Shown here: piece by piece, positions 1 through 50,198 of the stretch | How positions within the stretch are numbered: position 1 is the stretch's first letter | Layout of the letters: every line of letters begins with the position of its first letter | Assembly: GCA_001825395.1 (NCBI GenBank) | Contig: MHWN01000019.1 | Span: forward strand, 1-50,198 | Direction of reading: 5' to 3' | Origin: Candidatus Zambryskibacteria bacterium RIFCSPLOWO2_02_FULL_39_26 | GTDB taxonomy: Bacteria > Patescibacteriota > Minisyncoccia > Phycocordibacterales > DATDWN01 | Length of the DNA: 50,198 nucleotides | Translations under genes and position numbers: made by a program | Notes under the pieces: generated by a model | What the model was told of the DNA's origin: nothing | What the model saw: the letters and a program-made list of their open reading frames with translations, nothing else | The model's database searches: none

Positions 1-69
1 ACTGACTCCTTACAGGAGCTGTACGCCTTTTGGATCTTTTTCAGAAGAATAAGTATTAATTTGCTTTGT

Positions 70-142
70 GCGCGTGTAGCTCAGCTGGTAGAGCGCTCGA
101 CTGATACTCGTGAGGTCCATGGTTCGAACCCATGCACGCGCA
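70..142 (+). tRNA. tRNA-Ile (GAT)
   Basis: Cloverleaf: acceptor GCGCGTG/CACGCGC, D arm GCTC..GAGC, anticodon loop CTGATAC, T arm CATGG-TTCGAAC-CCATG. Acceptor helix is extended outward (gctttgtgcgcgtg/cacgcgcacaaagc). Confidence 0.9.
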
Positions 143-211
143 CAAAGCACGGTAGTTTATTCTTCTGAAAAAGCTCTCGAAAGGTCTTGCGAAAGTGCCC
201 CGCACTTTCGC

Positions 212-249
212 ACTCGTGAGGTCCATGGTTCGAACCCATGCACGCGCAC
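212..249 (+). repeat. Partial duplication of the 3' half of tRNA-Ile (38 nt identical to 106..143)
   Basis: actcgtgaggtccatggttcgaacccatgcacgcgcac is present at 106..143 and 212..249. Confidence 0.95.
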
Positions 250-252
250 TAG

Positions 253-283
253 CGAAAAAATCCCAACTGCTTGGGATTTTTTC
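253..283. terminator. Hairpin terminator downstream of tRNA-Ile and its partial copy
   Basis: gaaaaaatcccaactgcttgggattttttc, with T tract on both strands. Confidence 0.7.
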
Positions 284-403
284 AGACTAGTGCGAGCCGG
301 AGACATGTTTTCCAGCAGGAAAACGGTCGAGGTCGGGCCGAGAAATTTTGCGAGCGACGGCGAGAAAAATATTGTTGGCCACAAGAACTTTCGGCAACAA
401 AAA

Positions 404-432
404 AAGGGTGGCGCAACTTGCACGCCACCCCT
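404..432 (-). terminator. Rho-independent terminator of the 451..708 gene
   Basis: minus strand: gggtggcgtgcaagttgcgccacccttttttt. Confidence 0.75.
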
Positions 433-450
433 TCACCAATCCCGCGCCGA

Positions 451-708
451 CTAGCGCGGGCGAACAATCTTCGTCCGATTCGTGTTGATGGGTCGGGTCA
501 TCCGATGCCACCAACCCGGAAACCAAGCTAGGAACATCCTGTCGGCTTCCAGAGACATCACGAAAATTGCGATGATGGATACGGCTCCGACCGCCATCCA
601 CGAGTTAGTCGGAATTACCGAGTCGTCCGGGACTTCGAGCCCGCCCACAGACGTGAGAGCGAGAACGAAAAACATGCCGAAGATCAAGCCTCTGATGCTG
701 ATTTGCAT
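451..708 (-). CDS. Small membrane protein (85 aa), autonomous promoter/SD/terminator cassette
   Basis: Minus strand has TTGACT-N17-TATAAT, then AAAAGGAG-ACCACG-ATG, and a terminator follows the stop. Product is hydrophobic. Confidence 0.75.
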   Translation of the reverse strand: MQISIRGLIFGMFFVLALTSVGGLEVPDDSVIPTNSWMAVGAVSIIAIFVMSLEADRMFLAWFPGWWHRMTRPINTNRTKIVRPR

Positions 709-717
709 CGTGGTCTC

Positions 718-760
718 CTTTTCAACCCTAAATTATATACTACTTTGTATGTAAAGTCAA
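718..760 (-). promoter_or_regulatory. Sigma70-type promoter and SD of the 451..708 gene
   Basis: ttgact-ttacatacaaagtagta-tataat on the minus strand; spacer 17. Confidence 0.75.
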
Positions 761-777
761 GTATTTTTCGAGTAGCA

Positions 778-806
778 AAATACCCCTATTTCTAGGGGTA
801 TTTTGC
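778..806 (-). terminator. Hairpin downstream of 16S rRNA
   Basis: aaaatacccctagaaataggggtatttt. Confidence 0.7.
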
Positions 807-817
807 TTATATCATCC

Positions 818-835
818 TTTATTTTGTTCCGTTCA
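818..835. repeat. 3' arm of the putative pre-16S processing stem (pairs with 6430..6448)
   Basis: tttattttgttccgttcaa is the reverse complement of ttgaacggaacaaaataaa. Confidence 0.75.
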
Positions 836-996
836 ATCCAGTCTTTCCCGGTGTCATGCCGATTTAATGACTACGGCAATCGTCAATTATGTGCTCAATT
901 GAAGCACACAATATCGACTCACATTCTTCTGTCAAAGACAGAAAAGGTTTCAAATTGAATTATTCCACGACCAGCTTCCGCTAGCCGTGCCTTGTT

Positions 997-1776
997 CAGG
1001 CACTTCTACATGTCGCCATGTAGCTTGGACTATATCATCATCCGTTGAAAGAAAATTTCTGCTTTTATTGGATGCCATGATCCTATTATTCTAGCAAATT
1101 CTTTGTGGCTCCTTCGACTAACAAAGAATCTCCAATAATACGGATCTACCCTTTTACTTGGATTGTGGATTTTTCCACATCCTATTCCAAGACCAATAAG
1201 AATACTTTTTAAGGTTTCCATTTTTTCGAAGTCTTTTTGAACTAACTGAATGTAGAATTCGTCACGAGTTCGTGGAATTCCACCCTCGGCATCAAAAAAT
1301 CCTCGAATATAAGCAATTTTCTCTCCTTCTGTCATTAGTGTGATCGGATCAAAAGAGAAATGTAGATCTTTACATACTGTTTCCAGTATATAATAATCAC
1401 GATCTTTCCCTTCTTTATAGATCCATGCATTCACACCAACCGACATCAATAAATCTTTCAACATATCGAGCCATTCCGGATATTTCTGTCCAAAACGGAT
1501 TCTTTTTTTCTTATTAAGAGAGGCGTCATGCATAGCTCCTTGAAGATACGCATATATTTCTCTCTTACTCAATACTCCAGATTTAAACGGAGTTCGGCGT
1601 GTAGTCTCTGAGGGGTTACTCTTTATTAAAAGAGAACTTCCCTGCTGATTGTCTGCACTTAAAGCATTTTCACTCATTTGGTAATTATACCAAGTGAGTA
1701 GCCTAAGATACACAGAGTTTCCAGCATACAGCCAATTTTTTCACAAAGAATTACTTCTTTGGGTCGCAACAAGTTT
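997..1776 (-). mobile_element. Group I intron in 16S, about S1498, with LAGLIDADG ORF
   Basis: 5' exon GTCGT pairs with IGS GCGAC (terminal U.G); P10 CTTGTT/AACAAG; core P/Q (tgctggaaa, aatcagcaggg), R (cctcagagactacacgccgaac), S (gatatagtcc); intron ends in G. Confidence 0.9.
1030..1713 (-). CDS. LAGLIDADG-type homing endonuclease-like protein
   Basis: ORF inside the group I intron; motif IAYIRGFFDAEGG. Confidence 0.88.
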   Translation of the reverse strand: MYLRLLTWYNYQMSENALSADNQQGSSLLIKSNPSETTRRTPFKSGVLSKREIYAYLQGAMHDASLNKKKRIRFGQKYPEWLDMLKDLLMSVGVNAWIYKEGKDRDYYILETVCKDLHFSFDPITLMTEGEKIAYIRGFFDAEGGIPRTRDEFYIQLVQKDFEKMETLKSILIGLGIGCGKIHNPSKRVDPYYWRFFVSRRSHKEFARIIGSWHPIKAEIFFQRMMI

Positions 1777-2093
1777 ACGACTTACTCCCTGTTACCGAAT
1801 TTACCGTGGTCTAGCATACGCTAGCCTTCGGGTATTCCCGGTTCCCTTGAGTTGACGGGCGGTGAGTACAAGACTTGAGAACGTATTCACCGCGGTATAG
1901 CTGACCCGCGATTACTAGCAATTCCAACTTCATGGGGTCGAGTTTCAGCCCCCAATCTGAACTGGGGCGACTTTTATTAAGATTGGCTCAGGGTTACCCC
2001 GTCGCAACTCGTTGTAGTCGCCATTGTATTATGTGTGTAGCCCAAGGTATCAAAGGGACATGCTGACCTGGCGTCATCCTCGCCTTCCTCCCA

Positions 2094-2238
2094 GCTTTTT
2101 GCTAGCAAGCAAAAAGTAGTTTGATAAGTTAAAAAAGTTTAAGAAGTTTTATAAGTTTTTGAATTCTAACTTATTCAACTTTTCTGACTTATTAACTTAT
2201 ACAACTTGCTTTTTGAGCTTACGCTCAAAAAGCTGGGC
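2094..2238 (-). repeat. Palindromic expansion in 16S helix 39 region
   Basis: ccagctttttg...caaaaagctgg arms enclosing two mini-hairpins and an AT-rich imperfect palindrome, where E. coli has a short helix. Confidence 0.75.
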
Positions 2239-2681
2239 AGTCTCGCCTGATACGTATAACAGACAACGAGGGTTGCGTTCGTTACCCCACTTAAGGGAAC
2301 AATTCAAATCACGAACTGACGACGGCCATGCATCACCTGTCCAACTGTCCTTGTGAGACGGCACACGTTTCTGCGTGCCTTCAGTTGGATTTCTAACCTT
2401 GGTAAGGTTCTTCGTTTATCATCGAATTAAACCACATAATCCACTGCTTGTGCAAGTCCCCGTCTATTCCTTTGAGTTTTAACCTTGCGGTCGTACTACC
2501 CAGGCGCCGAGCTTAACGCGTTAGCTTCGTCTCTCAGAGGGTCGATACTCCGAAAAACCAGCTCGGAAAGTTTAGGGCGTGGACTACTGGGGTATCTACA
2601 TACGTGTTACTTCTTTCGAAGACCACTGTACCCAGTATTACAGATGGATCTCTATGTCGCCATAGAGGTCGGACTATATCA

Positions 2682-3404
2682 TTATCTTAATGTAAACTGT
2701 CGCAACGAATATGTTTCTTTTGGATTATGGTAGGAATCTATCATTTTTTCCAGAAGTTTTTGTTTTTCAATGTTCGGCCAGAATCGTGATGTGTGCGTAA
2801 TATGCACACCATCAATAAATCCGACTTTTTGATAAAACTTTTTCATATTTTCTTTGTCTCTTATTTTTACTTTACCATCCCCTGCATCACAGGCTGTAAT
2901 ACCTAGTGATTGGAGGAGAGTGATATATTCTTTTCTGAGCTTTGGATGAGCACAAGCGAGATAGACTCCACGAATCAGCCATTTAGCTTCATCTTTTTTA
3001 GTCTTTCTCCGTGCTACATACAAACTCACTCCACCATCACAACTAAATGCTGATTGCAAGAATTCTTTTACGACGTTATGTCGAATAAGTTCTTCAATTG
3101 GTAACTTAGTTTTAGGAAGCTCGCCATTTTTATACCGAAGTGTTCGGAATGTTCCAAACTTTTCAGTAAATAATTGACCTGCTTCTTTTGAATCAACGAT
3201 CGCTCGATGGAGTCCGTCAGAAGTCATGTCCAAACGGACACGATTTTCTGGTAATGCAAATTCTTGCATTATAGACTCTTTGAAAATCGAAACAAGTCGC
3301 TGTGATTTATTGGAGAAGTAGAATCGCCAGCTGTTTCTGCCTTTCGGCGACAAACAACCGTCGGTAAAAATAAGTCCAAGTAATGTTGCAGTAGTTTTGT
3401 TCAT
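2682..3404 (-). CDS. LAGLIDADG-type homing endonuclease-like protein
   Basis: LLGLIFTDGCLSPKG and FLQSAFSCDGGVS double motif; located in group I intron. Confidence 0.9.
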   Translation of the reverse strand: MNKTTATLLGLIFTDGCLSPKGRNSWRFYFSNKSQRLVSIFKESIMQEFALPENRVRLDMTSDGLHRAIVDSKEAGQLFTEKFGTFRTLRYKNGELPKTKLPIEELIRHNVVKEFLQSAFSCDGGVSLYVARRKTKKDEAKWLIRGVYLACAHPKLRKEYITLLQSLGITACDAGDGKVKIRDKENMKKFYQKVGFIDGVHITHTSRFWPNIEKQKLLEKMIDSYHNPKETYSLRQFTLR

Positions 3405-3515
3405 TAAGATATTCGGCGTTTAGTCTCTGAGGGGTCAATCAAGCACTAATTTTTGGAGTCAAGATAATACTTGACAATAATAGTAGTCTATGTTATTCTG
3501 TTAGTCGGAGGTGAC

Positions 3516-3635
3516 CATGACAGACACAAAGAATTTTGCCGAGTCCTTGGAAGGAAAGGGTCTCACACCGCAAGAGAAAGCTGTCCTGATGAAACAGGCT
3601 GGACTTCCCTACGATGAGAATTCTCCCAAAAGGTA
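3516..3635 (+). CDS. 39-aa peptide MTDTKNFAESLEGKGLTPQEKAVLMKQAGLPYDENSPKR
   Basis: TTGACA-N17-TATTCT promoter, GGAGGTGACC-ATG, terminator gaggttgtgtcgttccgacacaacctc downstream. Confidence 0.6.
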
Positions 3636-3707
3636 GCCTGGCGGATGCTTTGGAGCGACGTATCGCGCGACTCGCGATTATGAAGCTTTAGGCCAGGCGG
3701 TTCTCGA

Positions 3708-3744
3708 GAGGTTGTGTCGTTCCGACACAACCTCTTATTCTTTT
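3708..3744 (+). terminator. Rho-independent terminator in the cassette
   Basis: gaggttgtgtcgttccgacacaacctcttattcttttt. Confidence 0.75.
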
Positions 3745-4176
3745 TCCAAAAATTAGTGCTTGATGACTTCCCTGCTGATTGCCTGCACTCAAAACATTTT
3801 CACTTACTTAATAATTATACTAAATAAGTAGTCTGAGATACACAGGTATTCCAGCATACAGCCAAATTCTCATTCCGACGTCACCGTCGGAAGGGACCAG
3901 ATCGATCCCATTCGCTACCCACGCTTTCGTGTTTCAGTGTCAGGAGTGGCCCAATGAACTGCCTTCGCTTTTGGTGTTCCCCATGATATCAACGGATTTC
4001 ACCCCTACTCCATGAGTTCCATTCATCCCTGCCATCCTCTAGCTGTGCCGTTTCAATCGCACTTCCGAGGTTAAGCCTCGGGTTTTAACAATTGACTAAC
4101 ACTGCCACCTACACACCCTTTACGCCCAATGATTCCGGATAACGCTCGGGGCACTCGTATTACCGCTGCTGCTGGC

Positions 4177-5059
4177 CAATTTATTCTCATATCACTACGA
4201 GGATTGGACTATATCATCATCCATTATTTATTTTAAAAACAAATAATGGAGTTCGGCGTCTGATAGAAAATTTAAAAATCTCTCTATCTCACTGTTTTGG
4301 AAGTTTTTTAGACTTTCTCAAGATCAGTCTCTGAGGGGTCAAGTATAATTTGGGGTAGTTTGTAATCAAAACAGGATAAAATGTATGGCTGTATGGTGGA
4401 AAGAAAAATATCTCTTCCATCTTTGCCAACATATAGTTTTATATATTTCTTGCCTCTGCAAGATGGTGTTTGTATAGAAGTTTTTATTTTAAACTTTTCA
4501 TACAATACTTCTTGCAAAAGTCTTACATCTGATTGGCTGAATGAATCAGTACTAAAGGAAAACGAGTAATGTGATTTGACTCGATAATCCAATGTTCCAT
4601 CATCCATAAACCAAACTGCAAGACTAAGAGAAGAAACTGGTAACTTTTTAATAGTAGCTGGAACTGATTTTGACCCTGATCCATAGAACAAATTTCTAAA
4701 GAAATCTAATTCAACAAGAGATCTCGTGCTGAAATACCATTGCCCATTATCTTTTCTTTGTTTAGGAGGAGTTTTGACTAGATTTTGAAACTCATTATAG
4801 AGCCAGAAAACGTAATCTTTTTTGCGTTCAGACTGTTTTATTTGTAATCTGCTCGCCTTGAAACCATCATGTTCCAAGTATCCATCTCCCAACAAAGTTC
4901 CTACTACTATTTCTTTTTGTCGTTCTGTTAAACTCACTACTTAATTATACCGACTTTCCTGCTGATTGTCTGTCAAGAATCTCTTATGAGACGCAGCTCT
5001 TAACAGATTTCCAGCATATAAGCCGAATTTGCTTAGAACCTTACGATTCTAAGTCGCGC
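4177..5059 (-). mobile_element. Group I intron in 16S near position 516, with LAGLIDADG ORF
   Basis: Splits ACTGT / GCCAGCAGCAGCGG; P/Q (tgctggaaa, aatcagcagg), R, S present; exact 5' boundary uncertain. Confidence 0.85.
4308..4937 (-). CDS. LAGLIDADG-type homing endonuclease-like protein
   Basis: VVGTLLGDGYLEHDG and LAVWFMDDGTLD motifs. Confidence 0.92.
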   Translation of the reverse strand: MSLTERQKEIVVGTLLGDGYLEHDGFKASRLQIKQSERKKDYVFWLYNEFQNLVKTPPKQRKDNGQWYFSTRSLVELDFFRNLFYGSGSKSVPATIKKLPVSSLSLAVWFMDDGTLDYRVKSHYSFSFSTDSFSQSDVRLLQEVLYEKFKIKTSIQTPSCRGKKYIKLYVGKDGRDIFLSTIQPYILSCFDYKLPQIILDPSETDLEKV

Positions 5060-5285
5060 ACAGTAATTACGAATTTTTAATGCTACTAAATTGGAAGTGG
5101 AGCTTAATCCACATTTCACGAGTTTAGCAACCCCTTATTCGTGAGGTACTATCAATAAACTTTCTCCCTCATAAAAGATGTTTACGACCCAGAGGGTCTT
5201 CATCCATCACGCGGTGTCGCTCCATCAGACTTTCGTCCATTGTGGAAGATTCTCGACTGCGGCCACCCGTAGGTGTATGGTCCGT

Positions 5286-6019
5286 CATAGTGTTTTCCCC
5301 GATCACTCGGGGTATCAGACTATACCTTCATCCTCGACTAAACTTGTAAATTTAGAGAGGAGCCAACATGTTAGCTTGTACATAGGTCTTCTAACCGGTA
5401 CAAACTCTCTCGCGTCAATTTATAAAATTGTACGAGAAGTCGTTACGGGGTCAAATGATAAAAATTTTCTTTTTCCGCCAGTTTTCGAATTTAGAGATCG
5501 TATTTCTTCAATCTTTTTAAGGATTGAGGAATAATTTTCGTCTGAAATTCGATTTGTCCGGAGGTTATCGCCAAATTGAGATAATATCTCAAGAGCGATA
5601 CTTGCTTGTTTCTTTTTCAAAATAAGATGCGGAAGCATTTTATTGAGAATGCGGCGTACGTCTTTGCGGTCTACAATTACTAACTCCGCTTGATCGTGCG
5701 CCACAGAAACCCGCACTTTTCCCGCATTAAGATATTTTTGCATTTTCTCTAACATATCGATATGTCGAATATGTTGAGTGAAATTAATCCGAATGCGAGG
5801 ACGATATAAACGCTGGTATTGTGGAGACTGTTTCGTCAGTATTGCTACCAAAGAACCGTCTCCATCAAAGAAACCTGCGATATACGCGTCAGAAAACTTT
5901 TTTTCATCGACTTCCCACGGTATTGCCTTCATATACATGTATTATATCATGTCCTCTGAAGGTTCCACCGTTATGAGTTGGATTTTACTTGAGAATCACT
6001 TCTCAAGGAGACAAATTTT
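5286..6019 (-). mobile_element. Group I intron in 16S, about S328, with LAGLIDADG ORF
   Basis: 5' exon ACTGAGAT / 3' exon ACGGACC; candidate IGS GTCTC pairs with GAGAT; S element tatagtc. Confidence 0.85.
5420..5938 (-). CDS. LAGLIDADG-type endonuclease-like protein (single motif YIAGFFDGDGSL)
   Basis: Intron-encoded ORF with motif. Confidence 0.88.
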   Translation of the reverse strand: MYMKAIPWEVDEKKFSDAYIAGFFDGDGSLVAILTKQSPQYQRLYRPRIRINFTQHIRHIDMLEKMQKYLNAGKVRVSVAHDQAELVIVDRKDVRRILNKMLPHLILKKKQASIALEILSQFGDNLRTNRISDENYSSILKKIEEIRSLNSKTGGKRKFLSFDPVTTSRTIL

Positions 6020-6429
6020 ATCTCAGTACCATCGGTGGGGGCCAAGCTCTCACTCCCCCTAAGCGTCATTGCCTTGGTAGGCCATTACCCTACCAACTAG
6101 CTGATACTCCGCAGGCCATTCTTTTAGCGCAACTGTAATAAAACAGCGCTTTACTCCGAAGAGACTATCAAGTATTACCCAATCTTTCGACTAGTTATTC
6201 CTGACTAAAAGGGATGTGCCCACGTGTTACTACCTCGTTCGCCACTGCTCTTGCGAGCCGTTTGACTTGCATGCCTTATCCACACCGCCAGCGTTCATCC
6301 TGAGCTAGGATCAAACTCTTAAAATAATTTCTGTGAAATTATTTTATCCGACCCATGAGACGAAGTCTCGTCTGGGTTTAGGATAAGCCCTAAACGCTTT
6401 CGCGTCGGGCAAAATTTGATTCACAAATT

Positions 6430-6448
6430 TTGAACGGAACAAAATAAA
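6430..6448. repeat. 5' arm of the putative pre-16S processing stem
   Basis: Reverse complement of 818..835. Confidence 0.75.
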
Positions 6449-6460
6449 GAAGAATATAAT

Positions 6461-6545
6461 TTAGTCTATAAAGTCAAGGGTCTTAAAGTCTGTAAAGTAA
6501 ATTTGAATTCACTTTATGGACTTTATGGACTTTATGGACTTTCTA
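6461..6545. repeat. AAAGTC/GACTTT palindromic repeat, copy 1
   Basis: Opposed taaagtc..actttatgg units, including a tandem 9-mer ACTTTATGG. Confidence 0.8.
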
Positions 6546-6639
6546 CTTATCTTGGGCTGTTGTGATGTTTTTTATGATTGATTTTTATTGATATTGAAAA
6601 TCGTTGCTTAGATTTTCATATCCGAAAGCATTTATAGGA

Positions 6640-6730
6640 AACTAGTCTATAAAGTCAAAGGTCTTAAAGTCTGTAAAGTAAATCTGAATTCACTTTATGG
6701 ACTTTTAACTTTATGGACTTTACGGACTAC
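6640..6730. repeat. AAAGTC/GACTTT palindromic repeat, copy 2
   Basis: Near-identical to 6461..6545. Confidence 0.8.
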
Positions 6731-6984
6731 TTAGTTTCTTGCACTTATAAATACATTCTTGCCCGACCAAATAATAATTTGGTTTAGGGCTATAATTCAT
6801 TCAATTTTCAATGAACTAAAATGTGCCTTTTGGGCACCATAGTAGTATAGTCATTTTTCAAATCGAGTCAAGTCCTGAATCCCTTTATTTTTAAGTAAAT
6901 GACCGCACCTGAAACATTCCACACGCCGATGAGAGTCTGCCTTTACAGGTAAATCGTAAAACATATTTTGCCTCCATAGAAATA

Positions 6985-7896
6985 CTACACTTTCTTCTGA
7001 AACTTTTCAAGAGTGACGAGCAATGGGCTTGCGACGAAAATTGAGGAGTAAGTTCCGGCGATGATACCGACGAGAAGGACGAAGGCAAAATCTTTTGTAG
7101 ACTCTCCACCTATGAAATACAGAGCGACAAGAGCGAAGAAAATTGTAAGCGAGGTGTTAATTGATCTGCCGAAGGTTTGAGTAACTGACTTACCAACGGT
7201 TTGCTCAAATGTCACTTTCGAGCTCAGTGAGAGGTTTAAACTCTCACGAAGATTTTCTCGTACTCGGTCAAATACTACTATGGTATCGTGGACAGAGTAG
7301 CCGAGAATGGCCAAGAGTGCCGTGACGAAAAGCAAATCAATCTCTCCTCCGCGAAAATGAGTCCATGTTACGAAAATCCCAGTTGGAATAATAACATCGT
7401 GCGCTAAGGCAACAATCGTAGCCAAACCATATTTCCAAGAAGCCACAGGACGAGAAACTTTTCTAAAAGCGAATGTGATAAAAAGTACTATGCAAATAAT
7501 CACAATAACTATGGCGATCATAGCTTTATTTTTGAGCTGATCCCCAACTACAGGACCGATTGAGTTAAACCTCTCTTCTTTTGCCGGATTTACAGAATCT
7601 TTTTGAAATGCGCCCAATACAACCATTTTTTCTCCAGGAGTTAAATCTCGAGACTTTAAGATATATCGCAAATCCCCTGAAGGAGAGAGAATATATGTGC
7701 CAATATTTAAAGTATCCAAACTTTCCTTGATTGACTCTGGGGCTGGTCTTGAAGTAGCATAGCTTATTTCCAAAAGTGACCCCCCTTTGAAATCAATGCC
7801 GAGGTTAAAACCGTACACGAACACAGCCAGTACTGAACCTGCAATGAGCAAAGTTGAGAGCATGAAAAATATTTTTCTGTGATTAATTATATACAT
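6985..7896 (-). CDS. secF: Protein translocase subunit SecF
   Basis: GIDFKGGSLLEI motif, SecF-type topology, adjacent to SecD. Confidence 0.93.
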   Translation of the reverse strand: MYIINHRKIFFMLSTLLIAGSVLAVFVYGFNLGIDFKGGSLLEISYATSRPAPESIKESLDTLNIGTYILSPSGDLRYILKSRDLTPGEKMVVLGAFQKDSVNPAKEERFNSIGPVVGDQLKNKAMIAIVIVIICIVLFITFAFRKVSRPVASWKYGLATIVALAHDVIIPTGIFVTWTHFRGGEIDLLFVTALLAILGYSVHDTIVVFDRVRENLRESLNLSLSSKVTFEQTVGKSVTQTFGRSINTSLTIFFALVALYFIGGESTKDFAFVLLVGIIAGTYSSIFVASPLLVTLEKFQKKV

Positions 7897-8001
7897 GTTC
7901 GTTTTAATTTTAAATTCTAAATTTTAAGTTTTAAATGAATGTTTTAATTTTAAAATTTGAATTTGATTTAAAATTTATAAATTAAAATTTAAAATTTTGT
8001 A

Positions 8002-9354
8002 TTACATATGTAATCCGTTACTGAATAAAAATTTTTTAAACTTTGATTCGTTATTATCAAATGATTTTTTGGCCACAGCAAACAAAAATGTTCTAGATAT
8101 GGTGATGGCTGTAAGCATTGAAATTAAAACTCCTATACCCAAAGTCAGGGCGAAACCTTTGATAGCTGAAGTACCGAGCCAGAAAAGGATGATGGCGGTG
8201 ATGATTGAAGAAATGTTTGAATCGCGGATAGAAAGCCATGCTCTTGAAAAACCCTCGTGCAAGGCGTCATAAATAGATTTGCCTTTTTTCAGTTCTTCTT
8301 TGGTTCTTTCAAAAATTAAAATATTGGCATCCACCGCCATGCCGATGGAAAGTATAAATCCGGCGATGCCAGCCGCGGTCAGAGTTACGGGAATAAGTTT
8401 GAAAATAGCCAGAGACAAAATGATATAAATAACAAGAGAGACCGAGGCAAGAAACCCCGGAAGTCTGTACCAAAATATCAAAAAAATAACTATCAAAGCA
8501 AAGCCCCAAATTCCCGCTTTGACCCCTGCCGTTTTTGCATTTTCTCCAAGAGAGGCGCCGATTGTTTGGGTGGAAATAAGCTCAACCGGCACAGGTAAAG
8601 CGCCGTAGTTTAAATCGCGGACCAAGGACTTGGCTTCTTCAGTGGTAAAACCGCCTGAAATCACGGCCTTACCGTCTGTGATTTCATCTTGAATGACCGG
8701 ACTGGAAATGATCACACCATCCAGAAAAATGGCCAGCACTTCGCCTTTATGCTCTTTGGTTATCTTTCCAAACAAATCCTTTCCTTCGGGGTTAAGAGTT
8801 AAAGCCACGATTGGCTGTCCTGATATTTGACCCGATCCAGAGTTTGTAAATTGGAGTGCCGCACTGCCGATATATTGTCCATCCAAACCTGTTGGTAAAA
8901 ATACTTCGTCTATTGTTTTATTTTTCAATTCTTCTGCTGTAAAATTTTTAGCTTCTGGTCGAACGAGCTGAAACTCTAGTTGTGGAGTTTTGCCGATAAG
9001 AGCGACAGCTTGTTCAATATCAGCGACTCCCGGCAGTTCAACCAAAAGTCTCCAGTCGCTTAAACCCGAAACTATTCCGGGGTTAACCACTTGGACGACC
9101 GGCTCGCCAACGCCGAAAAGATTAACTCTTCTTTCAATGACATCGCGAAGAGAGGACATGGCATCTCCCACACTTCCTGATTTTACTTTGGAAACATCGG
9201 CTCGGTAAGTTAGCTCCGTTCCGCCGTTTAGATCAAGACCGAGTTTGAAAGCATATTTTGACCAAGTTGGTGAAGTTTGCGATTTGTAGACAAAAAAACC
9301 GATTCCGGCTACTAGAATAACTAGAAAAATCGATATTATTCTGTGTTTTAACAT
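8002..9354 (-). CDS. secD: Protein translocase subunit SecD
   Basis: LGLDLNGGTELTYR, GMAVDANILIFERTKEEL. Confidence 0.95.
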   Translation of the reverse strand: MLKHRIISIFLVILVAGIGFFVYKSQTSPTWSKYAFKLGLDLNGGTELTYRADVSKVKSGSVGDAMSSLRDVIERRVNLFGVGEPVVQVVNPGIVSGLSDWRLLVELPGVADIEQAVALIGKTPQLEFQLVRPEAKNFTAEELKNKTIDEVFLPTGLDGQYIGSAALQFTNSGSGQISGQPIVALTLNPEGKDLFGKITKEHKGEVLAIFLDGVIISSPVIQDEITDGKAVISGGFTTEEAKSLVRDLNYGALPVPVELISTQTIGASLGENAKTAGVKAGIWGFALIVIFLIFWYRLPGFLASVSLVIYIILSLAIFKLIPVTLTAAGIAGFILSIGMAVDANILIFERTKEELKKGKSIYDALHEGFSRAWLSIRDSNISSIITAIILFWLGTSAIKGFALTLGIGVLISMLTAITISRTFLFAVAKKSFDNNESKFKKFLFSNGLHM

Positions 9355-9531
9355 ACCCGAACTATTATAGGGATTCAGGATAATAAATCAAGAGTAAATT
9401 TTCACTTTTTAATTTAGAATTTTTAATGAATTTTCAATGATTAATTTTAAATTTTAAAATTAGAAATTAAGTAAAAATTAAAAAGTATAAAATTAAAAAT
9501 TATTTAATATTTTTTCTAAAACTCTTGGTAG

Positions 9532-11341
9532 TTGAAAGCTCTCGGCACGAAGATGGCCGTCACACTTTTTGAATTATCAACAGTAACGGTGCATGGTCCG
9601 GTGCCACTACAATCCCCCGTCCAGCCATTAAATCTCCAGTAAGCCGAACTAGGAATGGCAGTTAAGATAACCGTGCTGTTTTCAGTATAAATTTTTGTGC
9701 AAGGTGATCCGCAAACGCTCGTGTCTATAACATTGTCAGTAGATTTGACTCTGCCCCCAACTGTTGAACTGCTGTGACTGTTTTGTTTGGAGAGCCGGGT
9801 GGAGAAACGGTTACGGTAACTTGATTACTGTCGGCGGAAACCCCCTCTCGAGTAGTGTTAATCTTTACAGTATATGTGCCGGTGCCGAAAGAACAGCCTC
9901 TTGATTCAACTGTATTGGAAGATGAAAATGTGTATTGCGGATTGATATTGCCGGGCAAGAAACAATAAAACTTATAATCTATTGCTCCGGTAGCCGTACC
10001 AGACACATTGGCCGTAACAGTTCCACTTAGCGGCGAAACTCCGGAAGCTGGAGAGGCCGAAGCCGAAACAGAAAGCGTCGGTGAAGCGGGAGGATTTACG
10101 GTTATTGGAACATTGTCCGAGACTTCTCCAAACCAACCAATACCCTCTTTAACCATCCGCCATCGGAAATTATATGTGCCCTGTGTGGTAGGAGCTGTGA
10201 TATTGAAAGTAAATATTTTTGAATCGCCCGGAGCAATTGAATCGCCCGGGGCAAGAAGAACTCTGGCGCTGGCCAACCATGTACTATCATCCGGTGGCTC
10301 TCCCGGCTTCCAGCCACCCAATTTGTATTCGTCAGCTTGCGTCCAAGTCGTATCACCGTCATTTGTCATTGTTAAAGTGACGGTTTGAGTTTGGCCAGTT
10401 GTCATGGACGTTGACGGCACATTTTGGGAAATGAAATCGGCGTTATCAACCGGAGCTTGCGGCCAAATGGTTCTCTGGGCAACGGCTTTACCATTGTTAC
10501 AGTTTAATTCGTAGGTATAGCCATTATTATAATCGGTCAAATTTCCGGTAAAGGATGTGCCTTGATATGATATGCCTGTGTCTGGGATCGGAGTTGGAGT
10601 GGTGGCAACACCAACCAAAGTTATGGTCCAAGGTAAGGTAAAATTAAGGTTGAATCTTAAAGTCGTGCTGGTGTTGTATGGAGGAAAATAATCATCAGCT
10701 TCAAATGAAGTGATTTGGCATATCGACCTTTGATTAACTTGACAAGTGGCGCTACATAACGCCGGAGACGAGCCGTTATTGCTTCCTTCATCACACCCCT
10801 CGCCCGTCTCCCGAACATTATTGCCACAATATGGTCCACCCGTGCCACCATAACCTTCAGAACAATCTAAGGGACAAGACTCATAACTTTCTCCCATCCC
10901 TGGTGCGCATATACCATCACCACAACCCTCTCCACCGCCAGCACCGGTACAGCTATCCGTCGCCGGACCGTTACAAGAGGTGCAACTACTATATGCGGCA
11001 CTGCAAAGACAAGCAGGGACACCCGGCGCAGTACATTCCGCTGGATCATAATAAGCTGATTCACATACTAATGCTGCATCTAACCCCCAACTTGGATCAA
11101 TACACAAATATTCTCCATTGACTGAACACCAGATAAACCCTCCGTTTGTGCAATCATAACAGCCCCCGCCTGTTGCGCCAAAAAAATCGTCCCAATTACC
11201 GTCCCCATTTGTATCCCCATAGCATCCCAGACTTTGAGCATTGGCATCAGATGTGAAAGCGAAAAAAGATGAAAATACGAGGAGACCGATTATTACTGAT
11301 AATTTTATAAAATCGGATTTTTTGTGATTTTTATTTTTCAT
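9532..11341 (-). pseudogene. Secreted Ig-like/surface protein; ORF 9725..11341 broken by an apparent frameshift at a G5 run (9754..9758)
   Basis: Signal peptide; Cys-rich and NBR1-like Ig domain (PSTSMTTGQTQTVTLTMTNDGDTTW). A second frame continues GGRVKSTDNVIDTSVCGSPC...WRFNGWTGDCSGTGPCTVTVDNSKSVTAIFVPRAFNYQEF to a stop near 9532. Confidence 0.7.
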
Positions 11342-11792
11342 ATTGAAATGTAACCATAACACCTTTGTCCTTCAAAGAAGAAATGGTTAAAATTATTTTT
11401 TGATTAGTTTTTCCCGCCAAAAAAACGGCGATGGTCTGCGACACTGTCTTTTTTGAAATGTTCCAGTCGTTGGTTTTTAGGACATTCTCGTACATAACTG
11501 CCAAATCTTTCAAAGACTTGCTTGAAACATAAGATACTGTGGTTTTTGTTTTATCTCCCGGAACAGCCACTGTTCCAGAATAATTTAGACTAGCATTCTC
11601 CAAAATGAGCTCAACCGGAAAATCAGGCGGCAAATCCTTGTACAAAGAAATCCTGGTTCCGACAGGATAATTGCCGGGGATAATCACTTCCGGCCCATTT
11701 ATAAACGAATCGTAATTAAAGTAGGCAAAAGTTGAAACTATTATTATAAAAATGACAAGATAGACTAACTTGGATTTGTATAAGTTACTCAT
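11331..11792 (-). CDS. Hypothetical membrane-anchored protein
   Basis: ORF with N-terminal TM; ATG (11790..11792) is 6 nt after TTGAAA-N17-TATAAT. Confidence 0.75.
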   Translation of the reverse strand: MSNLYKSKLVYLVIFIIIVSTFAYFNYDSFINGPEVIIPGNYPVGTRISLYKDLPPDFPVELILENASLNYSGTVAVPGDKTKTTVSYVSSKSLKDLAVMYENVLKTNDWNISKKTVSQTIAVFLAGKTNQKIILTISSLKDKGVMVTFQYEK

Positions 11793-11898
11793 GGGTTTAT
11801 TATACAACCATCATATAGCATTTTCAATACTTTAAGTAAAATCTGACAAAAGAAACGCCCAGCACTTTCCGAAGAAAATGCTGGACGGTATGAGAGAA

Positions 11899-12897
11899 CT
11901 ACTTGTGGGAGTAAGTCATGACTTCGTCCACAATTCCCCTGGAAGTCTGACGGCACCCAATGGTCACCATCTGTTTCCCAGAGAATCTGGACCTAGTCAA
12001 TATCCCACTACTTGCATCACTTAGAGGCCACGTCGTTCCAGGCTTCCAAGTGAGCATGAGTTTGATGTTTTCCACCTCGTTAGCCGAATACTCCCAAGGC
12101 GGAGTGGCTCGGAGGTTCAGAAGACCCGGGGCGTTATGGTGAGACAACCCGAATACATGGCCAAACTCATGACCAACAACAAGATCATAAAGCTGGCTAC
12201 GGGAAAAGGCAATGCCTCCACCCACGATCCGATAGTTGATGATGTCCCAAGTCACAATCGCGTCGAAACCTTTATCTTCGATGGTCTGATCTATCCGCAG
12301 TGGAAAGACAGCCGTGCCGGGAACAGCCGAGGTACTGGCATAAACCTGAAAGCCGATTTGGTTTTGGAGCTTTTGAGCCCAAGTGTATATGAGAGAAGCA
12401 CTGTTGGGCCACTCTTCAATAAACCTCTGCTCGAGCACAATTGAAACCGGGCCATCAAGACGATATAGCGGGTGAAGGCCTGGATTGAAATCGGCTCCGA
12501 TATCTCCAAAAACCGCCTGCCTGACTGTCAGCTCACTATTGCCTGCCGCATGCAGACAATAGATGAGCAAATTGGTCAGTGCAGTTCTTTGCGCCGTCAC
12601 GAAAGGCAAGCAACTCTCGGCAGTTACGGTGATTTGGAAACCACCGGTTGTCGAGCGAATGATCACCTTGCCAGATTCGTCAGTTTGAAACTGACCGAAA
12701 CTGGTTGAGAGCGTTGCTCCGGAAATCGGCTGATTCGACCCGCGTTCCAGCACCCAAAAGGTGTATTCCGCCTCAGCCGGCGGAGTAACTGTTGGAGTTG
12801 GAAGTGGAGAAGGGCTGGTCTGGGTCTCATCACAGGCGGACGAGAAAAAAGCCATGGCCAGAACGACCATGACTGCGAAAAACTTACTGCGCGTCAT
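11899..12897 (-). CDS. Matrixin-like (metzincin) metalloprotease lipoprotein
   Basis: Lipobox-like FFSSAC, zinc motif HEFGHVFGLSHH; strong SD AAGGAGGCCAACCATG; terminator follows. Confidence 0.8.
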   Translation of the reverse strand: MTRSKFFAVMVVLAMAFFSSACDETQTSPSPLPTPTVTPPAEAEYTFWVLERGSNQPISGATLSTSFGQFQTDESGKVIIRSTTGGFQITVTAESCLPFVTAQRTALTNLLIYCLHAAGNSELTVRQAVFGDIGADFNPGLHPLYRLDGPVSIVLEQRFIEEWPNSASLIYTWAQKLQNQIGFQVYASTSAVPGTAVFPLRIDQTIEDKGFDAIVTWDIINYRIVGGGIAFSRSQLYDLVVGHEFGHVFGLSHHNAPGLLNLRATPPWEYSANEVENIKLMLTWKPGTTWPLSDASSGILTRSRFSGKQMVTIGCRQTSRGIVDEVMTYSHK

Positions 12898-13055
12898 GGT
12901 TGGCCTCCTTTTTTGGCCTTATCGAAAATGACAAAGTGCAACAAAAAGCGTTTGTACAGTTCTAAACGCATTATACACCAAAAAGTCAAGATTGGGGAAA
13001 AGTCAAGTTCAAACAGTGGATATCCTGTGCACATCCCCATACCCTATTTTCTAGA

Positions 13056-13102
13056 TTTCCCTCCCATTCCCCTAGGCGACGCCTAGGGGAATGGGAGGGA
13101 AA
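13056..13102. repeat. REP-like 47-bp palindrome downstream of RAYT
   Basis: tttccctcccattcccctaggcg-a-cgcctaggggaatgggagggaaa. Confidence 0.95.
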
Positions 13103-13110
13103 AATAAATA

Positions 13111-13797
13111 TTATTTATTAAAGGTCACCCAATCAAAAATCTCTTTATCGAAAATTTCTTTGTCTAAAAAATATTGTGGAAAAACCTTTAGATTTAAAAT
13201 CCTGCCTCTTAATCTTTTGATTTTCCTAAAATCTAAATAACTGCTCCACTCATATTTATTTAAAAATTCAATGCTTTTTTTAACATTTCGTATCTCCTTT
13301 TCTTTCCATAAAGGATCTATTAATTTTAAAGGGTTTAGATGTATATATGAAAAAATGTATTTTGATTGAACATCATTTTTTGTATGAACTGCTTTAAATG
13401 GACCTTCAAAAAGTTTTCCTGTTCTTTTATATTTTTTATTAAAGTACATTGAATATGATGTGCAAAGTTTTTGAACGAACACGCTGATTGAATTCGTCTC
13501 CTCTCCTAGGTCCCCTAGGCGACGCCTAGGGGAAATGTATAGATGAAAATGATTGGGCATTAAAACCCATGCTCCGATTGAAACAAGTTCTTCCCCTCTA
13601 TTGAAATCGAAGGCATCAATTTTTTTACCAACAATATCATCCCTAAAATTTATACTTTTTTCTGAATTGCACAAATATAATAATTTTGTAAATCTGTCTC
13701 TATCTAGATCATCGGTAAAAATATTTTGCTTGCTGTTCCCACGATTATAAATATGGTAATACTCCCCTTCAACTAAAGCTTCTTTTCTATATGTCAT
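13111..13797 (-). CDS. REP-associated tyrosine transposase (RAYT, Y1/IS200-like)
   Basis: GEYYHIYNRGNSKQNIF, WVLMPNHFHLYI, YFNKKYKRTGKLFEGPFKA, YIHLNPLK; flanked by matching palindromes. Confidence 0.93.
   Translation of the reverse strand: MTYRKEALVEGEYYHIYNRGNSKQNIFTDDLDRDRFTKLLYLCNSEKSINFRDDIVGKKIDAFDFNRGEELVSIGAWVLMPNHFHLYISPRRRLGDLGEETNSISVFVQKLCTSYSMYFNKKYKRTGKLFEGPFKAVHTKNDVQSKYIFSYIHLNPLKLIDPLWKEKEIRNVKKSIEFLNKYEWSSYLDFRKIKRLRGRILNLKVFPQYFLDKEIFDKEIFDWVTFNK
13511..13533. repeat. REP palindrome inside the RAYT coding sequence
   Basis: tcccctaggcg-a-cgcctagggga, same core as 13056..13102 and 13820..13840. Confidence 0.95.
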
Positions 13798-13819
13798 ACG
13801 TAAGATTATATCATACCTA

Positions 13820-13840
13820 CCCCTAGGCGTCGCCTAGGGG
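13820..13840. repeat. REP palindrome upstream of RAYT
   Basis: cccctaggcg-t-cgcctagggg. Confidence 0.95.
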
Positions 13841-13861
13841 ACTAGGGGATAAAAGATAGAG

Positions 13862-15211
13862 CTAGACTCCGCTTCGGGAAAGGAGAGCTTTGATGGTTTT
13901 TAGGGCTATTTTGATATCCAGCCAGAATGAGCGGTTTTTTATGTAAAAGAGGTCATAAGAGAGTTTGGTTTTAGTTTGATTGTAGTCCGTTGAAAATTTC
14001 GGCGGAGTTTTCTGGTAAAGCTGGGCCCAACCGGAAAGCCCGGGTTTTATCAAGTGTCTGACATTATAAAAACTGATTTCTTTTTCATAAAGCTCTACGA
14101 GCTTTGGTAATTCCGGTCTTGGGCCGATGAGCGATAAATCACCCTTCAAAATATTCCAAAGTTGCGGTAACTCATCAATCCTTGAGGCTCGCAGGAAGGC
14201 ACCGACTGTTGTCACCTTCTCTTGCCTATTTAACTCGCCATCACCACCGTCATCCAAAGACATTGTCCTAAATTTTATGATATTGACCAGATGATTGTTT
14301 TGACCGATTCTTTCCTGTTTAATAAATATTTTTCCCCGGTCATCAAGAATGATGGCTAGAAAAACAAAAGGATAAAAGACCAAAGAAATAATCCCTAAAA
14401 TAATGGATAGGGCAATATCCATCATTCTTTTTAGAAAGTCGTATGTAAATTTAGGAGAAACTGAAATATTTTCCAAAAACCATGAGTAAGTGACCAAAGA
14501 CAGCGGAATCCTGTCAAAAATATCTTCATATATCCGGTGGGAGTCAATAAAACGGACTTTGGAGAAAATAAGATTATAGAGATGTGGTAGAAGAGGAGTG
14601 ATTTTCTCATGGGAGAAATCTATGGCAATAATTTTAATATTATTTGAATAGACATTCTTAATAATATCTTCCTGGATATCAATAGCCTCTATATTGTGAA
14701 CATCCACCGAAGAAGTGAAAAATAAATCATAACGAGTGTTAACATTCACTTCGTGCAAAAGTTCTTTCATCTCCTCCCCCGCCCCAATCAGTAGCGCCGG
14801 CTGTTTCTCGCGTCTTGTAAAAAGAGCGATGCCATAAAGTCTCCAGACCAAAACGCAAGCAAAGGAAATAAAAAGGTATATGAAAAGGATTGTTTTCGGA
14901 GTAATGCCGAAGACAGGTATTGCGTAGAAAAATATTATGGCAAAAATACTGTTGACTACTTGAGCGTTGAAAATAACTCCCGGAAGTTTGCTTTTTAGTA
15001 TAAGGGTGTGTTTTTCATAAAGTCCTGAAATAAAATAGACTAAAATCCATACAATAAAAAGAATGGAGAAAGGGTTGAGGTGGGTTAGAAATAAGTCCCT
15101 AGTTGGAATTTCAGCAAAACGCAAATAAAGGGCAAACCACAGCGAAAAAACAAAGAAAAATATGTCGCCAAAAAAGAGGATGACGGCTTCTTTTCGAGTC
15201 AGGTTACTCAT
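13862..15211 (-). CDS. Polyprenyl glycosylphosphotransferase (bacterial sugar transferase)
   Basis: KRMMDIALSIILGIIS, KFRTM, RIDELPQLWNILKGDLSLIGPRPE. Confidence 0.92.
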   Translation of the reverse strand: MSNLTRKEAVILFFGDIFFFVFSLWFALYLRFAEIPTRDLFLTHLNPFSILFIVWILVYFISGLYEKHTLILKSKLPGVIFNAQVVNSIFAIIFFYAIPVFGITPKTILFIYLFISFACVLVWRLYGIALFTRREKQPALLIGAGEEMKELLHEVNVNTRYDLFFTSSVDVHNIEAIDIQEDIIKNVYSNNIKIIAIDFSHEKITPLLPHLYNLIFSKVRFIDSHRIYEDIFDRIPLSLVTYSWFLENISVSPKFTYDFLKRMMDIALSIILGIISLVFYPFVFLAIILDDRGKIFIKQERIGQNNHLVNIIKFRTMSLDDGGDGELNRQEKVTTVGAFLRASRIDELPQLWNILKGDLSLIGPRPELPKLVELYEKEISFYNVRHLIKPGLSGWAQLYQKTPPKFSTDYNQTKTKLSYDLFYIKNRSFWLDIKIALKTIKALLSRSGV

Positions 15212-15230
15212 GTGTAATATGGGTAATACT

Positions 15231-16394
15231 ATGATAAAATGGCCAAATATGCAATCCGATGGGCAAATAGTTAAAGTCTGCTACATCATAACTAAAGGGG
15301 TTTGGGGAGGAGCCGGGAAGTATGTTTGGAGCCTCGCTACAAACTTGCCAAAGGAAAAATATGAAGTAGTGGTCATAACCGGGGAGGGCGAAGCTTTGAA
15401 GGAAAGGCTTGAAAAATCAGGTATCAAGACTTACACCTTAAGAAATCTAAAAAGAGACATTTCCATAATAAATGAAATAGAAAGTTTTTTTAAACTCCTA
15501 AGAATTATACGGAAAGAACGTCCTAAAATACTCCATCTTAACAGTCCCAAAGCCAGCGGGCTTGGCTCGGTTGCCGGAAGACTATTGTTTGTTCCACAAA
15601 TAATCCAAACTGTCCACGGATTTAGTTGGAACGAAGACAGACCGGAGTGGCAGAAAATTTTAATCACTTTGTTTTCTTGGTTGACCATAATCCTTTGTCA
15701 CAAAACCATAGTACTTTCTTCCCAAGAACAAAGACAAGCTAAAAAGTTACCACTTGTCAGAGATTCAAAAATAATTTTAATAAGAAACGGTATTGAAAAA
15801 ATTGCATTTAAAGAAAAAGATACGGCTCGGCAAGAATTACTGACCCTATTTGGACATCCGATGTCCAAGTTCAAAGAATTGCTGTGGATTGGCACCATAT
15901 CCGAGCTTCACAAAAACAAAGGGTTGGAATATGCGATATCAGCTATAGCGTACATAAAAAAATCTTTCATATTCTGCATTATTGGTGAGGGTGACGAAAG
16001 AGAAAATTTAGAGAAATTGATTAAAAAAAATAAATTGCAGGAAAAAGTTTTTCTTTTGGGGTTTGTGGATAAAGCAAACGAATACCTAAAAACCTTTGAT
16101 ATCTTTACTTTAACTTCTTTGAAGGAGGGTCTCCCCTACTCAATACTAGAAGCTGGACTTGCGGAACTCCCAGTTATTGCAAGTAATGTCGGAGGGATCC
16201 CTGACATTATTGAAAACGGCGTAAGCGGAATTCTCACAACCAAAAGCAGAGTTGGTGAGATAACTCGAGCAATTGAGTATTTGATGGACAACCCAGACAA
16301 AAGAGAACTGTATGGTAAAAATCTCAAACAAAAAGTAGAGAAAGATTTTTCTTTTGAGCAAATGTTAGAGAGAACCACTGTTTTATACATTTAG
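15231..16394 (+). CDS. Glycosyltransferase family 4-like protein (start uncertain, 15231 or 15252)
   Basis: GVWGGAGKYVWSLA, EGLPYSILEAGLAELPVIASNVGGIPDII. Confidence 0.9.
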   Translation: MIKWPNMQSDGQIVKVCYIITKGVWGGAGKYVWSLATNLPKEKYEVVVITGEGEALKERLEKSGIKTYTLRNLKRDISIINEIESFFKLLRIIRKERPKILHLNSPKASGLGSVAGRLLFVPQIIQTVHGFSWNEDRPEWQKILITLFSWLTIILCHKTIVLSSQEQRQAKKLPLVRDSKIILIRNGIEKIAFKEKDTARQELLTLFGHPMSKFKELLWIGTISELHKNKGLEYAISAIAYIKKSFIFCIIGEGDERENLEKLIKKNKLQEKVFLLGFVDKANEYLKTFDIFTLTSLKEGLPYSILEAGLAELPVIASNVGGIPDIIENGVSGILTTKSRVGEITRAIEYLMDNPDKRELYGKNLKQKVEKDFSFEQMLERTTVLYI

Positions 16395-16416
16395 AAATTT
16401 AAAATTAGAAATTGTT

Positions 16417-17568
16417 TTATACCCCCACCATCTCGTTGGACGCCACATCAGGATGCACCGTCCGGCTCGACTTCTTCATCCCCATCAAAATCCCCAACCC
16501 CAAAAACTCTGTTAATAAATGACTCCCACCATAGCTCATAAACGGGAGCGTATTACCTGTAACTGGCAGTAAACCAATATTCATACCTATATGAATAAAA
16601 CTGTGAATAAAGAAGAATATAAAAAGACCAATACCAAATAAAATCTCAAAATTGCTTCCGCCGCGAAAAGAAATTTTAAGCATTCTCCAAAAAATAATCC
16701 CGTAGACCATAAACAAAAGCATAACACCAGCAAAACCCCACTCTTCCGCAAAGGCCGAGAAAATAAAATCGGTTTGATATTCAGGTAAAAATTGGAGCTT
16801 GGATTGAGTGCCATAACCTATGCCCTTTCCTAGAAGCTGTCCGGAACCAATAGCGATAATCGACTGGTATGAATTGTAGCCACTGCCTCGAATATCGGTT
16901 AAGGGATTGAGAAAATTTTTTATACGATCTTTTTGATATGGAGCAAAAACAAAAAACCATAGGGCCCCGAAACTAAAAAGCCCGACAAGAAACACCGCCA
17001 GTAAATGTTTTTTGGATATTCCCGAAACTAAAACCATTCCGAGCCATAGAAAAAAGATAATAATAGCCGAGCCAAAATCCGGCTGGAGGAAGATGAGGCT
17101 AAAAATAACAAAGGCATAAAACCCAGAAACCAGGATGTGTCTGATGTTGGCTATTTCAATATGCCGTCTGGAAAAATATTTGGCTAAAATTAGAATTAAA
17201 ATAAGTTTTATCGGGTCTGTCGGCTGGAATGACAAAAACCCCAAATCAAACCAGCTTTTTGCTCCTTTATATATACTGCCAAAAACAAACAGTAATAAAA
17301 GTAAAATTATTGACAATATGAAAAGAATTACAATAATTCTGGTATTTTTTAAAAAGGTCCAGTTAATTACACTAGCCAGAAGAAAAACAATGATGGAAAC
17401 GACCAGCCAAATTGTTTGACGTTCAAAAAAAAGATTTTTTACTATTCCCCCTTCTTTAAACTGAAAAGAGTTCATGGTGATAAGACCGGCCAGAGAGACC
17501 AAGACTACGCTACCAAATAAAATCCAGTCAATATTTCTGAAAATATTTTTCAATGATATGGAATTCAT
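16417..17568 (-). CDS. rodA: RodA/FtsW/SpoVE-family glycosyltransferase
   Basis: GSGQLLGKGIGYGTQSKLQFLPEYQTDFIFSAFAEEWGF; NTLPFMSYGGSHLL. Confidence 0.92.
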   Translation of the reverse strand: MNSISLKNIFRNIDWILFGSVVLVSLAGLITMNSFQFKEGGIVKNLFFERQTIWLVVSIIVFLLASVINWTFLKNTRIIVILFILSIILLLLLFVFGSIYKGAKSWFDLGFLSFQPTDPIKLILILILAKYFSRRHIEIANIRHILVSGFYAFVIFSLIFLQPDFGSAIIIFFLWLGMVLVSGISKKHLLAVFLVGLFSFGALWFFVFAPYQKDRIKNFLNPLTDIRGSGYNSYQSIIAIGSGQLLGKGIGYGTQSKLQFLPEYQTDFIFSAFAEEWGFAGVMLLFMVYGIIFWRMLKISFRGGSNFEILFGIGLFIFFFIHSFIHIGMNIGLLPVTGNTLPFMSYGGSHLLTEFLGLGILMGMKKSSRTVHPDVASNEMVGV

Positions 17569-17597
17569 AGAGGTGCGCCAGATTTGAAAGTTTAGAG

Positions 17598-18959
17598 CTA
17601 GATTTCTCGGTAGATGACAGTAATAACATTCGGTTTCTTCGGACAAATGGCCCTGCCTATTTTATTGTAAATAGAACTTAAATCTTCTTTTGACGGAGCA
17701 AAAAAGTAGTGAGATGGATTCGAACTTAATCCTCTCAAAAAACCTTCGTCAACGTTCTTGCCAAGACCTATGGTATAAATGGCAACCCCCCCTGACTTAA
17801 TCTCTCCTGCAATGTTTTGAGCGGAGGCGCTTGGATAATTGGTCTCGCCTATTTTCTGCGGCTCTGTCGGAACCCCGTCAGTGAGAAGTATAACCACTTT
17901 TTTACTGTCAGCCCCTCCGCGAATAGACCTTAACTCCTGGAAGGCATCATTTAAACCGCCGGTAATATTTGTCTGCTCAAGAGTGGTGGTGCTTAAAAAA
18001 AGATTGTTTACCGCTTCCGTGGCAATATTTTTATCAGCTGATAAAGTGCTTTCTTGCTTTGAGTTCGTGCCGAAAGAAGTAATGGCCACTTGGTCTTGGG
18101 CGGATAAATTTTTTATGAAATTTTGGGCTGTACTAATAACAGTTGAAAACGGTTCGGGCGGACTGACGCTCTCTGACATCATGCTTCCTGATTTGTCCAA
18201 AACCAAATCCACATCAACCGGATTGAGACATGCTTCCACTCCGAGATTAAATGGCTTCGGCCAAGTAAAGACGAAATCCTGGGTTACTTTTTTGACTAAA
18301 CTATCAACAAACGAGCGAGAGGCGGCTACCACATTTTCGTTGTTGTCCAAGACTAGCACTACTAGTTCAACTTGCGGTATTGTCTCGGTAGAATTGTTTG
18401 TGATACTTCCAGTAATTCTCGGCGTTGTAGAAGCAAAAAGTAGCGTGCTGTGATTTACGGTTACATCCAAGTCTTTCCTTTCATCCTTTTCCCACGGAGC
18501 AAAGTTTGTAAACTGGAAATCAGCAGTTTTTGGTTTTTGATTTTTCAAAACGATACCAGTTTCAAAAACGGCAAATTTTTTACCTTTTGGAATGCTCGTC
18601 TCCCCCTCAATGGTTGTAATTAATTTGTTGTTTGTATCATAAATACCGAAGCGATATTTTGCTCTAGGATTTTTGGAAGTAATATTTGGGTTTTCTATGT
18701 ACGCCACTGCACTATAGACATCTCCGGAAATATTGAAAACTTTGGACCATAAGACTACCGGAGCCAAAGCCTCGTTGCTACAAATATTTTTACACGACCC
18801 CCCGCAGTCAATGCCGAGTTCACTGCCATTTTTAACACCGTCACTACAAGTTGGTGTTTTGTAAATAATTTTCCAAAAAACCGCGCCGACAATCAGCGCT
18901 AGCACCAATATTACACTGCCTCCATATAAAAACCGCCTTTTAGCCGACCAAGATGTCAT
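17598..18959 (-). CDS. VWA-domain membrane protein
   Basis: N-terminal TM; MIDAS DLVLDKSGSMMS; ATG is 6 nt after TATACT. Confidence 0.85.
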   Translation of the reverse strand: MTSWSAKRRFLYGGSVILVLALIVGAVFWKIIYKTPTCSDGVKNGSELGIDCGGSCKNICSNEALAPVVLWSKVFNISGDVYSAVAYIENPNITSKNPRAKYRFGIYDTNNKLITTIEGETSIPKGKKFAVFETGIVLKNQKPKTADFQFTNFAPWEKDERKDLDVTVNHSTLLFASTTPRITGSITNNSTETIPQVELVVLVLDNNENVVAASRSFVDSLVKKVTQDFVFTWPKPFNLGVEACLNPVDVDLVLDKSGSMMSESVSPPEPFSTVISTAQNFIKNLSAQDQVAITSFGTNSKQESTLSADKNIATEAVNNLFLSTTTLEQTNITGGLNDAFQELRSIRGGADSKKVVILLTDGVPTEPQKIGETNYPSASAQNIAGEIKSGGVAIYTIGLGKNVDEGFLRGLSSNPSHYFFAPSKEDLSSIYNKIGRAICPKKPNVITVIYREI

Positions 18960-19069
18960 GCGGATAGTATAACGTATAAAGTATAAGGTATAAAGGTAAA
19001 AAATTGGAAAGCAGAAAGTAGTATTTGACAATGACAGTAAAAAGCATAGCCTGATTAAGAGAGGTGGTT

Positions 19070-19282
19070 ATGATGGCTGGTTATATCACCAGACTTTGGT
19101 ACAAAGACGGTACTCTTGATCGAGTTGAGGTACAGGTCGGTAGGGGGTACGAGAAATTCTGGAGCAATACCGTGAGATTCAGAAATACGGATCCACTGGC
19201 GGTCACAAGGGTGGGACATGGCAGTTATGTAGAGGTCCATCGTTTTTGGTTTTTTGGATCACTCATAACTGTCCTGAACTAG
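19070..19282 (+). CDS. Small hypothetical protein in promoter/SD/terminator cassette
   Basis: TTGACA box, GAGAGGTGG before ATG, terminator aaggcgcgacatttctgtcgcgcctttt. Confidence 0.6.
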   Translation: MMAGYITRLWYKDGTLDRVEVQVGRGYEKFWSNTVRFRNTDPLAVTRVGHGSYVEVHRFWFFGSLITVLN

Positions 19283-19302
19283 CTCTGAAAAAACCCAACA
19301 AA

Positions 19303-19332
19303 CAAGGCGCGACATTTCTGTCGCGCCTTTTG
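19303..19332 (+). terminator. Rho-independent terminator
   Basis: aaggcgcgacatttctgtcgcgcctttt. Confidence 0.75.
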
Positions 19333-19373
19333 ATTTGTCTAAAATCGAATCACCTGTTCTGGCGCCTACCTAT

Positions 19374-19404
19374 CCCAGTAGTAGATGCTTCGCATCACTA
19401 CGGG
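19374..19404. repeat. CCC-GTAGT/ACTAC-GGG hairpin repeat
   Basis: cccagtagtagatgcttcgcatcactacggg; related copies listed in findings. Confidence 0.8.
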
Positions 19405-19520
19405 ACATGCTTTCCCACGAGTGAGTACTTGCCCCGTAGCGAGCTTCGCTCTGCTACTAGGGTCATCGGCACTATTGGGCTTAACCCCAGTAGTAGAAAT
19501 TTGAAAAGTTAAATAATTTG

Positions 19521-19627
19521 TTCTGGCGGCTAGCTACTTTCCCCGTGAGAGTATCATCGCCTCAACCGAGCTTAACTTCCGTGTTCGGAATGAGAACGGG
19601 TGTGACCTCGGCGATAAGCCACCAAAA
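19521..19627 (-). rRNA. rrf: 5S rRNA
   Basis: ggcttatcgccgaggtcacacccgttctcattccgaac..., flanked by complementary AAATAATTTGTT/AACAAATTATT. Confidence 0.9.
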
Positions 19628-20308
19628 CAAATTATTCAACTTTATTTACTTTTCAAATTTCACTACAGGGCATGCTTCCGTGTCGGAATGCCTGGCCCGT
19701 ACCGAGCTATGCTCTGGTACTGGGCAGAACAGGTGCCTGTCCCGTAGTCAGCTTTGCTGTACTACTGGGATGACCACCACGTTAAATCACCAACACAAAG
19801 AATTCAATCTATTTTGTATATTGTATCTAATTGTAAAAGTAACGTTCATGGCTGTATTATGATAATTAAAAATAAATTTTTAATTGTATTCATTCCATGT
19901 AACAGGATAAAGCTCACCCACGAATAATACAAACAGATACTAATCTTTCGAATAAATTTAGTAATTCATTCGTTAAAATTCGTACATTCGTAGATTGGTG
20001 GGCTGGTTCTCAAATTTCCTAATAGAAATCGGCTAATTAGTACACCTCGGCTCAACACATTACTGTGCTTACACCTAGTGCCTATCACGTAATAATCTCT
20101 TACGGGCCTCAAACGATTCCTAATCTTGAAGTTGGCTTCATGCTTAGATGCTTTCAGCATTTATCCATTCCCGACTTAGCTACTCTGCGGTGCCCTTGGC
20201 AGGACAGCAGACACACCAGAGGTCAGTTCATCCCGGTCCTCTCGTACTAGGGACAAATCTTCTCAAGAATCAACGCCTACAGTAGATAGGAGACCAACCT
20301 GTCTCACG

Positions 20309-21796
20309 CATGTTCCCACAAATTACTTTGTGCATTGGACTATAACTTGATCAAGTCCAAAGTCTGTAAAGTCGTAAAGTCTTTAAAGGAAATTCCTTTA
20401 GGGACTTTATGGACTTTTAACTTTCGACTCAACTGTTGATGTTTAGTCTCTACGGGCACTTATGAAGTTGAGAGAAGGAGCGAAGAAAAATCTTCGCTGA
20501 AGGAGTGTGGGCCGAAAGGAGACTCCGGCCAATCAAGACAATCAAGCTTGAACCAGCGCGAAGCTTACAATCCAAGCGCCTAGTCACTTTCTAGTATTAT
20601 CAAGTCCAGAAATGCACTCCCGACTCCACACATCCTTCTCTCAACTTCATAAACTTCCCTCGGTATTACCCACACATATGGGTTCCACCGATATAAATCA
20701 ACTTTAACCCCTCCCTCCTCGTACGAGGAGGGAGGGAACCGCCGTGATTTGATTGATCTCGCCCTGCGAAGCTCGTAATCGAGCGAAGTAGGGGCTCTAT
20801 CTTTTATTTGCAGAAATAAATTTCTGCAATTTTAAAACGAACTATATTATTTTTTGCCTCTGAGGATTCAGATTGTGGAGGAATCATTATATATCTTGCG
20901 ATATGATATGAATCCTCCACGGTCTGACATGCCTTCCATTATTACTAATGGTACTGACTATACTTTTTCCAGGTTTTCCACTTCTAGAACTGACGTGTTA
21001 GCACCCGCCTCTTCGGCGAGCACTCTGTCTATCTTACTAGACAAGTCGATACGGGGATTATCAATCTTATAGTTCATTACTTCTGGAATAAACGGAGTAA
21101 CAATTGAAATAAAACGAGTATAATCGTTTCTCCCAATTGCAATTTTCCATTGATTTCTATCTTTCACAATTGTTGGATGTAGATGATACTTTTCCTTCAG
21201 AAAATCTGCAATTACTTTTTGATCTTCAAAAGAAAACGAATGTGTGTTCAAGGTGATGTCGCCACCATTATTTGAACCGTCATCCATATACCACACTGCC
21301 AACATTTGATCCGAAAAAATCGGTAGTATTTCTGTTGGGAACTTCTTCACTCCATTTTTATAAAAAATTTCGTGAATTATTCCAAAGTTTTTTAGACTTT
21401 TTGTGTGAAAGTACCAAGATACTTCTTTTAGATTTCGTTTCTTGTTTAGCCAAGAAATCTCCCTTGGTTCTTTAGAAACTAAATCTTTTAACATCTTATA
21501 CTTCCACCAGACATACTCTTTTTGTTTATCACCATGATGCACTCGAAGGCGAGCAGTGTAACTAGCTCGTATTCCTTTCGATCGACACTCAAGCCGTACA
21601 TCGCCAAGCAATGACCCTATAATCACATCTAATTGATGTGATGGAAATGCAGATTGTAATCTTCCCACGATATTATCCATTACCTATATTTTACCACCAT
21701 AAGTGATAAAAATGTGCAACCGGACTTCACCGTTATGAGTCAGTTTATTTTTATTTATTTCTTATTTATTCTCGTAAATTGTCTTAAGCTGGGCTC
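20309..21796 (-). mobile_element. Group I intron in 23S, about L2593, with LAGLIDADG ORF
   Basis: 5' exon TTCAT pairs with IGS GTGAA; 3' exon CGTGAGACAG after terminal G; R (ccgtagagactaaac); long P6 extension. Confidence 0.85.
20958..21680 (-). CDS. LAGLIDADG-type homing endonuclease-like protein
   Basis: IIGSLLGDVRLECRS and MLAVWYMDDGSNNGG. Confidence 0.92.
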   Translation of the reverse strand: MDNIVGRLQSAFPSHQLDVIIGSLLGDVRLECRSKGIRASYTARLRVHHGDKQKEYVWWKYKMLKDLVSKEPREISWLNKKRNLKEVSWYFHTKSLKNFGIIHEIFYKNGVKKFPTEILPIFSDQMLAVWYMDDGSNNGGDITLNTHSFSFEDQKVIADFLKEKYHLHPTIVKDRNQWKIAIGRNDYTRFISIVTPFIPEVMNYKIDNPRIDLSSKIDRVLAEEAGANTSVLEVENLEKV

Positions 21797-21890
21797 ATGA
21801 ATCCTTACCCAGCTCGCGTATCTTTTTAAATGGCGAACAGCCATACCCTTGGGAGCTTCTTCACCCCCAGGCTAAGATGAGCCGACATCG

Positions 21891-22120
21891 CTGTCGTATT
21901 TTTCTCCCATTACTGAGAGGATCGGACTATATCTTCATCCTAATTTGAAATTAGGAGATTGGCGTGTAGTCTCTACGGGTTCCCAAATATAATTTAATAT
22001 ATGAGCCTTCCCACGGTATTGTCCATGGCTAATGGAGTTCACCGTTATAGCCAATTTATTTTTGTATCGCATTACTGCGATAGGCACCCCGATGTTGCTC
22101 AATTTTTACATTGAACGTTA
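21891..22120 (-). mobile_element. ORF-less group I intron in 23S, L2500 (230 nt)
   Basis: 5' exon GCACCT pairs with IGS GGGTGC; P10 ACATCG/CGATGT; S gatatagtcc, R ccgtagagactacacgcc. Confidence 0.87.
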
Positions 22121-22306
22121 AGGTGCCGAACTGCACCGTCGCTATGGACGCTTAGGTGCAACCAGCCTGTTCATTTCTGTTTTGTAACAGGTGTGTGGCT
22201 GGTGAATAGACTATATCATCATCCCTCTGCTCACGAGCGGAGGGAGACGGCGTGTTAGCGTAAACCTGTGTTCGAAGCAGGAATACACTCTGATCACAGA
22301 AAGTGA

Positions 22307-22915
22307 TCAAGTCGTTACAGGGTCAAAGAGTTTATATTGTAATGATTCAATAATGAATGGGTAGATTAAAGATTGGAATTTTTTAGTCTCTCTTGCTCCA
22401 AAAAATAACGCGAAACCTTTATTTTTCTTATCATAGATTTTGGTAGCAATGTCAAAATTTTTCTCAATAGTTTTTTGTAATATTTCTGATTCAGTACGCG
22501 TTATGCGACCGAGATAAATAAAACTATTTCTGTTTATTTTGTCATAGTAACCATCATCCATATACCAAACAGCAAGTGTTATTGGATGGATTAAAAAATT
22601 TCCAATATCAGTTGGGATAATTTTCTTTCCATTGGGATAGAAATACTTTCGCCATTTTCCAAAGCTGGGTGATGCACTCGACTGCCATCGGCAATACGAG
22701 TACGTTGCCTTAGTTTTGGGATGTATTCTTTCGAGGTAACTTGGTGTTCCTTGAAATAATCTGCCGAAAATTTTTCCTTTCCACAAAACATAATCTTTTT
22801 GTTTATCACTATGTTCCAGTCTTAGTCTGGCATTCTTCTCTCCGGTTTTTTGTAAAAAACCATCACCGAGAACTGTACCGACCAAGACATTTGTTTGTTG
22901 TTTAGTTAATTCCAT
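22307..22915 (-). CDS. LAGLIDADG-type homing endonuclease-like protein
   Basis: LVGTVLGDGFLQKTG and LAVWYMDDGYYD. Confidence 0.92.
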   Translation of the reverse strand: MELTKQQTNVLVGTVLGDGFLQKTGEKNARLRLEHSDKQKDYVLWKGKIFGRLFQGTPSYLERIHPKTKATYSYCRWQSSASPSFGKWRKYFYPNGKKIIPTDIGNFLIHPITLAVWYMDDGYYDKINRNSFIYLGRITRTESEILQKTIEKNFDIATKIYDKKNKGFALFFGARETKKFQSLIYPFIIESLQYKLFDPVTT

Positions 22916-23088
22916 TGCATCAATTATACATTACATTTTTTCTCTCGACTTCCCACGGGATTGCGCACTCTAGAACTCCTAAAACTTTTTTACAAAAGTT
23001 CGGAGAGACCTGTGCGTGTCAACCGTTATAAGCCGTTTATACCCCGACCTAGATCGTCGGGACACAGGAGTAACACAAAATTATTTGA

Positions 23089-23185
23089 GTCATGATTTTT
23101 TATAGTATCTGCGGAACCTGTGAAAAGGTGAGCAGAAAGAAAATTTTCACCAGAAAATTATTCTGTTACTAGAAAAAATTATGAC
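23089..23185 (-). repeat. MITE-like ~95-bp repeat inside the L2449 intron (copy of 46351..46448)
   Basis: Reverse complement gtcataattttttctagtaacagaataattttctggtgaaaattttctttctgctcaccttttcacaggttccgcagatactataaaaaatcatga closely matches 46351..46448. Confidence 0.85.
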
Positions 23186-23463
23186 GAAAAACAATTCCAT
23201 GTATCCTATTTCTCCGCAAATTACTTCGCGGGAGGACAACAAGACTCTTCTAAACAAATCTATAAATAGATCTATCGCAGAGTCCATCCCCGGGGTAGCT
23301 TTTATCCGATAATCTCCGGCCGCCTCTAACACGGACCGTCGGTTCACTATGTTCTGCTTTCGCATCTGTTTGGCATGTACGCCTTACAGTTAAGCCAGCT
23401 TGTGCCATTACACTATCGCCATGGTTTCCATTCACGGCTAGCTGACCTTAATAAACTCCTCCG

Positions 23464-24099
23464 TTACTCTTTAGGCATTTTGTTCCCTAATTTATATCTA
23501 AGAGATGGAATAATATATGGACTTACAATATTCCTAAACTTTTCAGCTGATTCTGAAATAATATAAAGTCTTAAGTATTTTTGTTTTTGAACATGAAGTT
23601 TTGTTTCAATGTCAAATTTTTTACTTAAAACATTTTGTATTCTTTTAAGCTCATCTCTTTTATATCCAAGTGTATGAATAATATAGGTATTGTGTTTTTT
23701 GGACTTCAATGACCCATCATCCATAAACCAAATCGCTAAGCTCAATGGTGTAAGTAATTCGTGAATAGAATTTGGAATTATTTTCTTTTTTCTACTGTAG
23801 AATTGCTCACCATAAAATTTTAGTAATTCATGTGAATATGTAGAGAAATGATAACTGAATGGTTTATTGTTTTTTAGTCTTATCTTAGGAGTCATTCGCA
23901 CCCAATTATGTAATTCCTTATGTAACCAGTCTAAATATTCTTTTTGAATGACAGAATGTTCAATCTTTAGTTTATAAGTTTTTCCATTATTTTGAGTTTC
24001 CAAATGACCATCGCCAAGCGTAAGACCAACAATAATATCTCTCTGTTTTGAGGTGAGTTCTAGATTCTTTTTGTAATCTTCTATCTCTTTTGACCTCAT
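23464..24099 (-). CDS. LAGLIDADG-type homing endonuclease-like protein whose last codons lie in the 23S exon
   Basis: IVGLTLGDGHLETQN and LAIWFMDDGSLKSKK; 3' end ATG CCT AAA GAG TAA. Confidence 0.9.
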   Translation of the reverse strand: MRSKEIEDYKKNLELTSKQRDIIVGLTLGDGHLETQNNGKTYKLKIEHSVIQKEYLDWLHKELHNWVRMTPKIRLKNNKPFSYHFSTYSHELLKFYGEQFYSRKKKIIPNSIHELLTPLSLAIWFMDDGSLKSKKHNTYIIHTLGYKRDELKRIQNVLSKKFDIETKLHVQKQKYLRLYIISESAEKFRNIVSPYIIPSLRYKLGNKMPKE

Positions 24100-24552
24100 T
24101 TTATTTTAATTAGGTTGATACAACTTAATGTATCTACTTTGTGTCACCACAAAGATCGGACTATATCTTCATCCTTTTTACTGGATGGCTGACATTTAGT
24201 CTCTACGGGTATTTATGAATTAGAAGATGAGTGGGTCCGACCGTACGTTCGGACCCAGATGAATTAAGAGCCAAAACTCTGCAATTTTCGTACTACTACG
24301 AGCCCTAAGTCTCGCACCACGCCGCCTGATGCAGTGGTTTGCAGAATATTGTTCCAATTGCTGGACTCTTTACTCATCTTCTAATTCACAAACTTCCCTC
24401 GGTGTAATCTTAATTATATCAAGATTTCCACCGATATAGTCAACTTTTCTCATACCGTTTTCACGATATGGTCCCCCTTATTTCTTTTTTTCGGTATGAA
24501 CCACCTAGGAGGCGCCACGGATTGAAGAAACGAAATTACTTTCGCGTCCTCA
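23476..24552 (-). mobile_element. Group I intron in 23S near L2259-2262 with LAGLIDADG ORF
   Basis: Splits GGGGCGCTATCCT / CCTAAAGAGTAACGG; S and R elements at ~24158 and ~24197; boundaries +/-10 nt. Confidence 0.8.
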
Positions 24553-24853
24553 AGGATAGCGCCCCACTAAAACTGCCCACCAGAAACTGTCTCTCGTCGT
24601 TTTTGCCGCCGAGGTTAGAAATTACATCAAACAAAATGGCTATTTCACTGTCGAGTAGATTCCATCCGAAAACGAAACCGTCAAACCTCTGACCACTATG
24701 CTACGTATGTCAAACGTAATCTCAATATCAAGTTGCAGTAAAGCTCCCGGGGTCTTTTCGTCTAACTGCAGGTAACCGGCATCTTCACCGGTATTGTATT
24801 TTCACCGAGCAAATCCCCGAGACAGTTCTCCAGTCATTATACCATTCGTGCAC

Positions 24854-24891
<38 letters not shown>

Positions 24892-25704
24892 CAATATTAT
24901 ACTTTCATATAACCTTATGGACTATATCTTATCAGTTTTAATATTCTGATTTTGGCGTGTAGTCTCTGAGGATTTTCTAAGAGTGTCGAATTGTTCTGAT
25001 AATGTTTCAGAAATATATTCTTTTGAATATTTTCTGTTTTTACCTTGAGCATTCATAGTAAATGCTATGTCTACAATTCGTTTGAACCCTCCAATAGTTA
25101 AATGCTCCTTTTTCATAATCCTATCTATAATATCGGTGAATTTCTCAAAATCTTGTGTTTTCGTCGCTAAACGATATTTTCTGAAAAACGGAATTATTTT
25201 TTCTTGAAGAGTCTTGTGATTTTCAACCGTGTACGTCATCACATTATATGGTGACGTCTTGCGGTGTATTCTTCCAGTTTTAAAGACATGATCTTTAAGA
25301 AGGAGAAGCACATCTACATTGTTTTCATGTTGATAAACTTGAAAACAAGGATTTAATATCCATTTCCATCCTTGGCCCGTGCCATCTGAATAGACGTAAT
25401 ATTTTTGTTTTGTCATCGCGACACTGAAACTAGACTCACCATCTACAAATCCAGCCATGAAATAGTTTAAATATTTTCCAGGTAGTTTTGATAGACGGTC
25501 ATAATATTCTTTATGTTTTTCTTTTTTCATTGTGTTAGATGACACTCTTAGAATCTTTCCTGCTGATTGTTCGCGTCGGCTTTTGGATTTTTACCGTCAA
25601 GGTACCAAAAGTTCATTGCGAGTTTTCCAGCATTTGGCCAAATTTTAGAACGGCCCTTTTTGTTTCCCGGCACTTTCTTAGAAAGTGCTGGGCGTAGCAA
25701 AATT
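24892..25704 (-). mobile_element. Group I intron in 23S, L1923, with LAGLIDADG ORF
   Basis: 5' exon AACGGT pairs with IGS GCCGTT (6 bp, terminal U.G); 3' exon CCTAAGG after terminal G; P/Q, R, S present. Confidence 0.88.
24922..25545 (-). CDS. LAGLIDADG-type endonuclease-like protein (YFMAGFVDGESSF)
   Basis: Single LAGLIDADG motif, intron location. Confidence 0.88.
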   Translation of the reverse strand: MSSNTMKKEKHKEYYDRLSKLPGKYLNYFMAGFVDGESSFSVAMTKQKYYVYSDGTGQGWKWILNPCFQVYQHENNVDVLLLLKDHVFKTGRIHRKTSPYNVMTYTVENHKTLQEKIIPFFRKYRLATKTQDFEKFTDIIDRIMKKEHLTIGGFKRIVDIAFTMNAQGKNRKYSKEYISETLSEQFDTLRKSSETTRQNQNIKTDKI

Positions 25705-25710
25705 ACCGTT
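25705..25710 (-). other. 6-nt 23S micro-exon AACGGU (E. coli 1918-1923)
   Basis: Lies between L1917 intron (ends ..AAAATG) and L1923 intron (starts AATTTTG); exact match to E. coli 1918-1923. Confidence 0.85.
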
Positions 25711-26005
25711 CATTTTGTGTAGTTTTTTGTATAATGATGCACAACTTTATTTTATCATCAAAAACTTTCTATTGTTAACTCATTGTCGCCAATGAGATCG
25801 GACTATATCATCTCCTCGATTTCTCTCGGAGTTCTGCGTATAGTCTCTGAGGGTTTCCTTCGATTTCTCTCAGGATCTTCCCTGCTGATTGTCCGCGCTG
25901 AACAGATTTTCACTACTTGGTGGTTAAACCGCCAAGTGAGTACTGTTAGATTCTCGGATTTTCCAGCATATAGCAGAATTTTTTGTAACTACAACAGTCC
26001 AGTCT
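25711..26005 (-). mobile_element. ORF-less group I intron in 23S, L1917 (295 nt)
   Basis: 5' exon GTAACTAT pairs with IGS GTAGTTAC (8 bp, terminal U.G); P/Q, R, S elements complete. Confidence 0.88.
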
Positions 26006-26199
26006 ATAGTTACGGCCGACATTCACCAGGGCTTATATAGTCAGCCTACAATCTTGCGATTTTCAGTTACCATATTTGACCTTCTGGCATTGGTCAGGCA
26101 TCACCCCCTATACATCCTCTTGCGAGTTCGCAGGGAGCTGTGTTTTTGATAAACAGTTGCCAGAGAGACTTTTGTTGCAACCTCGCACGCAGCGCGAGG

Positions 26200-26320
26200 A
26201 AATCCAAATTACAAAATCCAAATGACAAATCAATTACAAAATCCAAATGACAAAGTTTTTAATTTTGAAATTTAAATTTTGAATTTGATTGGAAATTTGA
26301 AATTTGAGCTTTGAAATTCC
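26200..26320. repeat. AT-rich palindromic repeat inserted in a 23S helix
   Basis: aaatccaaattacaaaatccaaatgaca... / ...ttggaaatttgaaatttgag. Confidence 0.7.
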
Positions 26321-26905
26321 TTGTGCTACGCACAAGGTAAGCCTTATTCCGAAGTTACGGCTGCTTTTTTGCCGAGTTCCTTGGGGATCTCTCACTCGTT
26401 CGCCTTACTCTACTCGAGCTGACTACCTGTGTCGGTTTACGGTACGGATTTCTGCGTGTTATGCTTAGAAAATTTTCTTGGAAGCGTGCTTTGTTGAATC
26501 CCTTTTGACGTATCGCCAGGTTTAAATGTTAATTGGTATTCTCAATTAAGAGCTCGTGCGGATTTTCCTACACGACTACCTTCTAACATTTACTCAAATC
26601 CAATAATGAGCTCAACATACTACACTCCGTCATTCCATCGCACACACAGAAAGTTCGGGAATATTAACCCGATGTCCATCGGCTGCGGATCTCTCCATTG
26701 CCTTAGGCCCGACTAACCCTGCTCTGATTGACATTGAACAGGAAACCTTAGTCTTTCGGCGTGAAGGGTTCTCACCTTCATTGTGGTTACTTGTGCCAAC
26801 ATTCTTACTTCACAACGCTCCAGCGTGGGTCACCCCTTCACCTTCACAGCAGATGCGAATACTCTCCTACCGCTCCGCTCGCATCTCGCTACACTCGATG
26901 CTTGC

Positions 26906-27031
26906 TAAATTTAAAATTGAAAAATCAAAGTGTAAAATGACAATGCAAAATTAAAAATTTTAATTCTCGAAATTCCTTAATTTTACATTTTTAACTGTCA
27001 TTTTGATTTTTGATATTTACATTTTACATTT
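26906..27031. repeat. AT-rich palindromic repeat in a 23S helix
   Basis: aaatcaaagtgtaaaatgacaatgcaaaattaaaaatt ... aattttacatttttaactgtcattttgatttt. Confidence 0.85.
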
Positions 27032-27722
27032 AGTTCGCCTCGAACACAGTGAGATGCGAACGAAACCCTCAGTTTCGGTACTATGTTTAACCCCGATTAT
27101 TTGCGGCGCGGATTCTCTTACTGAGTGAGCTGTTACGCTATCTTTAAAGGATGGCTGCTTCTAAGCCAACCTCCTCAGTGTTTGAGAAAATCCACCACCT
27201 TAAGTGTACTTAACATAGATTTAGGGACCTTAAATAGAGATCTAGGCTGTTTCCTTTTTGACGTGTGGAGCTTAGCCCCCACCGTCTAACTGCCGTATAT
27301 TTAATCTTCCGTATTCGGAGTTTGATAGGTCTCACGAGATTGCTCCCTGTTGAGACCTTCCAGTGCTCTACCCCGGAAGGATACGTACGACGCTAGCCCA
27401 AAAGCTATTTCGGAGAGAACCAGCTATTACCAGGCTCGATTAGCTTTTCACTTCTTATCACAAGTCATCCGGTAGTATTGCACGGCTAAACGGTTCGGGC
27501 CTCCCAAGGGATTTCTCCCTTGTTCACCCTGCTCATGACAAGCTCGCTCTGGCTTCGGGTCTGTACCACACGATACTATAAATAAATATAGAAGCGCGCT
27601 ATTCACACTCGGTTTCCCTGTGACTCCACCCCGATGAAGGGCTTAGTCGAACCGCGTAGTACAACTCGTTGGCTCATTCTTCAATAGGCACGCCATGACG
27701 GCGCCTCACTTCGTTCGCCACC

Positions 27723-27806
27723 TAAATTCAAAATGAAAATATCAAAATGAAAAATTAAATTCTGAGAATTTTCATTTTACACTTTGATTTCTTATTTTTA
27801 CATTTA
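27723..27806. repeat. AT-rich palindromic repeat in a 23S helix
   Basis: aaaatatcaaaatgaaaaatt...aattttcattttacactttgatttc. Confidence 0.8.
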
Positions 27807-27890
27807 AGCGGTGTCGAACGCAGTGAGACGCCGCGCTGACTCCTTGTAAGCATATGGTTTCAGATCTATTTCACTGTCCTAATCGGACTT

Positions 27891-27927
<37 letters not shown>

Positions 27928-28162
27928 ATCTCAAAATGTATTTAGCCTTACCGGTTAGTACCGGCAAATTCCTCCGAGCTATTCATGTCTCGAAGTACTC
28001 AAGAACAGAAACAAAGAAGATATTATATTTTCACTTACGGGACCATTACCCTCTAGGGTCGCGCTTTCCAGCGCGTTCAGTTAACATAATATTTTTTAAC
28101 TCCTCTCATAATAAATTATGACGTTTCTGCCTTACAACCCCACGCAACTAACCGAAGTTCGT

Positions 28163-28256
28163 TGCAAGTCTATAAAGTCAAAAGTTTATAAAGTCCTTAA
28201 AGTGGGATGCAAATGCATTTCACTTTATAACTTTACAGACTTTAAGGACTTTCGAC
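28163..28256. repeat. AAAGTC/GACTTT palindromic repeat in a 23S helix
   Basis: gtctataaagtcaaaagtttataaagtccttaaagtg...cactttataactttacagactttaaggactttcgac. Confidence 0.85.
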
Positions 28257-28427
28257 TCGCATCTTACCTCAGTAAGGTGCGTGGTTTGGGCTTTTGCGTT
28301 TTCGCTCGCCGCTACTTGCGCAATTCTTATTAGTCTTTTTTCCTCCAGGTACTGAAATGTTTTACTTCCCTGGGTGTACTCTGTACATAATCTGCACAGT
28401 TCCAACACCTCACACAAGATTGATGTT

Positions 28428-28545
28428 CAAAATCAAAATTTAAAAATCAAAGTGTAAAATGACAATGCAAAATTAAAAATTTTTAATTCTATAATTTTAC
28501 ATTTTCAACTGTCATTTTTATTTTTGATATTTACATTTTACATTT
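28428..28545. repeat. AT-rich palindromic repeat in a 23S helix
   Basis: Near-identical to 26906..27031. Confidence 0.85.
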
Positions 28546-28973
28546 CAAGCATCTCACCTCTGTGAGATGTTGGAGGGTTTCCCCATTCAGAGATTTCCGG
28601 ATCGCAGGTTGCTAGGCACCTCCCCGAAACTTATCGCAGCCATGCTACGTCTTTCATCGCCATTTTGAGTCAAGGCATCCACCATACGCTCTTAAATTTC
28701 CCATTAGGAAATTTAAAAACCACATGACTGCAAAATATCACCACTGATACTTTGTAATCATTTACCCCAGTAGTAGAGCAAGGCTCACTACAGGGTTTCA
28801 CTTTATCCTGTTACATAAAATTAATATGTAACACTTTTACTTACTTTTACCTACTCCATCTACACTCGAAAAGACCCCAGTCTTTTATTAAAGTGCGATG
28901 GTATGAAGTTTTCAAATAACTTTCTTTTCTGAAATTTCACTTTTCACCCATCCGAAGAATTGGGGTTGCGGAA

Positions 28974-29004
28974 TCAAAAAACCGCTCTTTTCAAAGCGGT
29001 TTTT
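28974..29004. terminator. Bidirectional hairpin terminator upstream of 23S
   Basis: tcaaaaaaccgctcttttcaaagcggttttttga. Confidence 0.75.
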
Positions 29005-29210
29005 TGAGCAACAACCAAATAGGCCGTTATCTATACCGCTGTGAAATTAAGTGAAATGTAAACATATCTGTGATGAGTTAGAGTATATAGGAAACCTCCT
29101 ATAGTGTCAAATCCTATTTTATCTAACAACCTGGGGATAAAAAAGCCTTTTGATACCGCCCCACTTAGCGATCTTATCCGGCCGACTAAATCACCAAGTA
29201 AGATTAGTCT

Positions 29211-29256
29211 ACACATACATTATAATAGTGCTATAGCACTATTATAATGTATGTGT
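29211..29256. repeat. 46-bp perfect palindrome containing mirrored TATAAT boxes
   Basis: acacatacattataatagtgcta|tagcactattataatgtatgtgt. Confidence 0.97.
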
Positions 29257-29293
29257 AAAATATGCATGTAAAAGAATTTCAAATAAATGCGAA

Positions 29294-29332
29294 AACCCGC
29301 TCAAGTTTTGCAAAGCAAAATTTGAGCGGGCA
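29294..29332 (-). terminator. Terminator of the 29369..29731 gene
   Basis: minus: cccgctcaaattttgctttgcaaaacttgagcgggttttcgc. Confidence 0.75.
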
Positions 29333-29368
29333 GACCGTCCTTGCAAACGATTGTCGCAAGACGATAGT

Positions 29369-29731
29369 TTAGAATGCCTTCCTGTACTTTCTCGAGGCAC
29401 GGAAACTGAAAAGCGACCAGAGTAAATCAATGAAACTTCCGAGTACCCCAATCAATATCAAAAACGGTATGACAACGAAAGTGATACTCAAAATCCAGTC
29501 CATGGGTGTTGCAAGATATGGCCAGACCACATCTTTCAGAAAGTGAACAAAGCGAGCAATGAGATGCTTCTGAATACCGACTGGATGATGCCAGTCTGCA
29601 TTTTGAAGCCACCAAAAACCGCAGTACAGAGAAATTACGAAAAAGGTAAAATCTCTTACAACCCTTCTTACTCTGTGGAAAGTCAACCAGCCAACTCCCA
29701 CAAGCTTGAGCTCCGGCTTCAAATCCGTCAT
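29369..29731 (-). CDS. Small membrane protein in promoter/SD/terminator cassette
   Basis: TTGACG-N17-TAGTTT, GGAGGTTCC-ATG; hydrophobic protein MTDLKPELKLVG... Confidence 0.7.
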   Translation of the reverse strand: MTDLKPELKLVGVGWLTFHRVRRVVRDFTFFVISLYCGFWWLQNADWHHPVGIQKHLIARFVHFLKDVVWPYLATPMDWILSITFVVIPFLILIGVLGSFIDLLWSLFSFRASRKYRKAF

Positions 29732-30003
29732 GGAACCTCCAAATATCAAACTACCCCAAAAACCGATTTACGTCAATTGTATGTAATATCCAAATAGCTT
29801 GGAATCACCCAAACCCCTAGGAATACCTGTACCGAATAATAATTATGTCAATCAAAAGGCTCCCGAGTGGGAGCTTTTTGGAAACTTTCACAATTTGGAT
29901 GCAGTTCAAGAAGCAAGATTTTTTGGCGACCAAGCTGTAGAAAACTACTGCGCATAGAGCCAAAAAATTAAGGCGACAAAGAAATGCGCCAAATTTGGAA
30001 GTT

Positions 30004-30690
30004 TTAGTGGTGGGCGATTTCGCTTTGAATGCGCTCAATGGATCGTGCCGCAGCCGCCTGTCCCCCAAGACCGAAAGACAAACCAAGAGCAAGTGACACT
30101 GCTACCACAAAGCCTGTGAAGAGAGTCTGGATAAATGCTCCGGCAATTCCCATTTGGGAAAGAGCAACCAGAATGGCAAAAACCCAAACAGCCCATCTTG
30201 AAACTGTTCCCAAGAAATTTGCCTGTGAGAGACTGGCTGTGCGAGCTGATGCCACTACTATTCTTGAGAGCACGTCACCAACCACTGCCCCAACTAGCAA
30301 TATGAGAACTGCAATGATTAGCTGTGGCAAATAGCCAATAACAACCTGTTGTAGAAAAGCTGTTACTTGGTTCAAACCAAGAACGTCAAAGCTGGCAATC
30401 AAGAATACTACGATAGTAAAGTATTTGACTAGACTGCCCAAAAAATGACCGGAGTTGAGATTGAGACCGGATCTTTTTATAACACTTTCAAACCCAGCTC
30501 TTCTCAAAGCCTCATCAAACTTTATGACCTTGATGAGGTGAGTAATGGCCTTTCCAATGGCAACACCTATGGCCCAACCAATTGCTAAAATAACTATTGC
30601 AACAATCAAGTTAGGAATGAAAAGAATCACTCCCGTCCAAAGATTTTGGAAAGAAGTATTCAAAACTTGACCCCATGTGGTTAAAATCAT
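30004..30690 (-). CDS. Mechanosensitive-channel-like membrane protein (TM-helix repeat type)
   Basis: IPNLIVAIVILAIGWAIG, GYLPQLIIAVLILLVGAVVGD; GLSFGLGGQAAAARSIE. Confidence 0.85.
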   Translation of the reverse strand: MILTTWGQVLNTSFQNLWTGVILFIPNLIVAIVILAIGWAIGVAIGKAITHLIKVIKFDEALRRAGFESVIKRSGLNLNSGHFLGSLVKYFTIVVFLIASFDVLGLNQVTAFLQQVVIGYLPQLIIAVLILLVGAVVGDVLSRIVVASARTASLSQANFLGTVSRWAVWVFAILVALSQMGIAGAFIQTLFTGFVVAVSLALGLSFGLGGQAAAARSIERIQSEIAHH

Positions 30691-30733
30691 ATAAACTATA
30701 TTAACGAATAATACCCATATTATACGTTAATAT

Positions 30734-31315
30734 CTATACAATGCCAAGCTTGTTTAGCACCTTCCTGTGTGGATAGTCCAAAATGTCCCTTATGAGCTTA
30801 TCAAACATGGACAAGCGGTATTTGAAGTCTTCTGTTGTAAAATGGGCGTATTTTAGCTCTTTTCCGATCTCCGACTCAAGGGTTTTTATGGTATTTTGCA
30901 GTCTTCCTTTCTTTATGTTATCCCCGACGATAAGCAAATCTGCCCGGCTTTCCGGCTCCTGAATGAATACTCCCGCCACTATTATAAGTTTTATTGACCC
31001 CAACTTGCTTATTCTTCTCATGATTTCCTTTGATTGAAGCGGCTCTGTATTGATTAAAAAGTTTTGAAGCGGAACAAGATATGAGAAATCTTTATTTAAG
31101 ATAAACCCCCCATTTTTTTTCCTTTGACCACCACCTTTTCTTCTAATCAAGCCCGTTTTTCTCAAGACCGAAATTTCTCTGCGAACCTTGGATGTTCTGG
31201 CTTTTATTCGAAAAGCGATATTTCTGGCATCAAATGCCATATCTGGATTAAAAAGAAACAGCCGCATTATTTTGACCTTGTTTTCACTTCCAAACAATTT
31301 AGATAAGGTCTCCAT
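30734..31315 (-). CDS. Winged-helix transcriptional regulator-like protein
   Basis: METLSKLFGSENKVKIMRLFLFNPDMAFDARNIAFRIKARTSKVRREISVLRKTGLIRRK; ATG 7 nt after TATAAT. Confidence 0.75.
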   Translation of the reverse strand: METLSKLFGSENKVKIMRLFLFNPDMAFDARNIAFRIKARTSKVRREISVLRKTGLIRRKGGGQRKKNGGFILNKDFSYLVPLQNFLINTEPLQSKEIMRRISKLGSIKLIIVAGVFIQEPESRADLLIVGDNIKKGRLQNTIKTLESEIGKELKYAHFTTEDFKYRLSMFDKLIRDILDYPHRKVLNKLGIV

Positions 31316-31398
31316 TAGGGTCATTATAATCATCTTTTCAAAAAAAGCTATAGATTGACATATATATCAAATGTGATATTAATACAAATGGAGGCTCG

Positions 31399-31581
31399 AT
31401 GGAAAATGTTTTGAGGGTGTTGAGTGGAATCATGCTTGGAATTGGATGTCTACTGTTGGTCATCGACTTCATGGCTATATACGAGCTGAAAAAAGCATCG
31501 GCTATTCCACTCCAGACAATTAGTATGACTGCTCTTTGTTTTCTCGGGAGCTTGGCCGCTAGTAGTCTCTCGAAAAAATAG
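31399..31581 (+). CDS. 60-aa membrane protein in promoter/SD/terminator cassette
   Basis: TTGACA-N16-TATTAA, GGAGGCTCG-ATG, terminator ggcgtacttaaaaagtacgcc. Confidence 0.7.
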   Translation: MENVLRVLSGIMLGIGCLLLVIDFMAIYELKKASAIPLQTISMTALCFLGSLAASSLSKK

Positions 31582-31860
31582 ATCAGTCATCGTCCAAACG
31601 GCGTACTTAAAAAGTACGCCGTAAAATTTTATATATAATAGTTATTTATTATTTTAAATCTTTATTTTATATGACATTTTAAATCATACCATTTACTAGC
31701 GATCGCTGGTAAATAGTTTGATTTAGGTAAAGGTAAGTAATCTCTAATCAAAACTCCCTTAGGTTTAACCTTGGGGAAGTTTTATCTTTAATCCTGAATC
31801 TATTTTAATGAGATCTTCGTTCCCTGCCCCTCGCTTGGTAGCTCGGGACACCCGCTAAAA

Positions 31861-32259
31861 TTACTTTAAGGTAATTTTTGCTCCGGCTTCCTCTAGTTTT
31901 TTCTTAAATGCTTCTCCATCCGCTTTTTTCATTCCCTCTTTAAGCATACTTGGTGCTGCATCTACTAAATCTTTTGCTTCTTTAAGGCCTAGGCCCAAGA
32001 CTTCTTTAACAACTTTAATAACAGCGATTTTTGTTGCACCACCATCTGTTAGTTCAACATTGACTGTTGATTTCTCTTCTGCGCCACTCGCTACTGCACC
32101 ACCTGCCGGTGCTGCTACAGCAACCGCTGCTGCTGAAACACCGAACTTCTCTTCTAAGTGCTTAACAAGTTCGTGTAAATCCAAGACTGACATAGAATCA
32201 ATAGCTGATACTATATCCTTGAACTTTGCTGGAGTTGATATTGTTTTAATTTCTTCCAT
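31861..32259 (-). CDS. rplL: 50S ribosomal protein L7/L12
   Basis: [20 protein letters not shown]...[24 protein letters not shown]. Confidence 0.97.
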
Positions 32260-32265
32260 GATAAT

Positions 32266-32378
32266 AAATGTAAAATGTAAATCTCAAAAATCAAAATGAC
32301 AATTCAAAATGTAAAATTGTAATGCGTTTACATTTTGTATTTTACTTTGTCATTTTACATTTTGATTTTTGCATTTTT
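32266..32378. repeat. AT-rich palindromic repeat between rplJ and rplL
   Basis: aaatgtaaaatgtaaatctcaaaaatcaaaatgacaattc ... gtcattttacattttgatttttgcat. Confidence 0.8.
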
Positions 32379-32390
32379 AATTAATGATAA

Positions 32391-32879
32391 TTATACTTTC
32401 TTCTTCGCTATTTCACTAAGTGCCATTACAAAACCCTGAATAGGTGAATTAATGAGATTAACAAACTGGACCTGCAGAGTCTTCAGTCCAGGAATTTGAG
32501 CGATTGAAACCATCTCTTCCCTATTCATGAACTTGCCTTCAAAAATTCCTCCGATAATCTGCACTTTCTTGTCCAAAGACTTTTGGAAAGAATAAATCTC
32601 TCTAGCAGAGTCTAATGGATCTGTTCCATAAACTATTCCAAGCTCTCCCGGCATCTCTGGCATATTCCCGGCAATGTTATTTTCTGACAAAGCCTTCCTT
32701 GTCAAAGTTTTTTTAGCGATGGTATAACCGATATCCCTTTCTCTCAAAACTTTTCGAATTTTAGTTGATTCGGAAACAGGAAGAGAGTGGAAGTTAATAA
32801 ACACAATTCCCGCCGAATCTTTTAGAATTTTTTTAAGTTTTGTCAAAATTTCTCCCTTTTTTTCTTTTGATACCGCCAT
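32391..32879 (-). CDS. rplJ: 50S ribosomal protein L10
   Basis: MAVSKEKKGEILTKLKKILKDSAGIVFINFHSLPVSESTKIRKVLRE. Confidence 0.95.
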   Translation of the reverse strand: MAVSKEKKGEILTKLKKILKDSAGIVFINFHSLPVSESTKIRKVLRERDIGYTIAKKTLTRKALSENNIAGNMPEMPGELGIVYGTDPLDSAREIYSFQKSLDKKVQIIGGIFEGKFMNREEMVSIAQIPGLKTLQVQFVNLINSPIQGFVMALSEIAKKKV

Positions 32880-32885
32880 AATGAA

Positions 32886-32972
32886 TAGTTATAAAGTTCT
32901 TAAAGTCAAAAGTCTATAAAGGCAGGGTTCTGCTTTACTTTATGGACTTTAGAGACTTGATAGACTTTCGAC
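32886..32972. repeat. AAAGTC/GACTTT palindromic repeat upstream of rplJ
   Basis: ataaagttcttaaagtcaaaagtctataaagg...ctttactttatggactttagagacttgatagactttcgac. Confidence 0.8.
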
Positions 32973-33107
32973 TAATAATCCGACCTAAGGTTAAAATTGA
33001 GTTCTTCACTTTAGATGAAGAAAAATCTCGATAGGGCTTATGGATTGCCTATTGTCTTTGACCTTATGCACCATAGGATACAGGAAGATTATTTTTTGTC
33101 AATTATT

Positions 33108-34418
33108 CTATTTCCCCACAAATAAACGTTTTACAAAACTAAATATACTACTTAAAAAACCTTGTCTTTCTGGTGCTTCGAAAACTTCTATAACATTGGC
33201 AAGTTGATTAGAATCTTTCTCTAAAATTTCTGATTTTTCTTGCTCTTCTTGTTCCAGCTGTTTTGTTACCACTTCTACTTTCTGAACAGAAGCTATTTTT
33301 GTGTTGTCACCTTGAAGGGCGGGGGAAATATTATTTAAAGCTACTTTAACTTCATTTATTTTTGCTTGTATTTCTCCCAGATTAATTTCTGGTAAGGTAG
33401 TAGTAATAATTTTTTTTATTGGATTTGAAAGTGTTATGTCGGCACTATTTATTCCTGTAGTTTCATCCGCGAAAACAACTCTTGTCCCCGTCGAAACTAG
33501 AGTATCTTCCGGTATAATGAAAGACTTATTATTATTTGCAAGACTCCACCCGCCCAGATTAATTTCTGATCCAGATTTGTTTTCTATTTCAATACCATCT
33601 GAAACTCTTTGAAGTGAAATCAAGGGCAAAATTACCTTCACATTTATTCGACTGACAGCTTGTTTATCAGAACCATAAGCATTTAAAACAATCGCATAAT
33701 TCCCCGCGTGCCTATAGTTGTGTGTAACTGTTTTACCAAGAAGAGTGGTACCATCACCAAAGGACCATTTATATGTAATGGCTTGTTCTGATAAGTTTTG
33801 CAGTTTGGTTGGACTTGCAATAAAGATGACGGGGTTTCCTACTGCCGTTAACCTATCTCTCCCGGCCGAAACCTCAAACTCGATTTTGTTCTCTGTACTA
33901 CTTAGTGGAGCGGGGCTGCTGTGGGCAGAATTTGCTGTGTTGGTTTGACTGGAACTAGACTGGTCAGTTGTGGTTTCTGTACTGGTCTGCTCGTTGGTTG
34001 TTGTACTATTTGAAGACGAGCTAGATTCTCCACCGATAGTTATTTGCTGGCTAGCCGAGAAGGATTGTAAGCTTGTCCTTCCTGTGGCTGTTATCGTTAG
34101 TGTGTACGTTCCGACAGTGGAATCTTGGTATAGAAAATTCTTATTGGCTGTATTTTTAGACATTGTTGTGGAAACCGGATTGCCGGAGGTGTTGAAAAAT
34201 TGGCCTGTTGGAGATATCGAAGTAAAAACAAGATCATGAGTTTCGGTAATGTTTTCTGAAACTCCTTGCGAGTTTTGTGATTGTATAGTGATGGTTTCTG
34301 AAGAAACTCCAATAGAAACAGTTTGTGGTTCTGTAATAAATACAAATTGGGAAACTTGAGCGCTAGCAGTACTGGCCATTAAGAAAAAAGTAATTGGAAC
34401 GGAAATTAGCCTTTTCAT
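33108..34418 (-). CDS. Secreted PKD/lamin-tail-like surface protein
   Basis: Signal peptide; YKWSFGDGTTLLGKTVTHNYRHAGNYAIVL (PKD). Confidence 0.8.
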   Translation of the reverse strand: MKRLISVPITFFLMASTASAQVSQFVFITEPQTVSIGVSSETITIQSQNSQGVSENITETHDLVFTSISPTGQFFNTSGNPVSTTMSKNTANKNFLYQDSTVGTYTLTITATGRTSLQSFSASQQITIGGESSSSSNSTTTNEQTSTETTTDQSSSSQTNTANSAHSSPAPLSSTENKIEFEVSAGRDRLTAVGNPVIFIASPTKLQNLSEQAITYKWSFGDGTTLLGKTVTHNYRHAGNYAIVLNAYGSDKQAVSRINVKVILPLISLQRVSDGIEIENKSGSEINLGGWSLANNNKSFIIPEDTLVSTGTRVVFADETTGINSADITLSNPIKKIITTTLPEINLGEIQAKINEVKVALNNISPALQGDNTKIASVQKVEVVTKQLEQEEQEKSEILEKDSNQLANVIEVFEAPERQGFLSSIFSFVKRLFVGK

Positions 34419-34741
34419 CAAATTATAAAATTAATTTTTAATTGTTGCTTGAATTGCTGAAGCAGCGTTGTCGCCACTAGCCGAAGATTTTTTCTCATAA
34501 AATCTGGTTGCGAAAATAATCATTAGACTGACAGAGATAATGGCGGCAAAACCCAAGAAAAATTTTATAAAATCTTTATCAAAATATTGAGACATCCCAG
34601 TAGTAGAAAATTAATTTATAATATATATCTTTATTACTTTATATAGTAACTAATTCTTCATATTTGTTCAAATCTGATATATGTAATTTTCACTACGGGA
34701 TAGCCCTGTAGTGAGCTCTGCTCTACTACTGGGACATTGTT

Positions 34742-35452
34742 TTATTGTAAACTAGCTTTTAGTTGGAGAAGGCTAGCATCATTGGGTATTTTAGATAAAC
34801 CTTGGTTAACTATCGTCCTGGCTTTATCCAAATCCTTAAAAATATCCCTGTAAATTTCAGCCAACTGGACATAAAGATAGGCTTGATTGGGAGCTTTGGA
34901 TATGGCTTGTTGGTAGTACACCTCTGCCTGCCCGTTATCCTTCAAAAAATAAGCGTACAAATTACCTAAATTACCAAGAGAAATGTAATTAGTCGGAGCA
35001 AGCCGCCCGGCGTATTGCCATGAAAATATCGCGCCCTGATAGTCCCCGGCCATTTTTTGATAAATACCTAGATTAATCCATGCTTTAAAATCCGTCGAGT
35101 CTTTCTTTAATTGAGCCTGCAGTGCAAGAATTTTTTCAGTAGCCAGATTGCTGGCCTCCGGGGAAATCATGGCCCCGGCATAAATTGTAACTTTTCTGTT
35201 TAGATCTGGCACTGGTTGTGGAATGCCTCCACCGCCTCCAACCTGCTCTATCTTATAATTGCCTGTACCTTCTATGTTAACGAGATCAGTATTGTTTTTA
35301 TCAGTTGTAGTAGTTGTAGTCGTGGCTTTAGTGGCATAAATATCCGGCAAATTATCTGTATTGCGAGATTGTCTATCAAAAAAGATGTAGATAGCAAACA
35401 GCGCAATAATAACAACAGCACTTCCAATAATTTTGTGTGTTTTTGTAATCAT
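34742..35452 (-). CDS. TPR-repeat membrane protein
   Basis: TPR-like repeats; ATG 7 nt after TTGCAA-N17-TATACT. Confidence 0.82.
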   Translation of the reverse strand: MITKTHKIIGSAVVIIALFAIYIFFDRQSRNTDNLPDIYATKATTTTTTTDKNNTDLVNIEGTGNYKIEQVGGGGGIPQPVPDLNRKVTIYAGAMISPEASNLATEKILALQAQLKKDSTDFKAWINLGIYQKMAGDYQGAIFSWQYAGRLAPTNYISLGNLGNLYAYFLKDNGQAEVYYQQAISKAPNQAYLYVQLAEIYRDIFKDLDKARTIVNQGLSKIPNDASLLQLKASLQ

Positions 35453-35521
35453 TAGAAATAGTATAAACGACAAAAACTCCCTTTGCAATCAAAGGAAGTT
35501 TTCGTCTTTTTTGGGTTTGCT

Positions 35522-36400
35522 TTAGAAGCCTTTCAGTTTAGAAACCTCGGCCATTTTAGCTCTAGTCTTCGGTCCGAAAACTCCATAGCCTGGCGCGCCC
35601 GGTCCTGCTATGCCGTACTTGACTTGGAATTTCTGAATGGCCGTCCTGGTCAATGAGCCGAAATAAGTGGTTTCATTGCCCGGTGAACCAACGCCCGATG
35701 AAGCTATCTGTGTATCTGAATCGGAATTTAGAACTTTTTGAAGATTTTTAACATCGGCGCCGGTGCTACCGACAATTAAATTTCTACTGAAAACAAAACC
35801 TGTGCCGGACCCTATACTGACTATTCCGAGTTGGGCTTGCAAAAGCTGAACTTGGGCCAGCAGAGCGGCAATTTGATTTTGTAGACTGGATGTGGATGAT
35901 GTTTGAGTGGTGGCTGAAGAAGCTGTTGGAGTAGCCACTATTCCCCCGCCTCCGCCCCCGCTACCGGTGGAAGTGGTGGTTACTGGAGTTGAAGGATTGC
36001 CAGAACCACTGCTACCACCCCCGCCCCCACTGCCTATATTAACACTGCAAACGGTAGTGCTTGGGGTGATAATAACCGCCTGGGTTGATGTGGCCGACAG
36101 ACTCAATTTTGATACGTCCGCACATTGGTTAGATGTGATATTTCCGATCGGCGCATCGCTTGATAGTGTATATCTGTCAGCTGAAGTTACTGAAAAAAGA
36201 GAGTTTTCCAATAAATTCACCGTAAAACTGGAAGCGCTCACCACGATTGACTCCACCACCGAACTTTCCCCATCAACATTCAATGTCATTCCCCCCACAG
36301 AGATTATGGCTGAAGAAGTAAGCGAGACATCATTATAGTCTGCCAGAGCGATAAACGGAGCCGACAGAAGGCTTAAGTAAATTATTAATTTTTTCATCAT
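35522..36400 (-). CDS. Secreted protein with C-terminal peptidoglycan-binding domain
   Basis: GSTGADVKNLQKVLNSDSDTQIASSGVGSPGNETTYFGSLTRTAIQKFQVKYGI. Confidence 0.85.
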   Translation of the reverse strand: MMKKLIIYLSLLSAPFIALADYNDVSLTSSAIISVGGMTLNVDGESSVVESIVVSASSFTVNLLENSLFSVTSADRYTLSSDAPIGNITSNQCADVSKLSLSATSTQAVIITPSTTVCSVNIGSGGGGGSSGSGNPSTPVTTTSTGSGGGGGGIVATPTASSATTQTSSTSSLQNQIAALLAQVQLLQAQLGIVSIGSGTGFVFSRNLIVGSTGADVKNLQKVLNSDSDTQIASSGVGSPGNETTYFGSLTRTAIQKFQVKYGIAGPGAPGYGVFGPKTRAKMAEVSKLKGF

Positions 36401-36421
36401 AGTGTTTTTACATTATCTCGT

Positions 36422-37112
36422 TTAACGCAAAGCCATCCAATACCATGCATTATCTGTTGGATTTCTCGTACCAAGCCCGGATAAATTCACATTTAAAACT
36501 GATACTTGAATACCAAGAGTAGTTGATGAAGCACTAACAAATATTATGTCTTTATCCTCATCAGCGGCACCGTTAATCTTTGGGGTTACAAACACTCTCC
36601 ATCCTGTACCATTCACCGCTTCACTACCTGTACAAATAACAGAGACTGTGGAAGAGCCTGTAAGAGCTCCTATAGTTGGTGTACATGTTCCAAAAAGTAA
36701 TTGACTTACTCCTGAGCCATTTCCACCAATAACCATACCTAGAGAAGCCGTGGTTGTACCTGTCACCCCCAAAGCCACATAAGGCGATGTAGAAGCAATA
36801 CCAACTTTAGCGCTTGATGAACCGATAATAACCGATGTGGCTGTGGTTGTGCCAAGGTTCAAAACTCCGCCACCAGCGGTATCAAGACCATATCCGGCAA
36901 CAACTGTCATGTTACCGCTTGTTGCAAGAGTACTTGAAGCATTGACCGCGCCGGTCAGTGCAGAAGCTCCAGTGACAGTTAGAGTCCCATCTGTACTAAT
37001 ATTTGTACTTATGGTGCTGGAAGCCGAAGCGGCCATAGCACTCATCAAAATACCAAACAAAAACAAGGACACATAAAAAACGAATTCCTTTCTAAAAAAT
37101 ATTGTTTTTAAC
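36422..37112 (-). CDS. Secreted hypothetical protein (MLKTIFFRKEF... start)
   Basis: Signal peptide, Ser/Thr/Ala-rich low complexity. Confidence 0.7.
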
Positions 37113-37329
37113 ATATTTATTATTATTCTAATAATTTGATAACTACACACTCTCGGTTTTTAAACCGACTTCTTAAAATTATACTCTTTTTTTTGACTAA
37201 TGGGTAATAATCTGGGCTAACTGTGGATAAGTCGGCTATTTAGAGACAACAAAAAACCACTCAATCCATAAAGGAAAGGTGGTTTTTTGTTAACTTAGGC
37301 TAAACCAGACCGACTAGCTAATCCAAGGA

Positions 37330-40300
37330 TTAGTAAGATCGAGACTGTAGAAGACCTGAAGTTGGGAAGCCTACGATACCGTATCCTGTAGTCCAATCAA
37401 CTGAACTAAAGACGGCGGTCGAAGTTGCGTTTGGTGACCAAACGAAGTTACTTGTAGCAAGGGTTGTACCATTTGCAGTACTTGTAGCTGCGGATGAGTC
37501 TGCCAACATCTTTGTCACAACTGAAGCGCCAGTAGCGTTGGCTCCGATAGAACCTCGAAGTTCAAAGTATCGAGTTTGTCCTGCAGGAACCTCAACTGGG
37601 TTAGAAGCTGTTTGGAAGTCAAGAGTAGTCAAGCTGCCTGTAGATGCACAAGTACTACTTGCGTTAGTCATGTTGACTGCACCATTACTACATGTAGATG
37701 TAGCTAGGTTTTCGTCAATTTGACCACCACTACTTGTTCCACCAACTGCGAAGTTTCCTGACATTGCTGTTGAGTATCCAGAATCAGTGTATCCGAACAA
37801 ACCAACATTTGTAACCGCCAATGTTGTTGTAGCTAGAGTGAAGGTGAATCGGAAGATGCCCACGTCTCCAGCTGAATCAGCCGTTACCTTGAATCTCATC
37901 AGTCTGCCATCTCCAATACCTGTACTTGAAAGTGATTCAAGCGCGATGGTTGGGAATGTGTTGAATAGTCTTACTCCAGCAACACCAGCCGTGATAGCAC
38001 TAACTGTAAGTGTGTTACCAGACGATAGACCGGATCCTTCGGCATTTGTAGGGTCAATCTTGACTAGATCTCCCTCTACCCCCGTCAGTCCTGTTCCAAC
38101 ATCCTGGAAGTCAGCTTTAACAGTAACTAGAACGTCTGTATCTTTTGGAAGAAGCAGAGTGCTATTTAATGTTGAAGTTGCTGTTGTGTTTGAACCGGTG
38201 AAGGTTGCAGTACCTATAAGTCCACCTGAAGAGTTGTATAGGTAAACTGTACCCAAGTTTTGAGCAACGTTTGCACTGTTACCAGCAGTTACGGCTGTTA
38301 GAGCCAAACCAATCTTTGATAGATTGACTGACTCGTTTGTAGCTCGGAACTTGATAACCCCCGTGGTTACACCTGTTGAACCTCCAGCCACTAGCTTATA
38401 TGCCGGTGATGATGGATCAACTGAACCGGTGAATGAACCTGTAGCAACCGTCATAACTTGACCGTTATTAGATGTTAGAGTTTCCGAAACACTAGCTCCC
38501 GAAGTTACGCCTGTAACTGTTGGATCGCTGGTGCTTAGAAGACCCCATTGCATCTGGGAGTTGGCGTGAGCTGAAGAGGCAACGTTACACTCAAGTCTAA
38601 GCGTCTTAACTACACCCTTTGCAATAGTAAGTTGCTGATCAAATGTAAATGTCTGACTAAGTGCTGTAGATGTTGCAACGGTAGTTGAAGGGTTAACAAC
38701 GTTTGAACCCGTGTTCAAAGGTGTTGCGCCATCATAAACCTGACATGAAGTCATAATTGTCTCATCTGCCGCAAATGATTGTGAGCTTCCGTTGTAATAG
38801 AAAGGAATTGCTCCCAATCTGACATCTTCACCTGATGCTGAAGCGTCAAACTGATAGTTAGCGAATGTCACTCTGCCACCAGGAACGATTGAAGCCGCGC
38901 TTGGTGTAGCGGAAACAGTAACAGTAAGGGCCGCTGACTTGACAGTCATGGTGTTCATACTGAATGCCCCGTTTGCCGACAAACTGATGGTGTTACCCGT
39001 TGTTTGTCCAGTGACACTTGTCCATCCCGATGAAGGTGTAGCGGACACTATTACTGTAGCCCCGTTAGGTGCGCCTGTTGGGATTTTACCCTTAATAGTG
39101 TAAGTACTTATTCCAAGAGGGAAGGTGATTGTGTCTGTGAATGTAATTGTACAACCTGTTGTACATGTTGATGCCTCGTCAATTGGGCCGGCAATCACCG
39201 CGCCGTTTTGATTAACGATAGTGATGCTTGTGATACCAGTTGAAGAAGTCCATGATCCGGTTGTAGCAATGGTGAAGGCCAATGATTGTACAGAGATAGG
39301 TTCACCCTTGATGTCTGTTTGGAATCCACCGAGTACTTGGTTAGGAACGTTTACAGCAATGTTTTGAGCGGCAACTGATGTTGCTTTTCCGATTGATGTA
39401 ACTGTACCTGCAGAAACCGTCACAATGTTTGCTTGGAACCAAGGTGTGCCTGTAGTGAAATTACCGCAAGCCTGTGAAGTTGAACATGTGACTACAGAGT
39501 TAGAACCTGCTGGAGGCGTAATTCCATAACCATATGTTACTCCGGATACGTATAGGTCAGTTGTTTTGTAGAGATCAAATTTGATTGTTCTACCAGCTGA
39601 ACCTGATCCTGTTATGTCACCTTGAACGTAAATATCTTTTGCAAGACCCTTGTCAATAAGGAGACCTCCAGAGAAGTTTGCAGAATAGTATTTACCATCC
39701 ACTGAAACTGTTGTTGGGTAAGCAGTACCATCAACATAGACCATTACATTTGAAAGGTCGTCCTTTGATGCTGAACCCGACTGATTCCATCGTATTGACC
39801 AAAGTTTAACCTGTTCTGCTGAACCGGCTGTAACTCTGATACCGGAGAATTTGTAACCAGTTGTGCCAATTTCCTTACTTTGGGATGTCCCTGGATCGTA
39901 AGATGAAGCAGCAATCGTAACACTACCCAATGTTAGGGAAGCGTTTATGGTGTGCATTGCACCTCCGATAGGAAGGGATCCGGAAACTGACGCTGAAGTG
40001 TTGACTGCAACAACATTTAAGCCGACCACTTGTCCAGCGTATGCACTAAGTGAAGCGGCCATGTTGCCTGCAATTGTAACTGTTTGAGAAGTACCTGCTG
40101 GAATGACAAATGGCTCACCCACGTTTGCTTGGTGGTTTGAGTTCAGTGTCTTTGCAATACCGATCTGGGTACCATCGCTCTTGAGTAGAACGACGCCACC
40201 GAAGACAGCGTCCACTCCAAGACCTGTTCGCTCTACCGTAATAGAATTAACTGTCACATCAGATGCTCCTGCTGTCAGGATAACTGTTGTGAAAGGAATT

Positions 40301-40842
40301 CTGGCTGCACTTGTTGGTGCAAGAGAATTTGCAGGTTGTGAACCAGCCACGATTGATAGTCCGCCTCCAGTTGGAAGTGAAGGACCAACAACCACTGTGT
40401 TCATTGAGTTGAGCTTTGCCCTTGTGATTGGGCCGACATAACCAACTGCTGGCGTAATTCCATATTTATTCTGGAATTTAATAACCGCTGCCCGTGTAAG
40501 CGCACCAAAGTATGAAGTTTCATTCCCCGGTGAACCAACACCTGAAGAGGCCACTTGGGTATCAGCGCTCATATTCAGAACCTTTTGAAGATTCATAACA
40601 TCTGCGCCGGTACTGCCAATAGTCAAGTTTGTATTGAAGGTGTAGCCTGTAGAGCTACTTCCTGTCGTAGCCGCAAGTTGTGCTTGCAACGCTTGAATGG
40701 TTGCCAGCAAACTGTTGATCTGCGCTTGCAAATCCGAGGCGGTATCGGCACTGGCCAATCCTGGCGCGAATGCAGAAACTGCCATAGCGAATCCAACCGC
40801 AACAGCAACATATTTTACAGCTATTGATTTTGATAAAGTCAT
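37330..40842 (-). CDS. Large secreted surface protein with N-terminal peptidoglycan-binding domain
   Basis: 1170 aa, signal peptide, PG-binding domain, repetitive beta-rich Thr/Ser sequence. Confidence 0.85.
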   Translation of the reverse strand: MTLSKSIAVKYVAVAVGFAMAVSAFAPGLASADTASDLQAQINSLLATIQALQAQLAATTGSSSTGYTFNTNLTIGSTGADVMNLQKVLNMSADTQVASSGVGSPGNETSYFGALTRAAVIKFQNKYGITPAVGYVGPITRAKLNSMNTVVVGPSLPTGGGLSIVAGSQPANSLAPTSAARIPFTTVILTAGASDVTVNSITVERTGLGVDAVFGGVVLLKSDGTQIGIAKTLNSNHQANVGEPFVIPAGTSQTVTIAGNMAASLSAYAGQVVGLNVVAVNTSASVSGSLPIGGAMHTINASLTLGSVTIAASSYDPGTSQSKEIGTTGYKFSGIRVTAGSAEQVKLWSIRWNQSGSASKDDLSNVMVYVDGTAYPTTVSVDGKYYSANFSGGLLIDKGLAKDIYVQGDITGSGSAGRTIKFDLYKTTDLYVSGVTYGYGITPPAGSNSVVTCSTSQACGNFTTGTPWFQANIVTVSAGTVTSIGKATSVAAQNIAVNVPNQVLGGFQTDIKGEPISVQSLAFTIATTGSWTSSTGITSITIVNQNGAVIAGPIDEASTCTTGCTITFTDTITFPLGISTYTIKGKIPTGAPNGATVIVSATPSSGWTSVTGQTTGNTISLSANGAFSMNTMTVKSAALTVTVSATPSAASIVPGGRVTFANYQFDASASGEDVRLGAIPFYYNGSSQSFAADETIMTSCQVYDGATPLNTGSNVVNPSTTVATSTALSQTFTFDQQLTIAKGVVKTLRLECNVASSAHANSQMQWGLLSTSDPTVTGVTSGASVSETLTSNNGQVMTVATGSFTGSVDPSSPAYKLVAGGSTGVTTGVIKFRATNESVNLSKIGLALTAVTAGNSANVAQNLGTVYLYNSSGGLIGTATFTGSNTTATSTLNSTLLLPKDTDVLVTVKADFQDVGTGLTGVEGDLVKIDPTNAEGSGLSSGNTLTVSAITAGVAGVRLFNTFPTIALESLSSTGIGDGRLMRFKVTADSAGDVGIFRFTFTLATTTLAVTNVGLFGYTDSGYSTAMSGNFAVGGTSSGGQIDENLATSTCSNGAVNMTNASSTCASTGSLTTLDFQTASNPVEVPAGQTRYFELRGSIGANATGASVVTKMLADSSAATSTANGTTLATSNFVWSPNATSTAVFSSVDWTTGYGIVGFPTSGLLQSRSY

Positions 40843-41208
40843 ATATATTTAATAAAACAACCCCTCCCTACTTTACTATTAATAATTGTGTAGAGAGATG
40901 TTATTGAAAACAATTAACTAACTTCTTAACAATTCTAGATACAATTACAAAATACAAATTTTCCATAAATATTTCATAATCATACCTACATACTAATCCC
41001 TCACTTTAATTGTTTACTTTTGCACCTAACTTAATCTTTACTTTGAAAGTAAAAACGTGCTGACACAAAATGAATCGACACAAAAGTGAAGAGATAGATG
41101 ATAAGTTTGGACGGAATTTCTGAAATGCGGACGTAAAGGAAATTGTGCGACAAGTTCTGAAGGCGCGATTCTATAATCGCGCTTTATAAAATCCATATTT
41201 ATCCGCAC

Positions 41209-41275
41209 ACTAACTTTAGCATCGCTTTACCGTGTTTTTTCAAAACACAATACCAAAGTTAGTGTGTGGATTTAT
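41209..41275. repeat. Inverted repeat element CCGCACACTAAC, copy 1
   Basis: tttatccgcacactaacttt ... aaagttagtgtgtggattta. Confidence 0.85.
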
Positions 41276-41562
41276 TTGTCAAATAACTTTCTGTTCTGAC
41301 AAAGAGAATGTACAGTGAATTGCACAAGGTGCCTAAACACCTGTACAGAAACCATTATATAGTCTCCTGACAAGACTTTCAAATAACCGTGTGGATAACT
41401 CTAACTTTTTAGCCATTTTTGGATAAAACAGCCAAAATACGCCACGGAAACCATTATTCCAAAAAGGGCGATGAAAGTCAATGTTACTCTAGAGAGAGGC
41501 AATAAGTACACCCGTATTTTACTCCCAATATCCAGAAAAACAGTATTATTATGGCCTAATAT

Positions 41563-42291
41563 TTATGCCAGAGAGTACTTGCTCCAGCGCCTCTCTCCAG
41601 TTCTTTTCAGTACCCCAGCTTTTATGAATGAGGTCAACTCCCTCTGTATGGTTTTTTCACTGCAATCCTTTATGACAGCAGATATGTCTTTAATCGTTAA
41701 TTCCTTTTTTTTCCTTAGTAAATTTAAAATTATATTTTGGCGATTTGACCTTTTAAACTGGTCTCGACTCTTTAAAAGACTGTTGTCCTTTATACCACCT
41801 CCACTGGATAAATATCTGTCCTTTATACCCAAACCGACCTCTTTAACATTAAAAAATGATTTTGGGATAGTACCATCAACTGCTCCACTGTGGTTTGACA
41901 TTTCAGAGTCCATAATTCCGACTAAACTTGAAAATTCCTTCTTTAAAATAGTGAAATTCATATTGGATAACAACCCCCCAAAAGAAGATATTTCTAACAA
42001 AGAGACTAGCTCCAAGATACGAGTCTTAACGTTATAAATAAAATCACCACAGCTAGATTCATTTATATCCTTGTAATTTAAGATAAAGGACATTAGATCT
42101 CCGGCTTTTTTCCTTAGAGTCCACTTCGTTGGTTCATTTTCGGAAAATAAATTGGTAACCATATAGACTGCCGATACTAGTTTTTCTGTCTTTTTGTACA
42201 CAAAAACGAAATTGGCATCTTCGCCAAAAAATGAGATGGGGTCTATATTATTTGTATTTAAATTTGCGGAAACCCTATTTTCTTGTTCCAT
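41563..42291 (-). CDS. Hypothetical protein, C-terminal HTH-like (four-helix/repressor-like)
   Basis: KRSNRQNIILNLLRKKKELTIKDISAVIKDCSEKTIQRELTSFIKAGVLKRTGERRWSKYSL. Confidence 0.7.
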   Translation of the reverse strand: MEQENRVSANLNTNNIDPISFFGEDANFVFVYKKTEKLVSAVYMVTNLFSENEPTKWTLRKKAGDLMSFILNYKDINESSCGDFIYNVKTRILELVSLLEISSFGGLLSNMNFTILKKEFSSLVGIMDSEMSNHSGAVDGTIPKSFFNVKEVGLGIKDRYLSSGGGIKDNSLLKSRDQFKRSNRQNIILNLLRKKKELTIKDISAVIKDCSEKTIQRELTSFIKAGVLKRTGERRWSKYSLA

Positions 42292-42414
42292 ATATTTACC
42301 ACTTTAAGGGAGTAATGTCCTTAATTGTTATTTAATATGTCCTATATAAATAATAAATGTCCTTTAGAACATTAAGCACGTCCATTATACTCATTAAAGA
42401 CATTTAGGCAAGCC

Positions 42415-42548
42415 CGCACACTAACATTGCCATCATCCTGCTTTTCAAAAACGACACTAGTACCAACTTAGATATCTTTGCCATAATCTCGCTTTAAGCG
42501 ATGATTACTACAGAACATATTAGAGCAATGGCAATGTTAGTGTGCGGA
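42415..42548. repeat. Inverted repeat element CCGCACACTAAC, copy 2
   Basis: ccgcacactaacattgccat ... atggcaatgttagtgtgcgg. Confidence 0.9.
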
Positions 42549-42590
42549 CGTGCCAGACAAGTAATGATTTATTTGCTAAAATACCTAGAT

Positions 42591-44807
42591 ATGGCCAAGA
42601 AGGATAAGAAAAGAAGAGGTGGAGAGGCAAATAGTGAATCTTCTTATGGGTATCTAAAAGATGAAACTTTGCAAGGCATAATTGCCATCCTATTTTTTGT
42701 ATTGAGTGTATTTTTTACACTATCCAGTTTTACCACCAAAGGGGGTAATAATTTGGCTGGCTTTGTCGGTGAGCAGTCTTATAAAATATTTCATGATATT
42801 CTTTTCGGAGTCGGATATTATTTGTTGCCTGTAATATTTTTAATGCTATGTATTTCCTTCTTCAAATCGTTGAAAAAGAAACTGGCCACGACCCATACTA
42901 TCGGCGGTATTTTATTTTTCATTTCCGGACTTGGACTTATCAATATAAGTTTACCTGACAGGGGCGGGTTTGTTGGGGGACTTATCTCCAGCCCCCTTGT
43001 AAGTTTATTTGATGTTTACGCCAGTGTTGTCATACTTTTAGCTCTTATGGTTATATCATGTCTGATCATATTTGACGCGCCACTTAAGCTTACATTCATT
43101 ACTTCATTATTTAAAAAAAGGGATATTCTCCCCGAAACGGAAGATTCTGGACCGGAGATAATTATCGCTAATTCGGGCGGTTTAAGCCAAGATGATTTAA
43201 AAAATTTAAGAAAAGACGGTCATGCGATTGAAAAAACTCTCGAAACAAAAAGAACTGGGGAAATATTACCAAATAATAAAAAGGAGGAATTTGGCGTAAA
43301 TCTTCTTTCTTTTAACGGAAAAGAATTTGTTCCGCCACCTCTTTCTCTTCTTCAAGAAGATCATGGCAAACCGGGAGTTGGAGATATAAAAGCTAATTCA
43401 AATATTATCAAAAGAACACTGGCGAACTTTGGCATTAATGTTGAAATGGATGAAATTTCCATTGGCCCATCAATAACCAGATACGCCCTGAAGCCGGCGG
43501 AGGGAGTAAAATTGTCCCGCATTGTCGGACTTCAAAATGATCTGTCTTTGGCTCTTGCCGCCCATCCAATACGAATAGAAGCTCCAATTCCCGGAAAATC
43601 TCTGGTCGGAATTGAAATACCGAATAGTATTAAAACAACCGTCGGACTTGGGACGCTATTGTCCTCAAACGAATTTCAAAATTCGGATAAACCGCTTTTG
43701 GTTTCTCTTGGAAAAGGAATCTCCGGAATGTCATATTTTGCCAATTTATCCAGAGCTCCACACTTTCTTATTGCCGGAGCAACCGGTGCCGGCAAATCGG
43801 TCTCTATACACGCCATCATTACCTCGCTCCTTTATAGAAATTCCCCTGATAATTTGAAATTCATAATGATAGATCCTAAGCGAGTGGAGTTGACCCTTTA
43901 TAACAAAATACCCCATTTACTGACTCCTGTTATTACCGACGCTAAAAAAACTATTTTGGCCCTGAAATGGGCGGCTAAAGAAATGGATAGGCGTTATGAC
44001 ATTCTTCAGGCCGAAAGTTTGCAAAATATTTCTTCTTACCATAAAAATGTGGTTGAGCCGGAACTAAAAAAGAAAAAAACAGTTAAGGCGTCAGCTACGA
44101 CAGACGACAAACAAATTGAGACCATGCCTTATATCGTCATCGTTATTGACGAATTGGCTGATATTATGTCAATGTATCCTCGCGAACTGGAATCGGCTAT
44201 TGTTCGCTTGGCCCAAATGTCTCGAGCAGTTGGAATCCATCTTATTCTTTCCACCCAAAGACCTTCGGTAAACATCATTACCGGACTTATCAAAGCCAAC
44301 ATTCCGACAAGAATCGCCTTGCAGGTGGCCTCCCAAGTAGACTCCCGAACTATTCTTGATATGGGCGGGGCGGAAAAACTTTTGGGAGCCGGGGATATGC
44401 TTTACCTTTCCGGAGAAATGTCTCAACCACAAAGAATCCAATCGGCATATATATCGGAAAATGAAGTCAAGGCAGTGGTGAAATATCTGGCCCAAAGTTA
44501 TGAAAGTGATGTGCCAAATGAAATAAACCTAACCGGTGAAAATCAGAAAAATAATATTTTTGAAGCAACACTTGAAGATGAGAAAATGGAAAACGATGAC
44601 GAACTTTATGAAGAAGCCAAGAAGACTGTCATGGAAGCCGGCAAGGCATCTACCTCTTATCTTCAGCGAAAACTGGGTATTGGTTACGCCCGGGCCGCCC
44701 GGCTTATTGATATGCTTGAAGAGCGCGGAGTGATTGGCCCAGGTTCTGGAGCCAAACCACGAGAAGTTATAGGAAACACGACATCAATTACGAATGAGAA
44801 CGAATGA
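42591..44807 (+). CDS. ftsK: DNA translocase FtsK
   Basis: PHFLIAGATGAGKSVSIHAI, IVIDELADIMSM, TQRPSVNIITGLIKANIPTRIALQVASQVDSRTILD, gamma domain. Confidence 0.95.
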   Translation: MAKKDKKRRGGEANSESSYGYLKDETLQGIIAILFFVLSVFFTLSSFTTKGGNNLAGFVGEQSYKIFHDILFGVGYYLLPVIFLMLCISFFKSLKKKLATTHTIGGILFFISGLGLINISLPDRGGFVGGLISSPLVSLFDVYASVVILLALMVISCLIIFDAPLKLTFITSLFKKRDILPETEDSGPEIIIANSGGLSQDDLKNLRKDGHAIEKTLETKRTGEILPNNKKEEFGVNLLSFNGKEFVPPPLSLLQEDHGKPGVGDIKANSNIIKRTLANFGINVEMDEISIGPSITRYALKPAEGVKLSRIVGLQNDLSLALAAHPIRIEAPIPGKSLVGIEIPNSIKTTVGLGTLLSSNEFQNSDKPLLVSLGKGISGMSYFANLSRAPHFLIAGATGAGKSVSIHAIITSLLYRNSPDNLKFIMIDPKRVELTLYNKIPHLLTPVITDAKKTILALKWAAKEMDRRYDILQAESLQNISSYHKNVVEPELKKKKTVKASATTDDKQIETMPYIVIVIDELADIMSMYPRELESAIVRLAQMSRAVGIHLILSTQRPSVNIITGLIKANIPTRIALQVASQVDSRTILDMGGAEKLLGAGDMLYLSGEMSQPQRIQSAYISENEVKAVVKYLAQSYESDVPNEINLTGENQKNNIFEATLEDEKMENDDELYEEAKKTVMEAGKASTSYLQRKLGIGYARAARLIDMLEERGVIGPGSGAKPREVIGNTTSITNENE

Positions 44808-44900
44808 CACGAATGGAATTTATTCATGTGCCCTATTCGCAAAGGTTTTTAACTATTCGTGTCATTCGCATGAATTCTGGTGGATTAGTGTCGCACTTAC

Positions 44901-45254
44901 ATGAATAGAAACGCCACATCCTTACTGCGAATTACCTTATTTTCTATCCTAGGTATGGTTATAGTGGGATATTCCATATTTCAGGCATGGAAGCTTATTT
45001 CTGGACCAATTATTGATATATACACACCCCAAAACGGCGCGACCTACAGCCAGACTCTCATAGAAATAGAGGGTCGGGCTCGAAATATTTCTTACTTAAA
45101 CTTAAACGATAGACCAATCTTTACAAACAAGAATGGTTATTTTAAAGAAAAATTGCTCCTGTCACCGGGGTATAATATAATCAAATTAGACGCAAAAGAT
45201 AAGTTCAAAAATTACACGAAAAAGAGATTGGAAATTATATTAAAAGAGTTTTAA
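44901..45254 (+). CDS. Membrane-anchored Ig-like protein
   Basis: N-terminal TM and PIIDIYTPQNGATYSQTLIEIEGRARN. Confidence 0.7.
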   Translation: MNRNATSLLRITLFSILGMVIVGYSIFQAWKLISGPIIDIYTPQNGATYSQTLIEIEGRARNISYLNLNDRPIFTNKNGYFKEKLLLSPGYNIIKLDAKDKFKNYTKKRLEIILKEF

Positions 45255-45270
45255 TAATTAAAATAATACT

Positions 45271-46341
45271 ATGAAGAAAAAAGTACAGAAAGAACCTAAA
45301 AACGAAATCGGGAAAGTTAACGTGGAAAATACTTTAAGAGAAATCCGAACGAAGTTTGGTGACGACGCGATTATGATGCTTGGTGACAAGCCACACGTGG
45401 ACGTTAACGCCATATCCACCGGCTCTATTGGTCTTGATGCGGCACTCGGTGTTGGAGGACTTCCGCGCGGCAGAATAATTGAAATCTTTGGACCGGAATC
45501 GTCGGGAAAGACAACATTGTCTTTACACGTCATCGCTGAAGCCCAGAAAAAAGGCGGGATTTGCGCATTTATTGATGCCGAACACTCCATGGATCCGGAA
45601 TACTCAAAACGCTTGGGTGTGAACATTGCCGAGCTTTTGATCTCCCAGCCGGACAATGGCGAACAGGCTCTGGAGATTGTGGATTCGCTTGTACGCTCCG
45701 GCAAAATTGATGTTATCGTCATTGACTCCGTAGCCGCTCTTACTCCAAAAGATGAAATTGAAGGCGATATGGGCGCACACCATGTCGGCAAGCAGGCCCG
45801 CCTTATGTCCCAAGCTCTTCGCAAACTAACCGCCATTGTGGCAAAGTCAAAGACAATTGTCATTTTTATAAACCAAATCCGAATGCAGATTGGTGTAATG
45901 TTTGGCAATCCTGAAACCACTCCTGGAGGAAAAGCGCTTAAGTTTTACACTTCTATTCGAATAGATATCCGCCGCATCGCCCAAATAAAAAAAGGTGAGG
46001 AAGTGATGGGTGGACGAATCAGAGTAAAAGTGGTCAAAAACAAAGTTGCCGCTCCTTTCAAACAAACCGAGTTTGATTTAATGTACAACGAAGGCATTTC
46101 TCGCGAGGGTGAACTTATCGCTCTTGGTGAAAAGATGGGAATTATAAAAAAATCCGGCACAAGTTATGCCTACGGCGAAGAAAAACTTGGTCGTGGATAT
46201 GATGCAACTCGCCAATTTCTCAAAGACAAAGCCAACAAAAAAATCGCTGACCATATTCTAAAAGAAATTCGCGCAGGTCTCGCTAAAAACGGCGGGTCAG
46301 TTGTGGCTGTAAATACTGGTGAATCAAGTTCGGAAGAATAA
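45271..46341 (+). CDS. recA: Recombinase RecA
   Basis: [54 protein letters not shown]. Confidence 0.98.
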
Positions 46342-46350
46342 ATCTTTTTC

Positions 46351-46448
46351 GTAATAAATTTTTCTAGTAACAGAATAATTTTCTGCTGAAAATTTTCTTT
46401 CTACTCATCTTTTCACAGATTCCGTAGATACTAGAAAAATTTATTACT
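46351..46448 (+). repeat. MITE-like ~98-bp repeat with terminal inverted repeats
   Basis: gtaataaatttttctagtaa...tactagaaaaatttattac; copy in L2449 intron. Confidence 0.85.
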
Positions 46449-46523
46449 CAACGATTTTATAATACAGAAAACCGACTCAGCGAGACGGTTTGTCTGCTTG
46501 CCGGTATAACGCTGAACCTTTGA

Positions 46524-46739
46524 CTACCTACCGGTAGCTGTCTCCTCATGAGGCCTAAGGCAGGTATCGCAGTTCTTGCAACACCCAGATCCATCCCACT
46601 TGTGTTTCTCATCTTTGCATCTAGGCTTATCTTTTCGGTATAAACCATCGCCACAAAGGTGCCACCCTTTGGCTGGTTTTCTTCGGGCATTTCCAGATTT
46701 CAAGTCGATACGATTCCATTCAGCCATGGTCTTTCTCAT
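46524..46739 (-). CDS. Small Cys-rich (zinc-ribbon-like) protein in SD cassette
   Basis: TTGACA box, GGAGGG-TTTATAAA-ATG; CGDGLYRKDKPRC...CCKNCDTC. Confidence 0.6.
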   Translation of the reverse strand: MRKTMAEWNRIDLKSGNARRKPAKGWHLCGDGLYRKDKPRCKDEKHKWDGSGCCKNCDTCLRPHEETATGR

Positions 46740-46935
46740 TTTATAAACCCTCCATAAAAAATACTACAGTTAAAAAATAACTTGTCAAACTGGCTTTTAG
46801 GCCTTAAATAAGCTATATTATCCCCAGTTACTTGTCCCGTTAGAAGCTTCAGTCAAAATCTCTCTCGGAAAAACAGTGAAATATTAAACACTCGGTGTTT
46901 AATATTAGTGTCTATTAAATAAAACTTTGATGCAG

Positions 46936-46972
46936 AAAACCCCGTACCAAGTAATCTTTGGTACGGGGTATA
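46936..46972 (-). terminator. Hairpin downstream of 47007..47837
   Basis: accccgtaccaaagattacttggtacggggttttctgc on minus strand. Confidence 0.75.
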
Positions 46973-47006
46973 CCCTGCAAGGGAGACCTTTGATAAACTG
47001 AAGGCC

Positions 47007-47837
47007 TTATTTTACCTCATATGTTATAGTCACATTTGATACTATTTCGTTTTCTCCGACTGGCACTTGTGGTGATGTTGAAACCACATCCGTAGCTATA
47101 GACTTTGCTTCCAGTCCATAATACATTGGCACTGGATAATTTCCGTTCTCATTAAAGCTTACAATCCTAACAAGTTTTACACCAAGAGACTTTGCTAGAA
47201 TTTTTGCTTTTGCTTTTGCATCAGTTATTGCTTTATCCCGTGCATCGGCTTGTACTGCGTCCATATCGTCTGTGACAAAATTAAGTCCACTTATATTTTG
47301 AGCTCCTAGACTTCCGACTTTTGTCAAAATATCTCCGGCTGTGTCTGTTTTTCTGACTTTGACAGAAATAGTTTGACTAACTTCGTAACCGATAAGCACT
47401 TGCTTACCTGGAGGGCAATAAACCGGCATCATGACTCCATTTGTTGATTCAGCTCTCTGGCAGACACTGCTTGAATATTCATATTTCGGATTTGAATAAT
47501 ACCCCACTGTCTTTATATCTTTCTCATCCACTCCCATACCCTTGACTGCGTCTAAAATAGAATTGATTTTTTTGCTTTCTTTACCCTGCGCCTCTTTCAC
47601 CGTCTTACCTTCCTCAATCACTGAAAATGAAAACGAGCCTGTATCAGGAATGGCAAAAACAGATCCTTTTCCTGAAATCGTTATAGTATTTGCCGGGTAA
47701 ACTCCTCCGCCAATGTACGAAAACTCCTTTATGGTATTAAGGGCTTTGAAACCCAAGAAAACGGCCAACGTTATGACGACAGCGAAAACTCCCTTAAATA
47801 AACGGCTCTTTTGAACATCATTTAGATATTGATACAT
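47007..47837 (-). CDS. SIMPL-domain protein
   Basis: NTITISGKGSVFAIPDTGSFSFSVIEEGKTVKEAQ; IGYEVSQTISVKVR. Confidence 0.88.
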   Translation of the reverse strand: MYQYLNDVQKSRLFKGVFAVVITLAVFLGFKALNTIKEFSYIGGGVYPANTITISGKGSVFAIPDTGSFSFSVIEEGKTVKEAQGKESKKINSILDAVKGMGVDEKDIKTVGYYSNPKYEYSSSVCQRAESTNGVMMPVYCPPGKQVLIGYEVSQTISVKVRKTDTAGDILTKVGSLGAQNISGLNFVTDDMDAVQADARDKAITDAKAKAKILAKSLGVKLVRIVSFNENGNYPVPMYYGLEAKSIATDVVSTSPQVPVGENEIVSNVTITYEVK

Positions 47838-47883
47838 ATTTTTATCCGCCTCTTGCGAAAATTAATAAAAGGTAATAATTTAT

Positions 47884-48438
47884 TTATCGCATATTTAGAC
47901 GATTGTTTTGCCTAAACATTACAAGCTTGAAAATAAAAATGGAAATATAACTAATCAGAACACCGAGTATTATACCAAAAAGCACATCGCTTAACCAATG
48001 AACACCGAGATAAAGCCGTGAAAAAGCCACTAGCATGATGCCTGAAAGACAAATGGTATTAAAAATAACTCTTCCCCTACTTCTGAAACACGAATCAAAA
48101 ATGTAAATAAGTATCACAAAAAATATTGTGGCTGAAGTGGCATGATAACTTGGAAAACTGGAACTAAACACCGACATAAAACCGTCCAAAGGCCTAGCAA
48201 TATTAAAAATATTTTTTAAAATATAAACTATGACTGTCCCAAACAATAATGTGGAGAAAAAAAGAAGGGCATAACGAAAATTTCTAATCAGAAAAATAAG
48301 TATGGTAAAACAAATGACCAGTAAAATAAAATACCAAGATGCATCAAAAAAAGTTGTGAGGGTATACATGACATCCGTAAGAATCGGGGTTCTGGTCAGT
48401 GAAAAATAATTTTGTACTGGAACATCAAATGAATACAT
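47884..48438 (-). CDS. PAP2 family phosphatase
   Basis: NIARPLDG, SFPSYHATSATIFFV, SRLYLGVHWLSDVLFG. Confidence 0.92.
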   Translation of the reverse strand: MYSFDVPVQNYFSLTRTPILTDVMYTLTTFFDASWYFILLVICFTILIFLIRNFRYALLFFSTLLFGTVIVYILKNIFNIARPLDGFMSVFSSSFPSYHATSATIFFVILIYIFDSCFRSRGRVIFNTICLSGIMLVAFSRLYLGVHWLSDVLFGIILGVLISYISIFIFKLVMFRQNNRLNMR

Positions 48439-48456
48439 GACAAAAATTTTTAATTT

Positions 48457-49356
48457 CTAATTTTCAATTTCCAAACGAGCGAAAATGCCACAGGGCAAAA
48501 GTCTGCCGCCTGAAGTTTCTTTGATGGCCAACTCCCCTGAAGTTATTTTACTATTATAGTTTTTTGCAAAAGACTCCAATAGTTGTGCATATGTAATGTG
48601 GGAGTATCCTGAAGCGTAACCGTTTAGAACTACAGCAATAGGATTTGGTGAAAGTAAACTTTTCAAACGCAACAGTAGTGGTTGCAAATCAGTTTTAATA
48701 TTCCAAGCTTCTCCTTTAGGACCTTTGCCATACACAGGAGGATCTAAAAGAATAACATCGTATTTATTTCCTCTTTTTATTTCTCGTTCAACAAATTTTC
48801 TGACGTCATCAACAATAAATCTCACTGGTTTGTCAGAAAGTCCGGATGAGTCTAAATTTTTGTGAGCTAAATCAACCATAAATTTAGAAGCGTCCACATG
48901 AACAACGCTTGCTCCGGTTCGTGCGCAAGTCATACTTGCACCCCCTGTGTAGGCAAAAAGATTTAGAACTTGGATTTTTTTATTCGTCTCATTCGCATGT
49001 TTCGTAGATTCGTATCGCATTTTGATTTTCTCCTCCAACCACTTCCACTGCCCGGATTGTTCAGGAAAAAGTCCTAAATGCTTGGAAGGTAGAAGTTCCA
49101 GGTTAAAAGTTAGATCACCCAGAGATACCTGCCAATTTTTATTTATTCCCTCTTTAACTTTCCACTTGCCAGAAGTGCCAACGCGAGTGTAAACTGCATC
49201 CGCTTTTTCCCACTGACTTTTATCTAATTTCTTTGACCAAATCGCCTGCGGATCCGGACGAGTTAAAATTATGCTTCCATATCTCTCCAATTTCTCTCCA
49301 TCTCCGCTATCAAAAAACTCATAATCAGCCGATTTTTTTGTGATGAGTATTTTCAT
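48457..49356 (-). CDS. Class I SAM-dependent (rRNA-type) methyltransferase
   Basis: QVLNLFAYTGGASMTCARTGASVVHVDASK, DVILLDPPVYGKGPKGE. Confidence 0.88.
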   Translation of the reverse strand: MKILITKKSADYEFFDSGDGEKLERYGSIILTRPDPQAIWSKKLDKSQWEKADAVYTRVGTSGKWKVKEGINKNWQVSLGDLTFNLELLPSKHLGLFPEQSGQWKWLEEKIKMRYESTKHANETNKKIQVLNLFAYTGGASMTCARTGASVVHVDASKFMVDLAHKNLDSSGLSDKPVRFIVDDVRKFVEREIKRGNKYDVILLDPPVYGKGPKGEAWNIKTDLQPLLLRLKSLLSPNPIAVVLNGYASGYSHITYAQLLESFAKNYNSKITSGELAIKETSGGRLLPCGIFARLEIEN

Positions 49357-49358
49357 AA

Positions 49359-50107
49359 CTACTGAACGATGATATTTCCAGTCATTTCTGTATGGGCGCT
49401 GCAGTGGTAAGGATATGCCCCAATCTTACTAAAAACAACTGAATGTAACTCTCCTTTATTAAGCGCTTTTGAATTTTGTTTCTCAAAATAAGTATGTGCA
49501 GGATGACTATCAGTATTAACATAGTGGATAGTGTCATCATCATTCACCCAGATTACTTTGGTATTAGGACTCACAATCAAATCTTTAGGTAAAAATTTAA
49601 TTTCGGACATCCTTATCGTTATCTCACTTTTATTTCTCATATCCTGAAATGGCACGGCTGTGTCTCTGTCTATCGCAAATTCAAAATAACCCTGATGGCA
49701 GGATCTGTCCGGCCAGCAAGCATTGTAGTCAACTTTATAAAGCCCATTCGGGGCATCCGCATCAAAGTTTTTTCTCAATACAAGTTTATTACTATCTATT
49801 ACTGTCTCTCCAACACTGTATTCAACCCCGTCTTTTTTAATGGAAATGGATGAAGGTGGAGCAAGATCAAAATTGAAATCAATAACAATGTTTATTGGGG
49901 ATGCGGCCAAGACAGAAGCATGGGCAGGGGTATTAGTTTCATAATGAGCACTCTTCTTTGGACGGTTAAAGTCAAAATTCAAACTGGATGACTTCTCCAA
50001 ATTTTCATTCTTTAGACCACCAACACTTTCATCTTTATTCAAACTGTAGAAAGCAAAAATGCTTATCAAAATAAGAATAACTAATATAACTAATGCTTTT
50101 TTGCTCA
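49359..50107 (-). CDS. CopC/cupredoxin-like secreted protein
   Basis: VIWVNDDDTIHYVNTDSHPAHTYF...GAYPYHCSAHTEMTGNIIV (blue copper site). Start set at MSKKALVI because the longer ORF overlaps tRNA-His. Confidence 0.85.
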
Positions 50108-50117
50108 TAATTTTTTG

Positions 50118-50191
50118 GGTGACTATCCGGTGTTGATCCGGAACTTGAAGTTCCACAAACTTCCGTGCAGAGCCGCTACACTATAGTCACC
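50118..50191 (-). tRNA. tRNA-His (GTG)
   Basis: Acceptor GTGACTA/TAGTCAC with G-1:C73, anticodon loop TTGTGGA in GAAGT/ACTTC stem. Confidence 0.85.
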
Positions 50192-50198
50192 ATTAATA

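What the first reader, a model, noticed from the sequence alone, without database searches (positions are those of the whole stretch)
948..996. 16S rRNA 3' terminus lacks a recognisable anti-Shine-Dalgarno
After the S1498 intron the 3' exon is AACAAGGCACGGCTAGCGGAAGCTGGTCGTGGAATAATTCAATTTG. Helix 45 with a GGAA loop is intact (CTAGC-GGAA-GCTGG), but the universal GGATCACCTCCTT tail is replaced by GGAATAATTCAATTT. No CCUCC occurs before the putative processing stem at 818..835. aSD loss has been reported mainly in reduced or symbiotic genomes, so this deserves verification.
Basis: partly seen in the sequence, partly recalled or inferred. Interest (0 to 1): 0.88.

Follow-up and report, generated by a model that had tools for sequence, protein, structure and literature searches.

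The report
Order-wide loss of ribosome's Shine-Dalgarno reader
The ribosomal RNA of this tiny bacterium, and of the whole order it belongs to (the Nomura-/Taylor-/Zambryskibacteria group of Patescibacteria), has lost the short sequence that almost all bacteria use to recognise the start of messages; many of its genes look as if their messages begin directly at the start codon instead.

Summary
The only 16S rRNA gene in this 611-kb genome ends, after an intact helix 45, in GGAAUAAUUCAAUUUGAA. There is no CCUCC before the pre-16S processing stem (815-836, pairing 6430-6451) or the terminator (775-806). It is not an assembly error, missing copy or unspliced exon: same-genus and closed, complete relatives without the S1498 intron carry the same kind of tail. 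In the window's order 0 of 134 tails read has CCUCC. Outside the class, the phylum is almost uniformly canonical (TCACCTCCTTTCTAAGGAG); other families of the class show both canonical and eroded tails.

The replacement tail is a conserved, covarying short inverted repeat (UUCA...UGAA or UUCC...GGAA, p=6e-13), sitting where canonical relatives have the pre-rRNA hairpin that masks the aSD. mRNAs carry no SD above background and no complementarity to the new tail. Instead, 26% of ORFs have a -10 box spaced so that transcription starts at the AUG (1.8% at internal AUGs). Best reading: order-wide, ancestral aSD loss with SD-independent, largely leaderless initiation.

aSD-less bacteria are known, including single Campbellbacteria and Wolfebacteria genomes; I did not find the order-wide fixation, covarying tail or leaderless promoters reported. 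No RNA data were available.

The parts
964..996 (-). 16S rRNA 3' exon: AACAAGG + intact helix 45 (GGAA loop) + TGGA
   Evidence: h45 pattern found in 115 of 148 relatives
949..963 (-). replacement tail ATAATTCAATTTGAA in place of TCACCTCCTTTCT; inverted repeat TTCA/TGAA at 949-959
997..1776 (-). intron at E. coli position 1498 (group I type, with ORF 1030-1713); absent from most relatives that have the same tail
   Evidence: Rfam Intron_gpI hit 1476-1786; exon junction read; ORF
815..836 (-). 3' half of pre-16S processing stem (TTGAACGGAACAAAATAAAGGA)
   Evidence: complementary to 6430-6451; same stem in closed relative G018
6430..6451 (-). 5' half of pre-16S processing stem (TTCTTTATTTTGTTCCGTTCAA), upstream of the 16S 5' end
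775..806 (-). intrinsic-terminator-like hairpin that closes the 16S transcription unit
   Evidence: sequence GCAAAATACCCCTAGAAATAGGGGTATTTTGC
1777..6326 (-). rest of the 16S rRNA gene, interrupted by further ORF-bearing insertions
   Evidence: Rfam SSU_rRNA_bacteria hits 1728-2694, 3821-4290, 5011-6326

Best explanation
The common ancestor of this order (named relatives are Nomura-, Taylor- and Zambryskibacteria) lost the anti-Shine-Dalgarno from its 16S rRNA, and all sampled descendants, including this genome, lack it (absence shown by sequence; single ancestral loss inferred). In canonical relatives the CUCC of the aSD lies in a small pre-16S hairpin (CUCCUU-UCU-AAGGAG). In this order the primary sequence is gone but a short inverted repeat at the same place (UUCA..UGAA, UUCC..GGAA, GUCA..UGAC) is kept by compensatory change (shown). 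Its most likely role is in pre-16S 3'-end maturation or protection (inferred). 30S subunits then select start codons without mRNA-16S pairing (inferred). Many first-in-operon genes have a -10 box ending about 6 nt before the AUG (shown), so their mRNAs should be leaderless (inferred). Operon-internal genes lie within a few nucleotides of the preceding stop and probably rely on coupling and A/U-rich starts (inferred). IF3 and an S1-like protein are retained; Era, whose recognition site is GAUCACCUCC, is not detected above cut-off.
For: One rrs and no CCUCC before stem or terminator. 30/30 and then 134/134 order tails without CCUCC, 98 distinct sequences. G018 is a one-contig, 100% complete genome with one rrs and the same state. 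Canonical tail in nearly all of the same phylum outside the class, so loss is derived. Mixed canonical and eroded tails elsewhere in the class, even within a family: f139 G407 canonical, G399 not. Compensation: arm UUCA with UGA 53 vs GGA 1; arm UCC with UGA 2 vs GGA 16; Fisher p=6e-13, in many families. Stems of at least 4 bp in 58 of 98 distinct tails vs 14 in shuffles. SD: G000 5/276 vs 1 control, p=0.22; order pool p=0.2; positive control G254 38/330 vs 6, p=4e-7. -10 box at leaderless spacing 72/276 (26.1%) vs 23/1305 internal ATGs, p=1e-38; G018 15.2% vs 1.5%; order pool 16.8% vs 8.4% in canonical class relatives, p=0.0014. No enrichment of complementarity to the new tail. infC found in 35 of 37 and S1-like protein in 36 of 37; Era below cut-off in every genome of the class tested.
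Against: No RNA data: mature 3' end, transcription starts and initiation were not observed. The window's own mini-hairpin is not stable by itself in folding (MFE 0 kcal/mol), so the hairpin form is inferred from covariation. The covariation p-value ignores phylogeny. ORF starts were taken as leftmost ATG. SD use is also low in class relatives that keep CCUCC (5.5% vs 1.0%), so SD loss and aSD loss are only loosely coupled, and one closed relative without CCUCC (G254) still has SD-like motifs. No tree was built, so a single loss at the base of the order is inferred from taxonomy labels.
Confidence: 0.85

Rival explanations
1. The tail is only pre-rRNA: the mature 16S is trimmed back to just after helix 45, and the inverted repeat is purely a processing signal that never sits in the ribosome.
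For: The inverted repeat lies where canonical relatives have a hairpin whose 3' half is removed in maturation (inference); covariation keeps pairing rather than sequence.
Against: Positions directly after helix 45 (AWTAWTTCA) are themselves conserved over the order, 0.75-2 bits, more than a mere spacer needs. Compatible with the main claim of aSD loss in any case.
Confidence: 0.35
2. The new tail is a replacement anti-SD with altered specificity that pairs with a new SD-like motif.
For: The tail is conserved within the order.
Against: k-mers complementary to the tail are not enriched before start codons (z 0.6 and -1.6 in G000, negative in G018 and the order pool). The enriched motifs are -10 promoter boxes (TATAAT, TGATAT, TATACT).
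Confidence: 0.04
3. Artefact: assembly or binning error, a missed second 16S copy, or a hidden 3' exon with CCUCC.
For: The genome is a draft in 28 contigs and 92.6% complete; the 16S has several introns.
Against: 134 genomes from many assemblies share the state. Closed single-contig G018 has one rrs without CCUCC. No CCTCC lies before the processing stem in the window or in the 40 relatives whose stem was recognised.
Confidence: 0.02
4. Neutral decay: SD use was already negligible in the class, so the aSD drifted without any new mechanism, and leaderless promoters are a general feature of the group rather than a compensation.
For: Class relatives with CCUCC also use SD rarely (5.5%) and show some leaderless-spaced -10 boxes (8.4% vs 4.2% control; G311 9.5%).
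Against: Leaderless-type boxes are about twice as frequent in the aSD-less order (p=0.0014). This is mostly a statement about cause and does not contradict aSD loss.
Confidence: 0.4

Closest known systems
aSD-less, SD-scarce bacteria (PMC6107228; PMC10783764: Flavobacteriia, Hodgkinia, Carsonella, haemotrophic Mycoplasma, single genomes of Campbellbacteria, Wolfebacteria, Absconditabacteria, Peribacter)
   Same: 16S without CCUCC together with absence of SD in mRNAs; includes other CPR members
   Different: Here the loss is fixed across a whole, very diverse order; the replacement tail is conserved and covarying; leaderless-spaced -10 boxes are documented
Bacteroidia/Flavobacterium ribosomes (PMC9976891, PMC8710568)
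   Same: SD-independent initiation
   Different: Most Bacteroidia keep the aSD and sequester it with bS21/bS18/bS6; here the aSD sequence itself is absent and bS21 matches are weak or missing in the order
Leaderless-mRNA bacteria (Mycobacterium PMC4633059, Deinococcus-Thermus PMC12340547)
   Same: -10 box placed so that transcription starts at the AUG
   Different: Those keep the aSD and a sizeable SD class (own knowledge); here SD is at background
Canonical pre-16S 3' hairpin CUCCUUUCUAAGGAG of other Patescibacteria
   Same: Position directly after helix 45 and paired arms
   Different: Arm sequence no longer contains CUCC; pairing is kept by different bases

Membership tests
aSD-less 16S rRNA (loss of anti-Shine-Dalgarno) | No CCUCC core in the tail after a recognisable helix 45 | tested here: met
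aSD-less 16S rRNA (loss of anti-Shine-Dalgarno) | No other 16S copy with CCUCC | tested here: met
   one rrs in own genome; one in closed G018
aSD-less 16S rRNA (loss of anti-Shine-Dalgarno) | SD motif not above background before ORFs | tested here: met
   5/276 vs 1/276 control, p=0.22; order pool p=0.2
aSD-less 16S rRNA (loss of anti-Shine-Dalgarno) | Mature rRNA lacks CCUCC | not testable with these tools
   needs RNA 3'-end mapping
Leaderless-mRNA initiation | -10 box at the spacing that puts the transcription start at the AUG | tested here: met
   72/276 vs 1.8% at internal ATGs; peak exactly at -12
Leaderless-mRNA initiation | Mapped 5' ends at the AUG | not testable with these tools
   no transcriptome
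Altered-specificity aSD/SD pair | Enrichment of motifs complementary to the new tail before starts | tested here: not met
Pre-16S 3' hairpin | Paired arms kept by compensatory changes | tested here: met
   UUCA/UGA 53:1 vs UCC/GGA 16:2, p=6e-13
Pre-16S 3' hairpin | Hairpin stable by itself | tested here: inconclusive
   MFE 0 for the window's tail, -4.4 and -5.9 kcal/mol for an eroded and a canonical relative

The most novel reading that the evidence does not exclude
An entire, widespread bacterial order has given up mRNA-16S base pairing: the aSD was replaced by a conserved covarying element used in Era-independent 16S 3'-end maturation, and initiation runs on leaderless mRNAs and translational coupling. 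Intermediate stages of the loss still exist in sister families.
Probability: 0.5. Interest if true: 0.82.

Novelty: new variant of a known kind. Interest (0 to 1): 0.68.

Why it matters
The aSD is treated as near-universal in bacteria and is built into gene finders and rules for annotating 16S ends. An order with many families that has lost it entirely, next to sister families caught at intermediate stages, makes the question of what keeps the aSD in place testable by comparison. It also shows what the 16S tail is kept for once SD pairing is gone, and it warns that start-site prediction with SD models will fail in these genomes.

Tried and rejected
(1) Hidden 3' exon or second intron: no CCTCC before the stem or terminator in the window or in the 40 relatives with a recognisable stem. 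(2) Second rrs: none. (3) New aSD-SD pair: no complementarity enrichment. (4) Intron-linked oddity: relatives without the S1498 intron have the same tail. (5) Loss of IF3 or S1 as the cause: infC and an S1-like protein are present in nearly all. bS21 matches are weak and patchy in both aSD-containing and aSD-less class members, so not a clean correlate. (6) Era loss as the specific trigger: Era is below cut-off also in canonical class relatives, so it may permit but does not explain the loss.

Full report
What was checked. The window is the whole of contig C19 (50,198 bases) of a 611,437-base draft genome (28 contigs, 92.6% complete). Rfam finds the 16S rRNA on the minus strand as three pieces, 5011-6326, 3821-4290 and 1728-2694. 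The last exon, after a group I-type insertion at E. coli position 1498 (997-1776), is 996..949: AACAAGGCACGGCTAGCGGAAGCTGGTCGTGGAATAATTCAATTTGAA. Helix 45 with its GGAA loop is intact. The expected GGAUCACCUCCUU is not there.

Is the end real. No other 16S exists in the genome. The pre-16S transcript is well bounded. A stem of about 20 Watson-Crick pairs joins minus-strand 6430-6451 (upstream of the 5' end) to 815-836 (downstream of the tail), the same stem occurs in the closed relative G018, and a terminator-like hairpin follows at 775-806. No CCTCC lies between helix 45 and that terminator, so no cis-spliced exon could add one. In 40 relatives whose trailer stem was recognised, none has CCTCC before it.

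Relatives. All 30 relatives first read lack CCUCC, and most of them have no intron at 1498, with AACAAGG joined directly to the helix 44 strand. A survey of 217 genomes of the order gave matches in 134 genomes. The 134 tails compiled give 98 distinct sequences, none with CCUCC. One order genome, G143, also holds a canonical, foreign-type 16S on another contig; it has its own order-type tail as well, so contamination is the likely reason. G018 is a single contig, 100% complete, with one rrs and an aSD-less tail. A pattern scan of named genomes returns Candidatus Nomurabacteria, Taylorbacteria, Zambryskibacteria and Paceibacter.

Direction of change. In the same phylum outside the class, nearly every tail is canonical, TCACCTCCTTTCTAAGGAG or TCACCTCCTTTCTAGGGAG. 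In other families of the same class the tails are a mosaic: canonical, one-step (TCATCTCCTTTCTAGGGAGT), or fully changed (AACATTTCTTTTTAGGGAATA, TTTTCTCCTTTTAAGGATTT). Families such as f139 contain both states. Loss is therefore derived, fixed in the window's order, and has probably happened more than once in the class (inference by parsimony on taxonomy labels; no tree was built).

What the new tail is. In canonical relatives the CUCC of the aSD is one arm of a short pre-rRNA hairpin (CUCCUU-UCU-AAGGAG, -5.9 kcal/mol). In the order the arms are usually UUCA and UGAA. Tails with arm UUCA have UGA downstream in 53 cases and GGA in 1; tails with UCC have UGA in 2 and GGA in 16 (Fisher p=6e-13). 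GUCA pairs with UGAC in two families and AUC with GAU in another. Stems of four or more pairs occur in 58 of 98 distinct tails, against 14 expected in shuffles. In eroded tails of other families stems of five or more pairs occur in 22 of 66, against about 8. So pairing is kept while CCUCC is lost. The window's own version is too weak to fold alone, and relatedness inflates the p-value. The claim is a covarying inverted repeat, with a processing or assembly role inferred.

How genes start. ORFs were called without any SD model (leftmost ATG). In this genome GGAGG/AGGAG occurs in 5 of 276 upstream regions against 1 in the control stretch (p=0.22). A pool of 20 order genomes gives 11 vs 5 of 339 (p=0.2). 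The method does detect SD where it exists (G254, 38 vs 6 of 330, p=4e-7). The strongest motif in this genome is TATAAT, peaking exactly at -12 to -7, the place that puts the transcription start on the AUG. With at most one mismatch it is present in 72 of 276 (26.1%) versus 1.8% of internal ATGs (p=1e-38). G018 gives 15.2% vs 1.5%. The order pool gives 16.8%, against 8.4% in canonical class relatives (p=0.0014). Among genes with no close upstream neighbour the share in this genome is 26.2% against 2.4% in the control stretch. Sequences complementary to the new tail are not enriched. IF3 and an S1-like protein are retained. Era is below cut-off in every genome of the class tested, in line with the reported loss of Era in most CPR (PMC10582724).

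Known or new. Bacteria without an aSD are known (PMC6107228). A 2024 survey lists 112 SD-scarce organisms without CCUCC, among them one Campbellbacteria, one Wolfebacteria, two Absconditabacteria and one Peribacter genome (PMC10783764). The kind of phenomenon is therefore known, including in CPR. Eight literature searches turned up no report of the order-wide fixation, the covarying replacement tail, or the leaderless promoter architecture. bioRxiv and most subscription journals, including Tsurumaki et al. 2022 on CPR ribosomes, were not available, so an earlier report cannot be excluded.

Verdict. Shown: absence of the aSD, its order-wide distribution, conservation and covariation of the replacement tail, absence of SD above background, and presence of leaderless-spaced -10 boxes. 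Inferred: role of the inverted repeat, actual leaderless transcripts, and initiation without pairing.

Noticed in passing
G453:C24:4457-4509 and G611:C4:145886-145938 (same phylum, other class, family f201): 16S tail GGAATACCGCCTTTACAGAGGC (G453; G611 similar): aSD core CCGCC instead of CCUCC with a compensated GCCU/AGGC hairpin; a candidate altered-specificity aSD. SD usage could not be tested.
   Followed up: partly
G254:C1 (closed genome, family f112), L076-L095: Tail AACAATTCTTTTAGGAATT has no CCUCC, yet AAAGGA/AGGAGG remains enriched at SD position; AAAGGAG could still pair with UUCUUUU using two G-U pairs, perhaps an intermediate stage.
   Followed up: partly
window 775-6451 versus 19521-28691: The 16S gene is unlinked from 23S-5S and has its own processing stem and terminator; about 13 kb of other genes lie between.
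   Followed up: partly
window 1030-1713, 2682-3404, 4308-4937, 5420-5938 (minus): Four ORF-bearing insertions within one 16S gene, plus a roughly 137-nt AT-rich insertion without ORF near 2100-2230.
   Followed up: no
window 70-143 and about 211-249 (plus): tRNA-Ile(GAT) followed by a duplicated 3' half of the same tRNA.
   Followed up: no
G143:C6:265-317 and G544:C1:5405-5457: A canonical-tail 16S in an order genome and an order-type tail in a foreign genome: probable binning contamination in public MAGs.
   Followed up: no
window 20029-28691 (minus): 23S rRNA also interrupted by several group I introns (Rfam hits 21903-22101, 24137-24508, 25779-26052).
   Followed up: no

Follow-up and report, generated by a model that had tools for sequence, protein, structure and literature searches.

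Insertion sequences in the rRNA genes of CPR bacteria have been described as group I introns with LAGLIDADG_1, LAGLIDADG_2 or LAGLIDADG_3 ORFs, which lie in both 16S and 23S genes and include position 1498 among their sites (Tsurumaki et al. 2024, PMC11270868). LAGLIDADG_3 ORFs were found there in 16S only; a single gene may have as many as 16 inserts, and the inserts of a 16S may amount to 5,627 bp (Tsurumaki et al. 2024, PMC11270868). With regard to translation initiation, the loss of the anti-Shine-Dalgarno (anti-SD) in prokaryotes without CCUCC goes together with the loss of Shine-Dalgarno (SD) sites (Amin et al. 2018, PMC6107228; PLoS One 2024, PMC10783764), and Absconditabacteria, Campbellbacteria and Wolfebacteria have been listed as lacking the CCUCC anti-SD (PLoS One 2024, PMC10783764).

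The locus considered here lies in the 611-kb, 28-contig draft assembly of a Zambryskibacteria genome, on a stretch of 50,198 nucleotides that is called the window. Since group I introns of this kind are well documented in CPR bacteria, those at S328, S516, S788 and S1498 are a further case of a known type and extend the documented pattern. The main text of the previous description (PMC11270868) makes no mention of antisense or nested genes, whereas the S788 intron here carries an antisense cassette that forms a family.

The 16S rRNA gene and its four inserts

A 16S model search of the genome finds a single 16S gene, which runs on the minus strand from 6328 to about 948 according to Rfam and blastn, as the preliminary description had placed it. 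Rfam recovers it in three split pieces on that strand (1728-2694, 3821-4290 and 5011-6326), and blastn with E. coli and genus-mate 16S puts the exon breaks at E. coli positions 328/329, 516/517, 788/789 and 1498/1499. The last exon, said earlier to be about 50 nt, measures about 49.

6020..6328, minus strand: 16S exon 1 (E. coli 1-328), from blastn to E. coli and genus mates and Rfam RF00177; 5′ end approximate
5118..5285, minus strand: 16S exon 2 (329-516), from blastn
3905..4176, minus strand: 16S exon 3 (517-788), from blastn
1777..2598, minus strand: 16S exon 4 (789-1498), with the helix 40 expansion inside, from blastn
2093..2235, minus strand: helix 40 expansion, an AT-rich palindrome (E. 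coli about 1144-1173), from folding
948..996, minus strand: 16S exon 5 (helix 45 and 3′ tail), about 49 nt, from blastn
5286..6019, minus strand: group I intron S328 of 734 nt, with P1 GAGAU/GUCUC and a G at its end; Rfam RF00028 match of 27.7 bits at 5296-5535
4177..5117, minus strand: group I intron S516 of 941 nt, with a weak P1, AA(C)UCGU/GCGA(C)UU, that has one mismatch, and a G at its end
2599..3904, minus strand: group I intron S788, composite, of 1306 nt, with P1 GGGAU/GUCCC; P8 holds a LAGLIDADG ORF and P6 an antisense cassette
997..1776, minus strand: group I intron S1498 of 780 nt, with P1 GUCGU/GCGAC and a G at its end; Rfam match of 51.9 bits, over the gathering score
5420..5938, minus strand: LAGLIDADG_1 ORF in S328, 172 aa; Pfam PF00961, E 2.8e-10
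4308..4937, minus strand: LAGLIDADG_2 ORF in S516, 209 aa, in the P6 loop with its end overlapping P7; Pfam PF03161, E 2.7e-34, placed by reading the sequence
2682..3404, minus strand: LAGLIDADG_3 ORF in S788, 240 aa, in the P8 loop; Pfam PF14528, E 1.2e-8
1030..1713, minus strand: LAGLIDADG_3 ORF in S1498, 227 aa as opened; Pfam PF14528, E 8.6e-14

The preliminary description had read the four inserts as group I introns with LAGLIDADG ORFs. The present results agree with this reading, to which we assign a probability of about 0.88 on the evidence of Rfam, Pfam, P1 pairings, terminal G residues and exon mapping against intron-free congeners. Intron boundaries were placed by splice-site inspection, and at all four a U ends the 5′ exon and a G ends the intron. 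The guide pairings that had been called convincing are indeed clear, with a P1 U.G wobble at the splice site in S328, S788 and S1498; that of S516 is the weakest. All four ORFs score above the Pfam cut-off for LAGLIDADG families, and the true start of the S1498 ORF is probably downstream of the ribozyme core.

Covariance models for SSU and group I, proposed earlier as a check, recognise the 16S and the group I cores. In addition to the split 16S, the only group I match above the gathering score is that of S1498 (1476-1786), while the P3-P9 cores of S516, S788 and S328 stay below it, with E values between 6e-6 and 4e-4 for the searched region, which is attributed to the ORFs that interrupt the cores. 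The weaker matches lie at 4185-4310, 1006-1208, 2650-2844, 5296-5535 and 4809-5081, with 33.9 to 24.8 bits and E values of 6e-6 to 0.003 (5.5 kb searched). The claim that standard 16S PCR would miss such a gene holds in part: the best match of 515F has 3 mismatches in the gene versus 1 in the spliced sequence and that of 806R 2 versus 0, and for 1492R there is none within 6 mismatches in the gene versus one with 4 after splicing.

As in other group I introns with endonuclease ORFs in P6 or P8, the ORFs sit in peripheral loops and the core is intact. A relative, L033, has an S788 intron with a similar core and the same P8 stem, which there contains no ORF. The S788 intron differs from such introns in combining an endonuclease in P8 with an unrelated gene on the opposite strand in P6. 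Its core resembles that of S1498 (84% over 103 nt), and the respective endonucleases have no detectable similarity; for the S788 endonuclease, no relative was found within the family, and one distant match lies on a viral contig. The S516 intron shares 69% identity over 913 nt with the S516 intron of the Zambryskibacteria MAG L046. Empty sites corresponding to S328, S516, S788 and S1498 are present in three members of the same genus (L014, L015 and L016), and in L017 where it can be aligned.

Briefly, the transcript would self-splice the four introns to give a normal 16S, and each intron would have spread by its own LAGLIDADG endonuclease, which would cleave conserved rRNA sites in alleles that lack the intron and have it copied into them during repair. 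It is very improbable that the inserts instead stay in the rRNA and leave it enlarged or in fragments, like intervening sequences cleaved by RNase III: they occupy the most conserved 16S sites, have the preceding U, final G and P1 pairings (weak in S516) of group I introns, and their removal in silico yields the junctions found in relatives without introns (GAGAT^ACGG, AACTCGT^GCCAGCAG, GGGAT^TAGATACC and AAGTCGT^AACAAGG). Retention may apply to the helix 40 expansion (-56.8 kcal/mol, z -6.2), which may either stay or be excised in the manner of RNase III; inserts of about 90-160 nt stand at this position in a number of 96 related loci. A composite gene created by assembly is hardly credible. 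Although the assembly is a draft of metagenome type, all exons are matched at about 80-100% by genus mates with exact junctions, no endonuclease ORF is disrupted, and introns related to S516 and S788 occupy the corresponding sites of other genomes. Read as a gene interrupted by group I introns, the locus is apparently the functional 16S of a Paceibacteria-class CPR bacterium.

The 23S gene in the same window has five more introns, which were absent from the preliminary description, as were the antisense cassette nested in S788 and the replaced anti-SD.

The 16S tail and translation starts

The 3′ end of the 16S lacks an anti-SD.

951..967, minus strand: 16S tail TGGAATAATTCAATTTG replacing TGGATCACCTCC, with no CCUCC after helix 45

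Every genus mate for which the 3′ end is available has the same kind of tail, as do 96 related stretches, and it is conserved over Nomura-, Zambryski- and Taylorbacteria, and TGGATCACCTCC does not occur anywhere in the 611-kb assembly. The SD motif precedes 1.6% of 314 clade genes versus a background of 1.9%, while a -10 box at about -12 is found in 30% of these genes versus 5%. The set includes orthologues because its loci are mostly neighbours of 16S genes, and its start codons are first-ATG guesses. For the -10 box, the figures in 32 genes of the window are 31% versus 0%. The genes of the window are without SD sites, and many of them look leaderless. The leaderless signal is not seen in the subset of divergent first genes, perhaps as small neighbouring genes were left uncalled. 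A re-targeted SD pairing with the new tail was considered and rejected, AATTGAA-type motifs not being enriched upstream of genes. The joint loss of SD and anti-SD is shared with the other prokaryotes mentioned above, in contrast to which a single tail is conserved here over many Nomura-, Zambryski- and Taylorbacteria and -10 boxes are placed as for leaderless mRNAs.

The antisense cassette in the S788 intron

A 327-bp cassette with a small gene lies in the P6 loop of S788, on the strand opposite to the rRNA, as a second passenger of this intron.

3438..3764, plus strand: nested antisense small-gene cassette, 327 bp, in the S788 P6 loop; 20-bp perfect inverted repeats, six relatives elsewhere
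3438..3457, plus strand: left inverted repeat ATCAAGCACTAATTTTTGGA
3471..3499, plus strand: promoter TTGACA, 17 bp, TATTCT
3507..3512, plus strand: Shine-Dalgarno GGAGGT, 4 nt ahead of ATG
3517..3636, plus strand: 39-aa (39-codon) ORF MTDTKNFAESLEGKGLTPQEKAVLMKQAGLPYDENSPKR
3707..3745, plus strand: intrinsic-terminator-like hairpin and T-run, from the sequence, self-complementary at 3707-3735
3745..3764, plus strand: right inverted repeat TCCAAAAATTAGTGCTTGAT

The boundaries are approximate, as no perfect empty site fixes the ends and no cleanly unoccupied counterpart of the intron was found; no target-site duplication was recognized by eye. The cassette encodes no recombinase, its ORF has no match in Pfam or PHROG, and it is absent from congeners. 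Judged from its signals, the gene would be expressed from its own promoter, and it was probably acquired from elsewhere because it has an SD while the 16S of the clade lacks an anti-SD.

A search with the end motif GGAGTCAAG-N(2-9)-CTTGACA gave exactly one match in each of seven of the 383 genomes of the class and none with the reversed control; a relaxed motif and a wider phylum sample added no members. The seven sites, in seven genera, are 16S S788 (three), 16S S1498, 23S 2262, 23S 2657 and a 16S leader, and comprise P6 of four different introns, one post-P9 site and the leader, which is the only one outside an rRNA intron. All seven cassettes are antisense and have TTGACA, a 17-bp spacer, GGAGG 4-8 nt upstream of ATG and perfect inverted-repeat arms of 14-20 bp, the outer arms varying between members. 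Their small ORFs are mutually unrelated, even in L128 and L138, which have different genes at an identical intron site. The family is thus far sporadic, and its members sit in portions of the rRNA transcript that are not ribosomal (ribozyme loops and once the 16S leader). By eye, about four of the seven ORFs resemble short hydrophobic membrane peptides, while three, including that of S788, look soluble.

That the cassette is a transferable element appears reasonably probable. The shared ends, promoter spacing and SD across P6 of four introns, a post-P9 site and a 16S leader in seven genera argue against an extension of P6 that evolved in place with a chance or relic ORF, as do the congeners without the cassette and the ORF at an equal distance from the SD in all seven (shuffle chances of an open ORF of 0.109, 0.024, 0.010, 0.096 and 0.029 in the five scored). 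Such an origin is unlikely, even though the arms of four members prolong the host intron's own P6 stem, the outer arms may partly be host P6 stems, and unrelated P6 inserts occur in other S788 introns (L033 and L096). The antisense position to the rRNA precursor and the membrane-peptide-like ORFs would also suit a structured or antisense RNA and not just a protein gene, for example with silencing by the abundant intron RNA as in type I toxin-antitoxin systems with small membrane proteins. This is a rather improbable reading given the soluble ORFs and the lack of a toxin family match in Pfam or PHROG.

Other origins were rejected. A phage, plasmid or viral element finds no counterpart for the peptide in phages, for the DNA in plasmids or for the exact end motif in viral contigs; at least 120 viral-contig stretches matched in a 14-mer scan are taken as chance matches of a short word. 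As for an integron origin, the 60 nt next to each end contain no attC core site of the form GTTRRRY or RYYYAAC. L134, whose promoter is similar, is a separate repeat-separated gene array. The cassettes are like integron cassettes and cargo-bearing MITEs in being small promoter-gene-terminator units with exchangeable cargo, and have inverted repeats at their ends as MITEs do. They differ in forming no array, in having neither those integron motifs near the ends nor an internal recombinase, and in occurring only in rRNA operons, as one copy per genome, where multi-copy dispersal would be expected of a TIR transposon or MITE.

For the transferable cassette, we tentatively suggest, at somewhat less than even odds, an undescribed mobile family specialised for those portions of bacterial rRNA transcripts that are not ribosomal, in which short, always antisense units bounded by inverted repeats combine a fixed promoter and SD frame with exchangeable small genes and travel in homing introns. 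Only the antisense orientation is probably tolerated, as in the other one the terminator would halt rRNA synthesis, and expression may occur mainly when rRNA synthesis is low, since each gene faces rRNA transcription. No description of such a family was found in the papers searched.

Implications

If mobile, the cassette family would be a new route for small genes, carried in ribozyme loops into the most conserved of all cellular genes, the target to which these ribozymes home. SD-bearing genes in genomes that have otherwise lost SD and anti-SD would provide a natural marker of gene flow between CPR lineages that differ in translation initiation. In addition, the non-canonical conserved tail, together with leaderless-type promoters, makes start-codon choice without an anti-SD testable in a large clade.

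Four group I introns in the 16S rRNA gene

The preliminary description had proposed four group I introns in the 16S rRNA gene, at about S328, S516, S788, and S1498 (E. coli insertion positions), each with a LAGLIDADG open reading frame (ORF), and convincing guide pairings at S328, S788, and S1498; all of this was borne out. Exon breaks fall at E. coli 328/329, 516/517, 788/789, and 1498/1499 (blastn against E. coli and four genomes of the same genus, or genus mates), and the sites are empty in genus mates (blastn). All four introns show U at the 5′ exon end and G at the intron end, and their in-silico excision restores, at every junction, sequence found in intron-free relatives. P1 is clear in S328, S788, and S1498, while the S516 guide lies ~75 nt inside the intron with one mismatch.

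The 16S rRNA gene, its introns (splice-site reading), and their ORFs (Pfam, all four above cut-off)
~6328 to ~948, minus: 16S rRNA gene, three pieces (Rfam)
6019-5286, minus: intron S328, LAGLIDADG_1 ORF
5117-4177, minus: intron S516, LAGLIDADG_2 ORF
3904-2599, minus: intron S788, LAGLIDADG_3 ORF
1776-997, minus: intron S1498, LAGLIDADG_3 ORF
3438-3764, plus (opposite 16S): cassette nested in the P6 loop of intron S788

Covariance models recovered the group I cores unevenly: S1498 exceeds the Rfam gathering threshold (51.9 bits), and S328, S516, and S788 score lower (24.8-33.9 bits) because their ORFs split the model. By inspection, S788 and S1498 contain P3 (UUGGC/GCCGA), P4 (GCUG/CAGC), P6 (GGG/CCC), P7 (GACUA/UAGUC), and a GNRA-capped P9; the S516 elements closely resemble these, and S328 looks like a different subtype. 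These hand folds were compared only with unconstrained minimum free energy (MFE) folds of the ORF-trimmed introns, which cannot display the P3/P7 pseudoknot. The S788 and S1498 cores are 84% identical over 103 nt, which suggests that one intron was transferred to the other's site; no similarity was detectable between their endonucleases.

The S516 ORF was placed in P6, overlapping P7, and the S788 and S1498 ORFs in P8 (sequence reading). Gain and loss of ORFs is expected of homing endonucleases. The S788 intron of L033 (Nomurabacteria) has the same P8 stem without an ORF, and the S516 intron of L046 (Zambryskibacteria), 69% identical to the window's, has an apparently frameshifted ORF (by eye). 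Introns with LAGLIDADG ORFs are documented in rRNA across CPR phyla (Tsurumaki et al., PMC11270868), and the four 16S introns are ordinary for CPR.

Several other features accompany them. Helix 40 carries a 140-nt AT-rich palindromic expansion (2093-2235), a position with ~90-160 nt inserts in a number of 96 related loci. The 23S gene (20029-28694, minus) has five more inserts (~E. coli 1918, 2262, 2449, 2500, and 2590), four with LAGLIDADG-like ORFs (20958-21680, 22307-22915, 23464-24099, 24922-25545), and other contigs of the genome give two additional group I matches. ACTTTATGGACTTTA-type repeats lie close to 16S (6460-6545, 6640-6725), and a Y1 (IS200-like) transposase ORF (13111-13797, minus) could be a REP-associated transposase. 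Downstream of tRNA-Ile(GAT) (70-143, plus), the 3′ half of this gene occurs again (~211-249, plus), which might be the trace of an integrated or excised element.

An antisense cassette family in rRNA operons

The unusual part is the composite S788 intron, whose cassette belongs to a recurrent antisense family found so far only in rRNA transcription units. The cassette is bounded by perfect 20-bp inverted repeats. Between them, on the strand opposite 16S, lie TTGACA-17-TATTCT, GGAGGT, an ORF of 39 codons, and a hairpin followed by a run of T. It was not found in 11 genus mates. Against 383 genomes of the class, its DNA gave short matches at the cassette ends, and loci with matching ends have the same architecture with other genes (sequence reading). 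The exact motif TTTTTGGAGTCAAG-N(2-14)-TTGACA occurs once in each of seven of these genomes, the reversed-motif control gave 0 matches in the same search, and a relaxed end motif returned the same seven cassettes.

All seven are antisense to rRNA; in each, the spacer is 17 bp long and GGAGG precedes ATG by 4-8 nt. Four occupy P6 loops: 16S S788 (window), 16S S1498 (L132), 23S 2262 (L130), and 23S 2657 (L129). L128 and L138 lie close to the 3′ end of S788 introns, sharing insertion site and conserved intron flanks with differing genes, and L133 precedes the mature 16S 5′ end by ~150-170 nt. A single orientation relative to rRNA would arise at random with a chance of 1/128; placement of all seven within rRNA operons by chance is judged very unlikely, because the operon takes up little of these genomes.

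By eye, four of the proteins appear membrane-like and three soluble; the seven had no significant Pfam matches, and the six other than that of L138 had no significant PHROG matches. No description of the family was found in the literature searched. Both mobility and function are putative for the cassettes.

Other P6 inserts and small genes were also seen. In L033 (1766-2065), the S788 P6 loop holds an unrelated ~290-nt insert that has short inverted repeats and lacks any evident antisense gene, and in L096 (Taylorbacteria, ~2470-2720), it holds a sense-strand small ORF with a Shine-Dalgarno (SD)-like site; P6 looks like a small-gene hotspot. L134 (G102:C9, 978-2990) contains small genes separated by TTCTCTAATTCGCGCGAATTAGAGA repeats spaced 450-480 nt, with promoters resembling the cassette's, possibly an integron-like array.

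Anti-SD loss and the probable source of the cassette genes

In the 16S 3′ exon, the end of h45 is followed by GTCGTGGAATAATTCAATTTG, and CACCUCC is absent (951-967). The same kind of AT-rich tail occurs in all genus mates whose sequence includes the 16S 3′ end. A tail-pattern scan of genome contigs gave 96 stretches, labeled mostly Nomura-, Zambryski-, Taylor-, or Paceibacteria; the pattern fixed the tail itself, and conservation also covers unforced bases preceding the tail and the GA that follows. TGGATCACCTCC is absent from the window's genome assembly and present in 117 of the 383 class genomes, some by chance. Anti-SD loss is known in some CPR genomes (PMC10783764).

Across 314 clade genes, upstream SD motifs are at background (1.6% vs 1.9%). 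A -10 box that begins near -12 is enriched (30% vs 5%; 31% vs 0% in the 32 window genes alone). This spacing places the beginning of transcripts on or close to the start codon; the -10 boxes are of the leaderless type.

The window's cassette gene has an SD site, although its genome lacks an anti-SD. The L128 and L132 genes also have one, in hosts whose 16S tails likewise lack CACCUCC; the L138 tail keeps only CTCC, and, among the seven hosts, only G158 and G321 have a TGGATCACCTCC match. Because these genes carry SD sites in hosts without an anti-SD, their sequences point to acquisition from SD-using lineages.

Follow-up and report, generated by a model that had tools for sequence, protein, structure and literature searches.

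The window, by which we mean the whole 50,198-nt stretch of DNA analysed, codes for rRNA on the − strand, and its 16S gene is interrupted by a predicted self-splicing group I intron, S788, that runs from 3904 to 2599 (Table 1). By blastn, the flanking exons match E. coli 16S with the break between 788 and 789; the 5′ exon ends in GGGAT and the 3′ exon begins with TAGATACCCC. The intron has the features of a group I intron, with the Q, R, and S core motifs in order, a 3′-terminal G, and a conserved rRNA insertion site. Rfam Intron_gpI gives a partial match at 2650–2844 (E 5e-5) with a score below gathering, and this low score probably reflects, in part, two inserts that interrupt the intron. 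A 240-aa endonuclease ORF is located between R and S, on the P8 side, on the sense strand, and downstream of the segment described below; its relatives in three other S788 introns (L026, L027, and L028) are 61–66% identical. The intron is variable within the genus, with an uninterrupted 788 site in three congeners. A contig binned as Methylococcaceae (CAIPPE010000259.1) is 87% identical to the 16S gene and S788 endonuclease of the window and is probably a misbinned Patescibacteria contig; the contig does not include the P6 of its intron. Elsewhere in the window, the 3′ part of the 16S gene contains an AT-rich insertion bounded by a stem (2088–2236, −), in which no intron motifs were seen and which could be an intervening sequence, and the 3′ half of the upstream tRNA-Ile (70–143) is present as a second copy at 209–248 (+), a pattern as left by integration or duplication.

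Table 1. Features of the S788 intron and of the segment inserted in its P6, in window coordinates.
Feature	Position	Strand	Basis
Group I intron S788 (predicted), 16S position 788	2599..3904	−	flanks against E. coli rrsH by blastn: between 788 and 789
LAGLIDADG_3 homing endonuclease, 240 aa	2682..3404	−	Pfam E 1e-8
R element CCCCTCAGAGACTA, 3′ border of P6	3421..3434	−	sequence; same motif family in census
Left arm, 20-bp inverted repeat, P6a helix	3438..3457	+	pairs in fold
Sigma-70-type promoter, TTGACA-17-TATTCT, TG before −10 (extended −10)	3471..3499	+	10/12 consensus matches
Shine-Dalgarno GGAGG, 5 nt before ATG	3507..3511	+	sequence
ORF39, 39 aa, MTDTKNFAESLEGKGLTPQEKAVLMKQAGLPYDENSPKR, ATG at 3517	3517..3636	+	translation; codon score
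ORF25, 25 aa, MRILPKGSLADALERRIARLAIMKL, +1 frame, overlaps end of ORF39	3614..3691	+	codon score unremarkable
GC-rich dyad gcctgg...ccaggc, 3′ untranslated structure	3636..3698	+	sequence
Intrinsic terminator, 14-bp stem (3706–3736) and T tail	3706..3745	+	consensus match
Right arm, 20-bp inverted repeat, P6a helix	3745..3764	+	pairs in fold
Q element AATCAGCAGGGAA, 5′ border of P6	3768..3780	−	sequence; motif common to other census introns

The segment at 3438–3764 lies exactly between the Q motif AATCAGCAGGGAA and the R motif CTCAGAGACTA, which is the position of P6. An earlier note on this DNA had described the segment as a cassette of inverted-repeat arms, promoter, GGAGG, ORF, dyad, and terminator, and all of these parts are present. 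Promoter and terminator were called as matches to consensus. ORF39 is located on the strand opposite the rRNA and inside an intron loop, as an antisense rRNA-intron gene would be, and is putatively expressed from its own promoter. The T tail of the terminator is on the + strand only, so no terminator faces the rRNA polymerase. Comparison of the dyad and of the cassette sequence with Rfam gave no convincing match. The arrangement is not random. Specifically, the arms match at 20 of 20 positions as an inverted repeat. Terminal inverted repeats reached at most 10 bp when the segment was shuffled 20,000 times by dinucleotides, and no shuffle combined a Shine-Dalgarno (SD) sequence, an ORF of at least 35 codons, and a promoter with at least 10/12 matches. 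Counting both strands, the entire window has about four places with a promoter followed by an SD sequence and a frame of 35–100 aa, indicating that the signature is rare there and not background.

Comparison with other introns at the same site reveals that P6 is either empty or differently filled. Three further S788 introns (L026, L027, and L028) were found via endonuclease relatives, and a motif census added more. The flanks assigned 16 introns to S788, and among these the P6 interval is shorter than 60 nt in 8 and 167–335 nt in 8, including that of the window; the other 7 long intervals hold unrelated inserts of 167–236 nt. The P6 of L028 is a short hairpin. In L026, perfect arms of 24 bp enclose a different insert of ~150 nt, and in L027 imperfect arms enclose yet another; neither of these two inserts (~150–170 nt, with long arms) has a convincing ORF, and that of L027 resembles a structured RNA and matches nothing in Rfam. 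The S788 intron L032 (genome G228), in which no endonuclease was seen, has a long P2-side stem and two SD-led small ORFs in separate loops, one of 50 aa upstream of Q and one of 60 aa in P6.

To survey P6 inserts more widely, we searched for the Q motif GACAAYCAGCAGGRAA in class, phylum, and order samples of Patescibacteria (387, 384, and 358 genomes, overlapping; about a thousand genomes), fetched and read the matching loci, and added loci found earlier; because a single exact Q motif was searched for, this census is not exhaustive. It comprises 231 introns: 89 with a P6 shorter than 60 nt, 49 with a P6 of 60–400 nt, 71 with a P6 of at least 400 nt (endonuclease-sized, and not annotated singly), and 22 in which no R was found. 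In the 49 inserts of 60–400 nt, we counted ORFs of at least 35 codons that start with ATG and are preceded by GGAGG or AGGAG. Ten such ORFs are present on the sense strand, versus 0.27 expected from shuffles (maximum of 4 in 300 shuffled sets). On the antisense strand, an SD-led ORF with a promoter is present in two inserts, those of the window and of L148, versus none in 300 shuffled sets; across all 231 introns, the remaining antisense SD-led ORFs have no promoter. The ten sense ORFs, of 57–86 aa, occur in both 16S and 23S introns (L032, L042, L051, L057, L078, L095, L099, L100, L149, and L221), and two more SD-led sense P6 ORFs, of 83 aa (L101) and 87 aa (L248), fall outside the limits or the list. 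The sense P6 proteins that were compared with Pfam and PHROGs had no match above threshold. The P6 ORFs of L099 and L100, from two genera, are 58% identical with a dN/dS of about 0.35, a small sample that points to translation and selection of some P6 cargo. The P6 proteins of L032, L057, L149, and L248 have, by eye, a common loose pattern, F-x-A-x-x-D-x-x-A followed by a V/L-rich strand, and are perhaps one small fold. We conclude that the P6 of Patescibacteria rRNA introns serves as a cargo site for small genes.

The second antisense case, L148, is a 23S intron in a genome of another class (G611), inserted between E. coli positions 2087 and 2263 (blastn). Its P6 carries, on the antisense strand, the promoter TTGACTTACTTTATACTTTGTGCTATATT (TTGACT-17-TATATT), AAGGAGG, a 41-aa ORF, and a terminator with a T tail, all bounded by 15-bp perfect arms. 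The 41-aa product, MSQKARNTHLLYGLLIYGFFGTCLMVMFSAIARGCYSMYFR, is hydrophobic, perhaps with one membrane helix. The contents of the two cassettes have no recognisable homology, although their arms have ATTTTTGGA in common. That both promoter and terminator of the window cassette are antisense, and that the same architecture recurs in L148, bears out the claim of an antisense gene cassette within an extended P6 of the S788 intron. Both antisense ORFs (2/2) have a promoter and a terminator, whereas the sense ORFs have neither (0/10), a split expected by chance in 1 of 66 cases. Sense cargo would need neither, because the rRNA transcript already includes it and because a terminator on the sense strand would cut the rRNA, whereas antisense cargo has to start and stop its own transcription. 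We conclude from these two examples that antisense P6 cargo is carried as a transcription unit complete in itself. An invertible cassette, flipped by recombination between its arms, was considered, as cargo is known in both orientations, and was dropped because the sense cargo is without promoter and terminator.

The frame of ORF39 has the highest codon score of the six, a score equalled by 2.3% of shuffles. The overlapping ORF25 scores no better than shuffles (34%) and is probably not coding; the idea of a longer protein truncated by a frameshift, raised by the protein-like appearance of this +1 frame, was dropped on this score. ORF39 has no match in Pfam (E ≤ 1), in PHROGs, or among phages and plasmids, and the Pfam search, which found no LAGLIDADG, GIY-YIG, HNH, or His-Cys domain, excludes a homing endonuclease. 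The earlier note had looked to conservation of the ORF in related genomes, which is nearly absent: ORF39 has one weak relative among 60 nearer genomes and none in the 387 genomes of the class sample. The relative is a 62-aa ORF in genome G051 that has GGAGGTGA and a hairpin downstream and matches at 12/29 residues (E 0.005); the kinship is suggestive only, because this E value is per genome and 61 genomes were searched. No relatives of the G051 protein were found within its own family. ORF39 is nearly an orphan, without a clear family.

This near-orphan status, together with the strong structure formed by dyad and terminator and the perfect complementarity of the transcript to the intron, is what would be expected if the + strand unit yielded an antisense RNA in place of a protein, either pairing with the P6 loop to control splicing or surviving as a working promoter and terminator around a decayed ORF. 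We consider this improbable. The ideal, correctly spaced GGAGG and the best-scoring frame of six point to a protein, L148 likewise combines GGAGG and an ORF with promoter and terminator, and SD-led ORFs are frequent among sense P6 inserts; moreover, an RNA acting in trans would presumably compete with abundant rRNA transcripts.

The arms of the cassette continue the P6 helix. Directly beyond their outer ends, GTC and GAC are paired with a single bulged T, and the helix carries on into the arms; at the same place in the neighbouring 16S intron of the window, GTT pairs with AAC next to a bulged T, followed by CTCTTT paired with AAAGAG. In the − strand fold of 3430–3775, the arms are paired end to end (z = −9.4), giving a P6 helix of ~23 bp. 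These observations agree with the proposal that the inverted repeat can form an extended P6, and the neighbouring intron, with a 23-nt Q–R interval, is a sibling with a short P6 hairpin, as had been proposed. Other introns have perfect arms of 18–24 bp that differ in sequence and in contents, and the length of P6a varies among S788 introns. Occurrence of the same arms without the cassette would assign them to the intron only; compared by reading, the arm sequence is absent from the other S788 introns examined.

The same arms could be taken for the terminal repeats of a small MITE-like transposable element that brought the mini-gene into P6, and a perfect 20-bp terminal repeat around internal cargo, with 9 bp (ATTTTTGGA / TCCAAAAAT) common to the arms of the window and L148, has that appearance. 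The case for such an element is poor, and less probable still than that for an antisense RNA. The cassette is single-copy in its own genome, on which ground a repeated mobile element was dropped, and no copy of the cassette intron was found in 11 congeners. No target-site duplication or direct repeat is seen, and the flanks GTC/GAC pair as P6; of the marks of a MITE, the cassette has only the terminal inverted repeats, which P6a explains. The arms pass directly into the conserved pairing of P6, like the corresponding stem of the sibling intron; unrelated 18–24-bp arms enclose unrelated contents in other P6 inserts, and the 9-mer common with L148 is a weak match (BLAST E 0.5). The exact arm 17-mer has 5 matches in viral contigs, about the chance level expected for a collection of such size. 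Because the arms extend the conserved P6 pairing and fold end to end, they are best read as the lengthened P6a of the intron itself, and because P6a length varies, unrelated arms occur elsewhere, and the cassette is single-copy, they are not likely to be the ends of a mobile cassette. Finally, a chance gathering of promoter-, SD-, and terminator-like motifs and a short frame in a structured, non-coding P6 insert, for which one might cite the shortness of ORF39 and the inserts of L026 and L027, without convincing ORF at the same site and between long or partial arms, is extremely improbable in view of the shuffles, the order of the signals on one strand, the second case in L148, and the lack of promoter or terminator in all ten sense cases.

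We therefore favour, as the probable explanation, an S788 intron with a P6 lengthened to ~23 bp whose loop holds a self-contained small gene, antisense to the rRNA, as cargo. On the rRNA strand, the segment would be passive: the arms would pair and the contents of the loop would project from the tip of P6, leaving the core of the ribozyme free to fold and splice. On the + strand, RNA polymerase would start at the extended −10 promoter, the GGAGG-led mRNA would encode a charged, soluble-looking peptide of 39 aa, and transcription would stop at the terminator before leaving the P6 stem. Sense cargo would ride the rRNA transcript, needing only a ribosome-binding site. That the gene is expressed and translated, that the ribozyme tolerates it, and that the host or the intron gains from it are inferences. 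The rRNA operon is normally the most heavily transcribed in the cell, and the cassette raises the question of how a gene is expressed head-on within it. One speculative answer, to which we give little weight, is that antisense P6 cargo is gated by rRNA synthesis, with head-on rRNA polymerases silencing the cassette and the cassette being on when the operon is quiet; if so, the intron would be a growth-state switch.

rRNA introns are usually described as empty or as carrying a homing endonuclease. An autonomous-looking antisense gene and about a dozen non-endonuclease P6 genes suggest that these introns also carry small proteins, host or selfish. A survey of rRNA insertions in CPR bacteria (J Bacteriol 2024, PMC11270868) concerns the same kind of intron in the same host group and, in the parts consulted, classes ORFs by Pfam domain and reports LAGLIDADG_3 in 16S inserts; small P6 ORFs without a domain are not described in those parts, and the word antisense is absent from its main text. 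Among the open-licence papers searched, we came across none that describes P6 ORFs other than endonucleases, or antisense units, in the rRNA introns of bacteria.

P6-loop ORFs are known from phage group I introns, for example T4 td with I-TevI (PMC3073962). As in the S788 cassette, the td gene occupies the P6 loop, flanked by Q and R, with the ribozyme core outside. The td ORF, however, encodes a homing endonuclease, lies in the sense orientation, and extends into the core, whereas the S788 cassette encodes a 39-aa non-endonuclease, is antisense, has its own promoter and terminator, and is closed by 20-bp arms. Antisense homing endonuclease genes are known from eukaryotic rDNA group I introns, namely Didymium S956 and L2066, whose authors discuss interference of such genes with rRNA (PMC9548176). 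These genes, like the S788 cassette, lie opposite the rRNA strand and are thought to be driven by a separate promoter. They are His-Cys endonucleases transcribed in a eukaryotic nucleus; the S788 cassette, in contrast, belongs to a bacterium and has a terminator as well as sigma-70-type and Shine-Dalgarno signals. It lacks an endonuclease domain, and the endonuclease of its intron is a separate sense ORF. The view that an antisense gene in an rRNA intron is unusual thus needs qualification, since eukaryotic endonucleases provide precedents; what is new is the bacterial host, the non-endonuclease cargo, and the self-contained unit.

Follow-up and report, generated by a model that had tools for sequence, protein, structure and literature searches.

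How does a transposase gene come to carry the palindrome that flanks it inside its own reading frame as well, and what would keep it there? The question is raised by one gene in the 50,198-nt stretch analysed here (the window, contig MHWN01000019.1 of Candidatus Zambryskibacteria bacterium RIFCSPLOWO2_02_FULL_39_26). RAYTs and REPs have a wide distribution. Inverted REPs on both sides of a RAYT, co-evolving with it, have been described (Nunvar 2010, PMC2817692). The third, intragenic copy of the window gene had been taken in the original prediction for an in-frame self-insertion of a REP into its cognate transposase.

The gene (13111..13797, stop codon counted in; like all features of this locus, on the minus strand) encodes a protein of 228 aa, which was confirmed as a RAYT-like Y1/HUH transposase. 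The product matches the Pfam family Y1_Tnp (PF01797, E 4.7e-6), and its best solved structural match is 4er8, an E. coli RAYT with a bound REP hairpin. As expected of a RAYT, it has a Y1/HUH domain, in which the HUH histidines (H83 and H85) and several tyrosines do not vary over 48 sequences, and a cognate palindrome is present at both gene ends, in the window as well as in most relatives. All three predicted REP copies, one on each side and one in frame, were recovered. The downstream copy, directly 3' of the stop codon (13056..13102), is perfectly palindromic over 47 nt, the internal copy is a 23-nt palindrome, TCCCCTAGGCGTCGCCTAGGGGA (13511..13533), and the upstream copy is a 21-nt palindrome with its centre 33 nt 5' of the ATG (13820..13840). 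They share the core CCCCTAGGCG-N-CGCCTAGGGG, and exact matches of CCTAGGCGNCGCCTAGG start at 13071, 13514 and 13822, while the chance expectation in 50 kb, with 3 mismatches allowed, is 0.06. The count of the core in the genome, which had been proposed as a check, gave five exact copies in 611 kb: the three at the RAYT locus and two elsewhere.

Read in the orientation of the gene, the internal REP encodes SPRRRLG(DLGEE), directly after the HUH strand and between HFHLYI and TNSISVFVQKL, as predicted. The extra residues, SPRRRLGDLGEE (aa 89-100, codons at 13498..13533), lie in the loop joining the HUH strand to the tyrosine helix, which has 29 aa here and 21 aa in short-loop relatives. In the AlphaFold model of the protein (mean pLDDT 90.3), this REP-coded loop sits between strand 83-90, which carries the HUH motif, and helix 103-122, and its residues 91-100 are, the first residues of the protein aside, the low-confidence part of the model. 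The inserted residues thus belong to a flexible loop, and the enzyme is otherwise intact.

The distribution of the loop among relatives places the insertion in time. A single scan of 84,980 species genomes yielded 80 RAYTs, nearly all from Patescibacteria, or 81 with that of the window. The loop after the HUH motif falls into two classes in these proteins: 21 aa (23 genes) and 25-41 aa (58 genes, including that of the window). The palindrome is absent from the 21-aa loops, none of which (0/23) shares 12 nt with its own flanks. By comparison, in 50/58 long loops a stretch of at least 12 nt is identical to one in the gene's own flanks (searched to 120 nt), and in 45/58 the stretch reaches at least 15 nt. 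When loops were compared with the flanks of other loci as a control, 12 nt was reached in 3.4% of pairs and 15 nt in 1.7%. When the loop was left out of the tree, the long-loop genes, together with one short-loop gene, L063, fell on one side of a branch with support 100/98.6. Two state changes account for the loop trait on this tree, interpreted as a single gain and one reversion to 21 aa, so that the long loop is kept in 58/59 members of the clade. L063, with its 21-aa loop inside the long-loop clade, seems to have lost the internal REP cleanly. A second RAYT set, from 30 of the same genomes, contained one further long-loop gene, L246, which also carries the palindrome of its flank. Judged from sequences and tree, the in-frame internal REP is old and ancestral to the patescibacterial RAYT clade, and is not a recent private event. 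The prediction of a self-insertion was thus right in that the residues are inserted relative to the shorter relatives, all of which except L063 lie outside the long-loop clade, and wrong in treating the event as specific to this gene. As to what had been held to speak against it, only one half applies: the extra residues did turn out to be ancestral in the clade, but the palindrome does recur elsewhere.

The sequences of the REPs are strongly diverse between genes (for example CCACATGTC-N-GACATGTGG, ACGGAAGC-NNN-GCTTCCGT, CCCCTAGGTC-N-GACCTAGGGG, CCAAACGCC-N-GGCGTTTGG and many others), and we compared the 18 arm bases of internal and flanking copies. The internal REP had a median distance of 0 to its own upstream REP (78% of pairs differed at no more than one base) and of 1 to its own downstream REP, equal to the median of 1 between upstream and downstream REPs. 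Against other loci, its median distance was 10, and 3% of pairs were within one base. The tie between the coding copy and the flanks is therefore as tight as that between the two flanks. In one pair of genes, L034 and L036, the proteins are 84% identical and the internal centre lies at the same nucleotide, yet 16/18 arm bases differ, and each internal REP matches its own upstream flank. Within subclades the REP sequence changes but the centre of the palindrome keeps to a single nucleotide (278 or 282). Across the clade the centres occupy all three codon phases, which indicates that it is the DNA or RNA palindrome, and not a peptide, that is maintained. As each of dozens of genes has a palindrome of its own, the three copies appear to change together over evolution. 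The lock is imperfect: about 8/58 long loops no longer match their own flanks, and in L071, the closest relative of the window RAYT, flank and internal copies differ.

Self-insertion of REPs into RAYT genes is recurrent. About half of the RAYTs compared (75/146) contain, within the coding sequence, one or more stretches of at least 14 nt identical to the gene's own flank, at sites about -26 to -13, +2 to +32, +75 to +107 and +120 to +154 aa relative to the HUH motif, the last group partly overlapping the gene end. A paralogue in the genome of the window, L010 (G000:C28:2073-2522), has four copies of another REP, TGGAAGCAAGGCTTCCA: one upstream, two in frame and one downstream. The paralogues L007 and L008 have in-gene palindromes too.

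From position and phylogeny, we infer that the in-frame REP is old and that its sequence has been rewritten in place along with those of the flanking REPs. The history that we favour, with good confidence, is that of a REP-RAYT unit in which an ancient in-frame insertion was inherited by the clade and the three copies then evolved in concert. A cognate REP would have inserted long ago, in frame, into the loop that links the HUH strand to the tyrosine helix, and the whole patescibacterial RAYT clade would have inherited it; afterwards, palindromy and the match between copies would have been kept while the sequence drifted between lineages. The most likely cause would be recognition of all three copies by the RAYT, with either its REP-copying activity or selection for recognition homogenising them.

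The region upstream of the gene suggests that the REPs may also have a role in expression. In the window, a TATAAT (13805..13810), the probable -10 box of a leaderless transcript, ends 7 nt 5' of the ATG and adjoins the upstream REP; its position is conserved in the family. A TATAAT (at least 5/6 bases) ends 6-7 nt 5' of the ATG in 44/55 long-loop genes, against 0.53 per position elsewhere, and a Shine-Dalgarno-like motif was found in 0/58 long-loop genes. The upstream regions of L011-L090 show the same leaderless layout across the RAYT family, with TATAAT 6-7 nt 5' of the ATG and the Shine-Dalgarno missing. The upstream REP usually covers the -35 region, and its orientation is fixed (13/13) where the centre is CTT/AAG. 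As it abuts a leaderless -10 box, autoregulation may be suspected: REP binding over the -35/spacer region of the leaderless promoter would probably also limit the expression of the RAYT itself. If the transcript is leaderless, the upstream REP would be active only as DNA, and the internal and downstream copies would be transcribed.

An explanation with an appreciable, though clearly lesser, chance of being right goes one step further and holds that selection maintains the internal REP as a regulatory site, either a second operator or a RAYT-bound mRNA hairpin, which together with the promoter-proximal REP limits expression. It is compatible with the favoured history, to which it adds a function, and lac O2 is an example of an operator inside a gene. 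Retention of the long loop by nearly the whole clade speaks for it, as do the leaderless promoter and the single orientation of an upstream REP lying mostly over the -35 region. However, the orientation of the internal REP is mixed (9 to 5), and short-loop relatives with the same type of promoter manage without an internal copy. Moreover, IS200/IS605-type proteins are known to bind single-stranded hairpins, so that a duplex operator is hypothetical. Somewhat more tentatively still, we consider that the intragenic REP may be a selected part of the system, the protein and its three REPs forming one self-regulating, co-evolving unit in which the internal copy, as a second operator or an RNA hairpin, would keep transposase and target matched.

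Less probable, and in our view unlikely, is that the loop is a hot spot for repeated insertion, where each new REP replaces a decayed older one and nothing is rewritten in place. Between subclades the position of the palindrome does shift by several codons and change phase, L063 indicates that the loop can be cleared, and self-REPs are found at other sites in RAYTs as well. Against repeated insertion into the loop stand its single origin on the tree and the constancy of the centre within subclades despite the change in REP sequence.

The two remaining explanations are very improbable. A recent insertion private to the window gene would fit the perfect identity of its three cores and the in-frame extra residues relative to shorter relatives, but is refuted by the clade-wide distribution of the same loop insertion. 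The encoded peptide could be the selected item, for example a DNA-contacting loop, with the palindrome as a by-product, and its place between the HUH strand and the tyrosine helix is near the catalytic residues in sequence; however, the peptides of different members are unrelated (SPRRRLG, SHMSDMW, TEALLPSG and others) and are translated in different phases, non-coding flank copies match at the DNA level, and model confidence at the loop is low.

REP copies dispersed outside the RAYT loci are often intragenic. Pattern searches found 3-20 REP copies per genome in relatives, and a reversed control pattern gave no matches for the two 17-nt patterns. Among dispersed REPs outside RAYT loci, 43/65 fall within open frames of 150 codons or more, against 78% of random positions in the same loci; as these values are close, genes are hardly avoided by REPs. 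Fifteen dispersed sites are close pairs, REPIN-like. The host genes, named by eye from sequence, include TopA, LeuS, MnmA, GAPDH, DNA primase and PheT. The fourth exact core of the window's genome (L001:1501-1517, G000:C14:9070-9086) is in frame in the gene of a metallo-beta-lactamase-fold (RNA exonuclease-like) protein, where it again codes for SPRRRLG and its arms are extended to 20 bp. Most relatives show just a short turn at this place, so that the copy is an insertion there, and L324, from a species of the same genus, carries a related insertion that is partly degenerate. The fifth core (L002:1501-1517, G000:C16:3276-3292) maps within a group I intron (Rfam RF00028, 50.3 bits), with tRNA genes nearby. 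In the window, at 1476-28691 on the minus strand, the rRNA genes are split up, and Rfam identifies at least four group I introns there.

In TopA of several Patescibacteria (L127, L128, L138, L183-L211), one and the same alignment column holds in-frame inverted REP pairs whose sequences differ, and in MnmA single REPs occur at a similar shared site in several genomes. This suggests that rewriting takes place in host genes too, re-insertion being the alternative. The in-frame REPs of host genes are probably products of the same RAYT activity. A host-gene REP could be linked to a RAYT of the same genome for MnmA (G010, G013, G028, G030) and for TopA (G003, G014); no such link was found for TopA in G012 and G025, and as the link fails at some host sites, we claim no general one. 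Two candidate regularities were rejected. Insertion at the tips of pre-existing hairpins would fit the extended arms of some intergenic copies and of the metallo-beta-lactamase-fold gene copy, which are absent from most coding copies. A half-arm direct repeat beside the palindrome (CTAGGGGACTAGGGG, CTAGGGGACCTAGG at the window copies) is not general, occurring beside internal copies in 0/53 cases on the left and 1/53 on the right.

Compared with known systems, the locus is closest to the RAYT/REPtron (PMC2817692; TnpA_REP, PDB 4er8), with which it shares an IS200/IS605-related Y1/HUH transposase, two flanking palindromes, dispersed further copies and the co-evolution of flanks and RAYT. It differs in the extra, clade-inherited in-frame copy, in the number of copies (five exact ones here and 3-20 in relatives instead of the usual >100 per genome) and in having no conserved GTAG head, which was found within 8 nt in 2/79 flank copies (CTAC in 0/79). 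On account of head and copy number, we call the system RAYT-like and not a canonical GTAG REP system. With IS200/IS605 TnpA (IS608, ISDra2) it has the catalytic fold and hairpins at both ends in common, but the structural match to the window RAYT is weaker than that of 4er8. To our knowledge, an internal copy is not a family trait of IS200/IS605 TnpA. TIRYT/TIRtrons (PMC3733652) likewise combine a RAYT-like gene with inverted-repeat flanks without GTAG, but the described TIRs are long, and the part of PMC3733652 covered here reports no in-gene copy. REPs and Rickettsia palindromic elements (RPEs) in frame in genes, among them DNA-repair and tRNA-synthetase genes, are known as well (Di Nocera 2013, PMC3733652). 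Like the dispersed REPs described here, these are short in-frame palindromes in many conserved protein genes, some of them paired. RPE-type elements have a CGTC tag and no dedicated transposase, whereas here there are cognate RAYTs and the tag was seen in 0/79 flank copies (GACG in 1/79). In the literature covered, chiefly the main texts of open-access papers, flanking and intragenic REPs are reported, none inside a RAYT gene and none clade-wide and homogenised; this is absence of evidence only.

The finding touches on two questions, how a RAYT stays matched to a changing REP and how RAYT genes are regulated. Each gene of the clade comes with three target copies, one of them inside the reading frame, and the natural pairs number in the dozens, with REPs that differ greatly. 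These natural RAYT-REP pairs are a ready set for working out the recognition code and for tests of concerted evolution. Additionally, in-frame palindromes like those of Rickettsia, which are without a known mobiliser, are here joined to a candidate enzyme.
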